The notes under the pieces were generated by a model. The model was not told where the DNA came from. It saw nothing but the letters and a program-made list of their open reading frames with translations, and did not search any database. 64,000 bases of DNA from Stenotrophomonas sp. 704A1 (lineage in GTDB: Bacteria > Pseudomonadota > Gammaproteobacteria > Xanthomonadales > Xanthomonadaceae). Both the position numbers and the translations under genes were made by a program. The DNA is taken from the NCBI RefSeq assembly GCF_030549525.1, contig NZ_CP130831.1, positions 2,629,501 through 2,693,500 on the forward strand, written 5' to 3'. Below, in pieces: positions 1-64,000 of this stretch (position 1 is its first letter; each line of letters begins with the position of its first letter).

Positions 1-1811
1 CGACCGTGGCTGACGCTGTCCTCCAGCAGGCCTCCGAGCACCATGATCTGGCCATCATCCAGCAGCACGCTGGTATCCAGTGCCCGCTTGTTGGTGATGA
101 TGCCGGCGCTGCCTGCGGTCTGCGCGTCGATGCTGCTCACTTCCTGGTAGATGTCCAGCTTCACCGTGCCGCCTTCGGAGATCTGCGGGCGTACTCGCAG
201 CTTCAGGCCGATGTCCTCGCGTTCGATGGTCTGGAACGGGTTGTTGCTGCCGCCACCGCCATCGGTCACGTAGCGCCCGCTGACGAAGGGCACGGTCTGG
301 CCGACCATGATGCTGGCGGCCTCGTTGTCCAGCGTCATCAGGTTCGGGGTGGACAGGATGTTGGCCCCGCCCTTGCTCTGCAGGGCATTGGCCAGCGCCT
401 TCATGTTCAGGATCTGGCCCACGCCCGGCAGGTTGATGGTGCCGTCGATCACGCCGATGTTCAGCCCATCCCTGGGCAGCACGTCCAGCGTGGTACGTGC
501 GGTGGTGTTCAAGCCGCTGCCGCCGGTCTCGCCGCCGAAGTGGGTGCCGCCGAAGGTGCGGCCGTTGCCCAGCATCCACTGCACGCCCAGCTCGGCGGCG
601 TCGGTCTGGTTCACTTCCACGATCAGGCTTTCCACCAGCACCTGCGCGCGGCGCTGGTCAAGCTGGTCGATCACCCGGCGCAGGTTGCGGTACACCGGTT
701 CGGGTGCCGATATCAGCAGCGTGTTGGTGGCGATGTCGGCCTGTACCGAGATGCCGTTCTGGCTGAAGCCGGTGCTGCCGGCATCGACCGGATCGCGCCG
801 CCCCGGATCCAGCCGCTGCGATTCCAGCGCGTTGCCACCGGTCCGCGCCTGCTGCGTCTGCGCCGGCTGCGCCGCCGGGGTCCGCGCGGCGTCATTGGGC
901 GACGGCGTGATGCCTTCGCTGCTGCCCGCCGCGGGCGCGTCGCTGTGGCCGGCCACCACGCCGCGCAGCACGCCCGCCAGCTGCGTGGCCTGGGCATTGC
1001 GCAGGTAGACCACGTGCAGGTTGCCCGATTCGTCCTGGGCACGGTCCAGCTTCTCCACCAGCTGGCGTGCCAACCGCGTACGGCCCGGGCTGCTGGAGCG
1101 CAGCAGCACGCTGTTGCTGCGCGGGTCGGCCATCACCACCACCTTCTGCGCCGGCTCGGCGCCCTGCGCGTCCAGCAGGGGTGCCACCATCGCCGCCACG
1201 TCCACCGCGATGCCCTGCTGCAGCTTGACCACATCGGTATCCAGGCCCGCCGGCGTGTCCACGCTGGCGATCACCCGCGCGATACGCTCCAGGTTGTCGG
1301 CGTAGTCGGTGATCACCAGCGTGTTGTTGCCGGCATTGGCGGTGATCGGGTTGTCCGGGCTGATCATCGGCCGCAGCACCGCCACCAGCGCGGCCGCATT
1401 CTCGTAGCGCAGCGCGAAGGTACGCGTGACCACTTCGCCGCCCGCACCGCCACTGCCCACCCGGCCGCCCAGCAGCTTGGCGTCGGCCTGCGGCACCACC
1501 CGGCTGACCCCGCCACTCTCAACCACGGCAAAGCCGCGCATGCGCAACGCACCGAGCAGCAGCTGGTAGGCCTGCACCCGGCTGACCGGGCCATCGGACA
1601 CCACGGTCATCTTGCCGCTGACCCGCGGGTCCACCAGGAACTGGCGGCCGGTGAAGCGCGCCGCCATGCGCAGCACGCCGCCGATATCGGTGTCCACCAG
1701 ATTCAGCTGCACCGGTTCGCTGCTGGCGTCCTGCGCGTGCGCAGGCAGATGGACCACGCCCACCGCCAACGCCAGCAGCATGCTGCAGCCCAGTGTGCAC
1801 AGCGCCCTCAC
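1..1811 (-). CDS. gspD: Type II secretion secretin GspD/HxcQ-like (3' end cut by window edge)
   Basis: Outer-membrane secretin that forms the exit channel of a type II secretion system. 603 codons are visible before the window edge; the C-terminus is missing. The start is a GTG that overlaps the gspM stop (GTGA). A hydrophobic signal peptide ends near AHAQD. The N0/N1-N2-N3 modules follow (for example the stretch around SVDTPAGLDTDVVKLQQ), and the secretin core holds the motifs VLVESLIVEV and PFVSGRYV and ends with VLGGLLEDSV. A Ser/Pro/Gln-rich insert lies between N3 repeats. It is the last visible gene of the gspG-K-L-M-D run, the order of the Pseudomonas hxc cluster, where gspE and gspF would follow. 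Identification is firm; the Hxc subtype is inferred from gene order. Confidence 0.93.
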   Translation of the reverse strand, partial: MRALCTLGCSMLLALAVGVVHLPAHAQDASSEPVQLNLVDTDIGGVLRMAARFTGRQFLVDPRVSGKMTVVSDGPVSRVQAYQLLLGALRMRGFAVVESGGVSRVVPQADAKLLGGRVGSGGAGGEVVTRTFALRYENAAALVAVLRPMISPDNPITANAGNNTLVITDYADNLERIARVIASVDTPAGLDTDVVKLQQGIAVDVAAMVAPLLDAQGAEPAQKVVVMADPRSNSVLLRSSSPGRTRLARQLVEKLDRAQDESGNLHVVYLRNAQATQLAGVLRGVVAGHSDAPAAGSSEGITPSPNDAARTPAAQPAQTQQARTGGNALESQRLDPGRRDPVDAGSTGFSQNGISVQADIATNTLLISAPEPVYRNLRRVIDQLDQRRAQVLVESLIVEVNQTDAAELGVQWMLGNGRTFGGTHFGGETGGSGLNTTARTTLDVLPRDGLNIGVIDGTINLPGVGQILNMKALANALQSKGGANILSTPNLMTLDNEAASIMVGQTVPFVSGRYVTDGGGGSNNPFQTIEREDIGLKLRVRPQISEGGTVKLDIYQEVSSIDAQTAGSAGIITNKRALDTSVLLDDGQIMVLGGLLEDSVSHG

Positions 1812-2335
1812 TGCCGGCCACCGCGGTTGGCCACCATCTCGACGGTTCCGGAAATCCGTGCCGCAGGCATGTCTACGTCCCCTGTGCGTTGCAGTTGCAG
1901 CTGCTGCAGTTCGATGGCCGGGTCGGCCAGCACCGGCAACAGCCAGTTCCAGAGTGCGTCGGCGGGCATGGCCTGCACCTGCAGGTGCCAGCGCCCGTCA
2001 CGTGTGTCGATGTGCAGGTACTCGGCCAGGCCCGCCGTCGCAATCTGCTGGCGCAGCGCGGCGATGCTCGGTCGTCGGCCCTGCAACTGTTGCTGCTGTT
2101 GCCGCGCACGCAGCAGCGGCGCCAGCGCGTTGGCCTGCGCGTGCAGGCGCGGCAGTTCCGCCTGCCAGTGGGCACGCTGCTTCAGCAGCGGTTCCAGCCA
2201 CGCCAGCCACAGCGCGGTTGCCAGCAGCGCGGCGGCCATCAGCACCAGCATGGCGCGCTCGCGCGCCGCCAGCCGCTGCCAGCGCTGCAGCCACGCCGGC
2301 CGCGCAGCGTCCGTGCCCATTTCAGGGAGGCTCAC
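1808..2335 (-). CDS. gspM: Type II secretion protein GspM/HxcZ-like
   Basis: Inner-membrane assembly-platform component, 175 aa. It has a short cytoplasmic N-terminus, one membrane helix around residues 28-45 (MLVLMAAALLATALWLAWL) and a periplasmic Gln-rich helical then ferredoxin-like region. It overlaps the gspL stop by 4 bases and its own stop overlaps the gspD GTG, so translational coupling is likely. GspM proteins diverge strongly, so the assignment rests mainly on topology and on position directly after gspL. GspM partners GspL in holding the pseudopilus assembly machinery. Confidence 0.8.
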   Translation of the reverse strand: MSLPEMGTDAARPAWLQRWQRLAARERAMLVLMAAALLATALWLAWLEPLLKQRAHWQAELPRLHAQANALAPLLRARQQQQQLQGRRPSIAALRQQIATAGLAEYLHIDTRDGRWHLQVQAMPADALWNWLLPVLADPAIELQQLQLQRTGDVDMPAARISGTVEMVANRGGRQ

Positions 2336-3498
2336 GGTGCCGACCCGCTGCCGATCCGCAGTCGTCCCGCGCCGTCACGCGCCAGCTGCAGCCCCTGCGC
2401 CTGCAGGGCCTGCTGCCAGTGCTCGAAGCGCTGCGCATCGTCAGCCGCACGCTGCGCGTCCACATCCAGTTCCAGCTGCAGCGTACCGGGCTCGTAGCGC
2501 AGGCTGCGCACCTGTCCGCCCAGCTCCGGCACGGCCTGCAGCACGGTCGCCACCTGCGTCTGTACCGCCGGCAGCGCCACCGGCGCCGCCGGCGCCGCCA
2601 GTGCCCGGCGTGCCTGCACGACCGGATCCACCACATCGCGCACGTCCGGGAAGTGCGTGCTGAACTGCCGCGCCATCTCGCGCTGCAGCGCTTCGCCTTC
2701 ACCACGCCAGCGCGTGACCTGCAGCTGCAGGCCCAGCGCAGCCAGCAGCGCGGCGGCCAGCGCCAGGCCGATGGCCAGCCGCGGTGCCTGCGTGGTCGTG
2801 CCGGGCAAGGGCAATGACCAGCCCGGCAACGGGCCACTGGCCTGCAGCGGGCGTCCGATCACCGTCGCCGGCAGCGCGTCCGGCCAGGCGGCCGGTACCG
2901 CATCGATCCACTGCACCGCCTGCACGCCGGTCTGCTGCAGCCGGTTGCCAAGCGCCTGCAGCACCGTCGCCGCCTCACGCCCTCCGCACCACTGCACGAA
3001 GCCGCGATCACGCCCGCTGCGCACCAGCAGGTAGTCATCGGCCGCCAGCAGTGTGGCCTGCCCGTCCTGCCACGGCAGCAGCAGTGGCGTGGGATACAGT
3101 GCCTGCAACCTCAGGCCACACGCGCTCAGCTGCTGCTGCGCCCGGGCAATGGCCTGCTGCCCCAGCCAGGCCACCGGCACCGTGCCATCGGCGGCCTGCG
3201 TACCGTGGGCCAGTGCCACGTCCTGCAGATCATCCAGCAGCATGGCTTCGACCTCCCCCTGCAGTGCAGCCTGCAGGCGGCGGCCCGACAGCGGCGGCAG
3301 CGTCAGTTCAAGCAGGATCAGATCAGACGGATCCAGGCAGGCCAGCACGCGCGCCTGCGGATGGCGCTGGCCCAGCACGGCCAGGGTGTCGCAGCCCTGC
3401 GCCACAGGCTCGCCCCTGTGCATCCGTGCCCATTCGACCGGACTGTCGGCCGCCACGCGCTGCAGTGGGGGCAGGCGCATCCGCAGTTCATCGGTCAT
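2332..3498 (-). CDS. gspL: Type II secretion protein GspL/HxcY-like
   Basis: Bitopic inner-membrane protein, 388 aa, that links the GspE ATPase to the pseudopilus platform. The N-terminal part is an actin-like cytoplasmic domain (residues 1 to about 230). A single membrane helix, rich in Ala and Leu, falls around residues 240-260, and a periplasmic ferredoxin-like domain follows. I chose the ATG at 3498, which overlaps the gspK stop as ATGA, over an upstream in-frame ATG at 3516 that lies inside gspK. Neighbours gspK and gspM support the call. Confidence 0.85.
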   Translation of the reverse strand: MTDELRMRLPPLQRVAADSPVEWARMHRGEPVAQGCDTLAVLGQRHPQARVLACLDPSDLILLELTLPPLSGRRLQAALQGEVEAMLLDDLQDVALAHGTQAADGTVPVAWLGQQAIARAQQQLSACGLRLQALYPTPLLLPWQDGQATLLAADDYLLVRSGRDRGFVQWCGGREAATVLQALGNRLQQTGVQAVQWIDAVPAAWPDALPATVIGRPLQASGPLPGWSLPLPGTTTQAPRLAIGLALAAALLAALGLQLQVTRWRGEGEALQREMARQFSTHFPDVRDVVDPVVQARRALAAPAAPVALPAVQTQVATVLQAVPELGGQVRSLRYEPGTLQLELDVDAQRAADDAQRFEHWQQALQAQGLQLARDGAGRLRIGSGSAP

Positions 3499-4400
3499 GC
3501 GCCGATCCTCGTCCACACCCGCTGCACCCGCACGTGGTCATCGCGGTACTCGCGCCAGATCAGCGCACGGAAATCGACCGGACTGCCGTCGGCCTGCACC
3601 TGGCCCACCGCCAGGAACCACTCGCTATGGATGCCCAGCGGAATCAGCGCCATCTGTTCATTGCTCAGTTGGAGGCGGTTGGCGATGTCACCGCGGTTGA
3701 GCAGCCAGCGGCCGCCATCGCGTTCGCCGAGCAGTGCCTGCAGGCGCCCGCGCTCGATGCCGGGCGCCACCGCCTGCAGCACCGCGATATCACTGGTGTT
3801 GGCATTGACCAGCGTCTGCGCCGGCAGCACCACCGTGCGCCGGGACAGCGCCTGCACCGCGACCGGATCGGCGCCGGGCAGTGCCTGCGCGATCACCGAT
3901 TCGCGCGGCAGCGGTGCCTGCGCCGCCTGCCCGCCATCGCGCAGGCGCGCCTGGATGTGGGTTGCCGCCGCGTCGCACGCGCCCTGCCCCAGTCCCTGCG
4001 CCTGGCACAAGGCGATGAAGGCCCGGCGCGCGTCTGCGTCCGGGCGCCCCTGCGCCAGCAGGTTGCGCAGGTTGAACAGGCCCTGCGCATCGACCAGCTG
4101 CAGCTGCGCCGGAAGCGGCACCTGCAGCTGCAGTGGCCGTGCCCAGCGACCGCTGCCGACCGTGGTCAGCTGCTCGCGCGCATCGTCACGCAGCTGCTGC
4201 GCCGCGCGCTCCAGGGCGGCATCCACCGCCATGCGGACCTGCATGCGCAACTGGTCGCCGCGCACGGCGCGCAGCTGCGCCGACTGCCGGGTCAGCAGCG
4301 CAGTGGCGATCACCGCCACCAGCGCCACCACCAGCATCGCCACGATCACCGCCATGCCGCGCTGGCGGGCACCGGTGGCTGGAACAGTGCGGAGCGCCAT
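3495..4400 (-). CDS. gspK: Type II secretion minor pseudopilin GspK/HxcX-like
   Basis: Large minor pseudopilin expected at the pseudopilus tip, 301 aa. The N-terminus RQRGMAVIVAMLVVALVAVI is a prepilin-like leader with a hydrophobic helix. As in other GspK proteins, residue +5 after the cleavage glycine is not the glutamate typical of major pilins. The body contains the GspK signature segment around LVDAQGLFNLRNLL. In characterised systems GspK assembles with GspI and GspJ, and neither is encoded between gspG and gspK here. Confidence 0.88.
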   Translation of the reverse strand: MALRTVPATGARQRGMAVIVAMLVVALVAVIATALLTRQSAQLRAVRGDQLRMQVRMAVDAALERAAQQLRDDAREQLTTVGSGRWARPLQLQVPLPAQLQLVDAQGLFNLRNLLAQGRPDADARRAFIALCQAQGLGQGACDAAATHIQARLRDGGQAAQAPLPRESVIAQALPGADPVAVQALSRRTVVLPAQTLVNANTSDIAVLQAVAPGIERGRLQALLGERDGGRWLLNRGDIANRLQLSNEQMALIPLGIHSEWFLAVGQVQADGSPVDFRALIWREYRDDHVRVQRVWTRIGA

Positions 4401-4409
4401 CGGTCGGCC

Positions 4410-4847
4410 TCACAGTTGCCAGGAGCCAATGTCCGCGTCACCGCCTTCGCCGCCGGGCTTGCTGTCCGCTCCCAGCGAGAACACATCGATATCGCCGTGC
4501 GTGCCGGGATTCTGGTACTGGTAGGGATGGCCCCAGGGATCGTTGGGCAGCCGCTCCAGGTACGGCGTGGCCGCCATCGTGCCGCTGCCCTGCGGCGGCT
4601 TCACCAACGCCTGCAGGCCCTGTTCCGCGCCGGGATAGCGCCCATTGTCCAGCCGGTACAGCTTCAGCGCCTGCATCAATGCCGCGATGTCCTGGCGCGC
4701 CGCCACCCCGCGCGCCTGGTCCGGTCGATCCATCAACCGCGGCACGATCAGTGCGGCCAGAATGCCGATGATCACCACCACCACCATGATCTCGATCAGG
4801 CTGAAACCCTGCTGCCGAGCCCTGCGACCACGCGCCTGCCTACCCAT
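4410..4847 (-). CDS. gspG: Type II secretion major pseudopilin GspG/HxcT-like
   Basis: Major pseudopilin, 145 aa, the structural subunit of the periplasmic piston. The prepilin peptidase site is clear: QQGFSLIEIMVVVVIIGILA, with G before F and Glu at +5. The C-terminal part has the GspG pattern (GRYPGAEQGLQALV, then NDPWGHPYQY and a late calcium-loop region around DIDVFSLGAD). It is followed after 9 bases by gspK with no gspH, I or J between. It is the first recognisable secretion gene downstream of the signalling trio at 6.2-8.5 kb. Confidence 0.95.
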   Translation of the reverse strand: MGRQARGRRARQQGFSLIEIMVVVVIIGILAALIVPRLMDRPDQARGVAARQDIAALMQALKLYRLDNGRYPGAEQGLQALVKPPQGSGTMAATPYLERLPNDPWGHPYQYQNPGTHGDIDVFSLGADSKPGGEGGDADIGSWQL

Positions 4848-4904
4848 CGTTCCGCCCTCGTCATCCTGGAAGAGACCGCTGCACCATGTTCAGCGGCACA
4901 TGTG

Positions 4905-5489
4905 TCAGTACGATAAACATCCTGCGGAAATCCGCTGGTTCCGTGCCTGTTCGCGCAGCCGCCGCGCGGCCGGAACACTGGCCGCGTCCAGCAATGCGGG
5001 TGGCAGCCGCGCCAGCGTGTCGTCCACGCACGCCTGCAGCGCCGCCGTGGCGCTGGCCTGCAACAGCCGCACGCACTGCAATGGCGACCACGCCGTGCCG
5101 TGGTCGAAGCCGATGAACTGCCGGTACACCTGGTGATAGCGCAGGTCGTCATGCAGCTGCTGCGCGCTGCCCGGGGCGCGCAGCGCCACCAGCACCGCCG
5201 CACGCTGCAGCAGGCGGGACTCGCCACCGTCCTGCAGCACGCCGGCCAGTGCCGCGTCGGGCCAGGGCTGCAGCTGCGCGTCCAGCGCCGGGCGCAGCTG
5301 CAGCAACGGGTGCGCGCTGGTATCCAGCGCCGACCAGCGCGCCGCCTCGGCCCAGGCATCACTGGCCAACATCCAGACCCACGGTTGCCCGTAACGCTGC
5401 ACGTTCACCGGCGCGTGCCGTGCCTGTTCCAGGGACTGGCTCAGGTGACGGTCCAGCTCGAGCATGCTGATCCTGCGGCGGTCGTTCAT
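4905..5489 (-). CDS. Unknown protein: antitoxin-like N-terminus plus IS5-transposase-like segment (paralogue A)
   Basis: 194 aa, no firm family assigned. Residues 1-45 (ISMLELDRHLSQSLEQARH, then VNVQRYGQPWVWML) follow the layout of Phd/YefM antitoxins: a short beta strand, an amphipathic helix, then a YG.P.V..L strand. Further on, the pattern LHDDLRYHQVYRQFIGF resembles the DUF772 segment found near the N-terminus of IS5-family transposases (LxxQLxYNLxxRWFVGL), but no DDE catalytic region follows. It is a paralogue of the next gene (5610-6161), and both sit between the FecR-like gene and gspG in the same orientation. The start at 5489 aligns with the paralogue's start. An ATG at 5465 with a closer AGGA is an alternative. 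Function unknown. Confidence 0.6.
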   Translation of the reverse strand: MNDRRRISMLELDRHLSQSLEQARHAPVNVQRYGQPWVWMLASDAWAEAARWSALDTSAHPLLQLRPALDAQLQPWPDAALAGVLQDGGESRLLQRAAVLVALRAPGSAQQLHDDLRYHQVYRQFIGFDHGTAWSPLQCVRLLQASATAALQACVDDTLARLPPALLDAASVPAARRLREQARNQRISAGCLSY

Positions 5490-5609
5490 CGGTGTCGACT
5501 GCGCTCTCCTGACGCGGACGCGTCGTACTCTGCAGAAGACGGCCGCGCCACTGCAGAAGCGACAGCGCAACGATGAGGATGTGCACTGCGTTGCAGCCTC
5601 GCAGCGCTG

Positions 5610-6161
5610 TCACTGCAGCGTCATCGCCCTGCAGGCTTGCAGGTCCAGGCGCGGTGCGTCGCCGCCGCAGCGCCGCGCCAGCACCGCGACGTCGCTGCGC
5701 TGGCTGAACGCATGCCATGCGTGGCCCATGTCGGCGTCGTCCAGCAGCTGTGCGGTGCCGGCCTGCAGCAGTGGCAGCTGCCAGCCCTCCATCAGGCTGC
5801 CCGCGCCCGCCACGAACCAGTGCCACAGCCGGTGATGGCGCACGTGGTCATGCAGCAGTGGCAGGCCGTCGATGCCATGCATCGCCAACAGCAGCAATCC
5901 CCGCGCCACCGCCGCCATCGGCAGCGTGCCGTGCTCGGGCAGCGGCAACAGCTGCTGCTGCAGCCGCAACAGCATCGCCAGCGGATGGGCCTGTGGCTCG
6001 AACTCCAGCAGCACGGCCTGCTGCCGCCACTGCTGGTCGGAGACCACGCACACCCACGGTGCGCCGTAGCGATGCACCATCAGGGGGCGCCGCTGCGTGG
6101 TCTCCAGCAATGCCGACAGGTTGCGGCGCAGGTCCAGCACGCCAATGGTCTCGTTGCGCAT
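5610..6161 (-). CDS. Unknown protein: antitoxin-like N-terminus plus IS5-transposase-like segment (paralogue B)
   Basis: 183 aa. It aligns along its length with the 4905-5489 product: VLDLRRNLSALLETTQ and VHRYGAPWVCVVSDQQW match the Phd-like N-terminus, and LHDHVRHHRLWHWFV matches the transposase-like segment. There is no signal peptide, membrane helix or prepilin leader, so it is not a minor pseudopilin despite occupying that place in the gene order. The start at 6161 has AGAGG nine bases upstream; two further in-frame ATGs exist upstream. Paralogy and co-orientation with the secretion genes argue for a retained function, which the sequence does not reveal. Confidence 0.6.
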   Translation of the reverse strand: MRNETIGVLDLRRNLSALLETTQRRPLMVHRYGAPWVCVVSDQQWRQQAVLLEFEPQAHPLAMLLRLQQQLLPLPEHGTLPMAAVARGLLLLAMHGIDGLPLLHDHVRHHRLWHWFVAGAGSLMEGWQLPLLQAGTAQLLDDADMGHAWHAFSQRSDVAVLARRCGGDAPRLDLQACRAMTLQ

Positions 6162-6212
6162 CCGTGGCCTCTTCATGCGGGCGGTGACCCTGCAGCGCAC
6201 GCGGCGGGGTCA

Positions 6213-7193
6213 TTACCCCAAGACGGCGATGCCGCCCGGAAAACGACGCAGACCGAGCGACAGCGTCTGCCCCAGCTGCTCCAGGGCCGCATCGGGATCG
6301 TCGATGCGGAAGCGGCCACTGACCGGCGCCCGCGCGGCGGCCGTCTCGCCCAGCATCACCCGGCCACGCCGGTAGCGGTTGATCTCGTCCACCACCTCAC
6401 GCAGCGGTGCACGCCGGAACACCAGCATGCCTTCGGTCCAGGCGCTCACTTCGGCGGGCACCGCCTCGGCCACCACGCCCGACAACCGCTCGTCATAACG
6501 GGTCTGCTGGCCCGCCTGCAGCTGCAACCGCCCCTGCGGATGCTCGATGCGGGCGCTGCCGTGCAGGCAGGCCACCCGTACCTGGCCCTGCGTGTTGCGC
6601 ACGTCCAGCCGCACCGCACCTTCCTCGGCCACCACGCAACCGGGGCCGGCAAACAGCGCCAGGCGGGTACCGGCCAGGGTTTCAAACGCGGCCTGGCCCT
6701 GCACCAGCTCGTAGCCTTCGCCGTCGGCGTCGGCACGCCGGCGCAGGCTGCTCTGGGTATCCAGTTGGATCTGCAGCTGCGGCGAAGGCGCAATCCGCAG
6801 CCGCTCGCCGGTGCCGGTGTGGAAATCAGCGGCCAGCGCGGTCACCGAGGGCCACAACCCCAGCGGTGGGCGCAGCGCGGCCACCACCACCAGGCTGGCG
6901 GGCGCCGCGACGGCGGCTCCGAGGAAGGCACGCCGGCTCCAGCGCTGCGCCGGACCCGGCGCCACCGGCTGGCGCGCAGCGGCCGGCACCTGCTCACCCG
7001 CCAGGCGTATCTGCTCCCATTGGCGGCGCGCACGGCCGAACGCTTCGCGATGCCGCGGATCGGCATCACACCATGCACGGAATGCCTGTCCGTCGGCAGC
7101 GGTGGCTTCGCCGGAGGTCAACCGCACCACCCACGCGTGGGCCTGACGCTCAACGGCATCCAGCGGGCGGTGCGGGTGATCGTCAGCGTCCAT
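6213..7193 (-). CDS. FecR-family anti-sigma factor (VreR-like)
   Basis: Inner-membrane sigma regulator, 326 aa. In this family the protein holds an ECF sigma factor and relays a periplasmic signal. The N-terminal DUF4880 part contains WVVRLTSGEATAADGQAFRAW. A twin-arginine-like SRRAFLGAAVAAP stretch and one hydrophobic helix follow near residues 87-105, then the FecR domain, and an STN/DUF4974-like C-terminus (LREVVDEINRYRRGRVML). It lies 69 bases downstream of the sigma factor gene and reads toward gspG, as vreR does toward hxc in Pseudomonas aeruginosa. The link to secretion is inferred from position. Confidence 0.88.
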   Translation of the reverse strand: MDADDHPHRPLDAVERQAHAWVVRLTSGEATAADGQAFRAWCDADPRHREAFGRARRQWEQIRLAGEQVPAAARQPVAPGPAQRWSRRAFLGAAVAAPASLVVVAALRPPLGLWPSVTALAADFHTGTGERLRIAPSPQLQIQLDTQSSLRRRADADGEGYELVQGQAAFETLAGTRLALFAGPGCVVAEEGAVRLDVRNTQGQVRVACLHGSARIEHPQGRLQLQAGQQTRYDERLSGVVAEAVPAEVSAWTEGMLVFRRAPLREVVDEINRYRRGRVMLGETAAARAPVSGRFRIDDPDAALEQLGQTLSLGLRRFPGGIAVLG

Positions 7194-7262
7194 GGGGGCT
7201 CATGCCGGACCCGCACGCTGCGGGGTTCTGCTCGGCGTCAAAGTGTAGACGGATGTCGCCGC

Positions 7263-7793
7263 TCAGAACCGCACCTGGCGCCCCTGCCCGCTGCGCTCGG
7301 CCAGGTAGTCCTGCGCCGCCTTCAGTTCGCGCTGCACCAGCCGCAACGACACCCCCAGATGGTCGGCGACGTCGCGCTGCTGCAGCCCGTCGACCCGGAT
7401 CGCCAGCAGGATGCGGCGGCGCCGTTCAGGCATCCGCTGCAGCAGGCCGACCATGTCCTCCAGCGCGATCTCCAGCTCGGCCGCCTGGGCCGGCCCCGGG
7501 CCCGGATCGGCCATTTCCATCAGGGAGTCCACTTCCTCAAGGCTCAGCAGCCGATGATCGGCACGCTGGCGGTCGATCACGGTGTTCATCGCCATGCGCA
7601 GCAGATAGGCCGCCGGGTTCTGTACCGCATCCAGGCGGTCGCGGCGGGCACTGAGCCGCATCCAGGTGTCCTGCAGCGCGTCGCCGGCCAGCTCCTCCGA
7701 GCCCAGCTTGCGCACCAGCCGTCGCTTCAGCTCGTCGTAGGCGCCGAGCAGATGGTCCATCAGGTCTACCGCCCCGGTTGTGCTGTTGCTCAT
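7263..7793 (-). CDS. ECF RNA polymerase sigma factor (VreI/FecI-like)
   Basis: Extracytoplasmic-function sigma factor, 176 aa. Region 2 is visible as LAGDALQDTWMRL and AAYLLRMAMNTVIDRQR. Region 4 is the helix-turn-helix RDVADHLGVSLRLVQRELKA. The start at 7793 (MSNSTTG) has an AAGGA ribosome site and is preferred over an upstream ATG at 7835 inside the preceding gene. It sits between an STN-domain protein and a FecR-like anti-sigma, the standard cell-surface-signalling arrangement, but no TonB receptor gene is adjacent. It probably drives this operon and possibly the gsp genes. Confidence 0.9.
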   Translation of the reverse strand: MSNSTTGAVDLMDHLLGAYDELKRRLVRKLGSEELAGDALQDTWMRLSARRDRLDAVQNPAAYLLRMAMNTVIDRQRADHRLLSLEEVDSLMEMADPGPGPAQAAELEIALEDMVGLLQRMPERRRRILLAIRVDGLQQRDVADHLGVSLRLVQRELKAAQDYLAERSGQGRQVRF

Positions 7794-7809
7794 GTTCGAT
7801 TCCTTGAAG

Positions 7810-8490
7810 TCATGGATGGGGCGTGCGGGCGCCACAATCGTGGCCGCCAGCGGAAGGACGGATCTGCAGGGTCACCGGCTGCGGCAGCGCGGCACTGTCG
7901 GCGTCGAGCGCCAGCGCCTGCATCGCCTGCAGCAGGCGCGCATCCCGGCGCGGGTTGCCGCTGCCGGCGACCAGTTCGGGCGCCTGCACCTGGCCGTCAG
8001 CGCGGATGCCGAAGCGCAGCGTGGCGGCATAGCGGCCCGGGGCCAGCAGCGGATCGTCACAGAACGCGGCACGCAGGCGCTGCTGCATGCCGGCATAGCG
8101 CCGGCGGCGCTCGCTGACGGCAAGCGTGTCGACGGCCGCAGCATCGGCGGCGGCCTGCACACTGCGGCGCAGGACCACCCGCTGCGCACCGGTCACCTCG
8201 GCCTCGATGCCGGTGTCCTGCAGCAGCACCTGCAGGGCGTGCAGGGGCGGAAGTGTGGCCTGCAGCGGATGGCTGCTGCGGCCGGTGCCGAGGTCGCCGG
8301 GGTACATCACCGACCACCCGCTGATGACGCTGAAGCGCTCGACCGCCTGTTCCAGCGGCTGCGCGGGAATGGCATAGGGCCGGGCCTCGTCCTGCGCGGC
8401 GGCGACGAAGGCGACCAGCAACCAGGCAGCCAGGGCCACCCTCCATGTTCCGACCGCACGGTGTCCATTCAGCCCCCTGACGTAGAACAC
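7810..8490 (-). CDS. Stand-alone STN-domain/TonB-C-like signalling protein (VreA-like)
   Basis: 226 aa, exported. The N-terminal hydrophobic stretch VALAAWLLVAFVAAA is a signal peptide or anchor. An STN domain (secretin and TonB N-terminus short) covers roughly residues 35-115 (YAIPAQPLEQAVERFSVIS). After a linker, a TonB C-terminal-like domain begins near FGIRADGQVQAPELVAGSG. There is no outer-membrane beta-barrel, so it is not a TonB receptor. The same composition is known for VreA of the P. aeruginosa PUMA3 system. I chose GTG at 8490, with GAGG six bases upstream; an ATG at 8565 would add an unlikely leader. It precedes the ECF sigma gene by 16 bases. Confidence 0.72.
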   Translation of the reverse strand: MFYVRGLNGHRAVGTWRVALAAWLLVAFVAAAQDEARPYAIPAQPLEQAVERFSVISGWSVMYPGDLGTGRSSHPLQATLPPLHALQVLLQDTGIEAEVTGAQRVVLRRSVQAAADAAAVDTLAVSERRRRYAGMQQRLRAAFCDDPLLAPGRYAATLRFGIRADGQVQAPELVAGSGNPRRDARLLQAMQALALDADSAALPQPVTLQIRPSAGGHDCGARTPHP

Positions 8491-8683
8491 ATGACCCTCG
8501 GCAGCGACAGCAGCTGCAGCCGACGCGCGGCACGACCGGAAGCCCGGCCCACGCACGTCCAGCAAGCGGGCTCAAACCGTACCGGGGCCAGATGTCATTG
8601 CGATGACCGACGCCCACCGCAGACGTCGAGCCAGACGCCCGCGCGGCCAGCGCCGGTGCAGGTGCCGGGGCAACCCGCCCGCC

Positions 8684-9148
8684 TCAAAGCGGCAGCTGGG
8701 TGGTCTGCTTGATCCGCTGCATCGGAATCTCGGTCTTGGTGTTCTGCACCCCGGCAATCCGGTTCAGGTGCTGCATCTGGAACTGGCGATAGGCGTCCAG
8801 ATCGGCCACGGCTACCCGCAGCAGGAAATCGCAGTCGCCTGCCATCAGATGACATTCAAGCACTTCCGGGAATGACTTGATGCTGTTGATGAAGTGGTTG
8901 GTGGTGTCCTCGTCCTGCCCGCGCAGCCACACCCGCACGAACACGGTGAAACCCCGGCCCACCTTGGCCTCGTTCAACAGGGCCACATAGCGATCGATGT
9001 AACCGCCGTCCTCCAGCAGCCGCACCCGCCGCAGGCAGGCCGACGGCGAGAGCCCGACCTGGCGCGACAGCTCCAGGTTCTGCAGGCGGCCGTCGCGTTG
9101 CAGGGCGTCGAGAATGCGCCGATCCAGGTTGTCGAGCTGATAGTGCAT
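8684..9148 (-). CDS. Lrp/AsnC-family transcriptional regulator
   Basis: 154 aa. The N-terminal helix-turn-helix is LSRQVGLSPSACLRRVRLLE, preceded by LDNLDRRILDALQRDGR. A C-terminal RAM/AsnC ligand-binding domain contains GDCDFLLRVAVADLDAYRQF. Full length for the family. It is transcribed divergently from azlCD with 124 bases between the starts, so it is the likely regulator of that amino-acid exporter, responding to a branched-chain or related amino acid. The effector cannot be read from the sequence. Confidence 0.93.
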   Translation of the reverse strand: MHYQLDNLDRRILDALQRDGRLQNLELSRQVGLSPSACLRRVRLLEDGGYIDRYVALLNEAKVGRGFTVFVRVWLRGQDEDTTNHFINSIKSFPEVLECHLMAGDCDFLLRVAVADLDAYRQFQMQHLNRIAGVQNTKTEIPMQRIKQTTQLPL

Positions 9149-9272
9149 TGAATTTCACCTTTCTCGGGAATTGGCGCATGGAATGCCAATCTTCTGCAAT
9201 CCACTGGCATCAACGCAACCCGATTTCGCGGTCGCACCGCTAGCATGGGCCACCCCACTTCGTTGCCGCCCG

Positions 9273-10007
9273 ATGGACGCCCGTACCACCCTCCCCCTGC
9301 CCGACGCCGCCTGCGATACCGCCCCGCGCGCCGAATTCGTGCGCGGCCTGCGCGCCGCCGTGCCGGTGATGATCGGCTTCGTTCCCTTCGCCCTGGTGCT
9401 CGGCGCCCAGGCCGCGCAGAAGGGCCTGAGCGCACTGGAAGTACCGCTGATGACCGGCCTCAACTTCGCCGGGGGCTCCGAATTCGCCGCTGTCGAGCTG
9501 TGGACCTCGCCGCCGCACATTGCGCTGATCGTGGCGATCACCGCGCTGGTCAACAGCCGCCACCTGCTGATGGGCGCCGCCCTCGCGCCGCTGCTGCAGC
9601 ACCTGCCACGCCGGCGCGTGCTGCCGGCGCTGTTCTTCATGTGCGATGAAAGCTGGGCAATGGGGGTGGCCGATGCGCGCCGGCGAACACTCGGCTTCAG
9701 TCTGTCCTACTACCTGGGCGTGTCGGCCGGGCTGTATTCGGTCTGGGTGACCTGCACCGCGCTCGGCGCGATGGTCGGCCCCCTGCTGGGCGACATCCAC
9801 GCCTATGGTTTCGACATGGCGTTCCCGGCGGTGTTCCTGGTGCTGCTGCGCGGCATGTGGCAGGGCATGAAGGCGGCACGCCCGTGGCTGGTCAGCCTGG
9901 TGGTCGCGGCAGCCACCCATCTGCTGGTTCCCGGCGCCTGGTATGTGGCCAGCGGCGCACTGGCCGGTCTGGCCGCGGCCTGGCTGCTGGCGGAGGACGC
10001 AGCATGA
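9273..10007 (+). CDS. azlC: AzlC-family branched-chain amino acid exporter, large subunit
   Basis: Inner-membrane protein, 244 aa, with about seven hydrophobic segments. The AzlC signatures are visible: GFVPFALVLGAQAAQKGLS, then NFAGGSEFAAVELW, and NSRHLLMGAALAPLL followed by DESWAM. With AzlD it forms an exporter for branched-chain and some other amino acids. The start at 9273 excludes a 34-residue upstream extension without family resemblance. Its stop overlaps the azlD start (ATGA). The divergent Lrp gene is the likely regulator. Confidence 0.92.
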   Translation: MDARTTLPLPDAACDTAPRAEFVRGLRAAVPVMIGFVPFALVLGAQAAQKGLSALEVPLMTGLNFAGGSEFAAVELWTSPPHIALIVAITALVNSRHLLMGAALAPLLQHLPRRRVLPALFFMCDESWAMGVADARRRTLGFSLSYYLGVSAGLYSVWVTCTALGAMVGPLLGDIHAYGFDMAFPAVFLVLLRGMWQGMKAARPWLVSLVVAAATHLLVPGAWYVASGALAGLAAAWLLAEDAA

Positions 10008-10318
10008 TCTTCAACGGACTCATCCACTGGACCTCGGTGCTGGCCATCGTGCTGATGGCCGCCGCCACCTACCTGACCCGCATCGTCGGCTTCCTCGCCC
10101 TGCGCAACCGCACGCTGAGCAGGCGCGCGGTGACGGTGATGGAGGCCGCACCGGGCTGCGTGCTGATCTCGGTGATCGCACCGGATTTCGTCGCCGACAC
10201 GCCCGCCGACCTGGCCGCGCTGGCCATCACGCTGCTGGCCGCCACCCGCCTGTCGATGCTGCCGACGGTGCTGATCGGCGTGGTGTCGGCCGGAGTGTTG
10301 CGTTACCTGATGGGCTGA
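10004..10318 (+). CDS. azlD: AzlD-family amino acid exporter, small subunit
   Basis: 104 aa with three to four membrane helices. The AzlD signature ATYLTRIVGFLALRNR lies near the N-terminus, and AATRLSMLPTVLIGVVSAG ends the protein. The ATG overlaps the azlC stop, and a GGAGG ribosome site sits inside the azlC end at about 9992. It is the small partner of AzlC. A SMAG palindrome pair begins 9 bases after its stop and may act as a transcript end. Confidence 0.92.
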   Translation: MIFNGLIHWTSVLAIVLMAAATYLTRIVGFLALRNRTLSRRAVTVMEAAPGCVLISVIAPDFVADTPADLAALAITLLAATRLSMLPTVLIGVVSAGVLRYLMG

Positions 10319-10326
10319 CGCCTCTT

Positions 10327-10391
10327 CGCCGGGCATGGCCCGGCGCTTCCCTTGCATCGCACCCTTGGTAGCGCCGGGCCATGCCCGGCGG
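10327..10391. repeat. SMAG (GTAG) palindrome pair
   Basis: Two GCCGGGC-ATG-type palindromes in opposite orientation, one at about 10327-10347 and one at 10368-10391 that begins with GTAG. Together they form a dimeric, strongly folding element in the azlD to PAS-gene spacer. The GTAG end plus the GCCGGGCCATGCCCGGC stem is the hallmark of SMAG repeats of Stenotrophomonas maltophilia, and this is one of the best pointers to the host genus. Confidence 0.85.
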
Positions 10392-10435
10392 AGCACCCCC
10401 TGCGACACCCGGTCGCAGCCGGTCCCGCCCTCGTC

Positions 10436-10449
10436 TTGATCAATGTCAA
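10436..10449. promoter_or_regulatory. FNR/ANR-like box upstream of PAS-flavoprotein operon
   Basis: TTGATCAATGTCAA matches the FNR consensus TTGATNNNNATCAA at nine of ten defined positions. Its centre (10442.5) is 84 bases before the PAS gene start, which leaves room for a class II promoter and a leader of about 40 bases. An fnr gene is present at 14699-15475. Confidence 0.6.
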
Positions 10450-10526
10450 ACCGCCCGCCACCGCGCGGGCGTATCTCTATGCAGGAACCCAATACGCCGG
10501 CGTCACCGGCATCCAAAGGACCTGCG

Positions 10527-10955
10527 ATGAGCTACACCCCCGACAACGCCCAGCTGCTGAACGCCATGCAGAACGTCATGGTGATCTCCACCACCGACCT
10601 GCAGGGCAACATCACCTACGCCAATGACCTGTTCTGCACGCTCACCGGGTTCGCGCGCGAGGAGCTGATCGGCCAGCCGCACAGCATCGTGCGCCACCCG
10701 GATGTGCCCAAGGCGGTCTACAAGGACATGTGGGACACCATCAAGGCCGGCAAGACCTGGACCGGCATCGTGCCCAACCTCGGCAAGGGTGGCGTGCTCT
10801 ACGTGGTCGACACCACCGTGCAGCCGCTGTTCGACGCCGACGGCAACATCACCTCGTACATCAGCATCCGCCGCGTGGTGAACGACCTGATGCAGAACTA
10901 CGACCTGGTCGAGTTCAGCAAGGAAAAGTTCGACGACTTCTACGAGGCCGCGTGA
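10527..10955 (+). CDS. Single PAS-domain protein (Aer-type sensor module)
   Basis: 142 aa, almost all one PAS domain. The motifs ITYANDLFCTLTGFAREELI, SIVRHPDVPKAVYKDMWDTI and GKTWTGIV are those of the FAD-binding PAS of Aer-type redox sensors. No kinase, GGDEF, methyl-accepting or membrane part follows. The start at 10527 has an AAAGGA ribosome site; in-frame ATGs at 10443 and 10479 lie upstream without family support. Its stop overlaps the GTG of the following flavoprotein, so the two are co-translated. It may sense redox state or oxygen for its partner. Function inferred. Confidence 0.85.
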   Translation: MSYTPDNAQLLNAMQNVMVISTTDLQGNITYANDLFCTLTGFAREELIGQPHSIVRHPDVPKAVYKDMWDTIKAGKTWTGIVPNLGKGGVLYVVDTTVQPLFDADGNITSYISIRRVVNDLMQNYDLVEFSKEKFDDFYEAA

Positions 10956-12481
10956 ACGCCCTCCCGACCAGTACGCCCTTCAGCCGCCTGCTGGTGGGTT
11001 TCGCGTCCGAGTCGGGCAACGCCCGCGCCCTGGCCCAGCGCCTGGGCGCGGACCTGCAGCCGCACGCGCCGCAGGTGCTCCCGTTAAACGACATCGACGT
11101 GGCCAGTCTCGGCCACGGCGATGTGCTGCTGGCGATTTCCAGCTCGTTCGGTGATGGCGAACCGCCGGCCAACGGCGAGCAGTTCTTCGAATCACTGCGC
11201 CAGACCCCGACGCTGAACGGCCTGCGCTATGCGGTGTTCGGCCTCGGGGACACCGGCTACCCCAGCTTCTGTGGCTTCACCAAGGCGCTGGATGCTGCGC
11301 TGAGCGAGCGCCAGGCGCAGCCGCTGCTGCACCGCGTTGACGCGGATCTCGGCTACGAACGCTTTTTCCAGCAATGGCAGCCGGTGCTGGGCCAGGTGCT
11401 GGAAGGCGACGCCAGCGCCGGGCAGGACCTGCGCCTGCAGGTCACTGCCTATGGCGAAGACAATGCGTTCAATGCCCGCATTCTCGACCGACGCCGACTC
11501 AGCAGCAGCGACCCGGCCGCCTGGCATCTGCAGCTGGACATCGCCGGCAGCGGCATGATCCATCGTGCCGGCGACACCCTGCATGTGGTGCCGGAGAACG
11601 ATCCGGTCCTGCTGCAGGCGCTGGCCGCCTGGTACGGCGACAACGGCGCCGTCGCAGCACTGCACGACCGCGAACTGCGCCTGCTGAGCAAGGGCGTGCT
11701 GCGCGAACTGGCCCGGCTGGGCGGCAGTGAAACCCTGAAGGGCCTGCTCAAGGTCAGCCAGAAGCGCGAGCTGGAGGCCTACCTGCACGGCCTCGACCTG
11801 CTGGACGTGCTGCAGGACCACGCCACTCCGGACAGCGTACCGCTGGCGCGCCTGCGCGAGCTGCTGTCTCCGCGCCTGCCGCGCGCCTACTCGATCGCCT
11901 CGCACCCGTGCGACGACCAGTTGAGCCTGTGCGTGCGCGAAGTGCGCTACACCCTGCGCGGCCGTGAGCGCTTCGGTACCGCCACCGGCAGCCTGCTGCA
12001 TGGCGGTGAGCACGCCCGCGTGTACTGCCGCTCCAATCCTGGCTTCCACCTGCCCGACAGCGGCGATGCGCCCCTGCTGCTGGTCGGCACCGGCACCGGC
12101 ATCGCGCCGTTGATCGGCCTGGTGCAGGAACTGCAGGCCACGGCCAGTGCCCGGCCGGTACACCTGGTGTTCGGCGAAAAGCACCGCGCGCATGACTTCC
12201 TGTATCAGCAGCAGCTGCAGGACTGGCACGCGCGTGGCACGCTGGCCGGCCTGCACACCGCCTTCTCGCGCGATGGCGCGGACAAGGTCTACGTGCAGCA
12301 TGTGCTGCAGCAGCGGGCCGACACGGTGCGCGATGTGCTGGTGCGTGGCGGGCATCTGTACCTGTGCGGCAACAAGCGCCATCTGGAAAGCGCGGTGCGC
12401 GAGGCCATCGAGGCCATCGCCGGCGAGGGCCAATGGGACGCGCTGCGCGCGGAAGGCCGCAGCCACTGCGAGCTGTACTGA
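10952..12481 (+). CDS. Flavodoxin-NADPH reductase fusion (CysJ/sulfite reductase flavoprotein-like)
   Basis: 509 aa diflavin reductase. An N-terminal flavodoxin domain (VGFASESGNARALAQRLG, then SSFGDGEPPANGEQFF) binds FMN. A connecting/FAD domain (RAYSIASHP, then FGTATGSLL) and an NADPH domain (LLVGTGTGIAPLIGLVQEL, LYLCGNKRHL) follow. It is shorter than CysJ (about 600 aa) and has no cysIH neighbours, so a sulfite reductase role is uncertain. Start is a GTG overlapping the PAS stop (GTGA). An FNR-like box precedes the pair, which suggests a role under low oxygen, perhaps as an electron donor to an unknown acceptor. Confidence 0.85.
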   Translation: MNALPTSTPFSRLLVGFASESGNARALAQRLGADLQPHAPQVLPLNDIDVASLGHGDVLLAISSSFGDGEPPANGEQFFESLRQTPTLNGLRYAVFGLGDTGYPSFCGFTKALDAALSERQAQPLLHRVDADLGYERFFQQWQPVLGQVLEGDASAGQDLRLQVTAYGEDNAFNARILDRRRLSSSDPAAWHLQLDIAGSGMIHRAGDTLHVVPENDPVLLQALAAWYGDNGAVAALHDRELRLLSKGVLRELARLGGSETLKGLLKVSQKRELEAYLHGLDLLDVLQDHATPDSVPLARLRELLSPRLPRAYSIASHPCDDQLSLCVREVRYTLRGRERFGTATGSLLHGGEHARVYCRSNPGFHLPDSGDAPLLLVGTGTGIAPLIGLVQELQATASARPVHLVFGEKHRAHDFLYQQQLQDWHARGTLAGLHTAFSRDGADKVYVQHVLQQRADTVRDVLVRGGHLYLCGNKRHLESAVREAIEAIAGEGQWDALRAEGRSHCELY

Positions 12482-12484
12482 CAT

Positions 12485-12599
12485 CCGGATGGATTCCGCC
12501 GGGCATGGCCCGGCGCTGCCTGGCCCGGATGGATTCCGCCGGGCATGGCCCGGCGCTACCCGGCCCGGATGAATGCCGCCGGGCATCGCCCGGCGCTAG
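12485..12599. repeat. Tandem SMAG array (three 40-base units)
   Basis: Three direct units with an exact 40-base period start at 12491, 12531 and 12571, each carrying ATTCCGCCGGGCATGGCCCG or a close variant. The third has several substitutions (GAATGCCGCC, GGGCATCGCC). Each unit is itself a palindrome and reads as SMAG on the minus strand. The array lies between convergent genes, and its last unit reaches into the modC stop codon (12596-12598). Confidence 0.85.
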
Positions 12600-13261
12600 C
12601 CGACGATGCGCCCGTCCACTACATGCGCCACCTGCTGGCCGAACACTGCCACGTCCTGCGGATCGTGGCTGATCAGCAGCAGGGGAATGCCGGTCCTGTC
12701 CAGCACGCTCTCCAGCTCCTGGCGCAGGTGCTGGCGAAGATCGTGGTCGAGCGCGGCGAACGGCTCGTCCAGCAGCAGCGCCTGCGGCCGGGTCACCAGC
12801 GCCCGTGCCAGCGCGGTGCGCTGGCGCTGGCCACCGGATACCTGCGCAGGCAGCAGATCACCGACGTGGTCGATGCGGAACGCCTGCAGCCACTGTTCCA
12901 CCGCCTCGATGCGCGCCCCCTGGCGTGGGTTCAACCAGCCCCGCTGCAACCCGAACGCCACGTTCTGGCGCACGCTCAGGTGCGGGAACAGCGCGTAATC
13001 CTGGAACACATAGCCCAGCCGTCGGCGCTGCGGTGGCAGGTCCACCGCGGTCGCTGCATCGAACAGGGTCTGCCCCTGCAGCCGCACATGGCCCTGAGCG
13101 GGTTGCAGCAGGCCGGCCACGGCCTTCAAGGTCAGGCTCTTGCCCGCACCCGATGGCCCGAACAGCACCACCTGCCGCTGCGTGCACTGCAACGCCACAT
13201 CCAGCACGAAGGTCTGGCCAGCCGCCTGCAGGCGGCGTTGCACCCGCAGGTCAAGCCACAT
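12596..13261 (-). CDS. modC: Molybdate ABC transporter ATP-binding protein, short form
   Basis: ATPase of the molybdate importer, 221 aa. Walker A is GPSGAGKS, the signature is VSGGQRQR, Walker B is ALLLDEPFAALD, and the switch His is in LISHDPQDV. Classical ModC is about 350 aa with a C-terminal molybdate-binding TOBE/MOP domain. This protein stops right after the nucleotide-binding domain, and the TAG stop is part of the GCTAGC end of a SMAG repeat. It overlaps modB by 11 bases and is the last gene of the fnr-modABC run. Confidence 0.9.
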   Translation of the reverse strand: MWLDLRVQRRLQAAGQTFVLDVALQCTQRQVVLFGPSGAGKSLTLKAVAGLLQPAQGHVRLQGQTLFDAATAVDLPPQRRRLGYVFQDYALFPHLSVRQNVAFGLQRGWLNPRQGARIEAVEQWLQAFRIDHVGDLLPAQVSGGQRQRTALARALVTRPQALLLDEPFAALDHDLRQHLRQELESVLDRTGIPLLLISHDPQDVAVFGQQVAHVVDGRIVG

Positions 13262-13934
13262 CGCGCAGCTCCCGGCGACGCCCGCCCACCAGTCGCGCGG
13301 CCAGCAGCAGGATCACGATGCACACCACCGAGGTCAGGATCACCAGCGCGTTGGCCTTGCCATCCTGCCCCGCCTGCACCGCTTCATAGATGGCGATGGA
13401 CAAGGTCTGGGTACGGCCGGGAATGCTGCCGGCCACCATCAGCGTTGCGCCGAACTCGCCCATCGCGCGCGCAAAGGCCAGCAGCAGGCCGGCCAGGATG
13501 CCGCGCCAGGCCAGCGGCAGCGTGATGCGGAAGAACACGGCAGCCTCGGAGACCCCCAGCGTGCGGGCCGCCTGTTCCAGCTGCCCGTCCACGTCCTCGA
13601 ACGCGGCGCGGGCCGGCTTGAACACCAGGGGCAGCGAGGCCACCGCCGCTGCGATGACCGCAGCCTGCCAGGTGAACACCAGGTTGATGCCGAACCACGC
13701 CTGCAGCCATGCGCCGATCGGACCATTGCGGCCGATCAGCACCAGCAGGTAGTACCCCAGTACCGTCGGCGGCAGCACCATCGGCAGGGTCAGCAGCGAG
13801 TCAAGCAGCTCGCGCCCTGGAAAGCGCCGGCGCGCCAGCAGTGCACCCAGCGCCACGCCCAGCACCAGGTTGATCGCGGTCGCCCATCCGGCCACCTTCA
13901 GCGACAACCCCAACGCGCTCCAGTCCAGATCCAT
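13251..13934 (-). CDS. modB: Molybdate ABC transporter permease
   Basis: Inner-membrane permease, 227 aa, with five to six membrane helices. The EAA loop that contacts ModC is visible as EQAARTLGVSEAAVFFRITL, followed by ARAMGEFGATLMVAGSIPGR, typical of ModB. The start is 3 bases after the modA stop. Import of molybdate supplies the Mo cofactor for the nitrate reductase encoded upstream on the same strand. Confidence 0.93.
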   Translation of the reverse strand: MDLDWSALGLSLKVAGWATAINLVLGVALGALLARRRFPGRELLDSLLTLPMVLPPTVLGYYLLVLIGRNGPIGAWLQAWFGINLVFTWQAAVIAAAVASLPLVFKPARAAFEDVDGQLEQAARTLGVSEAAVFFRITLPLAWRGILAGLLLAFARAMGEFGATLMVAGSIPGRTQTLSIAIYEAVQAGQDGKANALVILTSVVCIVILLLAARLVGGRRRELRDVA

Positions 13935-13937
13935 CCG

Positions 13938-14681
13938 TCAGGGCTTGCCGAACCCGTGCCTGGCCAGGATCGCCTGGCCCTGCGCCGAACGCACGAAGGC
14001 GGTGAAGCGCCGGGCTTCGGCCGGCTGTGCACTGGCCCGTGTCACCGCCAGCGGATAGGCGATCCGTCCGGACACCGGCACCGCGAAGGCGCGCCGCACG
14101 CGGTCGGGCATCGCCTGCGCATCGGTGGCATAGACGAAGCCGGCATCCACCTCGCCGCGTGCCACATAGTCCAGGGACTGGCGCACGTTCTGGGTACTGA
14201 TGATCCTGGCCTGCAGCGATGGCCACAGGCCCGCTGCCTGCAGTGCTCCCTTGGCATAGCGGCCCACCGGCACACTGTCCGGGTTGCCCAGCGCGATGCG
14301 CTGCACGCCGGCACCGGCCAGGTCCTTCAAGCTGCGCGGCGCGGCGGTGGCCTGCGGCGGCACCACCACCCACAGCGCGTTCACTGCGAACACCGCGCGG
14401 CTGCCAGCCGCCAGCAGATCCTGCTGCTCGGCCTGGTCCATCGTGGCTTCATCGGCGGAGGCGAACACATCCACCGGCGCACCACGGCTGATCTGCTGCA
14501 GCAGCACGCCGGACGCGGCGAAGTTGAAATCGACCTGGGTCCCCGGGTGCGCCTTCTCGTAGGCCGCGCCCAGTTCGCGGAAGCTCTCGGTCAGGCTCGA
14601 TGCCGCCGACACCGTCAGCCCGGCCGCCCAGGCCGGTCCCGTGGCCAGCACTCCCAGCAACACCAGTCCCGCTCGCTTCAT
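13938..14681 (-). CDS. modA: Molybdate-binding periplasmic protein
   Basis: 247 aa with a signal peptide (LVLLGVLATGPAWAAG). Family motifs include SAASSLTESFRELGAAYEKA, NFAASGVLLQQISRGAPVDV and FASADEATMDQAE, which contribute the oxyanion-binding serines and backbone. Spaced 17 bases after fnr and followed directly by modB, so probably co-transcribed with both. It delivers molybdate to ModBC. Confidence 0.93.
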   Translation of the reverse strand: MKRAGLVLLGVLATGPAWAAGLTVSAASSLTESFRELGAAYEKAHPGTQVDFNFAASGVLLQQISRGAPVDVFASADEATMDQAEQQDLLAAGSRAVFAVNALWVVVPPQATAAPRSLKDLAGAGVQRIALGNPDSVPVGRYAKGALQAAGLWPSLQARIISTQNVRQSLDYVARGEVDAGFVYATDAQAMPDRVRRAFAVPVSGRIAYPLAVTRASAQPAEARRFTAFVRSAQGQAILARHGFGKP

Positions 14682-14698
14682 CGTTGGCTCCTGGACGT

Positions 14699-15475
14699 TC
14701 AGTTCGGATCGGATTCGTCGGCCACCGCCAGCGCCGCCAGGCGCTCGGGCTGCAGCAGCAGTATCTCGCGCTGCTTCACCGCGATCACGCCGTCATCGCT
14801 GAGCCGGCGCAGCACCCGGCTGGCGGTTTCCGGCGCCATCCGCAGGTAATTGGCGATCTCGGTACGGGCCATGGTCAGGTTGAAGCGCGTGGCGGAAAAA
14901 CCGCGCCGCGCGTAACGCTCGGACATGTCCAGCAGGAACGCGGCCATGCGTTCTTCGGTACGGTGGTTGGCCGCCAGCGTGGCGACCTTGCCGATCTCGG
15001 CACTGAGCAGGCTGAACAGCTTGGCCTGCAGCCCCGGCATGCGCGTGGCCAGCAGGCTCAGCTTGGGGAACGAGATCCGGCACAGGTGCACGGTATCCAG
15101 CGCCACCGCATTGCAGGGAAAGCGCGAACCGTGGATCGCATTGAGCCCGATCACCTCGCCCGGCAGGCTGAAGCCCAGCACCTGCTCGTTGCCCTGGCTG
15201 TCGTCGACGAAGGTCTTGACCATGCCGGCCCGCACCGCGGCGATCGAATCGAAGGATTCGCCGGCACGGAAGATGTACTCGCCGGCATGGAACGGACCGA
15301 CGTGGTCAACCAGCACATGCAGGTCGCCCAGCGCGGTCTTGTCATAGCCCTGCGACATGCAGGCATCGGAGAACGCGCAGGTGCTGCAGAAATGCAGCGC
15401 GTCGCCGTCATCGGCCGCGGCAGGATTGGGTGTGGCCCGGCCAAGACGGCCCTGGGATGGCGGATGGGAAGACAT
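14699..15475 (-). CDS. fnr: FNR/ANR-type oxygen-sensing transcription regulator
   Basis: 258 aa Crp/Fnr-family activator. The N-terminal CSTCAFSDAC (CX2CX5C), together with a later Cys in VHLCRISF, matches the four ligands of the oxygen-labile [4Fe-4S] cluster of FNR. A cyclic-nucleotide-like beta roll follows, then a helix-turn-helix (NYLRMAPETASRVLRRLSDD). I chose the ATG at 15475; upstream in-frame sequence lacks resemblance. It lies 11 bases after the HemN-like gene and 17 bases before modA. It is the probable activator at the FNR boxes found at 10.4, 16.7, 27.3 and 32.4 kb. Confidence 0.93.
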   Translation of the reverse strand: MSSHPPSQGRLGRATPNPAAADDGDALHFCSTCAFSDACMSQGYDKTALGDLHVLVDHVGPFHAGEYIFRAGESFDSIAAVRAGMVKTFVDDSQGNEQVLGFSLPGEVIGLNAIHGSRFPCNAVALDTVHLCRISFPKLSLLATRMPGLQAKLFSLLSAEIGKVATLAANHRTEERMAAFLLDMSERYARRGFSATRFNLTMARTEIANYLRMAPETASRVLRRLSDDGVIAVKQREILLLQPERLAALAVADESDPN

Positions 15476-15486
15476 CGGGACAGCAC

Positions 15487-16710
15487 TCAAGCGATGGCGG
15501 CCGCCGGCCGGAAGCATGCGGCCATCATACGCCACAGCAGCCGCCCTTCTTCGGCCAGGCGCAGCACGCGCCCGTCCCAGCCGACCCAGCCGCGCGCAAG
15601 CAGCGGCGACAGCGCAGGCAGCGACTCGGCGAAGCACTGTTCGAACGGCACGTCATTGCGCCATTCGAACGCAGCGGCGTCCAGCGCGTGGTCGCAGGCG
15701 ATGCTCTGCGCAACCTCGGCTGCCAGGCGCTCGTGCTCGGACAGGATCAGGCCCGCGGCCACCCCCATGTGCCCCGACTGCAGGCGCGCACGCCACGCAC
15801 CCGGTTCGTCCTCCAGCCGGTAGAACACTTCGCCGATCTGGCTGCAGGCGGCCAGGCCGAGGCCGATGAAGTCGCTGCGGTCACGCCGTGGCACGCCGGC
15901 CAGGTCGCAATGGCGCTGGCCGTCACCTGGCCCATGCGGGTTCGGCAGGTCGCCGCGCTGGTAGTGATCGCCACCGATCGGTTCGTAGCCCGCCGCGCGC
16001 AGCAGGCGCCACGCCTGCAGCCAGTGGGCCGCCGAGGGCTGCTGCGGCAGCGCGCACGGCGCCGGCAGCAGGATGCGCTCAGGGGCCTCGGCCAGCACCT
16101 CATGCAGGCGTTCGATGAAGCCAGTGTCCTCGCGCGCGGGCACCCGCAGTTGATAGTAGCGTGCGGTGAAACCCACCTGCCGCGCCTGTGCCAGCAGGCT
16201 CGGCCCCGGGGCATCGGGCCGGTCGATCACGTTCAGGCGGGTGCAGCCCACCGCGCGCAGCTGCGCCGGAGACAGCGTGCTGCCGGCATCCACGCGCACT
16301 TCCACCTGCGGCCGCGCCACCGTGCGCAGGTACTGCGGCACGGCATCCAGCAGCTGGCCCAGCTGGGTCGGCGGCAACGTCTCGGCCAATCCCAGCTGCA
16401 GCACCATCGCCACCACTTCGCGGTCCTCGGCCAGGGCATCGGCCTGCAGCTGCAGGGCCTGCAGCAATGTGTCCAGATAGCCCGGCGCCGGCACATCGCG
16501 GCCACCGCGGCCGGCCTGGAAGCCCAGGGTCAGGCCGCGCGGGATCAGGTGCTCGTTGCTGGCGCGCACGGCGGCGCGCCAGCCGCTTTCGCCAAACCCG
16601 CTGCTGAACTGGTCGGCCGCCGGGAACAGCACATGCCGGGATTGCCGCAGCAATGCCGCCTGCAGCGCAGTGTCCTCACTCTCGTCGACGTGGAAGCTCA
16701 TGGCAGACAT
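15487..16710 (-). CDS. HemN-like protein lacking the radical-SAM cysteine motif
   Basis: 407 aa, related along its length to oxygen-independent coproporphyrinogen III dehydrogenase. The N-terminal HVLFPAADQFSSGFGESGWR matches the YTSYPTADRF region of HemN. Later, DHYQRGDLPNPHGPGDGQRH and SDFIGLGLAACSQIGEVFY match the HemN core after the barrel. Where HemN has the CX3CX2C cluster site, this protein reads RGLTLGFQAGRGGRDV, with no cysteine triad anywhere. It therefore should not do canonical radical-SAM chemistry. It precedes fnr and has an FNR-type box 27 bases upstream. It may bind porphyrin or heme or act as an assembly factor; that is inference. An ATG at 16701 is an alternative start. Confidence 0.8.
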   Translation of the reverse strand: MSAMSFHVDESEDTALQAALLRQSRHVLFPAADQFSSGFGESGWRAAVRASNEHLIPRGLTLGFQAGRGGRDVPAPGYLDTLLQALQLQADALAEDREVVAMVLQLGLAETLPPTQLGQLLDAVPQYLRTVARPQVEVRVDAGSTLSPAQLRAVGCTRLNVIDRPDAPGPSLLAQARQVGFTARYYQLRVPAREDTGFIERLHEVLAEAPERILLPAPCALPQQPSAAHWLQAWRLLRAAGYEPIGGDHYQRGDLPNPHGPGDGQRHCDLAGVPRRDRSDFIGLGLAACSQIGEVFYRLEDEPGAWRARLQSGHMGVAAGLILSEHERLAAEVAQSIACDHALDAAAFEWRNDVPFEQCFAESLPALSPLLARGWVGWDGRVLRLAEEGRLLWRMMAACFRPAAAIA

Positions 16711-16736
16711 CTTCGGGCGTTCCTCTTCGCGTGGCC

Positions 16737-16750
16737 CTGATTGAAATCAA
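16737..16750. promoter_or_regulatory. FNR/ANR-like box upstream of HemN-like gene
   Basis: On the minus strand the sequence is TTGATTTCAATCAG, nine of ten defined positions of TTGATNNNNATCAA. The centre is only about 33-42 bases from the candidate starts at 16710 and 16701. If it acts at the usual -41.5 position the transcript would be nearly leaderless; otherwise it may act by a different geometry. Confidence 0.55.
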
Positions 16751-16783
16751 GCCCGGCACGGTGCAGCAGCACCACCGCTCCGG

Positions 16784-18124
16784 TCACCGCGGGGACCGGC
16801 CGCGCGCGCGATCGGCTGCCGCTGCGTCGATCGCTTCGGGCAGGTCGGTCTCGCGGTCGATCTGCGGGAAATGGCGGCGCTCCATGCGGCGGATCGCAAA
16901 ATGCATCCACACCAGTGCGGCCGACACCACCCCGAACAGCAGCATGAAGCAGCTGCTCCAGATGCCCAGTGCATCGTTCAGCGCACCGAACACGATCGGC
17001 AGGATGAAGCCGCCCAGCCCGCCGATCATGCCGACCACCCCGCCCACCGCGCCCACGTGCTGCGGGTAGTACACCGGAATGTGCTTGTAGACCGCCGCCT
17101 TGCCCAGCGACATGAAGAAGCCCAGCACGAACACCAGCACGGTGAACATCACCACGCCGATGGCCAGGTGGAAGTGGATCGGGCCGTGGATGCCCTTCAC
17201 CACGTACTCGGTATCCGGGTAGGCCAGCAGGAAGGTGCAGACGGCCGACACACCGAAGGTCCAGTACATCACCCGGCGCGCGCCCATGCGGTCCGACATC
17301 CAGCCGCCGACCACGCGGAACAGGCTGGCCGGAATCGAGTAGCACGCCGCCAGCATGCCGGCCGTGCCCACGTCCATGCCGTAGGCGCCCACCAGGTAGT
17401 GCGGCAGCCACAGCGCCAGTGCCACGAAGCCACCGAACACGAAGAAGTAGTACAGCGAGAACCGCCACACCTGCAGGTTCTTCAGCGGCGCCATCTGTTC
17501 GGCGAAGGGCACCGGCTTGACGCCCTCGCGGCGGCGCTGCTCCAGCGAGGGGTCTTCCTTGCTGAACAGATAGAACAGCACCGCGGTGACCGCCAGCGCC
17601 ACCGCCCACACCTTGGCCACCATCATCCAGCCGGCGGCCACCATCACCATCGGCGCCAGCAGCTTGGTCACCGCCGCGCCGATGTTGCCGGCCCCGAAGA
17701 TGCCCAGCGCGGTGCCCTGCCTGCTGGCCGGGAAGAACTTGGACACATAGGCCACGCCTACCGAGAAATTGCCACCGGCAATACCCACGCACAGCGCGGC
17801 AAACAGGAACTGCGGGTAGGTGTGCGCATGGGTCAGCATCCAGGTGGCCACCGCGCCACACAGCATCACCAGCGCCATCACCTTGCGGCCACCGAACTGG
17901 TCCGACCAGATGCCGAGGAACACCCGGCTCACCGAACCGGTCAGCACCGGGGTGGCGATCAGCAGGCCGAACTGGGTATCGCTCAGGCCCAGCTGCTCGC
18001 TGATCTGGATACCGATGATGGAGAAGATCATCCACACCGCAAAGCACACGGTGAAGGCAAAGGTGCTCAGCCACAGCGCACGCTGCTGCTGCCCGGCACT
18101 GGCGGGGGCGAGGGCCTGGTTCAT
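16784..18124 (-). CDS. narK: Nitrate/nitrite transporter NarK1-type
   Basis: Major facilitator, 446 aa, 12 membrane helices. Nitrate-porter signatures are present: GLLIATPVLTGSVSRVFLGI, GIAGGNFSVGVAYVSKFFP and GFFMSLGKAAVYKHIPVYYP. The second copy at 25793-27211 is a different subtype, and paired NarK1/NarK2 transporters commonly split nitrate uptake and nitrate/nitrite exchange. It is the last gene downstream of narGHJI and ppiC. The 3' part extends past the last helix with an Arg-rich tail. Confidence 0.92.
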   Translation of the reverse strand: MNQALAPASAGQQQRALWLSTFAFTVCFAVWMIFSIIGIQISEQLGLSDTQFGLLIATPVLTGSVSRVFLGIWSDQFGGRKVMALVMLCGAVATWMLTHAHTYPQFLFAALCVGIAGGNFSVGVAYVSKFFPASRQGTALGIFGAGNIGAAVTKLLAPMVMVAAGWMMVAKVWAVALAVTAVLFYLFSKEDPSLEQRRREGVKPVPFAEQMAPLKNLQVWRFSLYYFFVFGGFVALALWLPHYLVGAYGMDVGTAGMLAACYSIPASLFRVVGGWMSDRMGARRVMYWTFGVSAVCTFLLAYPDTEYVVKGIHGPIHFHLAIGVVMFTVLVFVLGFFMSLGKAAVYKHIPVYYPQHVGAVGGVVGMIGGLGGFILPIVFGALNDALGIWSSCFMLLFGVVSAALVWMHFAIRRMERRHFPQIDRETDLPEAIDAAAADRARGRSPR

Positions 18125-18147
18125 GGGTTCTCCTTGGTCAGGTCAGG

Positions 18148-19047
18148 TCAGCCGATCCCGGCTTCGGCTTCGATCTCATCCAGCCCGCGGACCGGATAGC
18201 GTTCCTGCAGCTGCAGCAGGTAGGCCTGCACTTCGCGCTGGCGTACCTGCAGTTCCAGGTAATCGCGGATCTGCGCATGCACCGCCTCGAACGACAGCGG
18301 CTGGCCCTGCTCGCGGGCATCGACGCAGACCACGTGGTAGCCCCAGCGCGATTCCACCGGGAAACCGGCCAGGCCCTCGCGCAGGCGGAACACCTGGCGG
18401 TCGAACTCCGGCGTGGTCTGCCCGCGCTGCAGCCAACCCAGGTCGCCGCCCTCGGCGCTGGACGGGCAGCGCGAGTGGCGCAGCGCGAAATCGGCAAACA
18501 GGTGTGGCGCCTGCTTCAGTTCGTTGGCCAGGCGTTCGCCTTCCGTGCGGGCCTGCAGGCGCCCGGCCACGTCATCGGCCGGCGCCGCCAGCAGGATGTG
18601 GCGCAGGCGCACGCGGTCCGGGGCGCGGAAGCGCTCGGGGTTCTGTTCGAAGTAGCGCAGGCAGTCCTCGTCGGTCGGCACGCGGTCCTCGATGGCGTCC
18701 TCCAGCAGCTGCTGGATCAGCACTTCCTCGTCGCTGACCCGGCCCCCGGCCGGGACCAGCAGGCCCAACCGCTGGGCCTCCAGGCGCAGCAGCTCGCGCA
18801 CCACCAGTGCACGCGCCGCCTCGGCGCGCGACTGTTCCGGACGCATCGCCCGGTGGTGCTGCATTTCACGCGCGATGTCGGCTTCGCTGATCGCGGTGTC
18901 CTCCACGAACAGCCGGCACGGGGCCGGCTGCCCGAGCGAACGCGGCCCCTGCTCCGCCCCGTCGTGGTGGTGCTGGTGGGCCTCGGCCGGCACCGGCTGG
19001 GCGGAGTCGATCACGGTGATCGGCAGGAACTTCGGCAGGCTGCCCAT
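18148..19047 (-). CDS. PpiC-type (parvulin) peptidyl-prolyl isomerase of the nar operon
   Basis: 299 aa. The parvulin domain covers roughly residues 150-250, with LRHILLAAP at its start, then HSRCPSSAEGGDLGWLQRGQ and a closing GYHVVCVD. The N-terminal part is a helical trigger/SurA-like region after a His-rich segment (HQHHHDGAEQG). No signal peptide is obvious, so it is probably cytoplasmic, like NifM-type isomerases that help metalloenzyme maturation. It starts 3 bases after narI. A role in nitrate reductase maturation is inferred from position. Confidence 0.85.
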   Translation of the reverse strand: MGSLPKFLPITVIDSAQPVPAEAHQHHHDGAEQGPRSLGQPAPCRLFVEDTAISEADIAREMQHHRAMRPEQSRAEAARALVVRELLRLEAQRLGLLVPAGGRVSDEEVLIQQLLEDAIEDRVPTDEDCLRYFEQNPERFRAPDRVRLRHILLAAPADDVAGRLQARTEGERLANELKQAPHLFADFALRHSRCPSSAEGGDLGWLQRGQTTPEFDRQVFRLREGLAGFPVESRWGYHVVCVDAREQGQPLSFEAVHAQIRDYLELQVRQREVQAYLLQLQERYPVRGLDEIEAEAGIG

Positions 19048-19050
19048 GGC

Positions 19051-19758
19051 TTACTCCCGCGGACCGTAGCGCAGCGTGGCCTGGCGCCGGCGCACCACCT
19101 GATACGGCCGCCACAGGTAGCTCAGCGGAATGCTCCACACATGCACCAGGCGGGTGAACGGCGCGATCAGGAACAGGGTCAGGCCCAGGAAGATGTGCAG
19201 CTTGTAGACCCAGCTGACCCCCACGATGTAGTCCGCCGCACCGGCGCGGAAGGTGACGATGTGCTGCGCCCATTCGGCCAGCTGCACCATCACCCCACCG
19301 TCCAGGTGGCCGGACGAGATGCGGATGCTGTACAGGCCCAGGCACAGCTGTGCGAACAGCAGCACCAGCACCAGGGTGTCACCGAAGCTGCCGGTGGCGC
19401 GTACCCGCGCATTGAACAGGCGGCGCACCAGCAGGATGCTGATGCCGATGAAGCACAGCACACCGAACACGCCGCCCACCACCATCGCCAGCATCTGCTT
19501 CTGCGACGAGGTGATGAAATGCTCGTACAGCGCGTGCGGGGTCAACAGGCCGACCAGGTGGCCGCCGAGGATGGCCAGGATGCCGATGTGGAAGCAGTTG
19601 CTGCCGATCCGCATGCCCTTGTCCGACAGCATCTGGCTGGAGCCGGTGCGCCAGGTGTACATGGCCTTGTCATAGCGGGCCCAGCTGCCGATCAGCAGCA
19701 CCGCCACGGCGATGTACGGGTAGTACTGGAAGGCGAATTGATGCAGATAGTCGTTCAT
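19051..19758 (-). CDS. narI: Respiratory nitrate reductase gamma subunit (cytochrome b)
   Basis: Inner-membrane diheme cytochrome b, 235 aa, five helices. It takes electrons from quinol and passes them to NarH. Family features include FQYYPYIAVAVLLIGSWARY at the N-terminus, conserved heme-ligand histidines in the helices (for example NCFHIGILAILGGHLVGL and KLHIFLGLTLFLIAPFTRLV), and VHVWSIPLSYLWRPYQVVRR at the C-terminus. The start overlaps the narJ stop (ATGA). Confidence 0.96.
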   Translation of the reverse strand: MNDYLHQFAFQYYPYIAVAVLLIGSWARYDKAMYTWRTGSSQMLSDKGMRIGSNCFHIGILAILGGHLVGLLTPHALYEHFITSSQKQMLAMVVGGVFGVLCFIGISILLVRRLFNARVRATGSFGDTLVLVLLFAQLCLGLYSIRISSGHLDGGVMVQLAEWAQHIVTFRAGAADYIVGVSWVYKLHIFLGLTLFLIAPFTRLVHVWSIPLSYLWRPYQVVRRRQATLRYGPRE

Positions 19759-20438
19759 GGCTGGACCTCACGGTGCACGGGACGGGCCGGCGAGCGCGTC
19801 GGTGGCTTGCAGTCTTCGGCAGGGGCTTCGGCGCCGAAGCGCACCGCCTCCTCTTCCCACAGCTTGTCCATCGCCTCGGCGGTGTCGTCGCGGGGTTCTT
19901 CACTGGCGCGTTGCCGCAGCGCCTCCAGGTTGACCTTGCCGTCGCCCGCTTCGACCAGTATTTCCAGCAGCGGCACATGCGGCAGCTTTCGTTCGGCCGC
20001 GCGCGCGGCCAGCATGCCGGCGATGTGGCCGATGTGGTGCAGCCATTCACGCGCCTCGGTGTCCGGGCGATGGGCCAGGAACTCCAGCAGCAGCGGCAGG
20101 TAGTCCGGCAGTTCGCGCGCATCCAGCTCGAAGCCGTGCTTGCGATAGGTTTCCACCAGATCGACCATCGCCTGGCCGCGGTCGCGCGACTCGCCATGGA
20201 TGTGCTCGAACAGCAGCAGGCTCATCGAGCGACCGCGGTCGAAGGTCGCCAGCCACGCCGCCTGCGCATCCAGCGGATCGCTGTCCAGCAGCTGCTGCAC
20301 GAAACCGCGCAGCTGCTTTCGCCGGGTCGGCGCCAGGGCCACCTCGTCACAGGCGGCAAGCAGTTCCCCGCCGTGCTGCCACAGTTCGTCGCGGGGGTAG
20401 TCCAGCAGCACCCCCACCAGCTTCAGCACGCTCATCAC
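19755..20438 (-). CDS. narJ: Nitrate reductase molybdenum cofactor assembly chaperone
   Basis: 227 aa soluble chaperone that keeps NarGH competent for cofactor insertion before it docks to NarI. Typical motifs are LKLVGVLLDYPRDELW at the N-terminus and LFEHIHGESRDRGQAMVDLV in the middle. It overlaps both narH and narI by ATGA-type junctions, so the four genes are translationally coupled. Confidence 0.94.
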   Translation of the reverse strand: MMSVLKLVGVLLDYPRDELWQHGGELLAACDEVALAPTRRKQLRGFVQQLLDSDPLDAQAAWLATFDRGRSMSLLLFEHIHGESRDRGQAMVDLVETYRKHGFELDARELPDYLPLLLEFLAHRPDTEAREWLHHIGHIAGMLAARAAERKLPHVPLLEILVEAGDGKVNLEALRQRASEEPRDDTAEAMDKLWEEEAVRFGAEAPAEDCKPPTRSPARPVHREVQP

Positions 20439-21982
20439 ACCACCTCCTTGCGGCGATGGTTGGGGCCGTTGTCCACCACGAACGTTGTGCTCTTGCGCTG
20501 GCCGAACAGGTCGGCCGGGCTGTCGCCGTTGCAGCCGTTGCCGAAGGTGAAGCCGCAGCCGCCGCGCTCGCCGAAGGCGTCGTTGGCGTACTCGCGGTGG
20601 GCGGTGGGAATCACGAAACGGTCCTCGTAGTTGGCGATGGCCAGGTAGCGGTACATCTCCTCGGCCTGGGCCACGGTCAGCCCGGTCTGGTCCAGCACGG
20701 CGGTGTCTTCCACGCCGTCCACGTTCTTGGCGCGGCGCCAGGCGCGCATGGCCATCAACCGTTCCAGCGCGCGTACCACCGGCGCCTCGTCACCGGCCGA
20801 CAGCATGTTGGCCAGGTAGCGCACCGGGATGCGCAGCGAGGCCACGTCCGGCAGTTCGCCGCTCATGCCGATGCGGCCGCGCTCGGCGGCGGACTGGATC
20901 GGCGACAGCGGCGGCACGTACCAGACCATCGGCAGGGTGCGGTATTCCGGGTGCAGCGGCAGGGCCAGCTTCCAGTCGATGGCCAGCTTGTACACCGGCG
21001 ACTGCCTGGCCGATTCCAGCCAGCTGTCCGGGATGCCCTCCTTGCGCGCGGCGGCGATCACCGCCGGATCGCTGGGGTCCAGGAAGATGTCCAGGTGGGC
21101 CTGGTACAGATCCTTCTCGGCGGGTACCGATGCCGCCTCGGCAATGCGGTCGGCGTCGTACAGCATCACCCCCAGGTAGCGGATGCGGCCTACGCAGGTT
21201 TCCGAACACACCGTCGGCTCGCCCATTTCGATGCGCGGGTAGCAGAAGATGCACTTCTCCGACTTGCCGCTCTTCCAGTTGTAGTAGATCTTCTTGTACG
21301 GGCAGGCCGACACGCACATGCGCCAGCCACGGCACTTGTCCTGGTCGATCAGCACGATGCCATCTTCTTCGCGCTTGTAGATCGCGCCCGACGGGCACGC
21401 CGACACGCACGCCGGGTTCAGGCAGTGCTCGCACAGGCGCGGCAGGTACATCATGAAGGTCTTTTCGAAGGCGCCGTAGATCTCCTTCTGCACTTCATTG
21501 AAGTTGTAGTCACGCGAGCGCTTGCTGAACTCCGAGCCGAGGATCTCCTCCCAGTTGGGGCCCCACTCGATCTTCTGCATGCGCTCGCCGCTGATCAGCG
21601 AACGCGGCCGCGCGGTCGGCTGGTGCGGGCTGTCCTTGGCGGTGTGCAGGTTCTGGTAGTCGAAGTCGAACGGCTCGTAGTAGTCGTCGATCTGCGGCAG
21701 GTCCGGGTTGGCGAAGATCTTGGCCAGCATCCGCCAGCGGCCACCGGCGCGCGGCACCAGCTTGCCGCTGCCGGTGCGCACCCAGCCCCCGTTCCACTTT
21801 TCCTGGTTTTCCCATTCCTTCGGGTAGCCGATGCCCGGCTTGGTTTCCACGTTGTTGAACCAGGCGTACTCCACACCCTCGCGCGAGGTCCAGACGTTCT
21901 TGCAGGTGATCGAGCAGGTATGGCAGCCGATGCACTTGTCCAGGTTCAGCACCATCGCGATCTGTGCACGGACCTTCATCAC
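20435..21982 (-). CDS. narH: Respiratory nitrate reductase beta subunit (iron-sulfur)
   Basis: 515 aa electron-transfer subunit with four clusters. Cysteine groups are CIGCHTCSITCKNVW, CEHCLNPACVSACPSG, CRGWRMCVSACPYKK and CIFCYPR with CSETCVGRIRYLG. The Trp in CRGWRMC marks the [3Fe-4S] site, as in other NarH. Length is close to the family norm. It overlaps narG and narJ by four bases each. Confidence 0.97.
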   Translation of the reverse strand: MMKVRAQIAMVLNLDKCIGCHTCSITCKNVWTSREGVEYAWFNNVETKPGIGYPKEWENQEKWNGGWVRTGSGKLVPRAGGRWRMLAKIFANPDLPQIDDYYEPFDFDYQNLHTAKDSPHQPTARPRSLISGERMQKIEWGPNWEEILGSEFSKRSRDYNFNEVQKEIYGAFEKTFMMYLPRLCEHCLNPACVSACPSGAIYKREEDGIVLIDQDKCRGWRMCVSACPYKKIYYNWKSGKSEKCIFCYPRIEMGEPTVCSETCVGRIRYLGVMLYDADRIAEAASVPAEKDLYQAHLDIFLDPSDPAVIAAARKEGIPDSWLESARQSPVYKLAIDWKLALPLHPEYRTLPMVWYVPPLSPIQSAAERGRIGMSGELPDVASLRIPVRYLANMLSAGDEAPVVRALERLMAMRAWRRAKNVDGVEDTAVLDQTGLTVAQAEEMYRYLAIANYEDRFVIPTAHREYANDAFGERGGCGFTFGNGCNGDSPADLFGQRKSTTFVVDNGPNHRRKEVV

Positions 21983-24900
21983 ACCACCTCCTTGGCCATC
22001 GCAGGAACGCTTTCACCATCCAGCCAATCGATCTTGTCCATCTTGCGCACGATCACGAATTCATCGCGGTTGGTACCGCAGGTGCCGTAGTAGTTGAAGC
22101 CATAGGCCAGCTGCGCGTAGCCGCCGATCATGTGGGTGGGCTTGAGCACGATGCGGGTCACCGAGTTGTGGATGCCGCCGCGGGTACCGGAGATCTCCGA
22201 ACCCGGTACGTTGATGATGCGTTCCTGGGCGTGGTACATCATCGCCATGCCCGGCATCACCCGCTGGCTGACCACCGCACGCGCGGCGATGGCGCCGTTG
22301 ACGTTGAACAGCTCGATCCAGTCGTTGTCGACGATGCCGGCGCTGCGCGCGTCGTCCTCGCTGATCCACACGATCGGGCCACCGCGCGACAGCGTCTGCA
22401 TGATCAGGTTGTCGCTGTAGGTGCTGTGGATGCCCCACTTCTGGTGCGGGGTGATCCAGTTCAGCACGATCTCCTTGTTGCCGTTCGGGCGCTGGTTCAG
22501 CAGCGGCTCGACCGTGCGTGTGTTGACCGGCGGGCGGTAGCTCATGAACGCCTCGCCGAAGTCGATCATCCACTCGTGGTCCTGGTAGAACTGCTGGCGG
22601 CCGGTCACCGTGCGCCAGGGGATCAGCTCATGCACGTTGGTGTAGCCGGCGTTGTAGCTGACGTTGTCATCCTCAAGGCCCGACCAGATCGGCGAGGAGA
22701 TGATCTTGCGCGGCTGTGCCTGGATGTCACGGAAGCGGATCGCCTCGTGTTCCTTGCCCACCGCCAGATGGGTGTGCTCGCGGCCGGTGAAGCTGCCCAG
22801 CGATTCCCACGCCTTCACCGCCACATGGCCGTTGGTTTCCGGCGCCAGGTGCAGGATCACCTCGGCCGCATCGATCGCGGTCGAAATGGCCGGACGGCCC
22901 TGGCTGACGCCCTCCTCGTGCACGGTGTGGTTGAGCTTGCCGAGGAAGTCGACCTCATGCCGGGTGTCCCAGTTCATGCCCTTGCCGCCGTTGCCCAGCG
23001 TGTCCAGCAGCGGGCCCAGCGAGGTGAACTTGCGGTACAGGTTCGGGTAGTCACGCTCCACCACCGTCATCGACGGCATGGTCCGGCCCGGAATCGCCTC
23101 GCACTCGCCCTTCTTCCAGTCGGCCACGCCGAACGGCATGCCCAGTTCGTTGGGCGTGTCGTGCAGGGTCGGCACCAGCACCAGGTCCTTCTCCACGCCC
23201 AGCACGCCCGGCGCCATCTCGCTCACGGTGCGGGCGACTTCCTTGAAGATCTCCCAGTCGCTGCGCGATTCCCAGGCCGGGTCCACCGCCTTCGACAGCG
23301 GGTGGATGAACGGGTGCATGTCCGAGGTGTTGAGGTCGTCCTTCTCGTACCAGGTCGCGGTCGGCAGCACGATGTCCGAATACAGCGCGGTGGTGCACAT
23401 GCGGAAGTCCAGCGTCACCAGCAGGTCGAGCTTTCCTTCCGGCGCTTCATCGCGCCAGGTCACTTCCTGCGGCTTGACCGCGCCCATCTCGCCCAGGTCC
23501 TTGCCCTGCAGGCCATGGCGGGTCCCCAGCAGGTGCCGCAGCATGTACTCGTGGCCCTTGCCCGACGACCCCAGCAGGTTCGAGCGCCAGATGAACATCA
23601 TCCGCGGGTGGTTCTGCTGCGCATCCGGGTCGGCGAAGGCGAAGTCCAGCGAGCCGTCCTTGAACTTGCCCAGTGCATAGTCGGCCGGCGCCACGCCCGC
23701 CGCTTCGGCCTCGCGCACCAGCTGCAGCGGATTGCGGTCCAGCTGCGGGGCGCTCGGCAGCCAGCCCATGCGCACCGCGCGCAGGTTCAGGTCGGCCAGG
23801 CTGCCGCTGTACTTGCGCGCATCCGCCAGCGGCGACAGCAGCTCGTCCACCTGCAGCTTCTCGTAGCGCCACTGCCCGGTATTGAAATAGAAGAACGAGG
23901 TGCCGTTCATGTGCCGCGGCGGCCGGCTCCAGTCCAGGCCGAACGCCAGCGGCTGCCAGCCGGTCTGCGGGCGCAGCTTCTCCTGCCCCACGTAGTGCGC
24001 CCAGCCGCCACCGGTCTGGCCCACGCAGCCGCACATGATCAGCATGTTGATCAGGCCGCGGTAGTTCATGTCGTTGTGGAACCAGTGGTTCATGCCCGCG
24101 CCGACGATGATCATCGAGCGGCCCCGGGTCTTGTCGGCGGTGCGGGCGAACTCGCGGGCGATCTCGATCACTTCGCCGCGCGACACGCCGGTGATGCGCT
24201 CCTGCCACGCCGGGGTGCCCGGTACCATGTCGTCGAAGCTGCGCGCCACGTTGCCGCCACCGAAGCCGCGGTCCACACCGTACTGGGCCAGCAGCAGGTC
24301 GTAGACCGTGGCCACCAGGGTCTGGCCGCCGTCGGCCAGGGCCAGGCGGCGCACCGGAATGTTGCGCTCAAGCACGTCTTCGGCCGGGGCGGCGGTCCAG
24401 CCGTCGCTCTCGATGCCGCCGAAGTACGGGAAGCTCACTGCTTCGATGCCTTCGTGACCGTCGGCCAGGCTCAGGCGCAGACGCGTATCGGCACCGTTGC
24501 TTTCCTTTTCCTCGATGTTCCACTTGCCCTTCTCGCCCCAGCGGAAGCCGATCGAGCCGTTCGGCACCACGATCTGGCCGCTGTTCTCGTCGTAGGCCAG
24601 GGTCTTCCAGTCCGGGTTGTTGGCCTCGCCCAGTCCGCCCAGCTCACTGGCGCGCAGGAAGCGCCCCGCCACCAGACGGCCATCGTCACGACGCTCCAGG
24701 CGCACCAGCATCGGCATGTCCGAGTACTGGCGGCAGTAGTCCTGGAAGTACGGCGAGGGCGAATCGACGTGGAACTCGCGCAGGATCACATGGCCGAAGG
24801 CGAATGCCAGCGCCGCATCGGTGCCCTGCTTGGGATGCAGCCAGTGGTCGGTCAGCTTGGCCAGCTCGGAATAGTCCGGGCAGATCGCCACCGTCTTGGT

Positions 24901-25722
24901 GCCGTTGTAGCGCGCCTCGGTGAAGAAGTGCGCATCGGGGGTGCGCGTCTGCGGCACATTCGAGCCCCAGGCGATGATGTAGCGGCTGTTGTACCAGTCG
25001 GCCGACTCGGGCACGTCGGTCTGCTCGCCCCAGATCTGTGGCGAGGCCGGCGGCAGATCACAGTACCAGTCATAGAAGGACAGGCAGGCGCCGCCCAGCA
25101 GCGACAGGTAGCGCGCACCGGCGGCGTAGGACACCATCGACATCGCCGGGATCGGCGAGAAGCCGACCACGCGGTCCGGGCCGTACTGCTTCACCGTGTA
25201 CAGGTTGGAGGCGGCGATGATCTCGTTGGCCTCTTCCCACTGCAGGCGCACGAAGCCGCCCATGCCGCGGCGGCTCTTGTAGGAACGCGCCTTCTGCTTG
25301 TCCTCGACGATGCTGGCCCAGGCATCGACCGGGCCCATGCTCCTGCGCGCTTCGCGCCACAGGCGCAGCAGCGTGCCGCGGATCAGCGGGTACTTCAGCC
25401 GGTTGGCGCTGTACAGGTACCACGAGTAGCTGGCGCCGCGCGGGCAGCCACGCGGTTCGTGGTTGGGCAGGTCCGGGCGGGTGCGCGGGTAGTCGGTCTG
25501 CTGGGTCTCCCAGGTGACCAGGCCGTTCTTGACGTAGATCTTCCAGCTGCACGAACCGGTGCAGTTCACACCGTGGGTGGAGCGCACGACCTTGTCGTAC
25601 TGCCAGCGCTGCCGGTAACTGTTCTCCCAGTCACGGCCCTCACTCTTGGCGAACCCATGGCCATCGGCAAAGGGCTGGGGGTCACGCTTGAAGAACTGCA
25701 AGCGATCAAGGAAATAACTCAT
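21979..25722 (-). CDS. narG: Respiratory nitrate reductase alpha subunit (molybdenum)
   Basis: 1247 aa catalytic subunit that reduces nitrate to nitrite on the cytoplasmic side, with a bis-MGD molybdenum cofactor and an N-terminal [4Fe-4S] cluster (HGVNCTGSCSW plus the Cys in EPRGCPRGASYSW). NarG signatures include NWEDSQRQR-like NSYRQRWQYDKVVRSTHG and MCGCVGQTGGGWAHYVGQ. The start at 25722 (MSYFLDRLQFFKRDP) has an AAGGGAG ribosome site and is preferred over an in-frame ATG at 25812, which would overlap narK2. The long open frame on the other strand here is a shadow. Confidence 0.97.
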   Translation of the reverse strand: MSYFLDRLQFFKRDPQPFADGHGFAKSEGRDWENSYRQRWQYDKVVRSTHGVNCTGSCSWKIYVKNGLVTWETQQTDYPRTRPDLPNHEPRGCPRGASYSWYLYSANRLKYPLIRGTLLRLWREARRSMGPVDAWASIVEDKQKARSYKSRRGMGGFVRLQWEEANEIIAASNLYTVKQYGPDRVVGFSPIPAMSMVSYAAGARYLSLLGGACLSFYDWYCDLPPASPQIWGEQTDVPESADWYNSRYIIAWGSNVPQTRTPDAHFFTEARYNGTKTVAICPDYSELAKLTDHWLHPKQGTDAALAFAFGHVILREFHVDSPSPYFQDYCRQYSDMPMLVRLERRDDGRLVAGRFLRASELGGLGEANNPDWKTLAYDENSGQIVVPNGSIGFRWGEKGKWNIEEKESNGADTRLRLSLADGHEGIEAVSFPYFGGIESDGWTAAPAEDVLERNIPVRRLALADGGQTLVATVYDLLLAQYGVDRGFGGGNVARSFDDMVPGTPAWQERITGVSRGEVIEIAREFARTADKTRGRSMIIVGAGMNHWFHNDMNYRGLINMLIMCGCVGQTGGGWAHYVGQEKLRPQTGWQPLAFGLDWSRPPRHMNGTSFFYFNTGQWRYEKLQVDELLSPLADARKYSGSLADLNLRAVRMGWLPSAPQLDRNPLQLVREAEAAGVAPADYALGKFKDGSLDFAFADPDAQQNHPRMMFIWRSNLLGSSGKGHEYMLRHLLGTRHGLQGKDLGEMGAVKPQEVTWRDEAPEGKLDLLVTLDFRMCTTALYSDIVLPTATWYEKDDLNTSDMHPFIHPLSKAVDPAWESRSDWEIFKEVARTVSEMAPGVLGVEKDLVLVPTLHDTPNELGMPFGVADWKKGECEAIPGRTMPSMTVVERDYPNLYRKFTSLGPLLDTLGNGGKGMNWDTRHEVDFLGKLNHTVHEEGVSQGRPAISTAIDAAEVILHLAPETNGHVAVKAWESLGSFTGREHTHLAVGKEHEAIRFRDIQAQPRKIISSPIWSGLEDDNVSYNAGYTNVHELIPWRTVTGRQQFYQDHEWMIDFGEAFMSYRPPVNTRTVEPLLNQRPNGNKEIVLNWITPHQKWGIHSTYSDNLIMQTLSRGGPIVWISEDDARSAGIVDNDWIELFNVNGAIAARAVVSQRVMPGMAMMYHAQERIINVPGSEISGTRGGIHNSVTRIVLKPTHMIGGYAQLAYGFNYYGTCGTNRDEFVIVRKMDKIDWLDGESVPAMAKEVV

Positions 25723-25792
25723 CGGGATTCTCCCTTTGCGGACATCTGCATCGTGGCTGTGTGTGTCATCTGGCTGCGGTGCGTTTTCATTG

Positions 25793-27211
25793 TCAGCAGG
25801 GTGTCTCGGCACCGCGCCGGTAGTACCACCACCAGGTCACGGCCAGGCAGGTGACGTAGAAAACGACGAACCCGTACAGCGCCATGTCGGGGCTGCCGGT
25901 CAACGTGATCGAGGAGCCGTAGCTCTTGGGAATGAAGAAGCCGCCGTAGGCACCGATCGCACCGGAGAAGCCGACCACCGCGGCCGATTCGATGCTGGCC
26001 TGGTGCCCGGCGGCGGCCTTGCCCTCGGCGCTGTCGTTGGCCGACCAGCGCTCGTGCAGGGTGCGGAAGATCACCGGGATCATGCGGAAGGTGGTGCCGT
26101 TGCCGATGCCACTGAGCACGAACAGCGCCATGAAGCTGAGCAGGAAGCCGTAGAAGTGGCCGCCCTGGCCATCGCTGGGCAGGAAGTGCAGCACACCGAA
26201 CACCGCGGCGATCATCAGCGCGAACACCCAGAAGGTCAGGCGCGCGCCGCCCCAGCGGTCGGCCATGCTGCCGCCCACCGAGCGCATCAGCGCACCCAGC
26301 AGCGGGCCGATGAAGGCGTAGGCCAGCGGGTTCACGTCCGGGAACTGGCTCTTGACCAGCATCGGGAAGCCGGCCGAGAAGCCGATGTAGGAGCCGAACG
26401 TGCCGATGTACAGCCAGCACATCAGCCAGTTGTGCTTGCGGCGGAAGATCACCGCCTGCTCGGAAAACGAGGACCGCGCACTGGTCAGGTCATTCATGCC
26501 GAACCAGGCGGCGATGGCGCAGATCGCAATCGCCGGCACCCAGATGAAGCCGGCGTTCTGCAGGAACAGCGGCGCGCCGCCGTCCTGCGTCGGCTGCGGC
26601 GCGCCACCCAGCGCACCGAACACGCCCACGGTGATCGCCAGCGGGATCACCGCCTGCGCCACCGACACGCCTACATTGCCCAGGCCGGCATTCAGGCCCA
26701 GCGCCAGGCCCTGCTTCTGCTTGGGGTAGAAGAAGGAGATGTTGGACATCGACGACGAGAAGTTGGCGCCACCGAAGCCACACAGGATCGCGATGGCCAC
26801 GAACACCCAGTAGGGCGTGGCCGGGTTCTGCACCGCAAAGCCCAGCCAGATCGTCGGCGCCAGCAGCGAGGCGGTGGACAACGCCGTCCAGCGGCGGCCG
26901 CCGAAGATCGGGATCACGAACGAGTAGAAGATGCGCAGGGTCGCGCCGGACAGGCTGGGCAGCGCCACCAGCCAGAACAGCTGGTCAGTGCTGAAACTGA
27001 AGCCGATCTTCGGCAGGCTGATCGACACCGCCGAGAACAGTACCCAGACCGAGAAGGCCAGCAGCAGCGAGGGAATGGAGATGACCAGGTTGCGGGTGGC
27101 GACCCGCTTGCCGGTGCGCTCCCAATAGCCGGGGTCTTCCGGCGTCCAGTCGCTGATGACGCGACCGGAACGGGCAGTGCTGCGGACAACAGGATCGCTA
27201 CCAACGGTCAT
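25793..27211 (-). CDS. narK2: Nitrate/nitrite antiporter NarK2-type
   Basis: Major facilitator, 472 aa, 12 helices with a long N-terminal cytoplasmic stretch. Motifs include FGGANFSSSMSNISFFYPKQ, PLLGALMRSVGGSMADRWGG and LSGIGNGTTFRMIPVIFRTL, typical of nitrate/nitrite exchange NarK2. I chose the ATG at 27211, with GGAG six bases ahead, over one at 27223. It is the first gene after the perfect FNR box at 27308-27321 and heads the narK2-GHJI-ppiC-narK1 run. Confidence 0.93.
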   Translation of the reverse strand: MTVGSDPVVRSTARSGRVISDWTPEDPGYWERTGKRVATRNLVISIPSLLLAFSVWVLFSAVSISLPKIGFSFSTDQLFWLVALPSLSGATLRIFYSFVIPIFGGRRWTALSTASLLAPTIWLGFAVQNPATPYWVFVAIAILCGFGGANFSSSMSNISFFYPKQKQGLALGLNAGLGNVGVSVAQAVIPLAITVGVFGALGGAPQPTQDGGAPLFLQNAGFIWVPAIAICAIAAWFGMNDLTSARSSFSEQAVIFRRKHNWLMCWLYIGTFGSYIGFSAGFPMLVKSQFPDVNPLAYAFIGPLLGALMRSVGGSMADRWGGARLTFWVFALMIAAVFGVLHFLPSDGQGGHFYGFLLSFMALFVLSGIGNGTTFRMIPVIFRTLHERWSANDSAEGKAAAGHQASIESAAVVGFSGAIGAYGGFFIPKSYGSSITLTGSPDMALYGFVVFYVTCLAVTWWWYYRRGAETPC

Positions 27212-27307
27212 ACATGGCTCCATGGCTGTGGAATGACGTGGGTACTGCGCTTCAAGTTGTGACCCGTCGTCATGCAGCCATTAGGCCGTGCAGCACGGAC
27301 GACGGGG

Positions 27308-27321
27308 TTGATCTGGATCAA
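27308..27321. promoter_or_regulatory. Perfect FNR box upstream of narK2-narGHJI
   Basis: TTGATCTGGATCAA matches TTGATNNNNATCAA at every defined base. The centre (27314.5) lies about 103 bases before the narK2 ATG on the minus strand; a class II start at about 27273 would leave a leader of roughly 60 bases. It should make the nar operon anaerobically inducible by the nearby FNR. Confidence 0.8.
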
Positions 27322-27346
27322 TCAGGGACCGGTTTCCACCCTGCCC

Positions 27347-27360
27347 CTGACAAATGTCAA
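27347..27360. promoter_or_regulatory. Second Crp/FNR-type palindrome upstream of narK2
   Basis: On the minus strand it reads TTGACATTTGTCAG, a near-perfect inverted repeat of the TTGAC-N4-GTCAA type used by Dnr/Anr/Crp-family regulators. It is centred 39 bases upstream of the perfect FNR box and overlaps the end of the preceding gene. It could be a second FNR site or a site for a different family member. Confidence 0.45.
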
Positions 27361-27722
27361 ACCGGTGACGCGGAAGGGCGGCGGGTCACCCCGCGCTGGC
27401 GCACGCTGTCGCGTACGTCGACATCGAACTGCAGCTGCAGCGTGGTGCCATCGTCCAGGTACAGCGGGAACGCCAGGCCGTCGCGGCACGGCAGGCGCGC
27501 GGCCAGTGCCTCGACCGCGGTCCGTGGCAGCACCAGCCGGCAGTCGGTACCGCCGTCCAGCAGCACCGCCTGCTCGCCGCCATGCAGCGAAACGGCCGTG
27601 CCCCAGCCCCCGCCGCCGCCGAAACGGGTCAGGTTCTCCACGCTGTCGCCGGCCAGCAACCGGGCCAGCTCGGCCTCGTCCAGGCGCAGGCGCATCGCCT
27701 GGTCCTGCAGCTGCACCTTCAT
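27357..27722 (-). CDS. Small unknown protein next to mobA (DUF7009-like)
   Basis: 121 aa, soluble. The N-terminal pattern MRLRLDEAELARLLAGDSVE and the repeated strand pattern around LQFDVDVRDSVR fit a small beta-rich family often found beside molybdopterin genes; I recognise it as DUF7009-like with moderate certainty. The ATG overlaps the mobA stop (ATGA), so it is coupled to cofactor synthesis. No catalytic motif is visible. FNR-type sites for narK2 lie at and beyond its 3' end. Confidence 0.7.
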   Translation of the reverse strand: MKVQLQDQAMRLRLDEAELARLLAGDSVENLTRFGGGGGWGTAVSLHGGEQAVLLDGGTDCRLVLPRTAVEALAARLPCRDGLAFPLYLDDGTTLQLQFDVDVRDSVRQRGVTRRPSASPV

Positions 27723-28285
27723 GAGGCGACATCCTCCCATTGGGCGGGGGTATTGCAGTTCACCATCGCGCTTTCGTCAGCAGGGGCCAGGCGCACCGTG
27801 TGGGCACCCAGACGGTGTTGCAGGGCCTGCAGGGATCGCGGGCCAAGGGGGTCATGGATCATGGATTCGAGGAGATTACGACTTTCATTGTCCACATTAA
27901 ACAGCATCGGAAGCGGATGCCCGTCATAGATCGTGCACTGCCCCTGGTGCGCCTGCTTCAATTGCTGAAGCAGTTGCGGGGTCAGCCGCGGGGTGTCCAC
28001 CGGGACCACCCAGGCCAGGCCGTCGGGCATCTGCAGGCACACGCTGTACAGCCCGCCCAGCGGCCCGCAGCGCGTCACCCGGTCCGGAATGCCGTCGAAT
28101 GCCGGGTAATGGCCACTCACCCAGACCCGCTCCGCCCCGGCCTTCAGCAACAGACCACGCATATGCTCCAGCAGGGTACCGCCGCGCCATGGCAGCAGCG
28201 CCTTGTCGCGGCCCATCCGGCTGGACAGCCCGCCGGCCAGCACGATCCCGTCAGTGGGAAGGATCGTGGTCGTGCGCATGGTCAT
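27719..28285 (-). CDS. mobA: Molybdenum cofactor guanylyltransferase
   Basis: Transfers GMP from GTP to molybdopterin to form the MGD cofactor used by NarG; about 188 aa. The nucleotide-binding signature is GIVLAGGLSSRMGRDKALLP, followed by GPLGGLYSVC and VVPVDTPRLTPQLL (the metal-binding Asp region). Starts at 28285 or 28279 are both possible and lie inside the 3' end of moaE. Length is in the family range. Confidence 0.92.
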   Translation of the reverse strand: MTMRTTTILPTDGIVLAGGLSSRMGRDKALLPWRGGTLLEHMRGLLLKAGAERVWVSGHYPAFDGIPDRVTRCGPLGGLYSVCLQMPDGLAWVVPVDTPRLTPQLLQQLKQAHQGQCTIYDGHPLPMLFNVDNESRNLLESMIHDPLGPRSLQALQHRLGAHTVRLAPADESAMVNCNTPAQWEDVAS

Positions 28286-28751
28286 GTGCGGGCTCGCTGT
28301 CCGCATGGCACAGGCTGCAGCCTTCGCTCCACGCGCTGTCGCCGTCTTCGTAATGCTCCTGCTTCCAGATCGGGCACTGGTGCTTCACCGCCTCGATCAG
28401 CTGCCGGCAGGCACGGAACGCCTCATCGCGGTGCGGGCTGCCGGCGGCCACCACGATGGCCACGTCGCCCACCGCCAGCCGCCCCTTGGCGTGGGCCACA
28501 TACAGCTTCAGCCGCGGCCCGAAGCGGGCCTCGATCTCCGCCGCGAAGCGCTCGATCTCGTTCAGCACCAGCGGCTCGAACAGGTCATAGCTGATGCCGC
28601 GTACCGGCCGCCCGACATTGAGGTCGCGCACCTTGCCGATGAACACGTCGATGCCACCGAAGCCCGGATCGGACACCGCCGCGATGCCCTCGGCCGGATC
28701 GATCGCCGCCTGCGCGCGCTCCACCACTTTCGCCGTGATCTTCCCGCTCAT
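28251..28751 (-). CDS. moaE: Molybdopterin synthase catalytic subunit with His/Cys-rich tail
   Basis: 166 aa. With MoaD it inserts two sulfurs into cyclic pyranopterin. Core motifs are GGIDVFIGKVRDLN, YVAHAKGRLAVGDVAIVVAA and the catalytic lysine segment VKHQCPIWKQEHYEDG. The last 30 residues are unusual: CSLCHADSEPAHDHAHDHD, a CXXC plus alternating-His metal-binding-like tail beyond the normal MoaE end. It starts 3 bases after moaD. Confidence 0.94.
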   Translation of the reverse strand: MSGKITAKVVERAQAAIDPAEGIAAVSDPGFGGIDVFIGKVRDLNVGRPVRGISYDLFEPLVLNEIERFAAEIEARFGPRLKLYVAHAKGRLAVGDVAIVVAAGSPHRDEAFRACRQLIEAVKHQCPIWKQEHYEDGDSAWSEGCSLCHADSEPAHDHAHDHDPSH

Positions 28752-28754
28752 CGC

Positions 28755-29018
28755 TCAGCCCCCACTGACCGGCGGCAGGATCGCCACCCGGCCATCCTCG
28801 GGCAGCGCCTCGTGGTCACGCAGCACGCGTTGCTGGTCGGCGAAGGCCGAATAGTCCAGCAGGCCCGCGCGGAAGCCCGGCCAACGCGCCGGCAGCAGCT
28901 CGCGCAGCGCCTGGCGCAGGTCGGCCACGGTAGCGCCGGCCACGTCCACCGCGATCTCGCGGCTGGCATCCAGATCGGAAAACGCACCGAACAACTGCAG
29001 ATTCACCTGTTTCATCAT
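28755..29018 (-). CDS. moaD: Molybdopterin synthase sulfur carrier subunit
   Basis: 87 aa ubiquitin-like protein ending in VSGG, the Gly-Gly tail that is thiocarboxylated and donates sulfur to MoaE. NLQLFGAFSDLDASREIAVD is the typical first strand and loop. Adjacent to moaE and overlapping the moeA stop. The activating enzyme MoeB is not in this window. Confidence 0.93.
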   Translation of the reverse strand: MMKQVNLQLFGAFSDLDASREIAVDVAGATVADLRQALRELLPARWPGFRAGLLDYSAFADQQRVLRDHEALPEDGRVAILPPVSGG

Positions 29019-30268
29019 GACTCCTGGCTCGCCAGCTGCACCGGATCGTGGTGACCCCAGCCCTGCACGCGCACCGGCGTGCCGGCGCTGGCCAGGTCGC
29101 CCTCGCCCTCCAGCACCACCCAGGCGTTGGCCTGCAGCATGGACATCAAACGGAACGATTCCTGCCCGGACAGCACGCGCGCGCTCAGGCGGCCCTGCCC
29201 ATCCACTTCGACCCGCGCACGGGCGTGGAAGCGCAGGCCCGGCGGCGTGCGCACGTCGGCCTGCAGCGGCAGCTGCAGCACCGGCTCCGGTGCCAGCCCC
29301 AGCAGGCGGCGCAGCACCGGCTCGACGAAGAAGCGCTGGCCCACCGCCGCCGAGACCGGGTTGCCCGGCAGGCCGAAGTACAGCGCGCCGTTGGGCAGCA
29401 CCGCGAACAACAGCGGCTTGCCCGGGCGGATCGCCACCTTGTGGAACACGATGCGCGCGCCACGGCCACGCAGCGCATCGGGAACGAAATCGTAACGGCC
29501 GGCCGACACCGCGCCGGTACTGATCAGCAGCTGCGCGCCCGCAGCCAGCGCCTCGTCCAGCACCGCATTGAACGCGGCCACGTCGTCGCCCACCGTGCCC
29601 TGCCAGACCACCTCGGCACCGGCGGCCTGCAGGCGGCCGACCAGGTACGGCCGGTTGCTGTCACGGATCTGGCCGGATTCCAGCGTCTGCGTGGCGTCCG
29701 TCACCAGCTCCTTGCCGGTGGCGATCACCGCGGCCTTCGGCTGCGCCACCACCGCCACTTCGCCCACGCCGATGGCGTGCAGCAGGGTGCGCGCGTTGAT
29801 GTCCAGCACCTGCCCGGCCTGCAGCACGCGCTCGCCGTCGCTCACGTCCTGGCCGCGCAGGCGCACGTTCTGGCCCGGCTTCACCGTGCCGTTCAGGGCG
29901 ATGCGGGTCGGGCGTCCATCGTCGCTGGCGAGGACCGCCACGTTCTCCACCGGCACCACCGTATCCAGCCCCACCGGCATGCGTGCGCCGGTCATGATTT
30001 CCCAGGCACCCTCGCCGCCTTCGGCGCCGGCATCGCCGGCCGCCTGCCAGCCCTGCACGGCGAATTCGCTACCGGCCTCGAATACCGCGCCGTTGGCGCG
30101 CAGCGCGAAGCCATCCATCGCCGAGTTGTCGAACGGCGGCAACGATTGCCCGCTGTGGATGTCACTGGCCAGGGTACGGCCGGCAGCCGCATGCAACGGC
30201 AGGCGCTCGGCCGGCAGCGGCGCGGCCGCCGCCAGCAGGTGCTGCAGTGCTTCGCTGTAGGCGATCAT
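29015..30268 (-). CDS. moeA: Molybdopterin molybdotransferase
   Basis: 417 aa; inserts molybdate into adenylated molybdopterin. Motifs include LPPFDNSAMDGFALR, EIMTGARMPVGLDTVVPVEN, ISTGAVSAGRYDFVPDALR and LFFGLPGNPVS-like LYFGLPGNPVSAAVGQRF. The start at 30268 overlaps the moaCB stop (ATGA); the open frame upstream has no family resemblance. The ISTGAVSAG segment replaces the more usual TGGVS.G, a tolerated variant. Confidence 0.94.
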   Translation of the reverse strand: MIAYSEALQHLLAAAAPLPAERLPLHAAAGRTLASDIHSGQSLPPFDNSAMDGFALRANGAVFEAGSEFAVQGWQAAGDAGAEGGEGAWEIMTGARMPVGLDTVVPVENVAVLASDDGRPTRIALNGTVKPGQNVRLRGQDVSDGERVLQAGQVLDINARTLLHAIGVGEVAVVAQPKAAVIATGKELVTDATQTLESGQIRDSNRPYLVGRLQAAGAEVVWQGTVGDDVAAFNAVLDEALAAGAQLLISTGAVSAGRYDFVPDALRGRGARIVFHKVAIRPGKPLLFAVLPNGALYFGLPGNPVSAAVGQRFFVEPVLRRLLGLAPEPVLQLPLQADVRTPPGLRFHARARVEVDGQGRLSARVLSGQESFRLMSMLQANAWVVLEGEGDLASAGTPVRVQGWGHHDPVQLASQES

Positions 30269-31275
30269 GCGTGGCCACCGCCATCGACCATCGCCAGGGC
30301 ATGGCCGAGCACCGGCGCCAGGATGTCCAGGCACTGCGCCGCCGCCTTCGGGCTGCCCGGCAATGCAAACACCAGCATGTTGCCCAGCTGCACCACCTCG
30401 GCGCGGCTCAGCCAGGCCATCGGCGTGTGCTGCGCGCTCAGCGCCCGCACCATCTGCGCCAGGCCATGCACCGGCCGCGCGTTCAACGAACGCAGCGCCT
30501 CCGGGGTCAGGTCCCGCGGGCCCAGCCCGGTACCACCGGTGCACAGGCACAGGCGCACACCCTCGGCGGCCAAGGCCTGCAGGCGGCCCGCCAATGGCTC
30601 GATGCCATCAGGCAACACCTCGGCGGCTACTACCTCACCGCCCAGCTTCTTCACACCGCTCACCAGGGTCGGGCCAGACACATCTTCATAGGTGCCTTCG
30701 CTGGCGCGGTCGCTCAGCGTGATCACCGCGCAGGCCGCGCCGTCCAGGCCCTTCGGTGCACGCGGCTTGAAACGCGCGCGCTCGGCATCGTCCATGCCAT
30801 CCGGGTGCAGCCAGACACCGCGCTTGCCGCCCTCCTTGAACAGCAGGCGGATGCCTTCGATGCGCAGGGCCGGTTCCACCGGCTTGCTCAGGTCGTACAG
30901 GGTCAGCAGCGCCGCGTTGACGCCGGCCAGGGCCTCCATCTCCACACCGGTGCGCGCTTCGCTCGCGCACTCGCACCACACGCGGATCGCCTGCCGTTCC
31001 GGCACCGGCGCGCAGAACACCTGCACCAGTTCCAGCGGCAGCGGGTGGCACAGCGGCATCAGCATCGAGGCCATCTTGGCGCCCTGCAGGCCGGCAATTT
31101 CGGCCATCACCAGCGCATCGCCCTTGGGCAGGCGGCGCTCGACGATCAGCGGATAGGCCACCGGACCGGCATGCAGCTCGCCCACCGCCACCGCACGGCG
31201 GCGGGTGATGCGCTTGTCGCGGACATCGGCCATGTGGAAGGCCGCATTCAATTCCCCACTCATCGTGTTGCTCAT
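30265..31275 (-). CDS. moaCB: MoaC-MoaB/MogA fusion (cyclic pyranopterin synthase plus adenylyltransferase-like)
   Basis: 336 aa bifunctional protein. Residues 1 to about 155 are MoaC: KMASMLMPLCHPLPLELVQV and GVEMEALAGVNAALLTLYDL, with KRGVWLHPDG at the domain end. Residues from about 178 are MogA/MoaB: VITLSDRASEGTYEDVSGP and LCTGGTGLGPRDLTPEAL. Fusion joins the second step of cofactor synthesis with adenylylation of molybdopterin. It overlaps moaA and moeA by four bases each. Confidence 0.93.
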   Translation of the reverse strand: MSNTMSGELNAAFHMADVRDKRITRRRAVAVGELHAGPVAYPLIVERRLPKGDALVMAEIAGLQGAKMASMLMPLCHPLPLELVQVFCAPVPERQAIRVWCECASEARTGVEMEALAGVNAALLTLYDLSKPVEPALRIEGIRLLFKEGGKRGVWLHPDGMDDAERARFKPRAPKGLDGAACAVITLSDRASEGTYEDVSGPTLVSGVKKLGGEVVAAEVLPDGIEPLAGRLQALAAEGVRLCLCTGGTGLGPRDLTPEALRSLNARPVHGLAQMVRALSAQHTPMAWLSRAEVVQLGNMLVFALPGSPKAAAQCLDILAPVLGHALAMVDGGGHA

Positions 31276-32252
31276 CCTCCGATGGAGGCCAGGTGCGGGG
31301 TCAGCCCGGTCTGGCCCTGGTGCAGTCCATGCCCGGCCGCTTTCAGGCCAAGCTGTGTGGTGATGCGTGCCAGCAGCGCGTCGTGGTCATCGTCGCGCTG
31401 CAGCAGCGGGCGCAGCGGCACGCCGAACTCGCCGAACAGGCACAGCCGCAGGTCGCCCTTGGCGGTTACCCGCAGGCGGTTGCAGCCCTTGCAGAAGTCA
31501 CGCGAATACGGGGCGATGATGCCGATGCTGCCGCGGTGGTCCGGGTGACCAAAGTCACGTGCCGGGCCGGCATCGGCCGCGCGCGGCCGCTCGTGCCAGC
31601 CGGCCGCCAGCAGCTGCTCGATCAGCACGTCGGCGCGCAGGTGGTGGCGCTGGAAATAGGCTTCGTTGTCGCCGGTGCGCATCAGTTCGATGAAGCGCAC
31701 GCTGAAGGGACGGTCGCGCAGGTAGTCCATCCACTGCGGCAGCTCGTCGTCGTTCAGGCCGCGCAGCAGCACCGCATTGAGCTTGATCGCCGGCAGGCCC
31801 AGCGCCTGTGCCAGGGCCAGCCCCTGCTCGATCTCCGGCAGGCGGTCATGCCCGGTGATGGTCCTGAAGCGCTCGCGCTGCAGGCTGTCCATGCTCACGT
31901 TCAGTGCGGTCAATCCGGCCCGGTGCCAGCCCGGCAGCCGCCGCGGCAGCAGGGTGCCGTTGGTGGTGATGGCGACCTTGCGGATACCCGGTACAGCGGC
32001 CACCGTGGCGATGATCTCGTCCAGGTCTTTGCGCAGGCTGGGCTCGCCGCCGGTCAGGCGGATCTTGCTCATGCCCAGCGCGGCAAACGCGCGTACCAGG
32101 CGCGCGATTTCATCCACCTGCAGGAAGCGCGGGCGGCCATCGGCCTGGTAACCGTCGGGCAGGCAATAGCTGCAACGGAAGTTGCACGCTTCGGTCAACG
32201 ACAGGCGCAGGTACGGGAAGCTGCGTCCAAAACCGTCGGTGAGTTGGCTCAT
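31272..32252 (-). CDS. moaA: GTP 3',8-cyclase (radical SAM)
   Basis: 326 aa; first step of molybdenum cofactor synthesis. The radical-SAM cluster is CNFRCSYC, the second cluster has CKGCNRLRVTAKGDLRLC, and the protein ends in the Gly-Gly tail (SIGG) typical of MoaA. The start at 32252 has AGGTGGA ahead; an ATG at 32276 gives a poorer start. It is the first gene of the cofactor operon, with a degenerate FNR-like site about 114 bases upstream. Confidence 0.95.
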   Translation of the reverse strand: MSQLTDGFGRSFPYLRLSLTEACNFRCSYCLPDGYQADGRPRFLQVDEIARLVRAFAALGMSKIRLTGGEPSLRKDLDEIIATVAAVPGIRKVAITTNGTLLPRRLPGWHRAGLTALNVSMDSLQRERFRTITGHDRLPEIEQGLALAQALGLPAIKLNAVLLRGLNDDELPQWMDYLRDRPFSVRFIELMRTGDNEAYFQRHHLRADVLIEQLLAAGWHERPRAADAGPARDFGHPDHRGSIGIIAPYSRDFCKGCNRLRVTAKGDLRLCLFGEFGVPLRPLLQRDDDHDALLARITTQLGLKAAGHGLHQGQTGLTPHLASIGG

Positions 32253-32359
32253 GGCTGGTCCACCTTGTTGCTCCACCGTCTTGCCTGTACCCGGAACGGC
32301 CCGGAAACCCTCGTCTGCTGGAACGATTGCCAGAGTACGCGGCAGTCAGTTCCATGGGC

Positions 32360-32373
32360 ATGACTTAAATCAA
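32360..32373. promoter_or_regulatory. Degenerate FNR-like site between moaA and the divergent small gene
   Basis: On the minus strand TTGATTTAAGTCAT: a perfect left half, with the right half matching three of five FNR positions. It is centred about 114 bases from the moaA start and 80 bases from the divergent gene at 32447. This is a weak candidate that fits the FNR theme of the cluster. Confidence 0.35.
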
Positions 32374-32446
32374 TCGACTTCGGCCCCGCGCGGCAGGTGT
32401 TGTGGCAGCATGCGGCTTTCCGTGCAGCGGGCGTGTGACAACCCTC

Positions 32447-32851
32447 ATGATGATGAACGATTTCCAGCAACTGCTGCAGGCCGCCAGCGCGCAGTCCGAG
32501 CCGCAGCGCCTGCTGTTCGTGTTCGTAAAGGCCGACCTGCCCGAATCGCCCACCGCCGACCAGCGCGACCGGCACGACCGTCGTGAAGGCGGCACCCTGT
32601 CGCCGGTCCTGTGCGTGGACAAACTGCCGAGCGAGGTCGCCAGCTTCCAGGCGCTGGCGGCCGAATCGACCACCACCGGCATCGACTGGGACCTGGTGTT
32701 CGTGGCCGCCATGGACGGCCGCGCCGGCATCGCCCCGAACAGCGACGAAGCCGCGCGCCCGCTGCAGCTGATGGTCAACGCCATCCATGACGGTCAGATC
32801 GGCCGCTTCGCCGCCTTCGACCGTGGCGGCGAGCCCGTTCAGTTCTATTGA
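32447..32851 (+). CDS. Small conserved protein often labelled ribonucleotide reductase subunit alpha (function unproven)
   Basis: 134 aa, soluble. The pattern FQQLLQAASAQSEPQRLLFV, then LSPVLCVDKLPSEVASFQAL and IDWDLVFVAAMDG, ending GRFAAFDRGGEPVQFY, matches a small proteobacterial family carried in databases under a ribonucleotide reductase name. It has none of the catalytic features of that enzyme (no radical or cysteine motif, far too short). The start at 32447 is the first of three consecutive Met codons. Its end overlaps the convergent membrane gene by 7 bases. Confidence 0.8.
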   Translation: MMMNDFQQLLQAASAQSEPQRLLFVFVKADLPESPTADQRDRHDRREGGTLSPVLCVDKLPSEVASFQALAAESTTTGIDWDLVFVAAMDGRAGIAPNSDEAARPLQLMVNAIHDGQIGRFAAFDRGGEPVQFY

Positions 32852-33174
32852 GCCACCCGCTGCAGGGTCAGGAAGAAGATCACCAGCACGGTGTTCAGGC
32901 CCCAGGCCACGGTCAGCCCGCGCGCGGCCACGCCCAGGTTGGGGGTGCGCGCGGTCGGCGCCGCCCGCCATACCGCCGGGATGATCCAGCCGGTATAGAG
33001 CAGCAACACGGCAAATACCCCCAGCAGCAGCGTGGTGCGCTGGTTGGCCAGGGCCCAGAGCGCTACCGCCCACAGAATGTTGCTGGGAATGACGCCCTGC
33101 AGCCAGAACACACTCCACAGGCGCGTACGGCCTTGGCGGTCGGGCGCGGGGTGCAGGGAAGCGGTTGCTGTCAT
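32845..33174 (-). CDS. Small inner-membrane protein, unknown function
   Basis: 109 aa with three predicted helices: QGVIPSNILWAVALWALAN, TLLLGVFAVLLLYTGWIIP and LTVAWGLNTVLVIFFLTLQR. No recognised catalytic motif. The start ATG at 33174 is followed by a short polar N-terminus. It is convergent with the preceding small gene, and a SMAG pair lies about 80 bases upstream of its start. Confidence 0.75.
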   Translation of the reverse strand: MTATASLHPAPDRQGRTRLWSVFWLQGVIPSNILWAVALWALANQRTTLLLGVFAVLLLYTGWIIPAVWRAAPTARTPNLGVAARGLTVAWGLNTVLVIFFLTLQRVAQ

Positions 33175-33252
33175 AAGTCACCCTTCTGTTTAGGAAGCAT
33201 GCCGGGCAAGCCTGCGCTTGGTGGCCGGGAACGTCAAGGAAGGACGCAATCG

Positions 33253-33325
33253 GTAGCGCCGGGCCCTGCCCGGCGGAATCCTTCACGGTCGCGCGCCGTC
33301 GGCTCGCCAGGCCGGGCCCGGCGCT
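33253..33325. repeat. SMAG (GTAG) palindrome pair
   Basis: One unit begins GTAGCGCCGGGCCCTGCCCG at 33253, and an inverted partner GCCGGGCCCGGCGCT ends at 33325. The pair sits at the left edge of a gene-free stretch of about 600 bases (33175-33773). Confidence 0.8.
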
Positions 33326-33563
33326 GGCCATGGGTTGTCGCCATCGCCCCTCCCCGCCCGCTTCCTTTCCTCGCCCAACCTCGACACCTGTCGCAGATTG
33401 CACGGTGCGGGCGGATCACCGCGCCAGCCCGCGCTGGCAATGCTTAACAGCGTGGGAGAATGCCGAAAGCGTCTCCAATCGAGTGATGTTTACAACTCTT
33501 CTGATTGGCATTGCACAGCACCACGGGCTCAGATGGCGTGCCACCGGAAAAGGGTGGCCGGGC

Positions 33564-33584
33564 TTCGAACACCCGAGTTGATGT
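33564..33584 (+). promoter_or_regulatory. Segment complementary to the loop of the downstream structured element
   Basis: TTCGAACACCCGAGTTGATG (33564-33583) is the reverse complement, apart from a short central mismatch, of 33692-33711 inside the three-way junction described below: two 8-base blocks match exactly, ACATCAAC and TGTTCGAA. It could pair with that element in cis as an alternative fold, or be a target of it. Confidence 0.45.
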
Positions 33585-33596
33585 TGACGTATGCGC

Positions 33597-33636
33597 TTGC
33601 CAGCCGGCGCCACCCTAGCGTGGCGCCGGCTGGCAA
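33597..33636 (+). terminator. Perfect 17-bp stem-loop (no U tract)
   Basis: TTGCCAGCCGGCGCCAC (33597-33613) pairs without mismatch with GTGGCGCCGGCTGGCAA (33620-33636) across the loop CCTAGC. No T-run follows, so it is not a standard intrinsic terminator. It stands between the antisense-like segment and the three-way junction element and may insulate one from the other. Confidence 0.5.
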
Positions 33637-33651
33637 TCCGTCTGCCGGCTA

Positions 33652-33744
33652 TGGCGGGCGGTGCGTGGGGGCCTTCGGGCCCGCCGGACTGACATCAACC
33701 CGGTGTTCGAACCACGTACCGTCCGCCACTTTTATGCGTGGCGG
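33652..33744 (+). ncRNA. Candidate structured RNA: three-way junction with a competing 3' hairpin
   Basis: A 16-bp outer stem (33652-33667 with 33713-33728, two G-U pairs) encloses GGGCC-UUCG-GGCCC at 33669-33682, a CCGG/CCGG hairpin at 33684-33703 and a palindromic GTTCGAAC at 33705-33712. The 3' arm CCGCCAC (33723-33729) can instead pair with GTGGCGG (33738-33744), so two folds exclude each other just before the ribosome site of the gene at 33774. The overall plan, with short loop segments complementary to a nearby site, resembles phage C4-type antisense RNAs. That likeness is from memory and unproven. The rest of the 33175-33773 stretch holds no gene I can support. Confidence 0.5.
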
Positions 33745-33773
33745 CTACCGATTGCCCTGCACGGAGCCCTGCC

Positions 33774-34148
33774 ATGAACGAATCGGACTTCCCGCATCTG
33801 CAAGCCTACCGCAGCACCGCCCACGACGACGGTTCGCCACAAGCTGCGCCTGCAGTGGACAGGAACACTTTCATTGCCAATCTCAACCGCATCGGCTCCG
33901 GTGCGGCGGCCGATGGCCAACCCTGGCCGGAGCGGCATCAACTGCCCGGCCGCTGCCTGGCCCTGGCCGATGCCGACTGCGCGTTGAGTGGATTGCGCGT
34001 GGTGCTGGAAATGCTGTTGGCTGCAGAGCGCACCCGCCAGAACGGCGAACCCGGGCAATACGTGGGCGACCGGGTGATGGAGGGATTGGTGATGGCCTGC
34101 CAGTCGCTGTGCGCGCAGGCGGTGGGGCGGTTGAAGCCCGAAGGGTGA
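33774..34148 (+). CDS. Small soluble unknown protein preceded by structured RNA
   Basis: 124 aa, no signal peptide or membrane helix. The C-terminal half is helical and Ala/Leu-rich (LALADADCALSGLRVVLEML, GDRVMEGLVMACQSL). It has the look of small Xanthomonadaceae-specific proteins such as the XAC0095 group, but I cannot confirm membership. The ATG at 33774 has GGAG eight bases upstream, directly after the switch-like hairpin at 33723-33744. It is convergent with the next gene. Confidence 0.6.
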   Translation: MNESDFPHLQAYRSTAHDDGSPQAAPAVDRNTFIANLNRIGSGAAADGQPWPERHQLPGRCLALADADCALSGLRVVLEMLLAAERTRQNGEPGQYVGDRVMEGLVMACQSLCAQAVGRLKPEG

Positions 34149-34167
34149 AGGCCATCTGCAACGCCAT

Positions 34168-34650
34168 TCAGCGAGGATCGCCTCCCGCCCGACACGCCGT
34201 CGGCGCAGCGCCCTTGTCCGGGGGAACCGCGTGTACATTCCAGCGATCTGCCAAAGCGCGTTCGACGCGGACAGAAAATGACCGTGCCTCGGCGGGCAGC
34301 TTCCCTTCAGAGAAGCCGATAGCTATCTCGAAGCGATCCAATCCGAGGTTCCCCGCCTCCATTCCAGAGCCGTCTTCCCGCTTCACTCCGACGTAGACGA
34401 CAGGGCGCTTAACGTCCACCTTTGACTTGGCAAGCTGGCGATCCAATTCCGCGCTGCCATCAAAGAACTGCATTCCTTCGTCCTTGGCGATGGCGCTGAG
34501 GGTCTGCTTGAACCGCCTCAAGCCCTCTTGGTCATGCACGCAGAACTGGATCATCTTGAAGGGCCGCTTCCCTACAGCCCATGCGCCGCCAGAGAATCCA
34601 AGTCCGACGCCAATCAGAAGTAGTGCTGTCAGGAGCTTCACCACCATCAA
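34168..34650 (-). CDS. Secreted unknown protein
   Basis: 160 aa with a clear signal peptide (LLTALLLIGVGLGFSGGAWA). The mature part is mixed alpha/beta without a known motif: IQFCVHDQEGLRRFKQTLSA, then KRPVVYVGVKREDGSGMEAG. The gene overlaps the end of the upstream gene by four bases. Lower GC than the flanking housekeeping genes. It lies in the run of small envelope genes downstream of an RHS remnant, where orphan immunity proteins are often found; that role is speculative. Confidence 0.65.
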   Translation of the reverse strand: MMVVKLLTALLLIGVGLGFSGGAWAVGKRPFKMIQFCVHDQEGLRRFKQTLSAIAKDEGMQFFDGSAELDRQLAKSKVDVKRPVVYVGVKREDGSGMEAGNLGLDRFEIAIGFSEGKLPAEARSFSVRVERALADRWNVHAVPPDKGAAPTACRAGGDPR

Positions 34651-35039
34651 GGCCCCAATATGTGGAGTGTGGCGGCCAACGGCCCCGCCGGAGCACGAAT
34701 CACGAAACCAGGCACGCAGGACGGCTCGGTCGTTTCAGGTTGACAAGGGATCTTCTGTTCCCCGTGCATGGGGACGACAAACAGATCCTCATTGTCCCTC
34801 ATTGTGTCCATCGCAACCCAAACCCTCGCTTGCGCGCCTGTAGAGAACCCGGCGAGCAGATGCCCGCCCCCTTCTTCATAGATCAGGTCACCAACAGGCT
34901 CGCCTCTGTACTCCAGCTCTGCACTTTGCAAAGCGGCATAGACCGGCTTCTCACGCAGCTCGCCTCGATGGAGCCCCCGAAGGATCAATAGCGCCGTGCC
35001 CGCGAGAAGGATGAAAAGCAAGACACAAATGAATCTCAT
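34647..35039 (-). CDS. Membrane-anchored unknown protein
   Basis: 130 aa. An N-terminal hydrophobic helix (FICVLLFILLAGTALLIL) acts as anchor or signal, followed by a periplasmic domain with two cysteines (KIPCQPETTEPSCVPGF) likely to form a disulfide. It is coupled to the 34168-34650 gene by an ATGA overlap. No family recognised. GC is lower than in neighbouring core genes. Confidence 0.65.
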   Translation of the reverse strand: MRFICVLLFILLAGTALLILRGLHRGELREKPVYAALQSAELEYRGEPVGDLIYEEGGGHLLAGFSTGAQARVWVAMDTMRDNEDLFVVPMHGEQKIPCQPETTEPSCVPGFVIRAPAGPLAATLHILGP

Positions 35040-35162
35040 GGACTGGATTTCCCGTCAGGCCCCTGAACGTGGGAGAGCGCTCCCCACTGCAGACACTGTG
35101 CACTTTGTTTCGTTCGACAACCTCCGATGGTCGCCACCGCCGGGAGCTCCGCCCTCCCCCTC

Positions 35163-35522
35163 TCACCGCGCCTGAAGCTCCCCGAGGTTGAGATCCCTGG
35201 CATATGACCGCCGACTACTGATCTGAACTTCCTTGAATGCGAACCTTCGACCGTCCCTGCATTCGACGGCGAATCGGTAGCTTCTGGGTTCCGGCCCTGC
35301 AACGACCATCATGGGGACCGAGAATGTGCTTCCAACCGGTTTCGACGAAACTACACCCTCGTCCTCCCCAAGCATGCTCAGCTCACAATCGAGCGTGCGA
35401 ACGTCACCCTGACCTGGTGGCACGCTTCCCGAGACGCGCACGATCATATCGCCACCCGATGTTGCACAGCCCGCCAGAACCAGACCGGTAATGACAGCAG
35501 CGGCACACCTCACCTTTGGCAT
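35163..35522 (-). CDS. Putative lipoprotein, unknown function
   Basis: 119 aa. A lipobox is visible: VITGLVLAGCATSGGD, with cleavage before Cys. The mature part is beta-rich (DMIVRVSGSVPPG, FSVPMMVVAGPEPRSYRFAV) and compact. The start at 35522 (MPKVRC) places the lipobox in the normal range; an ATG at 35543 is also in frame. One of several small envelope genes on the same strand between 34.1 and 36.6 kb. Confidence 0.65.
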   Translation of the reverse strand: MPKVRCAAAVITGLVLAGCATSGGDMIVRVSGSVPPGQGDVRTLDCELSMLGEDEGVVSSKPVGSTFSVPMMVVAGPEPRSYRFAVECRDGRRFAFKEVQISSRRSYARDLNLGELQAR

Positions 35523-35588
35523 CCCCGAATCCTCAGTACGCACTGTTACGTCTTACGCCGATAGCCATTCAGGGAATCATCAACCGCA

Positions 35589-35918
35589 TCAATAGATACC
35601 CGCCATGATACGAATATAGTCGTCGAGCGAATCCACCCGCCGATCGACTGCAACGCCGCGTTCTTTTGCGAGCGTTTGAAGCTCGAATATTAGAACTCCA
35701 TACCCCGAGTCCCAGTGATGAGCTTCACCAGGCGACAGTTCCTTCGAAAACCGATCTGCGGGACGGAGCTTCCCGGAGGGCAGTCGTAGCTCATCTGCAA
35801 CATGCTCCAGCAGCTCCACTACGGCTTCCTGATCCAGGCCACTATCCGCATAATATTGGTCATAGAAGCTAGTTGGCGACAGCGCCTCTCTTTCTCTCAG
35901 TTTGTCTTTCATTTCCAT
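35589..35918 (-). CDS. Small acidic protein, possibly DUF1493/acyl-carrier-like
   Basis: 109 aa, no signal peptide. The layout LDQEAVVELLEHVADELRLP, then DRFSKELSPGEAHHWDSGYG and a closing DSLDDYIRIMAG resembles DUF1493 proteins, which adopt a carrier-protein-like fold; certainty is low. No phosphopantetheine serine motif (DSL with the right context) is evident. DUF1493-type genes occur near polymorphic toxin loci, which suits the RHS remnant close by. Confidence 0.55.
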   Translation of the reverse strand: MEMKDKLREREALSPTSFYDQYYADSGLDQEAVVELLEHVADELRLPSGKLRPADRFSKELSPGEAHHWDSGYGVLIFELQTLAKERGVAVDRRVDSLDDYIRIMAGIY

Positions 35919-36087
35919 TCGCCTCTACGTGCCGCCTGTCCTACAGCCACCATAGACCATGGGACCGATATCCCAGAACCCCTCCCTCACACGACGCTCG
36001 GCCGGAAATTGCCGAATCAGGCGCCGGAAAAGGAGGCTGCCAAATGCCACTCACGCATTCGCCTACCAAGCGAGACCATCCGGCTAT

Positions 36088-36546
36088 CTATAGTTCTATT
36101 CCGCTGTAAACAAGGCCCAATTCTTCATCTTGCATGACCCAGCGACCAACATTACCCTCCGGACACAGATAGAACTTGCCGCCATAGCTTGACGCTCGCG
36201 CCCACGCGTTGCGGGCAAACTGAGGAAATCTCCGCATGACTCGCGCGTCGGACATCTCCGGTCTGCTCACTAGCCTGCAGTCTTCGGGCAAAGCAAGAAC
36301 CCCACTGGTCAGGCGGAAAACCAGCCACGATTCATTTGTGTCCATGTCGTGCGACTCGCGTATGTTGACTGCGTCCTCAGGCAACCATGAAGGCAACCAC
36401 TTCGATTCACCGATTGCTTGTCTTGAGACGGCTTGGTTGCGGTCTGCATACTCGGTGCTGGCAACTTCCATGCAACCAGAAAGTGCGATTGACAGCGTCA
36501 CGATTGGGAGCAGCTTGGCAGCGTGCATTTGAGGCGTCCGAGTCAT
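36088..36546 (-). CDS. Putative lipoprotein, YbbD-like (paralogue of 40386-40832)
   Basis: 152 aa. The lipobox LSIALSGCMEV follows a hydrophobic leader. The core WLPSWLPEDAVNIRESHDMD plus NESWLVFRL matches the WIPxWVP...LHEVHDLDSNTS pattern of the other copy at 40386-40832 and of YbbD-type proteins linked to RHS loci in enterobacteria. It lies directly downstream of the RHS remnant on the same strand. The start could also be the Met at 36528. The role is unknown; association with RHS elements suggests a toxin-related accessory. Confidence 0.65.
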   Translation of the reverse strand: MTRTPQMHAAKLLPIVTLSIALSGCMEVASTEYADRNQAVSRQAIGESKWLPSWLPEDAVNIRESHDMDTNESWLVFRLTSGVLALPEDCRLVSRPEMSDARVMRRFPQFARNAWARASSYGGKFYLCPEGNVGRWVMQDEELGLVYSGIEL

Positions 36547-36659
36547 CAGCAGGAGAAGTTACCACCACGTCCGAGGCGATTTGCCAGCTGATCCGCGGCG
36601 GAGTCAGCGGCAGAGTTGCCCTTGATGTTTTGATCGAGCCACACGCGCAAGTCACGTGC

Positions 36660-37158
36660 TGGCCGGGAAAGCGCAGGCCGAGTTCAAACACTACTCCATC
36701 GTCTTCCGGATCAGCACTCGGGACCCAGTCACCGAACACCTCGCTCTTGTTGCTCCACTCCCAGATCGCGACATCACGCACCGGATCGATCACCACGCGC
36801 GGCGTACCCAGATGATCCGGCTGGACGTAGGCCAGCTCTGGCACACCTGCGCTTGACACATTGATCAGCTCCACCGGAGAGTTGTCCAGCCAGATCGCCT
36901 GCTGCTGCGCCTGGCGGACGCTGCAGCTGGCGGCCATTGCCGTAGGTCCAGCCTGTCGCCGGGCCGAAGGCCGCGTAGGTCACGGTGTTCACCACGATCT
37001 GGCGGGCTTGGCCGGGCCGGATCAGGCCGATCTGGCTGACGCGCCCCTGGGTATCGCGCACGTAGTCGGCCACGCTGCCATCGGGGTACGTCAACGCGGT
37101 CAGGCGCCCTGCCTTGCTGTAGGCATAGCGCAAGGTGCTGGCCATCCCATTGAGCGTC
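36660..37158 (-). pseudogene. RHS-repeat core remnant with internal deletion
   Basis: Two RHS pieces lie in different frames. The first (37158 to about 36923) reads LRYAYSKAGRLTALTYPDGS and later GPATGWTYGNGRQLQR, typical YD-repeat text. The second (about 36910 to 36660) reads AYVQPDHLGTPRVVIDPVRD and ends at LRFPGQ, the RHS core end that normally precedes the variable toxin domain. The two abut with loss of the intervening repeats and a frame change, and a stop lies upstream at 37158. After FPGQ the sequence departs from any RHS pattern. A decayed C-terminal end of an RHS toxin gene. Confidence 0.8.
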
Positions 37159-37195
37159 TAGCGCGGGCGCTGCCGGGCCGCACTTGCGGCCTGCT

Positions 37196-37219
37196 CTTTT
37201 ATTAGATTATTCTAGAACT
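37196..37219. promoter_or_regulatory. AT-rich promoter/operator of the ars operon
   Basis: A sharply AT-rich stretch (TTTTATTAGATTATTCTAGA) directly before the arsR start stands out in GC-rich DNA and includes the partial dyad TCTAGA. ArsR repressors bind AT-rich dyads over their own promoters, so this is the likely autoregulatory site. Exact operator bounds cannot be set. Confidence 0.4.
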
Positions 37220-37549
37220 ATGGAAACAAAGAACGCCATTGCCGCCCTCACCGCACTGGGTCATGGCACCCGCCTGGCGGCCTTCCGCCTGCTGGTACAG
37301 GCCGGCCCCGCCGGCCGCCTGGCCGGCGACATCGCCGCCGCGCTGCAGGTACCGCCGGCCACGCTCAGCTTCCACCTGAAAGAACTGCTGCAGGCCGGCC
37401 TTGTGCAGAGTGAAAGCCAGGGCCGCACCGTCTGCTACCGCGCCCGCTTCGATGCAATGAACGGCCTCATCGACTACCTCACCGACAACTGCTGCGCCGC
37501 CTCACCTGCCGCGCAGTGCGCCCCCGCGCCCAGACCGCGCAGGTGCTGA
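37220..37549 (+). CDS. arsR: ArsR-family arsenic-responsive repressor
   Basis: 109 aa winged-helix repressor. DNA-binding part: LAGDIAAALQVPPATLSFHL, then LLQAGLVQSESQGRTVCYRA. The usual ArsR ELCVCD metal site is absent. Instead a C-terminal NCCAASPAAQC cluster occurs, like the C-terminal cysteine site of Acidithiobacillus-type ArsR. Start at 37220 follows an AT-rich promoter. It heads arsR-arsC-acr3. Confidence 0.9.
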   Translation: METKNAIAALTALGHGTRLAAFRLLVQAGPAGRLAGDIAAALQVPPATLSFHLKELLQAGLVQSESQGRTVCYRARFDAMNGLIDYLTDNCCAASPAAQCAPAPRPRRC

Positions 37550-37627
37550 CCGCCGCTGCACAGCCCATGCTGCGCACCCCACATAGCGTCTGTACGCCGA
37601 ACCACCTCTCCCCGACACCCCGCCGCC

Positions 37628-38131
37628 ATGATCCGCAATGTCCTGTTTCTCTGCACCGGCAACAGCGCACGCAGTGTGCTGGCCGAAGCCACCCTGCGCG
37701 CGTGGGGCGGCGACCGCTTCACGGCCTTCAGTGCCGGCAGCCACCCGACCGGCCAGGTCAATCCGTTCGCGCTTGCACAACTGCGCGCCGAAGGCATGCC
37801 GGTCGATGGACTGCGCAGCAAATCCTGGGACGCGTTCGCCGATGCCGCGCCCATGGATCTGGTGATCACCGTCTGCGATGCGGCGGCAGCGGAAGCCTGC
37901 CCGGTCGTGTTCGGTGACTTCGTCCGCAGCCATTGGGGTCTGCCGGACCCGGCCGAGGTACAGGGCAGCGATGCCGACAAGGCCGCGGCCTTCGCCCACG
38001 CGCATGCCATCGTGAAGGCACGCCTGCATGCGCTGCTGGCGCTGCCGGGGCACGTGTGGCAAGACCGCAGGATGCTCCTGCAGGCGCTGGATCAGATCGG
38101 CCATCTGCTACCGGCAGCGCGCACGCCATGA
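37628..38131 (+). CDS. arsC: Arsenate reductase, low-molecular-weight phosphatase type
   Basis: 167 aa; reduces arsenate to arsenite. The P-loop is FLCTGNSARS (CX5R) and the catalytic aspartate region is HWGLPDPAEV. Further cysteines include the VCDAAAAEACPV segment, so thioredoxin- or glutathione/mycothiol-type recycling cannot be decided from sequence. The stop overlaps the acr3 start (ATGA). Confidence 0.9.
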   Translation: MIRNVLFLCTGNSARSVLAEATLRAWGGDRFTAFSAGSHPTGQVNPFALAQLRAEGMPVDGLRSKSWDAFADAAPMDLVITVCDAAAAEACPVVFGDFVRSHWGLPDPAEVQGSDADKAAAFAHAHAIVKARLHALLALPGHVWQDRRMLLQALDQIGHLLPAARTP

Positions 38132-39177
38132 GCACAGCGGCACCCATGGGCCTGTTCGAGCGCCACCTCACGCTCTGGGTCGCGTTGTGCATCATCCTCG
38201 GCACGCTGCTCGGGCACTTCCTGCCCGCTGCCTTTGCCACCCTCGCCGCGGCTGAAGTGGCCAAGGTCAACCTGCCGGTGGCGGTGCTGATCTGGCTGAT
38301 GATCATCCCGATGCTGCTGAGGGTGGATTTCGGTGCGATGCGCCAGCTGGGGCAGCACTGGAAAGGCATCGGGGTGACGCTGTTCATCAACTGGGCCGTG
38401 AAGCCGTTCTCGATGGCATTGCTGGGCTGGCTCTTCCTGCGCCACGTCTTTGCCGACTGGCTGCCCGCCGGCCAGATCGACAGCTACATCGCCGGGCTGA
38501 TTCTGCTGGCCGCCGCACCCTGCACCGCCATGGTGTTCGTGTGGAGCAACCTGTGCCGCGGCGACGCCAACTTCACCTTGAGCCAGGTGGCGTTGAACGA
38601 CGCGATCATGGTGGGTGCCTATGCGCCGGTGGTGGCGCTGCTGCTGGGCCTGTCGGCCATCACCGTGCCGTGGGACACGCTGCTGCTGTCGGTCGGCCTG
38701 TACATCGTGGCGCCGGTGCTGGTGGCCGCGTTGCTGCGGCGCTGGATCCTGTCACGCCATGGCGAACCCGGGCTGCAGGCGACCCTGCGCCGGCTGGGGC
38801 CGCTGTCCCTGACGGCGCTGCTGCTGACCCTGGTGCTGCTGTTCGGGTTCCAGGGCCAGCAGATCGTGCAGCAGCCGCTGGTGATTGCGTTGATCGCGGT
38901 TCCTATCCTGATCCAGGTCTACTTCACCTCGGGGCTGGCCTATCTGCTCAACCGGCGCCTGGGAGTGGCGCACTGCGTGGCCGGGCCGTCGGCATTGATC
39001 GGCGCCAGCAACTTCTTCGAACTGGCGGTGGCCACGGCCGTAGGCCTGTTCGGCGTGCACTCCGGCGCCGCGCTCGCTACGGTGGTGGGGGTGCTGATTG
39101 AAGTACCGGTGATGCTTTCGGTGGTGAAGATCGTGAACCGGTCACGCAACTGGTATGAGGCGCGCGAGCGCGCTTGA
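38128..39177 (+). CDS. acr3: ACR3-family arsenite efflux transporter
   Basis: 349 aa, ten membrane helices. ACR3 signatures: NLPVAVLIWLMIIPMLLRVD, FINWAVKPFSMALLGWLF, LAAAPCTAMVFVWSNLCRGD (with the conserved Cys that binds arsenite) and GASNFFELAVATAVGLFG. It exports arsenite generated by ArsC. The start overlaps the arsC stop. An rcnB-like pseudogene follows 23 bases downstream. Confidence 0.95.
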   Translation: MSTAAPMGLFERHLTLWVALCIILGTLLGHFLPAAFATLAAAEVAKVNLPVAVLIWLMIIPMLLRVDFGAMRQLGQHWKGIGVTLFINWAVKPFSMALLGWLFLRHVFADWLPAGQIDSYIAGLILLAAAPCTAMVFVWSNLCRGDANFTLSQVALNDAIMVGAYAPVVALLLGLSAITVPWDTLLLSVGLYIVAPVLVAALLRRWILSRHGEPGLQATLRRLGPLSLTALLLTLVLLFGFQGQQIVQQPLVIALIAVPILIQVYFTSGLAYLLNRRLGVAHCVAGPSALIGASNFFELAVATAVGLFGVHSGAALATVVGVLIEVPVMLSVVKIVNRSRNWYEARERA

Positions 39178-39200
39178 GGCGGCAAGGCCAGGAGGTTGCG

Positions 39201-39547
39201 ATGAACACCGCACGCTTGTTCGCCATTGCGTTGACCACGGCTGCCGCGCTGGCTGCGGCACCCGCTTTCGCCGATCCGCCGCAACAAGCGCGCGGCAACG
39301 GGCCACCGCCGCACGCCGGTGGCCCGCCCAACCGTGATGCACCGCCGCCGGGCTGGCAGTAGAAGGCCTGGCGTCGCGGCAAGCGCCTGCCATGGGCGGA
39401 AGTGGACCGCCGCTACGGGTGGAAGACTACGCGCGCTATCACCTGCGCGAGCCGGGCCGCGACCGGCGTTGGGTGCGCCAGTCCAATAACGAGTACCTGT
39501 TGGTGGAGATCGCGACCGGTTTGATCATCGACGCGCTGCACCGCTGA
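39201..39547 (+). pseudogene. RcnB-family periplasmic protein gene, broken by a stop and a frameshift
   Basis: The reading frame starts at 39201 with a signal peptide (LFAIALTTAAALAAAPAFAD) and a Pro/Gly-rich linker, and meets TAG at 39360-39362 after PPPGWQ. Past that stop, the same frame continues as KAWRRGKRLPWAEVDRRYG. The family C-terminus then resumes in another frame as VEDYARYHLREPGRDRRWVR and LLVEIATGLIIDALHR, ending at 39547. Intact RcnB-type proteins run WQKGWRRGDRLP...Y.V.DY..Y.L.PP..GY.WV.....Y.L..I.TG.I. Two lesions indicate decay rather than a single sequencing error. Intact relatives modulate metal (nickel/cobalt) homeostasis or envelope stress. Confidence 0.75.
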
Positions 39548-39597
39548 AGCGGCTTGCAGCGTCTCCACACGCGGCGAATTACCCCGGCACAGACACC

Positions 39598-39909
39598 TTA
39601 CGACCGGGGCCGACCCGATCGGCGGTGCTTGCGCCCCCGACGCCGCACCTGCCCCCGCCCGGTATGCATGCCCTCCCGCAGTGCGATACGCCCGCACAGC
39701 AGCGCTGTGGCAAAGAGCCCCATCGCCACCAGCATTTCGAATCCGCGATCACCAGAGAGCAGGCGGATGGAGATCTCCAGTGAGCACAGCCTGCCGCAGC
39801 GCAGGCCCTGTTCGTTGAAGCCATGGATGAGCACCAGTACGCCCATCAGCCCGCACAACGCCATCAGGGCCAGGCTTGCGATGAAGATGAAAGGTCGATG
39901 GATGCGCAT
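39598..39909 (-). CDS. Small membrane protein, unknown function
   Basis: 103 aa with two hydrophobic segments (FIFIASLALMALCGLMGVLV and EMLVAMGLFATALLCGRIAL) and a strongly basic C-terminal tail (RRRGRKHRRSGR). Three cysteines fall in the loop between the helices. No family recognised. It is convergent with the rcnB-like pseudogene. Confidence 0.55.
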   Translation of the reverse strand: MRIHRPFIFIASLALMALCGLMGVLVLIHGFNEQGLRCGRLCSLEISIRLLSGDRGFEMLVAMGLFATALLCGRIALREGMHTGRGQVRRRGRKHRRSGRPRS

Positions 39910-39926
39910 GCGCTTGCTGCGGTCTT

Positions 39927-40080
39927 CTACGGTGATGTCAGGCGCGACGTTGCGAGCACGTGATCGGAAGCATCCAGCTCCACCGACCAGGCTTCGGTAT
40001 CCAGGCCCAACCGGTTCTCATACCACCATCGCTGCACACAGCGACCACCGCATCCACTGCTGGCATAGCGGCTAAAGCAC
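39927..40080 (-). pseudogene. Possible remnant of a protein C-terminus
   Basis: One minus-strand frame reads CGGRCVQRWWYENRLGLDTE, continues AWSVELDASDHVLATSRLTS and stops at 39927-39929. This has the amphipathic texture of a real C-terminus, but a stop interrupts it a short way upstream and no start or upstream body is present. The spacer 39910-40198 otherwise holds nothing I can support. It could be a small intact gene using a different start; I see none. Confidence 0.3.
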
Positions 40081-40198
40081 GCGCCCGCGCATCATCCGCG
40101 CAGACCTTCTTCAACGTCAAACCGGCCTGTTGTGGCGCCCGGCATCCGTGCTAGCGTGCGCCGACCGATGATCAGGATGAACACAGGGACGCCCGTCG

Positions 40199-40393
40199 AT
40201 GGCAGGCAAGAGCCGGAAGGACAGGATCGCGCAGGAGATCGGCCTGTTCATGCAGCAGTACGCGCGCAAGGCGCAGCGCCATACCGAACCCAACGACCGG
40301 CCGTACGATCGGAAACTGGAAGAGCGGCTCAAGCGCTTGCCACCGGAAGAACTGGGCAGGCTGCTTTCTGGAGAAGAGGACGACGATGACTAG
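40199..40393 (+). CDS. Small conserved charged protein, unknown function
   Basis: 64 aa, highly charged. KSRKDRIAQEIGLFMQQYAR then DRPYDRKLEERLKRLPPEEL and an acidic DDDD tail. I recognise the N-terminal pattern as a small widespread proteobacterial hypothetical family without assigned role. It overlaps the following lipoprotein start by eight bases, so the two are co-translated. Confidence 0.7.
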   Translation: MAGKSRKDRIAQEIGLFMQQYARKAQRHTEPNDRPYDRKLEERLKRLPPEELGRLLSGEEDDDD

Positions 40394-40832
40394 TCCCGCC
40401 GGAATGGCCAGGCGCGCCATCGTCGTGACGTTCTGTAGCGCGCTATGCGCCTGCGGCCTGGTGATGGACAGTTCGTTCGACACCCTGCAGGAGGCAATCG
40501 ACTCCGACATGGTGAACAAGGGATGGATTCCCGACTGGGTGCCTCAAGAAGCGACCGACCTGCATGAGGTGCACGATCTGGATTCAAACACCAGCGCGCT
40601 GGCGTTCACCAAGCCCCGTGCGGTGCCATTGGAGTTGCCTACCGATTGCCGGGCGACCGCAATCGGCAACAGCGATCCTGTTGCGTTCGATCGCTACTGG
40701 TGGCCGGGTAAGGAGACGTTCCACCGGTCATACCGGATCTTTCGCTGCGCGCCAGCGTCCGGCAAGTCGATTTTCGTGGCGGTGAGCAGGAGCGAGGACC
40801 GCGTGCTCTTCTGGCGGACCTACCCGCGTTGA
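40386..40832 (+). CDS. Putative lipoprotein, YbbD-like (paralogue of 36088-36546)
   Basis: 148 aa. The leader carries VTFCSALCACGLVMDSS with a lipobox-like ALCAC. The core WIPDWVPQEATDLHEVHDLD and NTSALAFTKPR parallels the copy at 36088-36546, and both end in a beta-rich domain with a disulfide-capable cysteine pair. The start at 40386 lies in the end of the preceding gene. The pair of paralogues brackets the RHS remnant, arsenic genes and the broken rcnB-like gene. Confidence 0.65.
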   Translation: MTSPAGMARRAIVVTFCSALCACGLVMDSSFDTLQEAIDSDMVNKGWIPDWVPQEATDLHEVHDLDSNTSALAFTKPRAVPLELPTDCRATAIGNSDPVAFDRYWWPGKETFHRSYRIFRCAPASGKSIFVAVSRSEDRVLFWRTYPR

Positions 40833-40870
40833 TGCGCTTGCACGCCCCCCCTTCCCATCAGGAATCACCG

Positions 40871-41398
40871 ATGTCGATCCCCCATGCAGGTTTCACCGCC
40901 GTTGCCCTCTGCCTCGCCGCCTGCCTGCCCGCCCATGCCGCGCAGAACGCCCCCGCCGACGTCAAGGCGATCGAGCAGGTGGTCGAATCGTTCCGCACCT
41001 CGCTGATCAACAAGGACAAGCCGACCTACATGAGCCTGTTCTTCTCGGACAAGGCGCAAGACATCGGCTGGCAGGTCGTTTCCGAGGATATGCGCCTGCA
41101 GGACATCCGCAAGGCCAAGCCCGACGCGATCAAGGCACGGCAGATTCCCTCCAACAACTTCATTGCGCTGATCGACGGCGTCGTTGCTTCGCCGAAACCG
41201 ACGGAAGAGAAATTCTCCAACACGAAGATCGAGACCGATGGCGATGTGGCCTCTGTGTCGTTTGACTATAGTTTCCACGACGATGGCGTGACGACCAACT
41301 GGGGCAAGGAAATGTGGCAGCTGGTCCGCACCGAGCGGGGTTGGAAGATCTTCTCGGTGATCTACTCGATGCGCGATTCACGCAGCCCGGCCGGATGA
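40871..41398 (+). CDS. Secreted NTF2/SnoaL-like protein
   Basis: 175 aa with a signal peptide (AVALCLAACLPAHAAQ). The mature part has the SnoaL/NTF2 cone-fold pattern: DVKAIEQVVESFRTSLINKD at the first helix, then SNTKIETDGDVASVSFDYSF and WQLVRTERGWKIFSVIYSM as the closing strands. Such proteins bind or turn over small ligands; no catalytic dyad is clear. The start at 40871 is set by the signal peptide. The next gene starts 49 bases after its stop. Confidence 0.75.
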   Translation: MSIPHAGFTAVALCLAACLPAHAAQNAPADVKAIEQVVESFRTSLINKDKPTYMSLFFSDKAQDIGWQVVSEDMRLQDIRKAKPDAIKARQIPSNNFIALIDGVVASPKPTEEKFSNTKIETDGDVASVSFDYSFHDDGVTTNWGKEMWQLVRTERGWKIFSVIYSMRDSRSPAG

Positions 41399-41447
41399 GT
41401 GATCTGTCAGACTGGTGCCCACCGTTCGTCCACGCCTGCCAGACCCG

Positions 41448-42074
41448 ATGCCCCGGATTGCCGACCTCAACCCCGACCAGCTCGCCCACCACGCGCTCAA
41501 CATCTTCATCGCCCAGGGCCGCCATGTGGAAGGCGCGCGCGTGATCTACCACGCGCTGCGGCTGGACCCGGACCATCCCGGCGCGCTGCGTTGCCTGAGC
41601 GATTTCCTGGCGTACCAGGGCACCGAACCGTTCGCAGCGGTGACACTGGAGCACGCATTGTCCGGCGCGGTTCCGCTCAGTGAAGACGCACGCGAAACGC
41701 TCGACAACCTGCGCTTCCTCGACATCTGGTCGTGGGGTTTCTCCCGCCACACGTCGGGCGAGACCAACCTCAGCGGTGAAGCCTTCCAGCAGCGCGAGGA
41801 CTTCGACTTCGATGGCCCGGCCTATGCGGACTTCCTCAACACCGTCACCGAACCGGCCGGATCGCTGCAGGCGGCGTTCCAGGCCGCGCACCGCATCTGC
41901 GGGCTGATGTCCGGGCTGCTGCGCCATCCGCACAAGGACAATCCAGCCTTCGACGATGCGCTGCGCTCCTCCGCCTTCGTCGAAACCGAGGCGTACCCGG
42001 CATGGCTGGCCTCACCGACCGACGATCTGGATGCCCTCGACCAGGCCATCCAGGCGCAGCGCCAGGCCGGCTGA
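41448..42074 (+). CDS. TPR-like helical protein, unknown function
   Basis: 208 aa, soluble. The N-terminal third has a tetratricopeptide-like pair (HALNIFIAQGRHVEGARVIY, HALRLDPDHPGALRCLSDFL). The rest is acidic and helical with DFDGPAYADFLNTVTEP and a closing TDDLDALDQAIQAQRQ. A start at 41448 is preferred; an ATG at 41415 lacks resemblance to anything. Probably a protein-binding adaptor. Convergent with the peptidase gene. Confidence 0.65.
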   Translation: MPRIADLNPDQLAHHALNIFIAQGRHVEGARVIYHALRLDPDHPGALRCLSDFLAYQGTEPFAAVTLEHALSGAVPLSEDARETLDNLRFLDIWSWGFSRHTSGETNLSGEAFQQREDFDFDGPAYADFLNTVTEPAGSLQAAFQAAHRICGLMSGLLRHPHKDNPAFDDALRSSAFVETEAYPAWLASPTDDLDALDQAIQAQRQAG

Positions 42075-42111
42075 AGGAACCCGCATCGTCCACACGCGCG
42101 GCGCGGCCGGG

Positions 42112-43032
42112 TTACTGCGCCGCGAGCGCGAAATCCAGCCCCGCACACACCGCCGCCACCTGGGCGTCGTTGCATTCCTGCGGATTGGTGCGCGGGCTGT
42201 CCGGGTAGACCTCGGTGGTGGTGGCATACAGCGCATCGGTAAAGCCGGCGCACGCGCCGATCGAACGCGACTCGCCCCAGACCACGCCGGGCGACTGCAG
42301 CGGCAGGCCGACCAGATTGCCCTCGGCATCGGCCGGGGCGATGTGGGTGATCGGGGCCACCGCGGCGATCAGGGCCTTCTGGAATTCCGGCTGCGGGTCT
42401 TCACTGTTGCCGATCACATAGAAGCCATCGGGAATGGTGTCGCGCTCGAACGGCTTGCCGTCACGGGCACAGCGCGCCGGGTCGAACTCGTGCAGGTCGC
42501 TGTCGGTGGTCTCGTGCAGGTCCAGATGGACGCGGATGTCGGCCTTGCGCTCGGCCACCCAGCGCATCAGCGAGGCGGCTTCCTCGATCTGCCCACCGTC
42601 GCGGAAGCTGCGGTTCGGGTCGATCGCCTGCGGGTTCCAGCGCTGGATGCGCTCGTACCCCCACGGGCTCACGCACGGGGCCACGATCAGGTTGAAGCGG
42701 CCCAGATAGCGCTCGGCCTGCTGCTCGAGGAACTGCAGGGCGCCATGCACACCACTGGTTTCATAGCCATGCACACCGCCGGTGACCAGGGCGGTCGGCA
42801 GGGCCGGGTTCCAGGCGTGGTTCACCACCGCGAACAGCGGGTAGTGGTCCGGCGCATAGTCCAGCTGGCCGTACTGGACCACGTCAAAGCGCTCGTCCAG
42901 CCGCTCCAGCGCGGCCACCACATCTTCGTGATAGCTGCGCTGGCGCTGCTGGCGGGCCCGCCACTGCGCACGCTCGGCATCGCCCCAGGGCTGTCCGGGG
43001 GTGCCGATCGGGTAGAACTGCGCAACGGTCAT
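42112..43032 (-). CDS. M14-family zinc carboxypeptidase-like protein
   Basis: 306 aa. The zinc site pattern is GGVHGYETSGVHGALQFLEQ (HxxE) with the later His in VHLDLHETTDSDLHEF, and the substrate-binding DPNRSFRDGG is in place. TTTEVYPDSPRTNP near the C-terminus supplies the catalytic Glu region. No signal peptide, so probably cytoplasmic. It resembles the succinylglutamate desuccinylase/aspartoacylase side of the M14 clan as well, and the substrate cannot be named. Confidence 0.85.
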   Translation of the reverse strand: MTVAQFYPIGTPGQPWGDAERAQWRARQQRQRSYHEDVVAALERLDERFDVVQYGQLDYAPDHYPLFAVVNHAWNPALPTALVTGGVHGYETSGVHGALQFLEQQAERYLGRFNLIVAPCVSPWGYERIQRWNPQAIDPNRSFRDGGQIEEAASLMRWVAERKADIRVHLDLHETTDSDLHEFDPARCARDGKPFERDTIPDGFYVIGNSEDPQPEFQKALIAAVAPITHIAPADAEGNLVGLPLQSPGVVWGESRSIGACAGFTDALYATTTEVYPDSPRTNPQECNDAQVAAVCAGLDFALAAQ

Positions 43033-43177
43033 CTCAGGCTCCAGAAAGTCAGGGTAACGGTGATTCAGCCCTCCATTTTAAGGCGTGTGGCCCGCCCGAT
43101 GCTGGGCTACGCCTCCGCCTTCATACGGCGGCGGTCATCTGGTTGTAAAATCTACGGTTTTTGACCCCCACCCCTTG

Positions 43178-43831
43178 ATGGCGAACGCAGCGCAGCCGGT
43201 CCTGGGTGGACCGGATTTCCTCCGCCTGCTCGCCCGTCTCAGTGACGGCGCGATGCCGGCCACCAGTCCCGCATTGACCGATCGCCTCGGCCAATGGGTG
43301 GACTGGAGCCGTGCCGTGGCCCTTGCCGGGGCGCTGGACGGGCGCCTGCCCGAGCCCGGCGAGGCCACCGAAGCCCTTGAGGATCTACGCGCGGACTGCG
43401 CCCAGGCCCACGCCAGCCTGCTGGCCTCGATCAGCGACGATGCCGAGGCCGAGCGCCTGCTGGACCTGGCCGAAGCCGCAGCCAGCCCCGACTTTGCCTC
43501 GCTGCGCCAGCGCTACCGCGTGCTGCAGCAGGCCATCCAGACCGCGACCGGCCGCCTGCGTGGCCGCCTGCGCGACCAGCTGGTGCAGCTGTCGCCAGCG
43601 CTGGCACGCCTGGCCGAGGTGGATGCGGTGATGGAGCAGACCCTCAGCCCACGCGAGCACAGCCTGCTGGGCACCGCGCCCGCCGTGCTGGGCTCACGTT
43701 TTGAACGCGTGCACGGCCAGCCCGGCTGGCGCGCGGCGTTCCGCCATGACATGCGCACGCTGCTGCTCGCCGAGCTGGAACTGCGCTTCCACCCGATCCA
43801 GGGGCTGCTTGCAGCCCTGCGCCCCCACTGA
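43178..43831 (+). CDS. DUF3348 protein, first gene of a motor-like cassette
   Basis: 217 aa, soluble and helical, rich in Ala, Leu and Arg (LARLSDGAMPATSPALTDRL, LAEVDAVMEQTLSPREHSLL, then RLHGQPGWR-like RVHGQPGWRAAFRHDM). I recognise the family as DUF3348, which sits upstream of DUF802 genes in beta- and gammaproteobacteria. The start at 43178 excludes an unsupported leader. It is followed 10 bases later by the DUF802 gene. Function unknown; it may be a cytoplasmic partner of the membrane complex. Confidence 0.75.
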   Translation: MANAAQPVLGGPDFLRLLARLSDGAMPATSPALTDRLGQWVDWSRAVALAGALDGRLPEPGEATEALEDLRADCAQAHASLLASISDDAEAERLLDLAEAAASPDFASLRQRYRVLQQAIQTATGRLRGRLRDQLVQLSPALARLAEVDAVMEQTLSPREHSLLGTAPAVLGSRFERVHGQPGWRAAFRHDMRTLLLAELELRFHPIQGLLAALRPH

Positions 43832-43841
43832 CCGGAACACC

Positions 43842-46106
43842 ATGTCCAGAACTGCTTTCCATGTCCTTGTTTTCCTTGCCGGCCTGCTGGCGGTGTGCTG
43901 GATCGGTGTCGGGTATGTCGCAGTGCATCCCCTGGGTGCGGCGGTGGCCGCAGTCATTGCCGCGTGCTACATCGCCGGTGGCGTCGAGCTGTACCGCTAC
44001 CGCCAGGCCAGCCATGGACTGCGCACCGCGCTGAATGACCTGTCCACCGCCGAGCAGGGCCTGTCGCCGTGGCTGGAGCGCGTGCCGGTGGGCCTGCGCA
44101 ATGCGGTGCGGCTGCGCGTGGAAGGCGAGCGCATCGCCCTGCCCGGCCCGGTGCTGACGCCGTACCTGGTGGGACTGCTGGTGCTGCTGGGCATGCTCGG
44201 CACGCTGCTCGGCATGATGGACACCCTGCGTGGTACCGGCCTCGCCCTGCAGAGCGCCACCGACATGGCCGCGATCCGCGGCTCGCTGGCTTCGCCGGTG
44301 CAAGGGCTGGCCGTGGCCTTCGGCACCTCGATCGCCGGCGTGGCCAGTTCGGCGATGCTGGGCCTGCTGTCGGCCCTGCTGCGCCGCGAGCGCCTGCAGG
44401 TGGTACAGCAGCTGGACCGCGCCATCGCCGGCACGCTGCATCCGTACTCGCAGGCCTGGCAGCGCGCCGAATCGCTGCGCCTGCTGCAGGCGCAGTCGGC
44501 CGCCCTGCCGGCCCTGGTCGACCGCCTGCAGGCGATGACCAGCGCCTTTGAACAGCACAGCGCCGCGGCCAACGAGCGCCTGCTGGCCGGCCAGTCCGAT
44601 TTCCTCACCCAGAGCCAGGCCCTTCAGGAACGCCTGGCTGCCTCGCTGCAGCAATCGCTGCGCGAGGGCGCCGAAGCGAGCGCAGCCGCCATGGGTGGCG
44701 CACTGCAGCCGATGGCCGAAGCCACGTTGGCCGGCTTGGCCCAGCAGGGTCAGGCGCTGCACGCGCGCGTCGAGCAGGCGGTGCAGCAGCAGCTGGCCGG
44801 GCTGGCCGACGGCTTCGAACGCAGCCGTGTGGCGACCGACGCCAGCTGGGCCAGGGTGGTGAGTGAGCAGACCCAGGCGCAGCAGGCGCTGGTGAGCGAC
44901 CTGCGCCAGCACCTGCAGGCCTTCAGTGACGGCCAGGGCACGCAGGCCGAGGCGCTGGTCGCGCGCATCGGCGAGCGCCTGCAGGCCGATGCCAGCCGCA
45001 ATGCAGACGCCTGGCGCGCCGCCGCAGAGCAGCAGCAGGCGCTCAATACCGCACTGGCCGAACGCCAGCAGCAGGCACTGCTCGCCGCTGGCCAGCAGCT
45101 GGACGAGCGCGCGCAGGCACTGCTGCAGGCGCTGGACCAGCGCCACGCTGCCAGCCAGTCGCTGCTGCAGGATCACGAACAGCAGCGCGTCCACGATTGG
45201 CAGGCCGCGCAGGTCGCCGCCGCCACTGCCCATGCCGAACTGCAGGCCAGCCTGGACAGCCGCGAGCAGCAGCGTCAGGCGCGCTGGGATGCGGTCAGTG
45301 CCGAACTGCAGCAGGCCCACGCCACGCTGCAGGCCCAGCTGCAGGCGGGTGACGAGCAACGCCTGCAGCGCTGGAGTGAGGCGCTGCAGCACATCTCCAC
45401 CGATCTGGCCGAGCGCCTGCAGGCCAACGGCGAACGTCTGGCCGCACAGCAGCAGCAGGTCTGCGACACGCTGGCGCAGACCGCACAGCAGATCGGCGAC
45501 AACGGCCGCGCCCAGGCCAGCGCCACGCTGGCCGAAGTGTCCACCCTGCTGCAGACCGCCGCCGCCGCGCCCAAGGCCGCCGCCGAGGTCATCAACGAGC
45601 TGCGCAGCACGCTGTCCGAGAGTCTGGTGCGCGACAACGCGATGCTGGAAGAGCGCGGCCGGCTGCTGGCCACGGTGCAGACCCTGCTGGAAGCGATCAA
45701 CCACGCCTCGCACGAACAGCGCACCGCGGTGGACGCACTGGTCGGTGGCTCGGCCGAGCTGCTGGAACGCGTCGGCAACCGCTTCACCGACCACATCGCT
45801 GCCGAGACCGGCAAGCTGGATGGCATTGCGGCAGCGCTCAGCGGCAGCGCCGGTGACGTCGGCCAGCTGGCCGGCGCCTTCGGCGAGGCCGTCGCACAGT
45901 TCGGCAGTGCCTCCACCGAACTGTCCGGCCGCCTGGAGCAGATCGGCGGCGCACTGGATGCCTCGCTGGCCCGCAGCGACGAGCAGCTGGCCTATTACGT
46001 GGCGCAGGCACGCGAGGTGGTCGACCTCAGCCTGCTGTCGCAGAAGCAGGTGATGGACGAACTGCAGCAGCTGGCCGCGCGCCGCGGCAAGGCCGGCAGC
46101 GCATGA
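43842..46106 (+). CDS. DUF802 membrane protein with MotA/ExbB/ZorA-like core and very long coiled-coil tail
   Basis: 754 aa. Four hydrophobic segments lie near residues 6-28, 31-50, 105-128 and 155-180. The last two carry LLGMLGTLLGMMDTL and SPVQGLAVAFGTSIAGVASS, the GLLGT...GLA.AFGTS pattern of MotA/ExbB/ZorA stator subunits. From residue 185 to the end the chain is about 570 residues of Ala/Gln/Glu-rich heptads (for example LLQALDQRHAASQSLLQDHE), a long cytoplasmic rod as in ZorA. It overlaps the OmpA-like partner gene by four bases. It probably forms a proton- or sodium-driven complex with that partner; the output is unknown. Confidence 0.8.
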   Translation: MSRTAFHVLVFLAGLLAVCWIGVGYVAVHPLGAAVAAVIAACYIAGGVELYRYRQASHGLRTALNDLSTAEQGLSPWLERVPVGLRNAVRLRVEGERIALPGPVLTPYLVGLLVLLGMLGTLLGMMDTLRGTGLALQSATDMAAIRGSLASPVQGLAVAFGTSIAGVASSAMLGLLSALLRRERLQVVQQLDRAIAGTLHPYSQAWQRAESLRLLQAQSAALPALVDRLQAMTSAFEQHSAAANERLLAGQSDFLTQSQALQERLAASLQQSLREGAEASAAAMGGALQPMAEATLAGLAQQGQALHARVEQAVQQQLAGLADGFERSRVATDASWARVVSEQTQAQQALVSDLRQHLQAFSDGQGTQAEALVARIGERLQADASRNADAWRAAAEQQQALNTALAERQQQALLAAGQQLDERAQALLQALDQRHAASQSLLQDHEQQRVHDWQAAQVAAATAHAELQASLDSREQQRQARWDAVSAELQQAHATLQAQLQAGDEQRLQRWSEALQHISTDLAERLQANGERLAAQQQQVCDTLAQTAQQIGDNGRAQASATLAEVSTLLQTAAAAPKAAAEVINELRSTLSESLVRDNAMLEERGRLLATVQTLLEAINHASHEQRTAVDALVGGSAELLERVGNRFTDHIAAETGKLDGIAAALSGSAGDVGQLAGAFGEAVAQFGSASTELSGRLEQIGGALDASLARSDEQLAYYVAQAREVVDLSLLSQKQVMDELQQLAARRGKAGSA

Positions 46107-46741
46107 GCGACGAGCTGGAGGTCGACGGCGGTTCACACGCCCCGATCTGGGCCGCATTCGGCGACCTGATGTCGGTGCTGCTGGGCGCGTTCGTGCTGAT
46201 CCTGGTCGGCGTGGTCGCGGTGCAGCTGGAGCTGTCGCAGCGGCTGGACCAGGAAGTGAAGCAGCGCCAGGCCGAAGCCAAGCGCCTGCAGACGCTGGAA
46301 CAGGCGCTGGCTGGGCCGTTGGCCGCCGGTCGCGTGACCCTGGTCGATGGCCGCATCGGCATCAGTGGCAGCGTGCTGTTCGCGCTGAACTCGGACCAGC
46401 TGCAGCCGGAAGGCCAGGAGCTGCTGCGCAGCCTGGCCGCGCCGCTGGCGGCCTACCTGGGTACGCGCGAAGAGATCCTGATGGTCAGCGGCTTCACCGA
46501 TGACGCACCGGTGCGCGAAGGCAACCGCCGTTTCGCCGACAACTGGGAGCTGTCCGCGCAGCGCTCGCTGACCGTGACCCGTACCCTGATCGCCAACGGC
46601 GTACCGGCCGACGCTGTGTTCGCTGCTGCGTTCGGCAGCGAGCAGCCGGTCAGTTCCAATGCCAGCGAAGACGGCCGCGCGCGCAACCGGCGCGTGGAGA
46701 TCGCGCCGATTCCCAAACCGAGGGCCCCGGATGCCAGGTAA
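46103..46741 (+). CDS. MotB/ZorB-like OmpA-domain protein
   Basis: 212 aa. One membrane helix near residues 15-40, APIWAAFGDLMSVLLGAFVL, places Asp21 where MotB and ZorB have the ion-binding aspartate. A short helical linker follows, then an OmpA-like peptidoglycan-binding domain from about residue 80 (VLFALNSDQLQPEGQELLRS, FTDDAPVREGNRRFADNWEL, ASEDGRARNRRVEI). Directly coupled to the DUF802 gene. The pair has the make-up of an ion-driven stator anchored to the cell wall. Confidence 0.88.
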   Translation: MSDELEVDGGSHAPIWAAFGDLMSVLLGAFVLILVGVVAVQLELSQRLDQEVKQRQAEAKRLQTLEQALAGPLAAGRVTLVDGRIGISGSVLFALNSDQLQPEGQELLRSLAAPLAAYLGTREEILMVSGFTDDAPVREGNRRFADNWELSAQRSLTVTRTLIANGVPADAVFAAAFGSEQPVSSNASEDGRARNRRVEIAPIPKPRAPDAR

Positions 46742-47108
46742 GCCGCCCGCGCTGGATGGCCTGCGCGCGCTGGTGCGCGACCTCGATGCGGGGTCGCGCG
46801 CGTTGCCGCACTACCCGCAGGTGCCGATGCTGGATGAGGTGCGCCGCGAGTGGTCCGCGCTGCGCAGCGAGCTGCAGGTACGCCGCACGCTGCGCACCGA
46901 GGCCCCGGCCGATGGCGGCCCGCTGAACTCGGCGGTGCTGGTGCAGCGCATGCTCGACACCCTGCAGGCCGCCAGCCCCGGCTACCTGCGGCACTTCATC
47001 GACTACGTGGATACGCTGTCCTGGCTGCAGGCGCTGCAGGAGGGTTCCGCCAGCAGTGCGGATAGCGCAAAGCCGAAGCGTACTCGCAAGCCGCGCAACG
47101 CGGGTTGA
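46731..47108 (+). CDS. DUF2894 protein, last gene of the motor-like cassette
   Basis: 125 aa, soluble, helical and basic at the C-terminus (KPKRTRKPRNAG). The pattern LDEVRREWSALRSELQVRRT and LVQRMLDTLQAASPGYLRHF fits DUF2894, which accompanies DUF802 and DUF3348 genes. The start at 46731 overlaps the OmpA-like gene by 11 bases. Function unknown. Confidence 0.75.
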   Translation: MPGKPPALDGLRALVRDLDAGSRALPHYPQVPMLDEVRREWSALRSELQVRRTLRTEAPADGGPLNSAVLVQRMLDTLQAASPGYLRHFIDYVDTLSWLQALQEGSASSADSAKPKRTRKPRNAG

Positions 47109-47138
47109 TCGCGGTTCGCATCGAAGTACCTTGCAGGA

Positions 47139-47160
47139 CCGAGCCATGCTCGGCTTCTTC
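47139..47160. terminator. Stem-loop between convergent DUF2894 and entA genes
   Basis: CCGAGC-CAT-GCTCGG at 47139-47153 followed by the pyrimidine-rich CTTCTTC. It lies 31 bases after the DUF2894 stop and 25 bases before the end of entA, and could end transcription from the left. The U-tract is weak. Confidence 0.4.
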
Positions 47161-47184
47161 CGGCCTCAGCCAAGCACGGCTCGC

Positions 47185-47943
47185 TCACCCGCGCAGGGTG
47201 GCGCCGCCATCCACGTACAGGTCACTCATCGCCACGTGCCCGGCCTGTTCGGACAGCAGGAACATCACCGAGTGCGCGATGTCTTCCGGGGTGGCCAGCT
47301 TGCGCAGCGGAATGCCGGCCTTGTAGGTCTCCAGGCTGCCGGCGATCACCCGCTCGGCGCCCCGTTCGTCCTGCCACATGCCGGTCTGCATCGGGGTCAG
47401 TGTCGACCCCGGCGCGACGATGTTGCAGCGGATGCCCAGCGGGGCCAGTTCCAGCCCGAGGCAGCGGGTGAACATGGTGGCGGCGGCCTTTGACGCGGCA
47501 TAGGCGGCCATGCCGTGCCGCGGGACCCCGGCCGCATTCGAACTGACGGTGACGATGGCGCCCTGCCCCCGCGGTGACATCACCCGCGCCAGCGCACGCC
47601 CCAGATGGAACACGCCATCCGCATTGACCGCGAACACACGGCGCCAGTCGGCATCGGTGGTCGCGGTCACCTCGCCCACGTGCAGCACCCCGGCCACGCT
47701 TGCGGCGAGCCCGATCGGCCCGATGCGGGCCTCTACACGATCCACCAGCGCATCGACCGCCACGCTGTCGGTCACGTCCAGCGCAAACGCCTGCACTCGG
47801 GCGTCCGTGACCACGGGCGCCTCGCGATCGGTTGCCACCACCGTGCAGCCCGCCTCGGCCAGCAGCCGTACCAGCGCGGCGCCGATGCCACCGGCAGCGC
47901 CGGTCACCAGCGCCACATTGCCCTCGAATCCGGTCAACTGCAT
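47185..47943 (-). CDS. entA: 2,3-dihydro-2,3-dihydroxybenzoate dehydrogenase
   Basis: 252 aa short-chain dehydrogenase; makes 2,3-dihydroxybenzoate (DHB) from its dihydro precursor with NAD. Cofactor motif [18 protein letters not shown], then [11 protein letters not shown], and the active-site pair [17 protein letters not shown] and [13 protein letters not shown] [19 protein letters not shown] fit EntA over general reductases. It overlaps the entF end by ten bases and is the last gene of the ent operon. Confidence 0.93.
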
Positions 47944-50900
47944 GCTGCGATCTCCTGTTGTTCATCCCACTGCCGCAGCCGTGCCGACAGCCACGGCGCC
48001 AGCTGCGCCACTGCATCGCGCCCGGTCAGCTCGGCATGCAGGAACGGCAGCTCGATCGCATCGACCTGCAGTGCATGGGCCTTCCACAGTGCAGATTGCA
48101 GCTGCGGCCGTGTCAGATGGTCACGACCGGCGCGCACATGCGCCAGCGTGCCAACGAACGGGCGGTGCTGGTGCTCGCGGATCAGGCGATTGGTGCCGGT
48201 CACCGCCCGCACCACGCCGTCCAGCACCGCGTCGGGCAGGCTGCCCAGGGCGCTGCCACCGCGCCGCAGGAAGGCCAGGATACGCTCGCGATCGTCCAGC
48301 TCGGGATGTGCGTCCGGGTCGTGCCCGGCGATTGCCAGCAGTGCGCGCAGCGCGGCGATCGGATCCGGCTCGGGTTCGGCGCGCCAGCACTCGCTGGGAT
48401 AGGCATCGAGCAGCACCAGCTCCCCCACGTCGCGGCCGATCTCGTGCAGGCGCACGGCCATCGCCTGGGCCAGGATGCCGCCGACCGACCACCCCAGCAG
48501 GTGCACCGGCCCCTGCGGCTGCAGCGCAATCACGCGCTGCACGTAGTCGTTGGCCATCGCTTCGATGCTGGCCGGCAGTGGCTGGGTCGGATCCAGCGCG
48601 GGTGATTGCAGGCCATACACCGCGCGCGCCGGTTGCAGGGCGCGGGCCAGCGCGCGGTAGTTCCAGGCGATGCCACCGGCCGGATGCAGCACGAACAAGG
48701 GCGACCGTTCGACGCCGTCGGTGGCGGCCAGCGCGATCACCGGTCCCAGCGCGTGGTCGGCCCGTGCCGGCGGTTCGGCGATGCGTGCCGCCAGCGCGGC
48801 CACCGTCGGCTGCGCGAACAGCGCCCCGAGGCCCAGCTCGCAGCGCCAGCGCTGTTCGATGGCCAACAGCAGATGCACCGCCGACAACGAATCCCCGCCC
48901 AGGCTGAAGAAGTCCGCATCGACCGCCACCGGAACCTCGCGGCCCAGCGCCTGCGCGAACAGCGCCGCCAGTTCCCGTTCCAGCGGCGTGCGCGGCGCCA
49001 GGCCAGCCGCCTCCTGCAGCGCTGGTTTCGGCAATGCCGCGCGGTCCAGCTTGCCGTTGGCGGTGACCGGCCAATGATCCACGCCAACGAACGCCGTGGG
49101 CACCATGTAGTCCGGCACACGGGTGGCCAGATGGCTGCGCAGCACGGTGGCGTCTGCCAGCGCGGACGGCACATAGGCCACCAGCCGGGCGTCACCGGGG
49201 GCGTCCTGGCGCAGCAGCACTTCCACCCGGTCCATGCCGGGCAGTTCGCGCAGCGCGGCCTCGATCTCGCCCAGCTCGATGCGCAGGCCGCGCAGCTTCA
49301 CCTGATGGTCGCTGCGGCCCAGGTACTCGACCGCGCCGTCGGCACGCCAGCGCGCCACATCGCCGGTCCGGTAGATGCGCTCACCCGGCAGGAACGGGTC
49401 GTCCATGAAACGCTCGGCGGTCAGATCGGTGCGGCCCAGATAGCCGCGTGCGAGCTGGACGCCGCCCAGGTACAGGTCGCCCGGCACGCCGACCGGCAGC
49501 GGCTGCATGCGCGTGTCCAGCACGTACAGGCGGGTGTTCCAGACCGGGAAGCCGATTGGTACCGGCCGCGCCCGGTCTTCGGCCGAGGCCGGCCAGTAGC
49601 TGACATCCACTGCGGCCTCGGTCGGTCCGTACAGATTGTGCAGTTCGGCCTGCACCCGCGCATGGAAGCGATCCCGCAACGATGCATCCAGCGCTTCGCC
49701 ACTGGTGAACACGCGCCGCAGCTGCAGGCGCGCCGATGCGGGTGCGGCCAGGAATGCGTCGAGCATCGACGGCACGAAATGTGCCGTGGTGATGCCCTGC
49801 GTGCGGATCAGCCGCGCCAGTTCGCTGGGATCGCGATGGGCATCCGGCCCGGCGATCACCAGCGTGGCGCCACACAGCAGCGGCAGGAACAACTCCCAGA
49901 CCGAGACATCGAAGGTGATCGGGGTCTTCTGCAGCACGCGGTCATCGGCGCCGATGCCATAGTGCTCGCGCATCCACAGCAGGCGGTTGACGATGGCGCG
50001 GTGCTCGATGACCACGCCCTTCGGCTCGCCGGTCGAGCCGGAGGTATAGATCACATACGCCGCGTCGACCGGTGCGGGGCCGGCCCACGGCGCAGCGAAG
50101 CTCACTGCGTTCCAGTCTGCAGGTGGCAGCACCGGGACGCCCGGCATGCGCGGCTGCACCTCGGCCGCGGCCAGCACGCAGGCCGGCTGCGCCGAGGCAA
50201 GGATGCGCGCCAGCCGCTCATCGGGATGGGCAAGGTCCAGCGGCAGGTAGGCGGCGCCGGCGCGCAGCACCGCCACCAGCGCGATCATCAGGTCCAGTGA
50301 CCGCGGCAACGCCACGGCCACCACGCTGCCCGGGCCGACGCCCATTGCGCGCAGCTGCGCGGCCAGGGCGAAACTGCGGGCTTCGAGCGTAGCGTGATCC
50401 ATCCCGGCATCGCCGAAGACCAGCGCGGGCGCGTGCGGATCACGGTCCATGCCCTGCTGCAGCAGTTCAACCAACGTGGTCGGCGGCAGCGCATGCGCGG
50501 TGGCATTGAACTGGTGTATCCCCTGCTGCGCTTCTTCGGTGGTGGCCAGCGGCACCGCTGCGATGTCGTCAGCCTCCAGCGCCGCCGACACGAAATGCAG
50601 CAGCCGCGCCGCGTGCGATTGCACGTCCTCGCGGCTGTACAGCGCAGGATTGGCTTCAATCTCCAGATCAAGCAGGTGCTGGCCGTCGCCGCGGAAGCCC
50701 AGGGTCAGATCATCGACCGGCCCGGTGCACAGCACCTCCAGCGTGGCCTGCACGCCCGGCAGGGCCAGTGGCCTGTAGAACGGCTGCACATTCACCAACG
50801 GCCCATGCAGCCGTTGCTGCGCACCCACCAGGCCGAGGTCGCGGCGCAGCTGCTCGCCGCGATAACGGCCGTGCTTGCGGCCCTGGCTGAGTTGCCGGCC

Positions 50901-51824
50901 CAGCGCCCGGGCAAACGCCTCGACACTGCCCTCGCCGGCCGCCACCCGCAGCGGCAGCACGTTCATCACCATTGCCGGCACACGCGCCGACGCGTTTCCG
51001 AGCCTCCCCATGTAGGGCACGCCCAGCACCACCTCATCGGCGGCGCTCATCCGGCGCAGGTACTCGGCGGCGAGCGCGGCCAGTACATCCGGCCAAGGCT
51101 GCAACCAGCGCACCGAGGCCTGCAGCAGCCGCTCACGGAACCCGGCATCCAACGGCTGCACCCAGCGCAGCGCGTCATCGCTGGCGGCCACGGTGCCCGC
51201 CAGGCCCACGCCTGCGGGCGCCCCCTGCAACTGCGCGTGCCACCATTGCCCGGCCTGTGCACGGCGCGGATCGGTGCGGTAGGCCGCATCATCGGCCAGC
51301 ACACCGGCCAACCCCGGCAGCGGCTCACTCGACTGCCCGGCATACAGTGCGCAGACCCGGTCGGTGAACAACGCCATGCCATAGCCGTCGGCGGCCAGAT
51401 GATGCACACGCAGGTACCAGACCCAGCGCAGGCCACCCAGATCGAACAACACCTGCTGGCTGATCCGGTCCCGGGTCGGATCGACCGCGCTGAGCCGGTC
51501 GGCCTGCATCAGGGCACGCGCCGCCGACGCCGGATCGGCCTCGGCGGATACATCACGCACCGACAGCAGCGGCACATGTGCCGGCGCATGCCACTGCAGC
51601 GGCTGGCCATCAGCGCCTTCGGCGAAGCGCAGTGCGAACGCCTCGGCTTCCACCGCTGCGCGGTTGGCGGCCGCGCTGAACGCGGCCACGTCCAGCGGCC
51701 CTTCGATCCATACCGCATGCGCGGTGTTGAACGACGGATTGTCCGCGGCCAACCGCTGCGCGAACCACAGTCCGGCCTGGGCCTCGGTCAGTGCCACCGG
51801 CGTGGCCAGCGCAGCGGCGTTCAT
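47934..51824 (-). CDS. entF: Enterobactin synthetase component F-like NRPS (C-A-PCP-TE)
   Basis: 1296 aa, almost the length of E. coli EntF. Condensation domain (residues about 10-430) with [10 protein letters not shown]; adenylation domain (about 470-900) with [20 protein letters not shown], expected to load serine; carrier domain with [15 protein letters not shown]; thioesterase domain (about 1040-1290) with [15 protein letters not shown]. It condenses DHB with serine and releases the siderophore. The start at 51824 overlaps the aryl carrier stop (ATGA). The final product (cyclic trimer or linear forms) cannot be told from sequence. Confidence 0.94.
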
Positions 51825-52075
51825 GCGTTCTGCGCGGCCTGCAGCTTCTGCACCACACCCCACCACTGGCGCAGCGTGGTGTGCTCGGCCAGCTGCGAGA
51901 ACTCCAGCGGCAGGCCGGTATTGCCCCAGGCCAGGACCAGGCCGAGCATGCGCATCGAATCCAGGTCCAGGTCGATCAGGTTGTCATCATCACCGATCTC
52001 GGCCGGTGAGCAGTCCAGCACACGCGCCACGTCGGCACGCATGCGCTCCAGGTCCAACGGTGCAGCGGCTTCCAT
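51821..52075 (-). CDS. Stand-alone aryl carrier protein (EntB C-terminal domain equivalent)
   Basis: 84 aa. DDDNLIDLDLDSMRMLGLVL carries the serine that receives the phosphopantetheine arm. The helical layout and QLAEHTTLRQWWGVVQ match the ArCP half of E. coli EntB, here a separate gene. The start overlaps the isochorismatase stop in a TGATG junction and the end overlaps entF, so stoichiometry is kept by coupling. It accepts DHB from EntE and passes it to EntF. Confidence 0.88.
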   Translation of the reverse strand: MEAAAPLDLERMRADVARVLDCSPAEIGDDDNLIDLDLDSMRMLGLVLAWGNTGLPLEFSQLAEHTTLRQWWGVVQKLQAAQNA

Positions 52076-52707
52076 CACAGCGCCTCCAGCAGGTGCGCGG
52101 TGGTCATTGGCACCCCGCAGGTACGGGCGATCCAGTGCAGCGCCTGGTCGTGGTCGGCCCGCGAGAAATCGGCCACCGCGTCGGCAGCGATGAACGCTTC
52201 GATATCGCGCTGGAACGCCTCCAGCACCGTGGCGGTACAACCGATGTGCGCGTACACGCCGGTCACCAGCAGCTGGTCGCGACCGCGGACCCGCATCAGG
52301 GTCTCCAGGTTGCTGCGCTGGAAGGCGCTGTAGCGGTGCTTGACCAGCACATGGTCGCCCGGCTGCGGCGCCAGCGCCTCGATGATCGGTTGGTGCTCGG
52401 CACTGCTGCCCATGCCCGGCCCCCACAGATCCGCCTGCAGGCCACGGTCACGACGGTCCTGGTCACCGTGCTGGGCGGTGTAGAACACGGGGATGCCGTT
52501 GGCACGGCAATGCGCCAACAGGCGTGCGATGTTGTCCACCGCCGGCTGCAGTGGCGTGCTGCCGGCAGCGAACGCGGCCAGGAAGTAGCGCTGCATGTCG
52601 TGCACCAGCAGCGCCATGCGGTCGCGCTGCGGGCGCCAGGGTCCGCGCGCCTGCGGCAGTTCGGCAGCGGTCGGCAAGGGGTAATCGGTGATACGGGGCA
52701 GCGCCAT
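52075..52707 (-). CDS. entB: Isochorismatase (EntB N-terminal domain equivalent)
   Basis: 210 aa; hydrolyses isochorismate to 2,3-dihydro-DHB and pyruvate. It matches the N-terminal 210 residues of EntB: ALLVHDMQRYFLAAF (catalytic Asp), VLVKHRYSAFQRSNLETLMR and LLVTGVYAHIGCTATVLEAF (catalytic Cys region variant). It ends exactly where the carrier domain would begin. The start overlaps the entE stop by one base (TGATG). Confidence 0.93.
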   Translation of the reverse strand: MALPRITDYPLPTAAELPQARGPWRPQRDRMALLVHDMQRYFLAAFAAGSTPLQPAVDNIARLLAHCRANGIPVFYTAQHGDQDRRDRGLQADLWGPGMGSSAEHQPIIEALAPQPGDHVLVKHRYSAFQRSNLETLMRVRGRDQLLVTGVYAHIGCTATVLEAFQRDIEAFIAADAVADFSRADHDQALHWIARTCGVPMTTAHLLEAL

Positions 52708-54353
52708 CAGCGCGTTCCTCCTGTCTGTTGCAGATGACGCGCACGCAGCTGCGCGCGCAGTTCGCGGCGGCTGATCTTGCCGACCGCCGTGGTATCGAAG
52801 CTGTCGACGAACACGATCTGGTCGGGCACCTTGAAGGCCGCCAGGCCACGGGTGCGCATCCACGCCTTCAGCGCAGGCGCCTTGATCGGTTCACCCTGCT
52901 GTATCACGAACGCGCAACTGCGCTCGCCCAGGTACTCATCCGGAATCGAGACCACCGCAGCATCAAAAACGCCGGGATGGGCCAGCAGATGGTCCTCGAT
53001 CTCCTCGGCGGAGATCTTCTCCCCGGCCCGGTTGATGTGGTCACCTGCCCGGCCCTGCACCACCAGGTAGCCACCGGGCAGCTGCTGCACGCGGTCGCCG
53101 GTACGGTAGAACCCATCGTCGGTGAACGAGCGTGCGTTGGCGGCGGCATCGTTGTGGTAGCTGCGGATCGTGTAGGGACCGCGGGTCAGCAGGTGGCCGA
53201 CCTCGCCTTCGGCGACCGGCTGGTCGTGGTCATCGACCACACGCACCTCGTCATCCGGGCTGATCGGCCGTCCCTGGCAGGCCACGATCAGGGCCTCCGG
53301 ATCATCCAGGCGGGTGTAGTTCACCAGCCCTTCGGCCATGCCGAAGACCTGCTGCAGGGTGCAGCCCAGGCCATCGATCACCCGCCGCGCCGCCTCCGGC
53401 ACCAGTTTGGCGCCGCCGACCTGCAGCACCTGCAGGCTGGACAGGTCATGGCTGCTGGTCGCCGCAGCCTGCGCCCACAGCAGCGCCAGCGGCGGCACCA
53501 GTCCACAACAGGTCACGCGCTCGCGGGCGATCAGCGGGAATGCGGCATCCGGCCCCGGTCCGGGGCTGAGCACCACGCGCGCGCCGGCGTACAGCGCGCC
53601 GAAGAAGCCGGGCGAACTCATCGGGAAGTTGTGCGCCGCCGGCAGCGCGACCAGATACACGCTGTCGCGGTCGATGCCGCAGATCGCATTGCTGGCGCGG
53701 AACGAATAGATGTAGTCGTCGTGGGTGCGCGGAATCAGCTTGGACAGGCCGGTACTGCCGCCGGAAATCTGCAGGAACGCGACCGACTGCGGGTCCGGGT
53801 CGGGGGGCAGCAGGCCGCGGTCTCCCTGCAGGGCCTGCAAGGCGGCGAACCCGGCCGCATCGCCATCGATGACCACGTGGCGCACCGCCGGCACCTCGGC
53901 CTGCAACGCCTGCGCCAATGCGCGATGGTCGAAACCTTCGTGCACATCGGTGGTGATGTAGGCGCTGGCCTCGGCCTTGCGCGCGAAGTGGGCCAGCTCG
54001 GTGATGCGGTGCGCCGGCAGCGCATAGACCGGCACCAGCCCGGCGCGGAACAGGCCGCACACGGCGGTGATGAATCCGGCGGTGTTGCCCAGCTGCACCA
54101 GCACCCGGTCACCCGGTTGCAGGCCCAGCGCGAGCAGGCCGGCGCCGATGCGACCGGCGTCCTGCCACAACTGCGCATAGCTCAGTCGGATGTCACCGGC
54201 CACCACCGCAATGTCATCGGCGTAGCGTTCGGCACGCTCACGCAGGAAGCCGGGGAAGGTCTCGCCGCGCCAGTACCCTGCGGCGCGGTAATGGGCCACC
54301 CGTTCGTCGGGCCAGACCTGCTGCAGCGGCATCGGCAGTACGGGAGTGGTCAT
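52707..54353 (-). CDS. entE: 2,3-dihydroxybenzoate-AMP ligase
   Basis: 548 aa stand-alone adenylating enzyme. [20 protein letters not shown] is the phosphate-binding core, [14 protein letters not shown] follows, [20 protein letters not shown] is the hinge region, and [11 protein letters not shown] supplies the catalytic lysine. These match DHB ligases such as EntE. It loads DHB on the aryl carrier. The start overlaps the entC stop (ATGA). Confidence 0.95.
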
Positions 54354-55543
54354 GGTGTCGTTCCGGTCAGGGGCGCGGCGTCATGGACACCCAGCGCGTT
54401 CAACAGGGCGGCGAACTTGGCCGCCGTCTCGGCGACCTCGGCCTCGGGCTGCGATTCGGCGACGATGCCGGCGCCTGCGTACAGGCGCAGCTGCGTCCCC
54501 TGCAGCCGCGCACAGCGGATCGCCACGTACCAGTCACCATCGCCCTGCGCGTCCAGCCAGCCTACGGCCCCTGCATAGAAGCCGCGCGGCACCGGTTCCA
54601 GCGCACGGATGCGCTGCAGCGCCGCCATCCGCGGCGTGCCGCAGACCGCAGGCGTGGGATGCAGCTGCGCCAGCAGCGCGGCCGCAGGGGTCTGCGGATC
54701 GCTCAAGGTGGCGTGGATGCGGGTGCCGAGGTGCCACATGCTGGCGGTGGCATGCAGCGCCGGGCGCGGCTGTGCCTCGATGTGGCTGCAGAACGGCGCC
54801 AAGCCATCGACGATCGCTTCGACCACATGACGATGTTCGTCATGGTCCTTGGTCGAGGCCAGCAGTGCCTGCGCGGCACGCTGGTCTTCGCTGGCATCGG
54901 CGCTGCGCCGCGCCGACCCGGCCAGCGGATGTGACAGCAGCTGTGCGCCGCGCTTGCGCAGCAGCAACTCCGGCGTTGCTCCCACCAGCCATGCAGGTGA
55001 CTGGCCCGGCTCGACCGGCAGCGGCACCGCATAGGTCGCCACCGACGGATCGGCCCCCAGACGGGCCAGCAGCACTTCCGGCGACATCGCCCGCTGCGTG
55101 CGGGCCAGCAGGCTGCGCGCCAGTACCACCTTGTGCAGCGCCTGCCCGGGTGCGCGCAGCGTCTGTACCGCGGTAGCCACTGCGGCTGCATAGTCCTGCG
55201 GCTCCGGCTCGGCCTGGAGCGCGCCCTGCAGTGCGGGCGCCGCCTGCGGCTGCAACGACAGTGCCGGCAGCAGGCGCTCGGGCTGGTACAGCGCGTCATC
55301 GGCGCGCGGCTCGAACGGCACCGCGCCGACCAGCAGCCCGGGGCCGCCGCGCTGCTGGGCAAAGAACGTTGCTGCACGCTCGGCCAGCGTCGCCAGCGCA
55401 CCGGTCGGCAGCGGCGCGCGGCAGCCGCGGGCATGCACGTGCTGGCCGGCATGCTGCAGCAGGAACAGCGAGGCGTCGTCGCTGCTTTCCAGCGCAGCCG
55501 GCGCAGCCTCCGGCCACGCACCCTGCATCAGGGAATCGTTCAT
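54350..55543 (-). CDS. entC: Isochorismate synthase
   Basis: 397 aa; converts chorismate to isochorismate. Conserved chorismate-enzyme motifs: [76 protein letters not shown] and [20 protein letters not shown]. The start at 55543 overlaps the exporter stop; the in-frame extension upstream is unsupported. First biosynthetic gene behind entS. Confidence 0.95.
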
Positions 55544-56736
55544 GTCGTCTCCTTGGACCGGTTCGCGGCCACCAGCACGCACAGCATCAGCAGCAGCGCA
55601 CCCACCAGCAGGTACGGCAGGCTGGGCCCGCCGCGATACAGCACGGTGCCGAGCATCGGCCCGGCCACCATGCCCAGCCCCTGCGCGGCGGCGACCGTGC
55701 CGGCCGCAGCGCCCTGTTCGTGGGGCTGCACCGCATCAGCGGCCAGCGCCTGGAACGAAGGGAATACAAAGCCCATGCCGAACGCCGCCAGCGCATAGGC
55801 CGCTGGCAGCTGCCAGGCCTGCTGCACGCCAGCGACCGACGCGAAGCCGATGCCGGAAATCAGCGCACCGAGCATGATCCAGCGCCGCGGATGCACCTCC
55901 AGCTTCATCACCAGCCCCTGCGCCAGGATCAGGCCCAGGCCGACCGCAGTCAGGGCGATACCGGCCATGCGGGCGCCGGCGGCGGCATCCAGCCCGAGGC
56001 GATCGATGGCAAAAAAGCCCACCGTGACCTGCGCGATGGTCACCGACACCATGGCAACGAACGCAGCCAGCTGCGGCAGGCGGAGACGCGGATCCAGCCG
56101 GCGCATCGGCACGCGGCGCTGTGCGCTGGCGCCCGCCACCGGCGGCGTCGCCGGCAGCCGCCAGGCCAGCAGCGCCAGTGCCAGCAGCGGCAGCAAGGCG
56201 GCCACGTACAGCGCCAGCGACAGATTGGTATAGGCCAGCCAGCCGGCCGCTGCCGGACCCAGCACCATGCCCAGCGCATTGGCACTGCCCAGGCGTGCGA
56301 GGAACTTCGCGCGCTGGCCCGTCGGCGCCTTGTCGGCGATCAGGGCCGCTGCCGTGGGAGGCACGGCGGCGTAGAACAGGCCGATCAGGCCACGCGCGCC
56401 AACCAGCACCAGCACCGATACCAGCACCGGCGGCACCGCCTGCAGGGCAACGTCGATGAACACCGCCAGTGCGATGTAGACCACGGTGTAGGCGCTCATC
56501 GCCAGCATCAGCACACGCTTGCGGCCGATGCGGTCGCTGAGCTGGCCCCAGGGCCGCGCGGCCAGCATCCACAGCACGCCTGCGGCGGTGACCGACAGGC
56601 CGGCATGCCATTCGGACAAGCCGAGCATGCGGACCACCGGACCGATCACAGCGACGAAGGACATCATCGCCATGGTGCCGATCAGGGCTGCCAACACCAG
56701 CGCCGGCAAGCCGGGAACGACGGGACGTGAATGCAT
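55540..56736 (-). CDS. entS: Major facilitator exporter of the siderophore (EntS-like)
   Basis: 398 aa, 12 helices. MFS loop motif GQLSDRIGRKRVLMLAMSAY after helix 2; the later GLGMVAGPMLGTVLYRGG is typical of drug:proton antiporters. It is the first gene of the ent operon, and its stop overlaps entC, so siderophore export is the likely role. The start at 56736 (MHSRPVVP) is preferred to 56775. A Fur-like site sits about 90 bases upstream. Confidence 0.85.
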   Translation of the reverse strand: MHSRPVVPGLPALVLAALIGTMAMMSFVAVIGPVVRMLGLSEWHAGLSVTAAGVLWMLAARPWGQLSDRIGRKRVLMLAMSAYTVVYIALAVFIDVALQAVPPVLVSVLVLVGARGLIGLFYAAVPPTAAALIADKAPTGQRAKFLARLGSANALGMVLGPAAAGWLAYTNLSLALYVAALLPLLALALLAWRLPATPPVAGASAQRRVPMRRLDPRLRLPQLAAFVAMVSVTIAQVTVGFFAIDRLGLDAAAGARMAGIALTAVGLGLILAQGLVMKLEVHPRRWIMLGALISGIGFASVAGVQQAWQLPAAYALAAFGMGFVFPSFQALAADAVQPHEQGAAAGTVAAAQGLGMVAGPMLGTVLYRGGPSLPYLLVGALLLMLCVLVAANRSKETT

Positions 56737-56826
56737 GGAACACCAGCCGTAACAGGAAAGGATGGCCGGGCGCACCTGCGCGCCCCGCCCGGCACCGGTC
56801 CTGTTCAGGACCGGACGCCACCCTTA

Positions 56827-56845
56827 AATGATAACGGCTCGTATT
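56827..56845. promoter_or_regulatory. Fur-like box upstream of the ent operon
   Basis: AATGATAACGGCTCGTATT agrees with a 19-base AATGATAATNATTCTCATT-type Fur consensus at about 14 positions. It lies 91 bases upstream of the entS start in the AT-richer spacer 56737-56889, as expected for iron-repressed siderophore genes. The same spacer also serves as the end region of the DUF3817 gene. Confidence 0.55.
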
Positions 56846-56889
56846 TGCATTTGATACCCGTTCTCTTGAATGGGCATGCAACAGTGGGT

Positions 56890-57234
56890 TCAGCGCATCG
56901 CACGCAGGCCCAGCAGGCCACGGCGTTTGAACCACCATTCCAGCGGCAGCGTCACCAGTGGCGGAATCGCCGCCAGCAGCGCCAGCGCGCTGGCCCACCA
57001 CGGCCAGCGCAGGCGTACCGCCGCAAACAGGGTGACCGCCACATAGACCAGGAAGGCCACGCCGTGCAGCGGCCCGAACAGCTTCACCAGCGCCACGTTG
57101 GCCATCGGGCCGTACTTCATCCACATGCCGATGAGCAGGCCGGCCCAGGTCACGGCCTCGATGAAGGCGACCGCAGCGAACAGGCGGCCGGTCGGGTGCA
57201 TGGGGAAACGTCGGGTCACGCAGGGCTCCGGCAT
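56890..57234 (-). CDS. DUF3817 integral membrane protein
   Basis: 114 aa with three helices: LFAAVAFIEAVTWAGLLIGM, KLFGPLHGVAFLVYVAVTLF and WWASALALLAAIPPLVTLPL. The E.VTW.GLL...KY and GPLHGVAFLVYV patterns are those of DUF3817 (YdzA-like). A start at 57201 (MHPTGR) is also possible and matches the common family N-terminus. A Fur-like half site lies just upstream (57242-57260). Function unknown. Confidence 0.8.
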   Translation of the reverse strand: MPEPCVTRRFPMHPTGRLFAAVAFIEAVTWAGLLIGMWMKYGPMANVALVKLFGPLHGVAFLVYVAVTLFAAVRLRWPWWASALALLAAIPPLVTLPLEWWFKRRGLLGLRAMR

Positions 57235-57241
57235 CGGAATA

Positions 57242-57260
57242 TCAAATGCGAATGATACGC
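57242..57260. promoter_or_regulatory. Fur-like site upstream of the DUF3817 gene
   Basis: On the minus strand the segment contains TATCATTCGCATTTGAT, whose ATCATTCGCATT part equals the right half of Stenotrophomonas/Xanthomonas-type Fur sites; the left half is poor (about 14 of 19 overall). It lies just before the DUF3817 start and suggests iron control of that gene too. Confidence 0.4.
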
Positions 57261-57332
57261 AGATGCGAGCGTTGCGGACACCGGCGAGGGCAGCGGTGGC
57301 AACGGCAAGCGCGGGCCCACCCGGGTGGACAC

Positions 57333-58268
57333 CTACCGAAGCGTATGCGGCAACACCTGCTCACCGATCTCGCGCAGCACCGCGTCCACCGGCCGCCCGT
57401 TGTCGACCAGGTTGAACATCACATGCGCCACGCCCTGGGCATGCACGCGCAGCAGGTAATCGCGCAGGCCATCGCGGCCGACCTTCAGGCCCAGCGGCAG
57501 CGGCTCGGGCGGCGCCTGCGGATCCGCCTGCAGGTCCAGCAGCATCGACTGCACGAACGGCTTGCCTGGCCCGCCGCGCTGCGCAAGCGCCTGTTGCCAC
57601 AGGCCGATGCGCCCTTCCTGCGCGGCTTCTTCGCGGTGATAGGTGGCCCAGCCCTCCGCCTCGCGCGCGATCCACTGCAGGCTCTGCCGCGCCGTGCCCA
57701 CCACCAGCATCGGGATGCGCGTTGCCGGCGCCGGCAGTACGTCGAAGCCACCGGTAGCCTGCAGTACGGCTGTCCGCTCATCGGCCTCCGGTGACAGCGC
57801 CGCGCGCAACAACGTCCAGCGCTCACGGAAGGTCGCCGCCCTGCCCTCCAGATCCTCGCCGAATGCGGCGAACTCTTCCGGGCGGTCACCCGAACCCAGG
57901 CCCAGTACGAAGCGTCCGCCGCTGATCCGGTCCAGGCTCAACGCGGACTTCGCGACCTGCAACGGCTGGCGCAACGGCAGCACAATCGCTGCGCTGCCGA
58001 CCACGATGCGCTCGGTCGCAGAGGCCAGCATGCCCAGCCACAGGAACGGGTCATCCAGTGCGCTCGCTGTCGCATCCGGACCCTGCGGCACCATCAGCGG
58101 CACGTCGCGCGTCCACAACGCGGCAAAGCCCAGGTCATCGGCCAGTCGCGCGATACGTCGGGCCTCACGTGGATCGGCCAACCCATGCGCCGCAACGGGC
58201 GTCATCAGGCCCAGGCTCAGTCCCTGTTGCGGAAACAACGAAGCGTAGGCGGGATTGAATTCACTCAT
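57333..58268 (-). CDS. Luciferase-like (LLM) flavin-dependent oxidoreductase
   Basis: 311 aa bacterial-luciferase-fold enzyme. ARLADDLGFAALWTRDVPLM at the N-terminus, RISGGRFVLGLGSGDRPEEF (flavin/phosphate region) and PMLVVGTARQSLQWIAREAE are family marks. Substrate unknown; F420- or FMN-type cannot be decided. Monocistronic, divergent from the acetyltransferase gene with 66 bases between starts. Confidence 0.88.
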   Translation of the reverse strand: MSEFNPAYASLFPQQGLSLGLMTPVAAHGLADPREARRIARLADDLGFAALWTRDVPLMVPQGPDATASALDDPFLWLGMLASATERIVVGSAAIVLPLRQPLQVAKSALSLDRISGGRFVLGLGSGDRPEEFAAFGEDLEGRAATFRERWTLLRAALSPEADERTAVLQATGGFDVLPAPATRIPMLVVGTARQSLQWIAREAEGWATYHREEAAQEGRIGLWQQALAQRGGPGKPFVQSMLLDLQADPQAPPEPLPLGLKVGRDGLRDYLLRVHAQGVAHVMFNLVDNGRPVDAVLREIGEQVLPHTLR

Positions 58269-58334
58269 GCCACCAGCTTAGCGTGCAGGTACCCGGCGAC
58301 GATGACACGCCACACAACACAGGAAGAACGCTGC

Positions 58335-58796
58335 ATGCCGAAGATCCGCTCCGCCCACATCGACGACGTGCCTGCGATCAGCGCGGTGTGCCTGGCCGCC
58401 TTCAACGAGGCGGTGGCGCCTTCACTCGGCGCGGCCGGCATCGCCACCTTCGGCAGCGTCGCCGCCGCCGATGCATTCGCCGCACGCCTGCAGGGCGATA
58501 ACCACATCCTGGTGGCCGAGCAGGATGCGAGCGTGGTCGGCGTGGTCGAACTGAAGGAAGGCCGGCACCTGGCGATGCTGTTCGTCGATCCCGCCTGCCA
58601 GGGCCAGGGCATCGGCCACGCGCTGTTCCGGGCGATACTGCCGCAGGTCCGCGAACCGGTGCTGACGGTGCGCGCCTCGCTCAACGCGGTGCCGACCTAC
58701 CTGCGCTATGGCTTCGTGCTGGACGGCGAGGTCGGCGAGTTCAATGGGCTGGTGTACCAGCAGATGGTGCTGACCGCGGCGGCGGCACCGCACTGA
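58335..58796 (+). CDS. GNAT-family N-acetyltransferase
   Basis: 153 aa. The acetyl-CoA loop is LFVDPACQGQGIGHALFRAI, preceded by the strand HILVAEQDASVVGVVELKEG and followed by LNAVPTYLRYGFVLDGE, all typical of GNAT enzymes of the small-molecule type. The start at 58335 has AGGAAGAA ahead. Substrate unknown. Confidence 0.9.
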   Translation: MPKIRSAHIDDVPAISAVCLAAFNEAVAPSLGAAGIATFGSVAAADAFAARLQGDNHILVAEQDASVVGVVELKEGRHLAMLFVDPACQGQGIGHALFRAILPQVREPVLTVRASLNAVPTYLRYGFVLDGEVGEFNGLVYQQMVLTAAAAPH

Positions 58797-58903
58797 CGGC
58801 GGGCGCATATGCCCGGGCAGCGGTTTGACATGAGCAAAGCGCATCAGCGGGCGCCGCGGCCGTTCCTACAATGGCCCTCATCCTGCCCGTCGAGATACTG
58901 CCG

Positions 58904-60415
58904 ATGCGTGCCATCGTTTTCATGCTGCTGGCTGGCACGCTCGCTGCCTGCTCGCCGGCGTCCGCCCCGGTGCCGTCGGCACAAGCGGCCAGCGCTGCGC
59001 CTGCCACGTCGATTGCCTGGCGCCAGGGCGATGTCGACGACGCGTTCAACGAGGCCAGCGACAGCGGCAAGCCGGTGCTGCTGTACTGGGGTGCGGTCTG
59101 GTGCCCACCGTGCAACCAGCTCAAGGCCGGACTGTTCAAGGACCCGGCCTTCATCGCGCTGACAAGCAGATTCGTTCCGGTCTATCTGGATGGCGATGAG
59201 GAAGGCGCGCAGGCCTGGGGCGAGCGCTTTGGTGTGCGCGGCTACCCGACCCTGATCGTGCTGGACCCGCAGCGCAACGAGATCACCCGCGTGGCCGGCG
59301 GCAATGACGCCGCCGAGCTGACCCGCGCGTTGACCGTCGCCGCAGGCCGCCGCAGTGCTGTTGCCGCCACCCTGGCCACCGCATTGGAAACGCCGGACCG
59401 ACTGGCTGCCGAAGACTGGCAGGTGCTGGGCGACTACGGCTGGGAAGTGGACGCCAACCGCCTGGCCGGCGAGCGCAGGAGCCAGGACGTGCTGCGCCAG
59501 CTGTCCAAGGCCGCCCCCGACGCTGCCCTGCAGCGCCGTTTCGCCCTGCTGGCGTTGGCAACGACCGAAACACCCGATGCCTCGCCCACCGAAGTGCGCG
59601 AACTGCTGCAGGCGGTGCTGGCACAACCGGCGGAGGTGCGCCGCAACCGTGAGTTGCTGGGCCATGCAGGCGTGCAGCTGGTCAAACAGGCCAGTGCCGG
59701 GCCGGCCACCAGCAACACGCTGGGGCAGCAGCTGCTGGTCGCACTGGAGCGCGCAGACGCCGAGCGCGGTGAACGCGCCGACGACGCGTTGTCGCGTGCG
59801 TTGACCGAAGTATCGCTGGCCCGCCAGCAGCAGCCGAAGGACGCATTGCCGGCGGCCCTGGTCGAGCGGGTGAAGCAGCGCGTGACCGCTGCCGATGCCG
59901 CCGCCACCAATGCGCATGCACGCCAGGCCACGATCAGCAGCGCGGTCTACGCGCTGCGCCAGGTCGGCGATGATGCGGGCGCCGAAGCGCTGCTGCTGGC
60001 CGAGCTGAAGCTCAGCGAACAGCCCTACTACTACATGCCCGAGCTCGCCGAACTGGCCGAGCAGCGCGGTGATGCTGCCGGTGCACTGGCGTGGCTGCAG
60101 CGTGCCTACGATGGTGCGCAGGGACCTGCGACCCGCGTGCAGTGGGGCGTGCTGTATGTCGAGGGCCTGTTGCGGCTGGCACCCCACGACGCGCCGCGCA
60201 TTGAACAGGCCACCGCCGCCCTGATCGCCGAACTGGAGGCGCAGCCCTCGGGCTATCACCAGCGCACCCGGCAGCGCTTCGAGCGCCTGGCGGGCCAACT
60301 GAAGACGTGGAGTGGCAGGCACCAGGGTGCGCAGACACTGGCGCGGCTGCAGCAGCGGATGCAGCAGGCGTGCGGCGAACAGCCCGATGCCGCGTGCAAG
60401 GAGTGGTTGGGCTGA
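58904..60415 (+). CDS. Thioredoxin-fold lipoprotein with long helical C-terminal domain
   Basis: 503 aa. Lipobox LLAGTLAACSP; then a thioredoxin domain (residues about 35-145) with the active site WGAVWCPPCNQLK and the cis-Pro in RGYPTLIVLD. The remaining 350 residues are helical repeats of TPR-like type (EPYYYMPELAELAEQR-like QPYYYMPELAELAEQRGDAA, then ALAWLQRAYDGAQ). It is probably attached to a membrane facing the periplasm and acts in disulfide exchange, with the helical part binding a partner. Start at 58904 is set by the lipobox. Confidence 0.85.
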   Translation: MRAIVFMLLAGTLAACSPASAPVPSAQAASAAPATSIAWRQGDVDDAFNEASDSGKPVLLYWGAVWCPPCNQLKAGLFKDPAFIALTSRFVPVYLDGDEEGAQAWGERFGVRGYPTLIVLDPQRNEITRVAGGNDAAELTRALTVAAGRRSAVAATLATALETPDRLAAEDWQVLGDYGWEVDANRLAGERRSQDVLRQLSKAAPDAALQRRFALLALATTETPDASPTEVRELLQAVLAQPAEVRRNRELLGHAGVQLVKQASAGPATSNTLGQQLLVALERADAERGERADDALSRALTEVSLARQQQPKDALPAALVERVKQRVTAADAAATNAHARQATISSAVYALRQVGDDAGAEALLLAELKLSEQPYYYMPELAELAEQRGDAAGALAWLQRAYDGAQGPATRVQWGVLYVEGLLRLAPHDAPRIEQATAALIAELEAQPSGYHQRTRQRFERLAGQLKTWSGRHQGAQTLARLQQRMQQACGEQPDAACKEWLG

Positions 60416-60427
60416 GTCGATGAAGGC

Positions 60428-60448
60428 GCCGGCGCTCGCAGCGCCGGC
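60428..60448 (+). terminator. GC-rich stem-loop after the thioredoxin-fold gene
   Basis: GCCGGCGCT-CGC-AGCGCCGGC, a perfect 9-bp stem starting 13 bases after the stop of the 58904-60415 gene. The downstream CTCTTGCTCCTG is only mildly T-rich, so termination is plausible but not sure. Confidence 0.5.
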
Positions 60449-60573
60449 CGCTCTTGCTCCTGTCCCTGGCCTTGGATTCCGCTCAATCCTGCCCTTGACC
60501 TCAACCAATGTTGAGGTGCGATAACGATCTCCCCACGGCCAGCACGCTGGCCTTCCCCACGGAGATTGCTTCG

Positions 60574-61202
60574 ATGTCGTACTCGCTTCCCCCGCTCCCC
60601 TACGCCTAGACGCCCTCGAGCCGCACTTCGATGCGCGCACGATGGAGATTCACCACAGCAAGCACCACCAGACCTACGTCAACAACCTCAACGCCGCCCT
60701 CGAACAGGCCGGCATCGCTGCGCAGCCGGTCGACTCCCTGATCGCCGATCTCGATGCCCTGCCCGAATCGATCCGTGCCGGCGTGCGCAACAACGGTGGC
60801 GGGCATGCCAACCACAGCCTGTTCTGGACCGTGCTCAGTGCCAACGGCGGCACGCCCGACGACACCCTGCTCGAGGCGATCAACCGCGACCTCGGGGGCT
60901 ACGAGGCCTTCAGGGAGGCCTTCAGCAAGGCCGCACAGACCCGCTTCGGCAGTGGCTGGGCATGGCTCACCGTCGACCGCGAAGGTCGCCTGCAGATCGA
61001 AAGCAGCGCCAACCAGGACAGCCCCTTGATGGGCGCAGCCATCGGCGCCTCCGGCAACACCCCGATCCTGGCGCTCGATGTCTGGGAACACGCCTACTAC
61101 CTGCACTACCAGAACCGTCGCCCCGACTACATCGGCGCGTTCTTCAACCTCATCAACTGGGCCGAAGTCGGCCGGCGCTACCGCCAGGCCCGGGCCTCAT
61201 GA
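60574..61202 (+). pseudogene. sodA: Manganese/iron superoxide dismutase gene with a one-base frameshift at codon 12
   Basis: The natural start at 60574 gives [11 protein letters not shown] and then TAG at 60607-60609. If one C were present after CCTA (giving tac gac), the frame would continue [20 protein letters not shown], the family sequence, and run intact to 61202 (about 209 aa). Metal ligands downstream are in place: the His in [13 protein letters not shown], the second His in [12 protein letters not shown], and the Asp and His of [16 protein letters not shown]. An internal ATG at 60642 could restart but would lose the first conserved 23 residues. Either a real mutation or a base-call error. 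Its stop overlaps the next gene. Confidence 0.85.
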
Positions 61203-61777
61203 GTGGCGAGACACTGCCCTATGCCGGGCCCTGGGCGGGGGTCTTCCCCGCCCCGGCGCCGGTGCCGTCGGTCAACCTGCCGCCGCGTGCCCTGCGGCGG
61301 CTGCTGGGCCATTTTCCGACCGGCGTGGCGATCGTCTGCGCACGCGATGCGCAGGGCAAGCCGCAGGGACTGACCATCAACTCGTTCGTCCCGGTCTCGC
61401 TGCAGCCTCCGGTGGTGCTGTGGAACCTCGCCCTGCACGCGCAGAGTCTTTCGGTGTTCCAGCGCGCCACGCAGTTTTCCATCAGCGTGCTCGGCGCTGG
61501 CCAGGAGGCGTTGGCACGACGCTTCGCCGATCCACAGGTACGCAACCGTTTCACCGATGTGCCGCTGCTGGACGACGACGACCAGGCGCCGCCGCGCATT
61601 GCCGGCGCCGTCGCCCACCTGACCTGCACCCGACACGCGCAGTGGCCGGTGGGCGATCACCTGCTGCTGGCCGGCCGCATCATCGATGTGCACGAGGACG
61701 GCGGCGCGCCCCTGCTGTTCCACCGCGGGCGCTTCCTGCCCGGGCCGCTGGAAACGCTGGTGGAGGTGCGCGGATGA
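61199..61777 (+). CDS. Flavin reductase-like FMN-binding protein
   Basis: 192 aa. [20 protein letters not shown] and [20 protein letters not shown] are the hallmark of the flavin reductase/HpaC-like split-barrel family, with [23 protein letters not shown] [20 protein letters not shown] near the end. It could supply reduced FMN to a monooxygenase, none of which is adjacent. The ATG overlaps the sodA stop (ATGA), so it depends on sodA transcription. Confidence 0.85.
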
Positions 61778-62109
61778 ACATCCCGTCGCTCGAGACGATG
61801 CTTGCCTCCGGCCGCGACAGCGCCTTGCTGCGCTTTGGCCTGGGCAAGGGCTGGCTGGATGCCGGCGACCCGGTACGCGCAGCGACCCATCTGGGCCGCT
61901 GCGTGGTGCTGGACCCGGATTACTCGGCGGCGTGGAAGCTGCTGGGCAAGGCCTGGCTGGCCGGAGGCCAGCCGCAGGCGGCGCGTGAAGCGTGGCAGCG
62001 CGGACTGCGTGTGGCCGGCAGCAAGGGCGACCAGCAGGCCCGCAGGGAAATGCAGGTCTTCCTGCGACGCCTGGACCGCGAACAGGCGGGCCTGGCGAAA
62101 GCGGGCTGA
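61774..62109 (+). CDS. Small TPR protein
   Basis: 111 aa made of about two and a half tetratricopeptide repeats: LRFGLGKGWLDAGDPVRAAT, LDPDYSAAWKLLGKAWLAGG and AREAWQRGLRVA, then a charged helix. The start overlaps the flavin reductase stop (ATGA). A cytoplasmic adaptor of unknown partner; third gene of the sodA transcription unit. Confidence 0.8.
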   Translation: MNIPSLETMLASGRDSALLRFGLGKGWLDAGDPVRAATHLGRCVVLDPDYSAAWKLLGKAWLAGGQPQAAREAWQRGLRVAGSKGDQQARREMQVFLRRLDREQAGLAKAG

Positions 62110-62114
62110 GTCGA

Positions 62115-63263
62115 TCAGCCCGCGTTGGCCGATGCCGGCGCGGACATGATGTCCGGCATCGGCAGGCGGCGCGGCTTGCTCGGGAACGCGTGGCGCAGGA
62201 TGCGCCAGACCACCTGGCCGAACTGGCGCGGCAGCGAGCCGTTGTTGTAGTGCTGGCCGTAACGGCGGCAGATGTCCTTCACTTCCTTGGCGATGGCCGC
62301 ATAGCGGTTGGCCGGCAGGTCCGGGTAGAAGTGGTGCTCGATCTGGTGGCTGAGGTTGCCCGACAGCACGTTGATCAGGAAGCCGCCGCTGATGTTGGAC
62401 GAACCGCGCAGCTGGCGCAGGTACCAGTGGCCGCGCGATTCATTGCGCAGGCATTCCTTCGGGAAGGTCTCCGATTCGGCGGTGAAGTGGCCGCAGAAGA
62501 TGATCACGTAGGTCCAGATGTTGCGCAGGCCATTGGCCACCATGTTGCCCAGCATCACGGTGAGGAAGAACGGGCCGGCCAGCAGCGGGAAGAACACATA
62601 GTCCTTCAGCACCTGGCGGGCCATTTTCCGCGCCACCGGGCGGGTCTGCAGCCACATCGCACGGCCACTGATACGCCCCTTCAGCCAACGACCCAGGCGC
62701 AGGTCCTGCGCGGCCACGCCCCACTGGAACAGCAGCGCGAAGATCGGCGCGATGATCGGCTGCAGCAGGTAGAACGGCTTCCAGCGCTGTTCCGGGAAGA
62801 TCCGCAGCAGGCCGTAGCCGATGTCATCGTCCATGCCACGCACGTTGGTATAGGTGTGGTGGCGGAAATTGTGGGTCTTGCGCCAGTTGTCGGCGGTGGC
62901 CACGATGTCCCATTCGTAGGTGTTGCCATTGAGCTTGGGGTCGCCGGTCCAGTCGAACTGGCCGTGCATCACGTTGTGGCCCAGCTCCATGTTCTCCAGG
63001 ATCTTCGACAGCGCCAGCAGCAGCGTGCCGGTGATCGCGGCCGGCCACAGCAGCGGCATCCAGAACAACGGCGAGAATGCCGCCAGGAACAGCAGGCCAC
63101 GGCCGCCCACGCCGAACCAGCGCACGGCGGCAGCCACCCGGCGGATGTAGCGGGTATCGGAGGCGCCGAGGCTGCCGATCACACGGTCGCGGATCGCGTC
63201 GAGTTCCTCACCGAAGGCATGCATCTCGGCAGTACTCAGGGCACGGTCGGTAGCGCGGGTCAT
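62115..63263 (-). CDS. Membrane fatty-acid (acyl-CoA) desaturase
   Basis: 382 aa with several membrane helices. The three histidine boxes that hold the diiron centre are present: HNVMHGQ, HNFRHHTYTN and HQIEHHFYPDLPAN. This is the pattern of front-end/delta-9-type acyl-CoA desaturases such as DesB or DesA3. It starts 11 bases after its ferredoxin-reductase partner gene. It introduces double bonds into membrane fatty acids aerobically. Confidence 0.92.
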   Translation of the reverse strand: MTRATDRALSTAEMHAFGEELDAIRDRVIGSLGASDTRYIRRVAAAVRWFGVGGRGLLFLAAFSPLFWMPLLWPAAITGTLLLALSKILENMELGHNVMHGQFDWTGDPKLNGNTYEWDIVATADNWRKTHNFRHHTYTNVRGMDDDIGYGLLRIFPEQRWKPFYLLQPIIAPIFALLFQWGVAAQDLRLGRWLKGRISGRAMWLQTRPVARKMARQVLKDYVFFPLLAGPFFLTVMLGNMVANGLRNIWTYVIIFCGHFTAESETFPKECLRNESRGHWYLRQLRGSSNISGGFLINVLSGNLSHQIEHHFYPDLPANRYAAIAKEVKDICRRYGQHYNNGSLPRQFGQVVWRILRHAFPSKPRRLPMPDIMSAPASANAG

Positions 63264-63274
63264 GGCAGGCGTCC

Positions 63275-64000
63275 TCAGAGATCCAGGGTCAGGTCGGTGG
63301 TCGGTGCGCTCACGCAGATCCGCACCGGCTGTGCCGATTCGGACTGCAGGTCGCCGGTGCGCAGGTGGCGGGTGGCGCCACTGACGCGATCACAGGTGCA
63401 GGTATTGCAGATGCCCATGCGGCAACCATGCCTGGGCTTGATGCCATGGGCTTCGAGGCTTTCCAGCAGCGAGCGGCCACGCGGCACGCTCAGCTGGCGG
63501 CCACTGCGCGCAAGCGTCAGCGACACCTCGCCTTCGCTGCTGGCATCGCGCAGCGGCGCCGGCGGGGTGAAGGCTTCGGCCTGGAAACCGGCCACCTGGT
63601 GCGCCAGGCGCTCGCGCGCAGCGGCAACGAAGCCGTCCGGACCGCAGGCCAGCACATGGCGCTGCGCCAACGGCGTGTCATCGCCGGCCACCTGCAGATC
63701 ATGGGTATCGATGCGCGCGGCCGGCGCCTCACCCTCGCGGGTGGTCAGCAGGTGCACACGCAGGTTGGGATGCGCCGCGGCCAGCGCCAGCAGTTCGTCA
63801 CGGAACTGCAGGTGGGCGGCGCTGCGCTCCCAGTAGAACAGATCGACCGGTGCTGCCAGCGGGCGCTGGCAGGCGTCGCGCAACAGGCTGCGCATCGGCG
63901 TGATGCCACTGCCGGCCGCCAGCAGCAGCACCGGCGCCGCGGCCGGCATATGGAATTCGCCGAAGGCGGCATCAAGGCGGAACAGTTCGCCCGGCTGCGC
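63275..64000 (-). CDS. Ferredoxin reductase partner of the desaturase (5' end cut by window edge)
   Basis: 242 codons visible; the N-terminus is outside the window. The order is an FAD/NAD(P) reductase (LLAAGSGITPMRSLLRDACQ, VLACGPDGFVAAARERLA) followed by a C-terminal plant-type [2Fe-2S] domain (KPRHGCRMGICNTCTCDRVS, with the last ligand Cys in RICVSAP). This arrangement is usual for reductases that feed electrons to a neighbouring desaturase. Confidence 0.92.
   Translation of the reverse strand, partial: AQPGELFRLDAAFGEFHMPAAAPVLLLAAGSGITPMRSLLRDACQRPLAAPVDLFYWERSAAHLQFRDELLALAAAHPNLRVHLLTTREGEAPAARIDTHDLQVAGDDTPLAQRHVLACGPDGFVAAARERLAHQVAGFQAEAFTPPAPLRDASSEGEVSLTLARSGRQLSVPRGRSLLESLEAHGIKPRHGCRMGICNTCTCDRVSGATRHLRTGDLQSESAQPVRICVSAPTTDLTLDL

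What the first reader, a model, noticed from the sequence alone, without database searches (positions are those of the whole stretch)
43178..47108. Uncharacterised ion-driven envelope motor: DUF3348-DUF802-OmpA-DUF2894
The DUF802 protein has MotA/ExbB/ZorA-type helices and a rod of about 570 residues; its partner has a MotB-like helix with Asp21 and a peptidoglycan-binding OmpA domain. Genes overlap or nearly touch. The same plan, a stator with a long cytoplasmic tail, is that of ZorAB in Zorya anti-phage defence, but ZorC, ZorD and ZorE are missing and two unknown soluble proteins take their place. This is the strongest candidate in the window for an undescribed system.
Basis: partly seen in the sequence, partly recalled or inferred. 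Interest (0 to 1): 0.72.

Follow-up and report, generated by a model that had tools for sequence, protein, structure and literature searches.

The report
Zorya type III anti-phage motor operon
These four genes are not an undescribed machine but a copy of Zorya type III, a published membrane-motor system that protects bacteria from viruses; the unusual part is that almost every sampled genome of this genus keeps exactly one copy, which is not how defence genes usually behave.

Summary
Window 43178-47108 holds four co-directional genes, and all four products match PADLOC Zorya type III models (E from 0 to 3.2e-68). Zorya III was defined in 2021, and a Stenotrophomonas nitritireducens copy reduced plaquing in E. 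coli (PMC8565338). ZorB Asp21 and ZorA Thr121 and Thr162 are invariant in 41 of 41 loci. Likely mechanism: an ion-driven, wall-tethered ZorAB stator senses phage-damaged envelope and signals down its tail to two soluble proteins. For type III every step after "it protects" is inferred.

New here: the system is near-core and single-copy. ZorB3 is in 88 of 91 genomes of the genus, against 46 of 91 for a restriction domain and 6 of 91 for BREX PglZ. DUF3348 is in 20 of 20 and 51 of 60 genomes of two other genera. Few flanking genes look like defence genes. One copy clearly crossed families; without that genome, family and order groupings are not rejected. Structure prediction never ran.

The parts
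43178..43831 (+). DUF3348 protein, 217 aa (ZorF in the 2021 paper, ZorG3 in PADLOC-DB v2); no membrane segment
   Evidence: Pfam PF11828 1.5e-60; PADLOC PDLC00658 2.6e-76; no hydrophobic window
43842..46106 (+). ZorA3, 754 aa: MotA/ExbB-type membrane core plus a tail of about 570 residues with DUF802 repeats and a conserved C-terminal region (about 569-734)
   Evidence: PADLOC PDLC00647 E=0 over residues 1-753; DUF802, two stretches; PDB 8vvn_C, solved type I ZorA, profile E 2.4e-4 over residues 110-182; T121 and T162 invariant 41/41
46103..46741 (+). ZorB3, 212 aa: one membrane helix with Asp21, OmpA/peptidoglycan-binding domain (92-196)
   Evidence: PADLOC PDLC00651 2.9e-115; OmpA 8.6e-19; 8vvn_B, solved type I ZorB; D21 41/41
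46731..47108 (+). DUF2894 protein, 125 aa (ZorG in the 2021 paper, ZorF3 in PADLOC-DB v2); N-terminally short form with a basic C-terminal tail
   Evidence: Pfam PF11445 2.2e-25; PADLOC PDLC00654 3.2e-68; start by overlap with zorB and by alignment; last 30 residues net +4 here, +3 or more in 78 of 79 homologues

Best explanation
The locus is a complete Zorya type III anti-phage system of a Stenotrophomonas maltophilia-like bacterium (the identity alone I hold at about 0.97). ZorA and ZorB form a MotAB-like stator in the inner membrane (5:2 by homology). ZorB's OmpA domain grips peptidoglycan when the wall is pushed or damaged by an injecting phage; ions then pass by Asp21 and turn ZorA, and the rotation or strain runs down the long helical ZorA tail. 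The tail's conserved end recruits or activates the DUF3348 and DUF2894 proteins, which take the place of ZorCD or the ZorE nickase and act on, or block, the incoming DNA. Shown: gene content, homology, invariant ion-path residues, and (by others, for a S. nitritireducens copy) phage protection. Inferred: wall sensing and ion flow in type III, tail-to-partner contact, and what the two soluble proteins do.
For: All four proteins match Zorya III models. A S. nitritireducens Zorya III operon lowered plaquing in E. coli BL21-AI (PMC8565338). The ZorA core aligns to the solved type I ZorA with T121 and T162 on Thr; that these are its ion-path Ser/Thr ring is my inference. ZorB matches 8vvn_B and 8qyd_F. 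Asp21 invariant 41/41 and aligned with the MotB Asp. In types I and II the Asp, the wall-binding domain and the ZorA tail are needed for defence (PMC11890865). DUF3348 and DUF2894 occur in the same 42 of 200 genomes of the order and beside zorAB in all 41 loci examined. The tail has a helical repeat near 3.66 residues: 57 of 75 tails against 13 of 200 shuffles. The DUF2894 tail is basic, which fits nucleic-acid or membrane contact.
Against: No nuclease, helicase or other enzyme domain was found in DUF3348 or DUF2894, and profile searches of the PDB gave nothing below E 0.2, so the effector step is open. Near-core occupancy and few defence-gene neighbours are unlike typical defence loci, and apart from one genome the trees do not clearly show transfer between families. 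The window's DUF2894 lacks about 90 N-terminal residues. ZorB3 has Phe131 (41/41) in the GxTD motif; of the five solved chains shown three have His there, one Tyr and one Phe. A His reported as needed for wall binding in types I and II is probably this position (my inference). No structure could be predicted.
Confidence: 0.7

Rival explanations
1. Zorya III is first of all a resident envelope machine with a day-to-day job (wall or membrane stress, division, uptake); phage protection when over-expressed in E. coli is a side effect or one facet.
For: Near-universal single copy: 88/91, 20/20, 51/60, against 46/91 HSDR_N and 6/91 PglZ. Of 105 flanking ORFs from other loci, three PADLOC models match one member each at 1e-15, and 0 of 5 near neighbours in the window match at 0.001; Pfam shows TonB receptors, transporters and regulators (25 of 61 families shown). 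All 27 plasmid records with it are 366 kb or larger; the only phage match is to the OmpA domain. With genome G080 left out, monophyly of family f12, of family f1 and of the two families together is not rejected on the Zorya proteins (p 0.064, 0.18, 0.47).
Against: A representative defends E. coli. Neighbourhoods vary within the genus (8 upstream types in 23 assessable loci, 8 downstream types in 24). One genome of another family holds a copy from this genus's clade, and the RpoB topology is rejected with or without it. Two high-quality genomes of the genus lack it (G213, G217), as do 11 of 23 listed family members outside the genus.
Confidence: 0.22
2. It defends, but by opening the ion path to depolarise the infected cell (abortive infection), with DUF3348/DUF2894 as gates, not DNA-acting effectors.
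For: Payne et al. proposed the two proteins as regulators of ZorAB; no enzyme domain found in either.
Against: For types I and II ZorAB is reported to recruit soluble proteins that act on DNA (PMC11890865); the basic DUF2894 tail fits DNA contact.
Confidence: 0.15
3. In S. maltophilia and its nearest relatives the system is decaying: DUF2894 lost its N-terminal part and the operon no longer works.
For: DUF2894 is 122-127 aa in all 11 loci L149-L159; 16 of 79 are below 150 aa, against a median of 216 in 74 loci.
Against: dN/dS about 0.16-0.25 for DUF2894 and 0.01-0.06 for ZorB in five close comparisons; invariant motifs kept; 88/91 occupancy.
Confidence: 0.05

Closest known systems
Zorya type III (Payne et al. 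2021, PADLOC)
   Same: All four genes, the ZorAB pair flanked by DUF3348 and DUF2894; same genus as the tested S. nitritireducens copy (genus of the window inferred)
   Different: Short DUF2894 (125 aa) and somewhat short DUF3348; the window's own copy is untested
Zorya types I and II (solved ZorAB: 8VVN and 8VVI, PMC11890865; 8QYD, whose identity I recall)
   Same: MotA/MotB-like core, ion-path Asp, Thr of the core, OmpA-type ZorB domain, long ZorA tail
   Different: No ZorC/ZorD/ZorE; ZorA tail has DUF802 repeats; Phe in the ZorB GxTD motif
Flagellar MotAB / PomAB and ExbBD / TolQR stators
   Same: Same core family; Asp21 aligns with the MotB Asp
   Different: Long cytoplasmic rod, two extra soluble partners, no flagellar or Ton gene among the near neighbours scanned

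Membership tests
Zorya type III | ZorA: MotA/TolQ/ExbB core plus long tail | tested here: met
   PDLC00647 E=0, residues 1-753; 8vvn_C match
Zorya type III | ZorB: membrane helix with ion-path Asp plus OmpA domain | tested here: met
   PDLC00651 2.9e-115; Asp21 41/41; OmpA 8.6e-19
Zorya type III | DUF3348 gene beside zorAB | tested here: met
   PF11828 1.5e-60, PDLC00658 2.6e-76
Zorya type III | DUF2894 gene beside zorAB | tested here: met
   PF11445 2.2e-25, PDLC00654 3.2e-68
Zorya type III | Protects against phage | not testable with these tools
   Shown in print for S. nitritireducens DSM 12575, not for this locus
Zorya (all types) | ZorA5B2 assembly, ion flow, wall binding | not testable with these tools
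Zorya type I | ZorC and ZorD genes in the operon | tested here: not met
   None of the four proteins matches ZorC or ZorD; 0 of 5 near neighbours matches any PADLOC model at 0.001
Zorya type II | ZorE (HNH nickase) gene | tested here: not met
   No ZorE match among the four proteins or 5 near neighbours
Flagellar MotAB stator | Full MotA match and flagellar context | tested here: not met
   MotA_ExbB only 18.9 bits against a cut-off of 22.9; no flagellar gene among the near neighbours scanned

The most novel reading that the evidence does not exclude
Zorya III is not an optional defence cassette but a near-core, single-copy envelope surveillance motor of Xanthomonadales and Burkholderiales, kept mostly by descent with occasional transfer, placed outside defence islands; its DUF3348/DUF2894 pair is a new kind of stator-coupled effector without a nuclease domain and may also serve normal envelope upkeep.
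Probability: 0.25. Interest if true: 0.68.

Novelty: already known. Interest (0 to 1): 0.32.

Why it matters
The locus itself adds one more copy of a published system. What deserves a specialist's time is the distribution. The 2021 paper describes its systems together as patchy at genus level (its supplementary figure not seen), but here Zorya III is in most or all sampled genomes of three genera, with few defence genes beside it. Either some lineages keep an anti-phage motor as standard equipment, or the motor also has another job. A clean deletion would tell. The type III effector step is also unsolved.

Tried and rejected
Undescribed system: rejected by PADLOC and the 2021 paper. Type I, type II and MotAB membership: rejected. 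Decaying relic: unlikely. Frequent transfer between families: I first read that way (f12 and genus monophyly rejected at p 1e-44 and 1.6e-5), but, with G080 left out, gives p 0.064 and 0.0485, so those rejections rest mostly on one genome; for this the main confidence went from 0.72 to 0.70 and the resident-machine rival from 0.20 to 0.22. Homology between DUF3348 and DUF2894: none. Known folds for either by profile: none. Tail indels in steps of 11 residues: no clear signal. Promoter and terminator scan: nothing found. PHROGs: only the OmpA part of ZorB. The RpoB tree was wrong (minus-strand loci read on the wrong strand); crashed; one search replaces it. The Zorya tree stands. Flank scan: 105 of 115 chosen ORFs, from 45 of 74 loci; ORFs over 900 aa were left out beforehand. 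Trees used 30 of 41 genomes. One search timed out without output and was redone as (fast tree search).

Full report
What is there. The four genes are real, on the + strand, 10 bp apart or overlapping by 4 and 11 bp. The products are DUF3348 (217 aa), a 754-aa MotA/ExbB-like protein with DUF802 repeats, a 212-aa MotB-like protein with an OmpA domain, and DUF2894 (125 aa from ATG 46731). Pfam, PADLOC and NCBIfam were scanned. PADLOC matches all four to Zorya type III (DUF3348 2.6e-76, ZorA3 E=0, ZorB3 2.9e-115, DUF2894 3.2e-68). NCBIfam still calls the ZorB a hypothetical protein (NF006547, 1.5e-113). The closest named ZorB is 99% identical, from S. maltophilia SJTL3.

What it is. The literature searches led to Payne et al. 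2021 (PMC8565338; passages seen). They found 6,401 such gene pairs flanked by DUF3348 and DUF2894 genes, named them Zorya type III, and showed lower plaquing with a Stenotrophomonas nitritireducens copy in E. coli BL21-AI. Mariano et al. 2025 (PMC11890865; [quoted passage not shown] A Variovorax is listed with Zorya III (PMC11953036, passage). Passages on Zorya were also seen in PMC9148166, PMC13367071 and PMC13190303. The Nature structure paper is not held.

Anatomy. ZorB Asp21 is invariant in 41 of 41 loci, with W16, F19, L22, M23, G28 and F30. ZorA T121 and T162 are invariant in 41 of 41 and align to Thr of 'IGT' and 'LTS' in the solved type I ZorA. Asp21 aligns with the MotB Asp in solved MotB chains. 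The ZorA tail varies (whole protein 640-1056 aa in 41 loci, starts chosen by script) but its end, about 569-734, is strongly conserved. Tail hydrophobicity peaks at a period of 3.64-3.69 residues in 57 of 75 tails (of 80; related sequences, those of full length) against 13 of 200 shuffles, with almost no power at 3.5; the conserved end of a close relative's tail has a different period, near 3.58. This suggests a hendecad-like rather than heptad coiled coil (inference). DUF3348 and DUF2894 have no membrane segment and no known fold by profile. The last 30 residues of DUF2894 carry +3 or more in 78 of 79 sequences.

Linkage. DUF3348 and DUF2894 occur in the same 42 of 200 genomes of the order. 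All four genes have the same order in 41 of 41 loci (loci chosen by DUF3348) and in 74 of 80 named loci, the other 6 lacking one end gene at or near a contig end. dN/dS in five comparisons is about 0.01-0.06 for ZorB, 0.11-0.14 for ZorA, 0.15-0.20 for DUF3348 and 0.16-0.25 for DUF2894.

Distribution. ZorB3 (E 1.4e-105 or better) is in 88 of 91 genomes of the genus, 84 of 86 high-quality ones. DUF3348 is in 87 of 91, the extra miss, G224, being a contig end. A Xanthomonas-like genus has 20 of 20 and a Burkholderia-like genus 51 of 60; these two genus names are inferred. Each positive genome has it at one place; double hits are pieces of one place. In the family outside the genus 12 have it and 11 listed ones do not. 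In a phylum-wide sample it is 19 of 398 over the cut-off, all in one GTDB class, plus one weak match below cut-off in another; the 2021 paper reports several phyla. Comparators in the same 91 genomes: PglZ 6 over cut-off (9 at E 0.001), HSDR_N 46 over cut-off (47 at E 0.001). Plasmids: 27 of 72,556 records, all 366 kb or larger. Phages: one match, to the OmpA domain only. Among 105 flanking ORFs, three PADLOC models match one member each; the Pfam families shown (25 of 61) are ordinary. None of 5 near neighbours in the window matches PADLOC.

History. ZorB identity tracks RpoB only partly (Spearman 0.61). Genome G080, of another family, has ZorB 86% identical to a clade of this genus while RpoB is 82% identical, and groups with that clade at support 1.0 on ZorB alone: a transfer between families. 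On ZorA+ZorB+DUF3348 the AU test rejects the RpoB topology (p about 1e-42), monophyly of family f12 (1e-44) and of the genus (1.6e-5), but not of the Xanthomonadales sampled (0.065). With G080 removed, f12 (0.064), family f1 (0.18) and the two together (0.47) are not rejected, the genus is borderline (0.0485), and the RpoB topology is still rejected (2.5e-4). So one transfer is clear and the rest is mostly compatible with descent at family level. One pair hints at an older exchange: window and a Burkholderia-like genome have ZorB 71% and RpoB 68% identical. Neighbourhoods: 8 upstream types in 23 assessable Stenotrophomonas loci (a 24th has only 475 bp upstream) and 8 downstream types in 24.

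Mechanism. See the best explanation. The defence claim rests on a close relative. Wall sensing, ion flow and tail signalling are carried over from types I and II. The role of DUF3348/DUF2894 is my inference. Naming: the 2021 paper calls DUF3348 ZorF and DUF2894 ZorG; PADLOC-DB v2 has them the other way round.

Verdict. A complete copy of a published system. The near-core occupancy is the part worth following; in the searches named above (open-access library, most hits seen only as listings) I saw no paper stating it.

Noticed in passing
window 46731-47108: DUF2894 lacks about 90 N-terminal residues in all 11 loci L149-L159 of S. maltophilia and near relatives (122-127 aa against a median of 216 aa).
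   Followed up: partly
PADLOC-DB v2 and PMC8565338: ZorF and ZorG names are swapped between the 2021 paper and the PADLOC models; the paper's text also says 'zorBC' pairs where zorAB is probably meant.
   Followed up: no
L102 (genome G080): A genome of another family carries a Zorya III from this genus's clade: inter-family transfer.
   Followed up: yes
window 47185-51866: Next door lies a 2,3-dihydro-2,3-dihydroxybenzoate dehydrogenase gene and a large open frame that reads like a siderophore peptide synthetase (my reading); the downstream neighbourhood differs among S. maltophilia-like loci.
   Followed up: no
window 42112-43032 (-): Divergent AstE/AspA- or M14-carboxypeptidase-like gene upstream, found beside the operon only in the closest relatives of the 41 loci compared.
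   Followed up: no
window 43644-46157 (-): An 837-aa open frame lies antisense to zorA; likely a high-GC artefact.
   Followed up: no
G224:C150 (L229) and G194: A zorA with one in-frame TGA in a draft genome and a DUF2894 with one in-frame TAG: possible pseudogenes or assembly errors.
   Followed up: no
Corynebacterium glutamicum control genome: The DUF2894 Pfam model scores over its cut-off there, far from the Zorya III hosts seen here.
   Followed up: no
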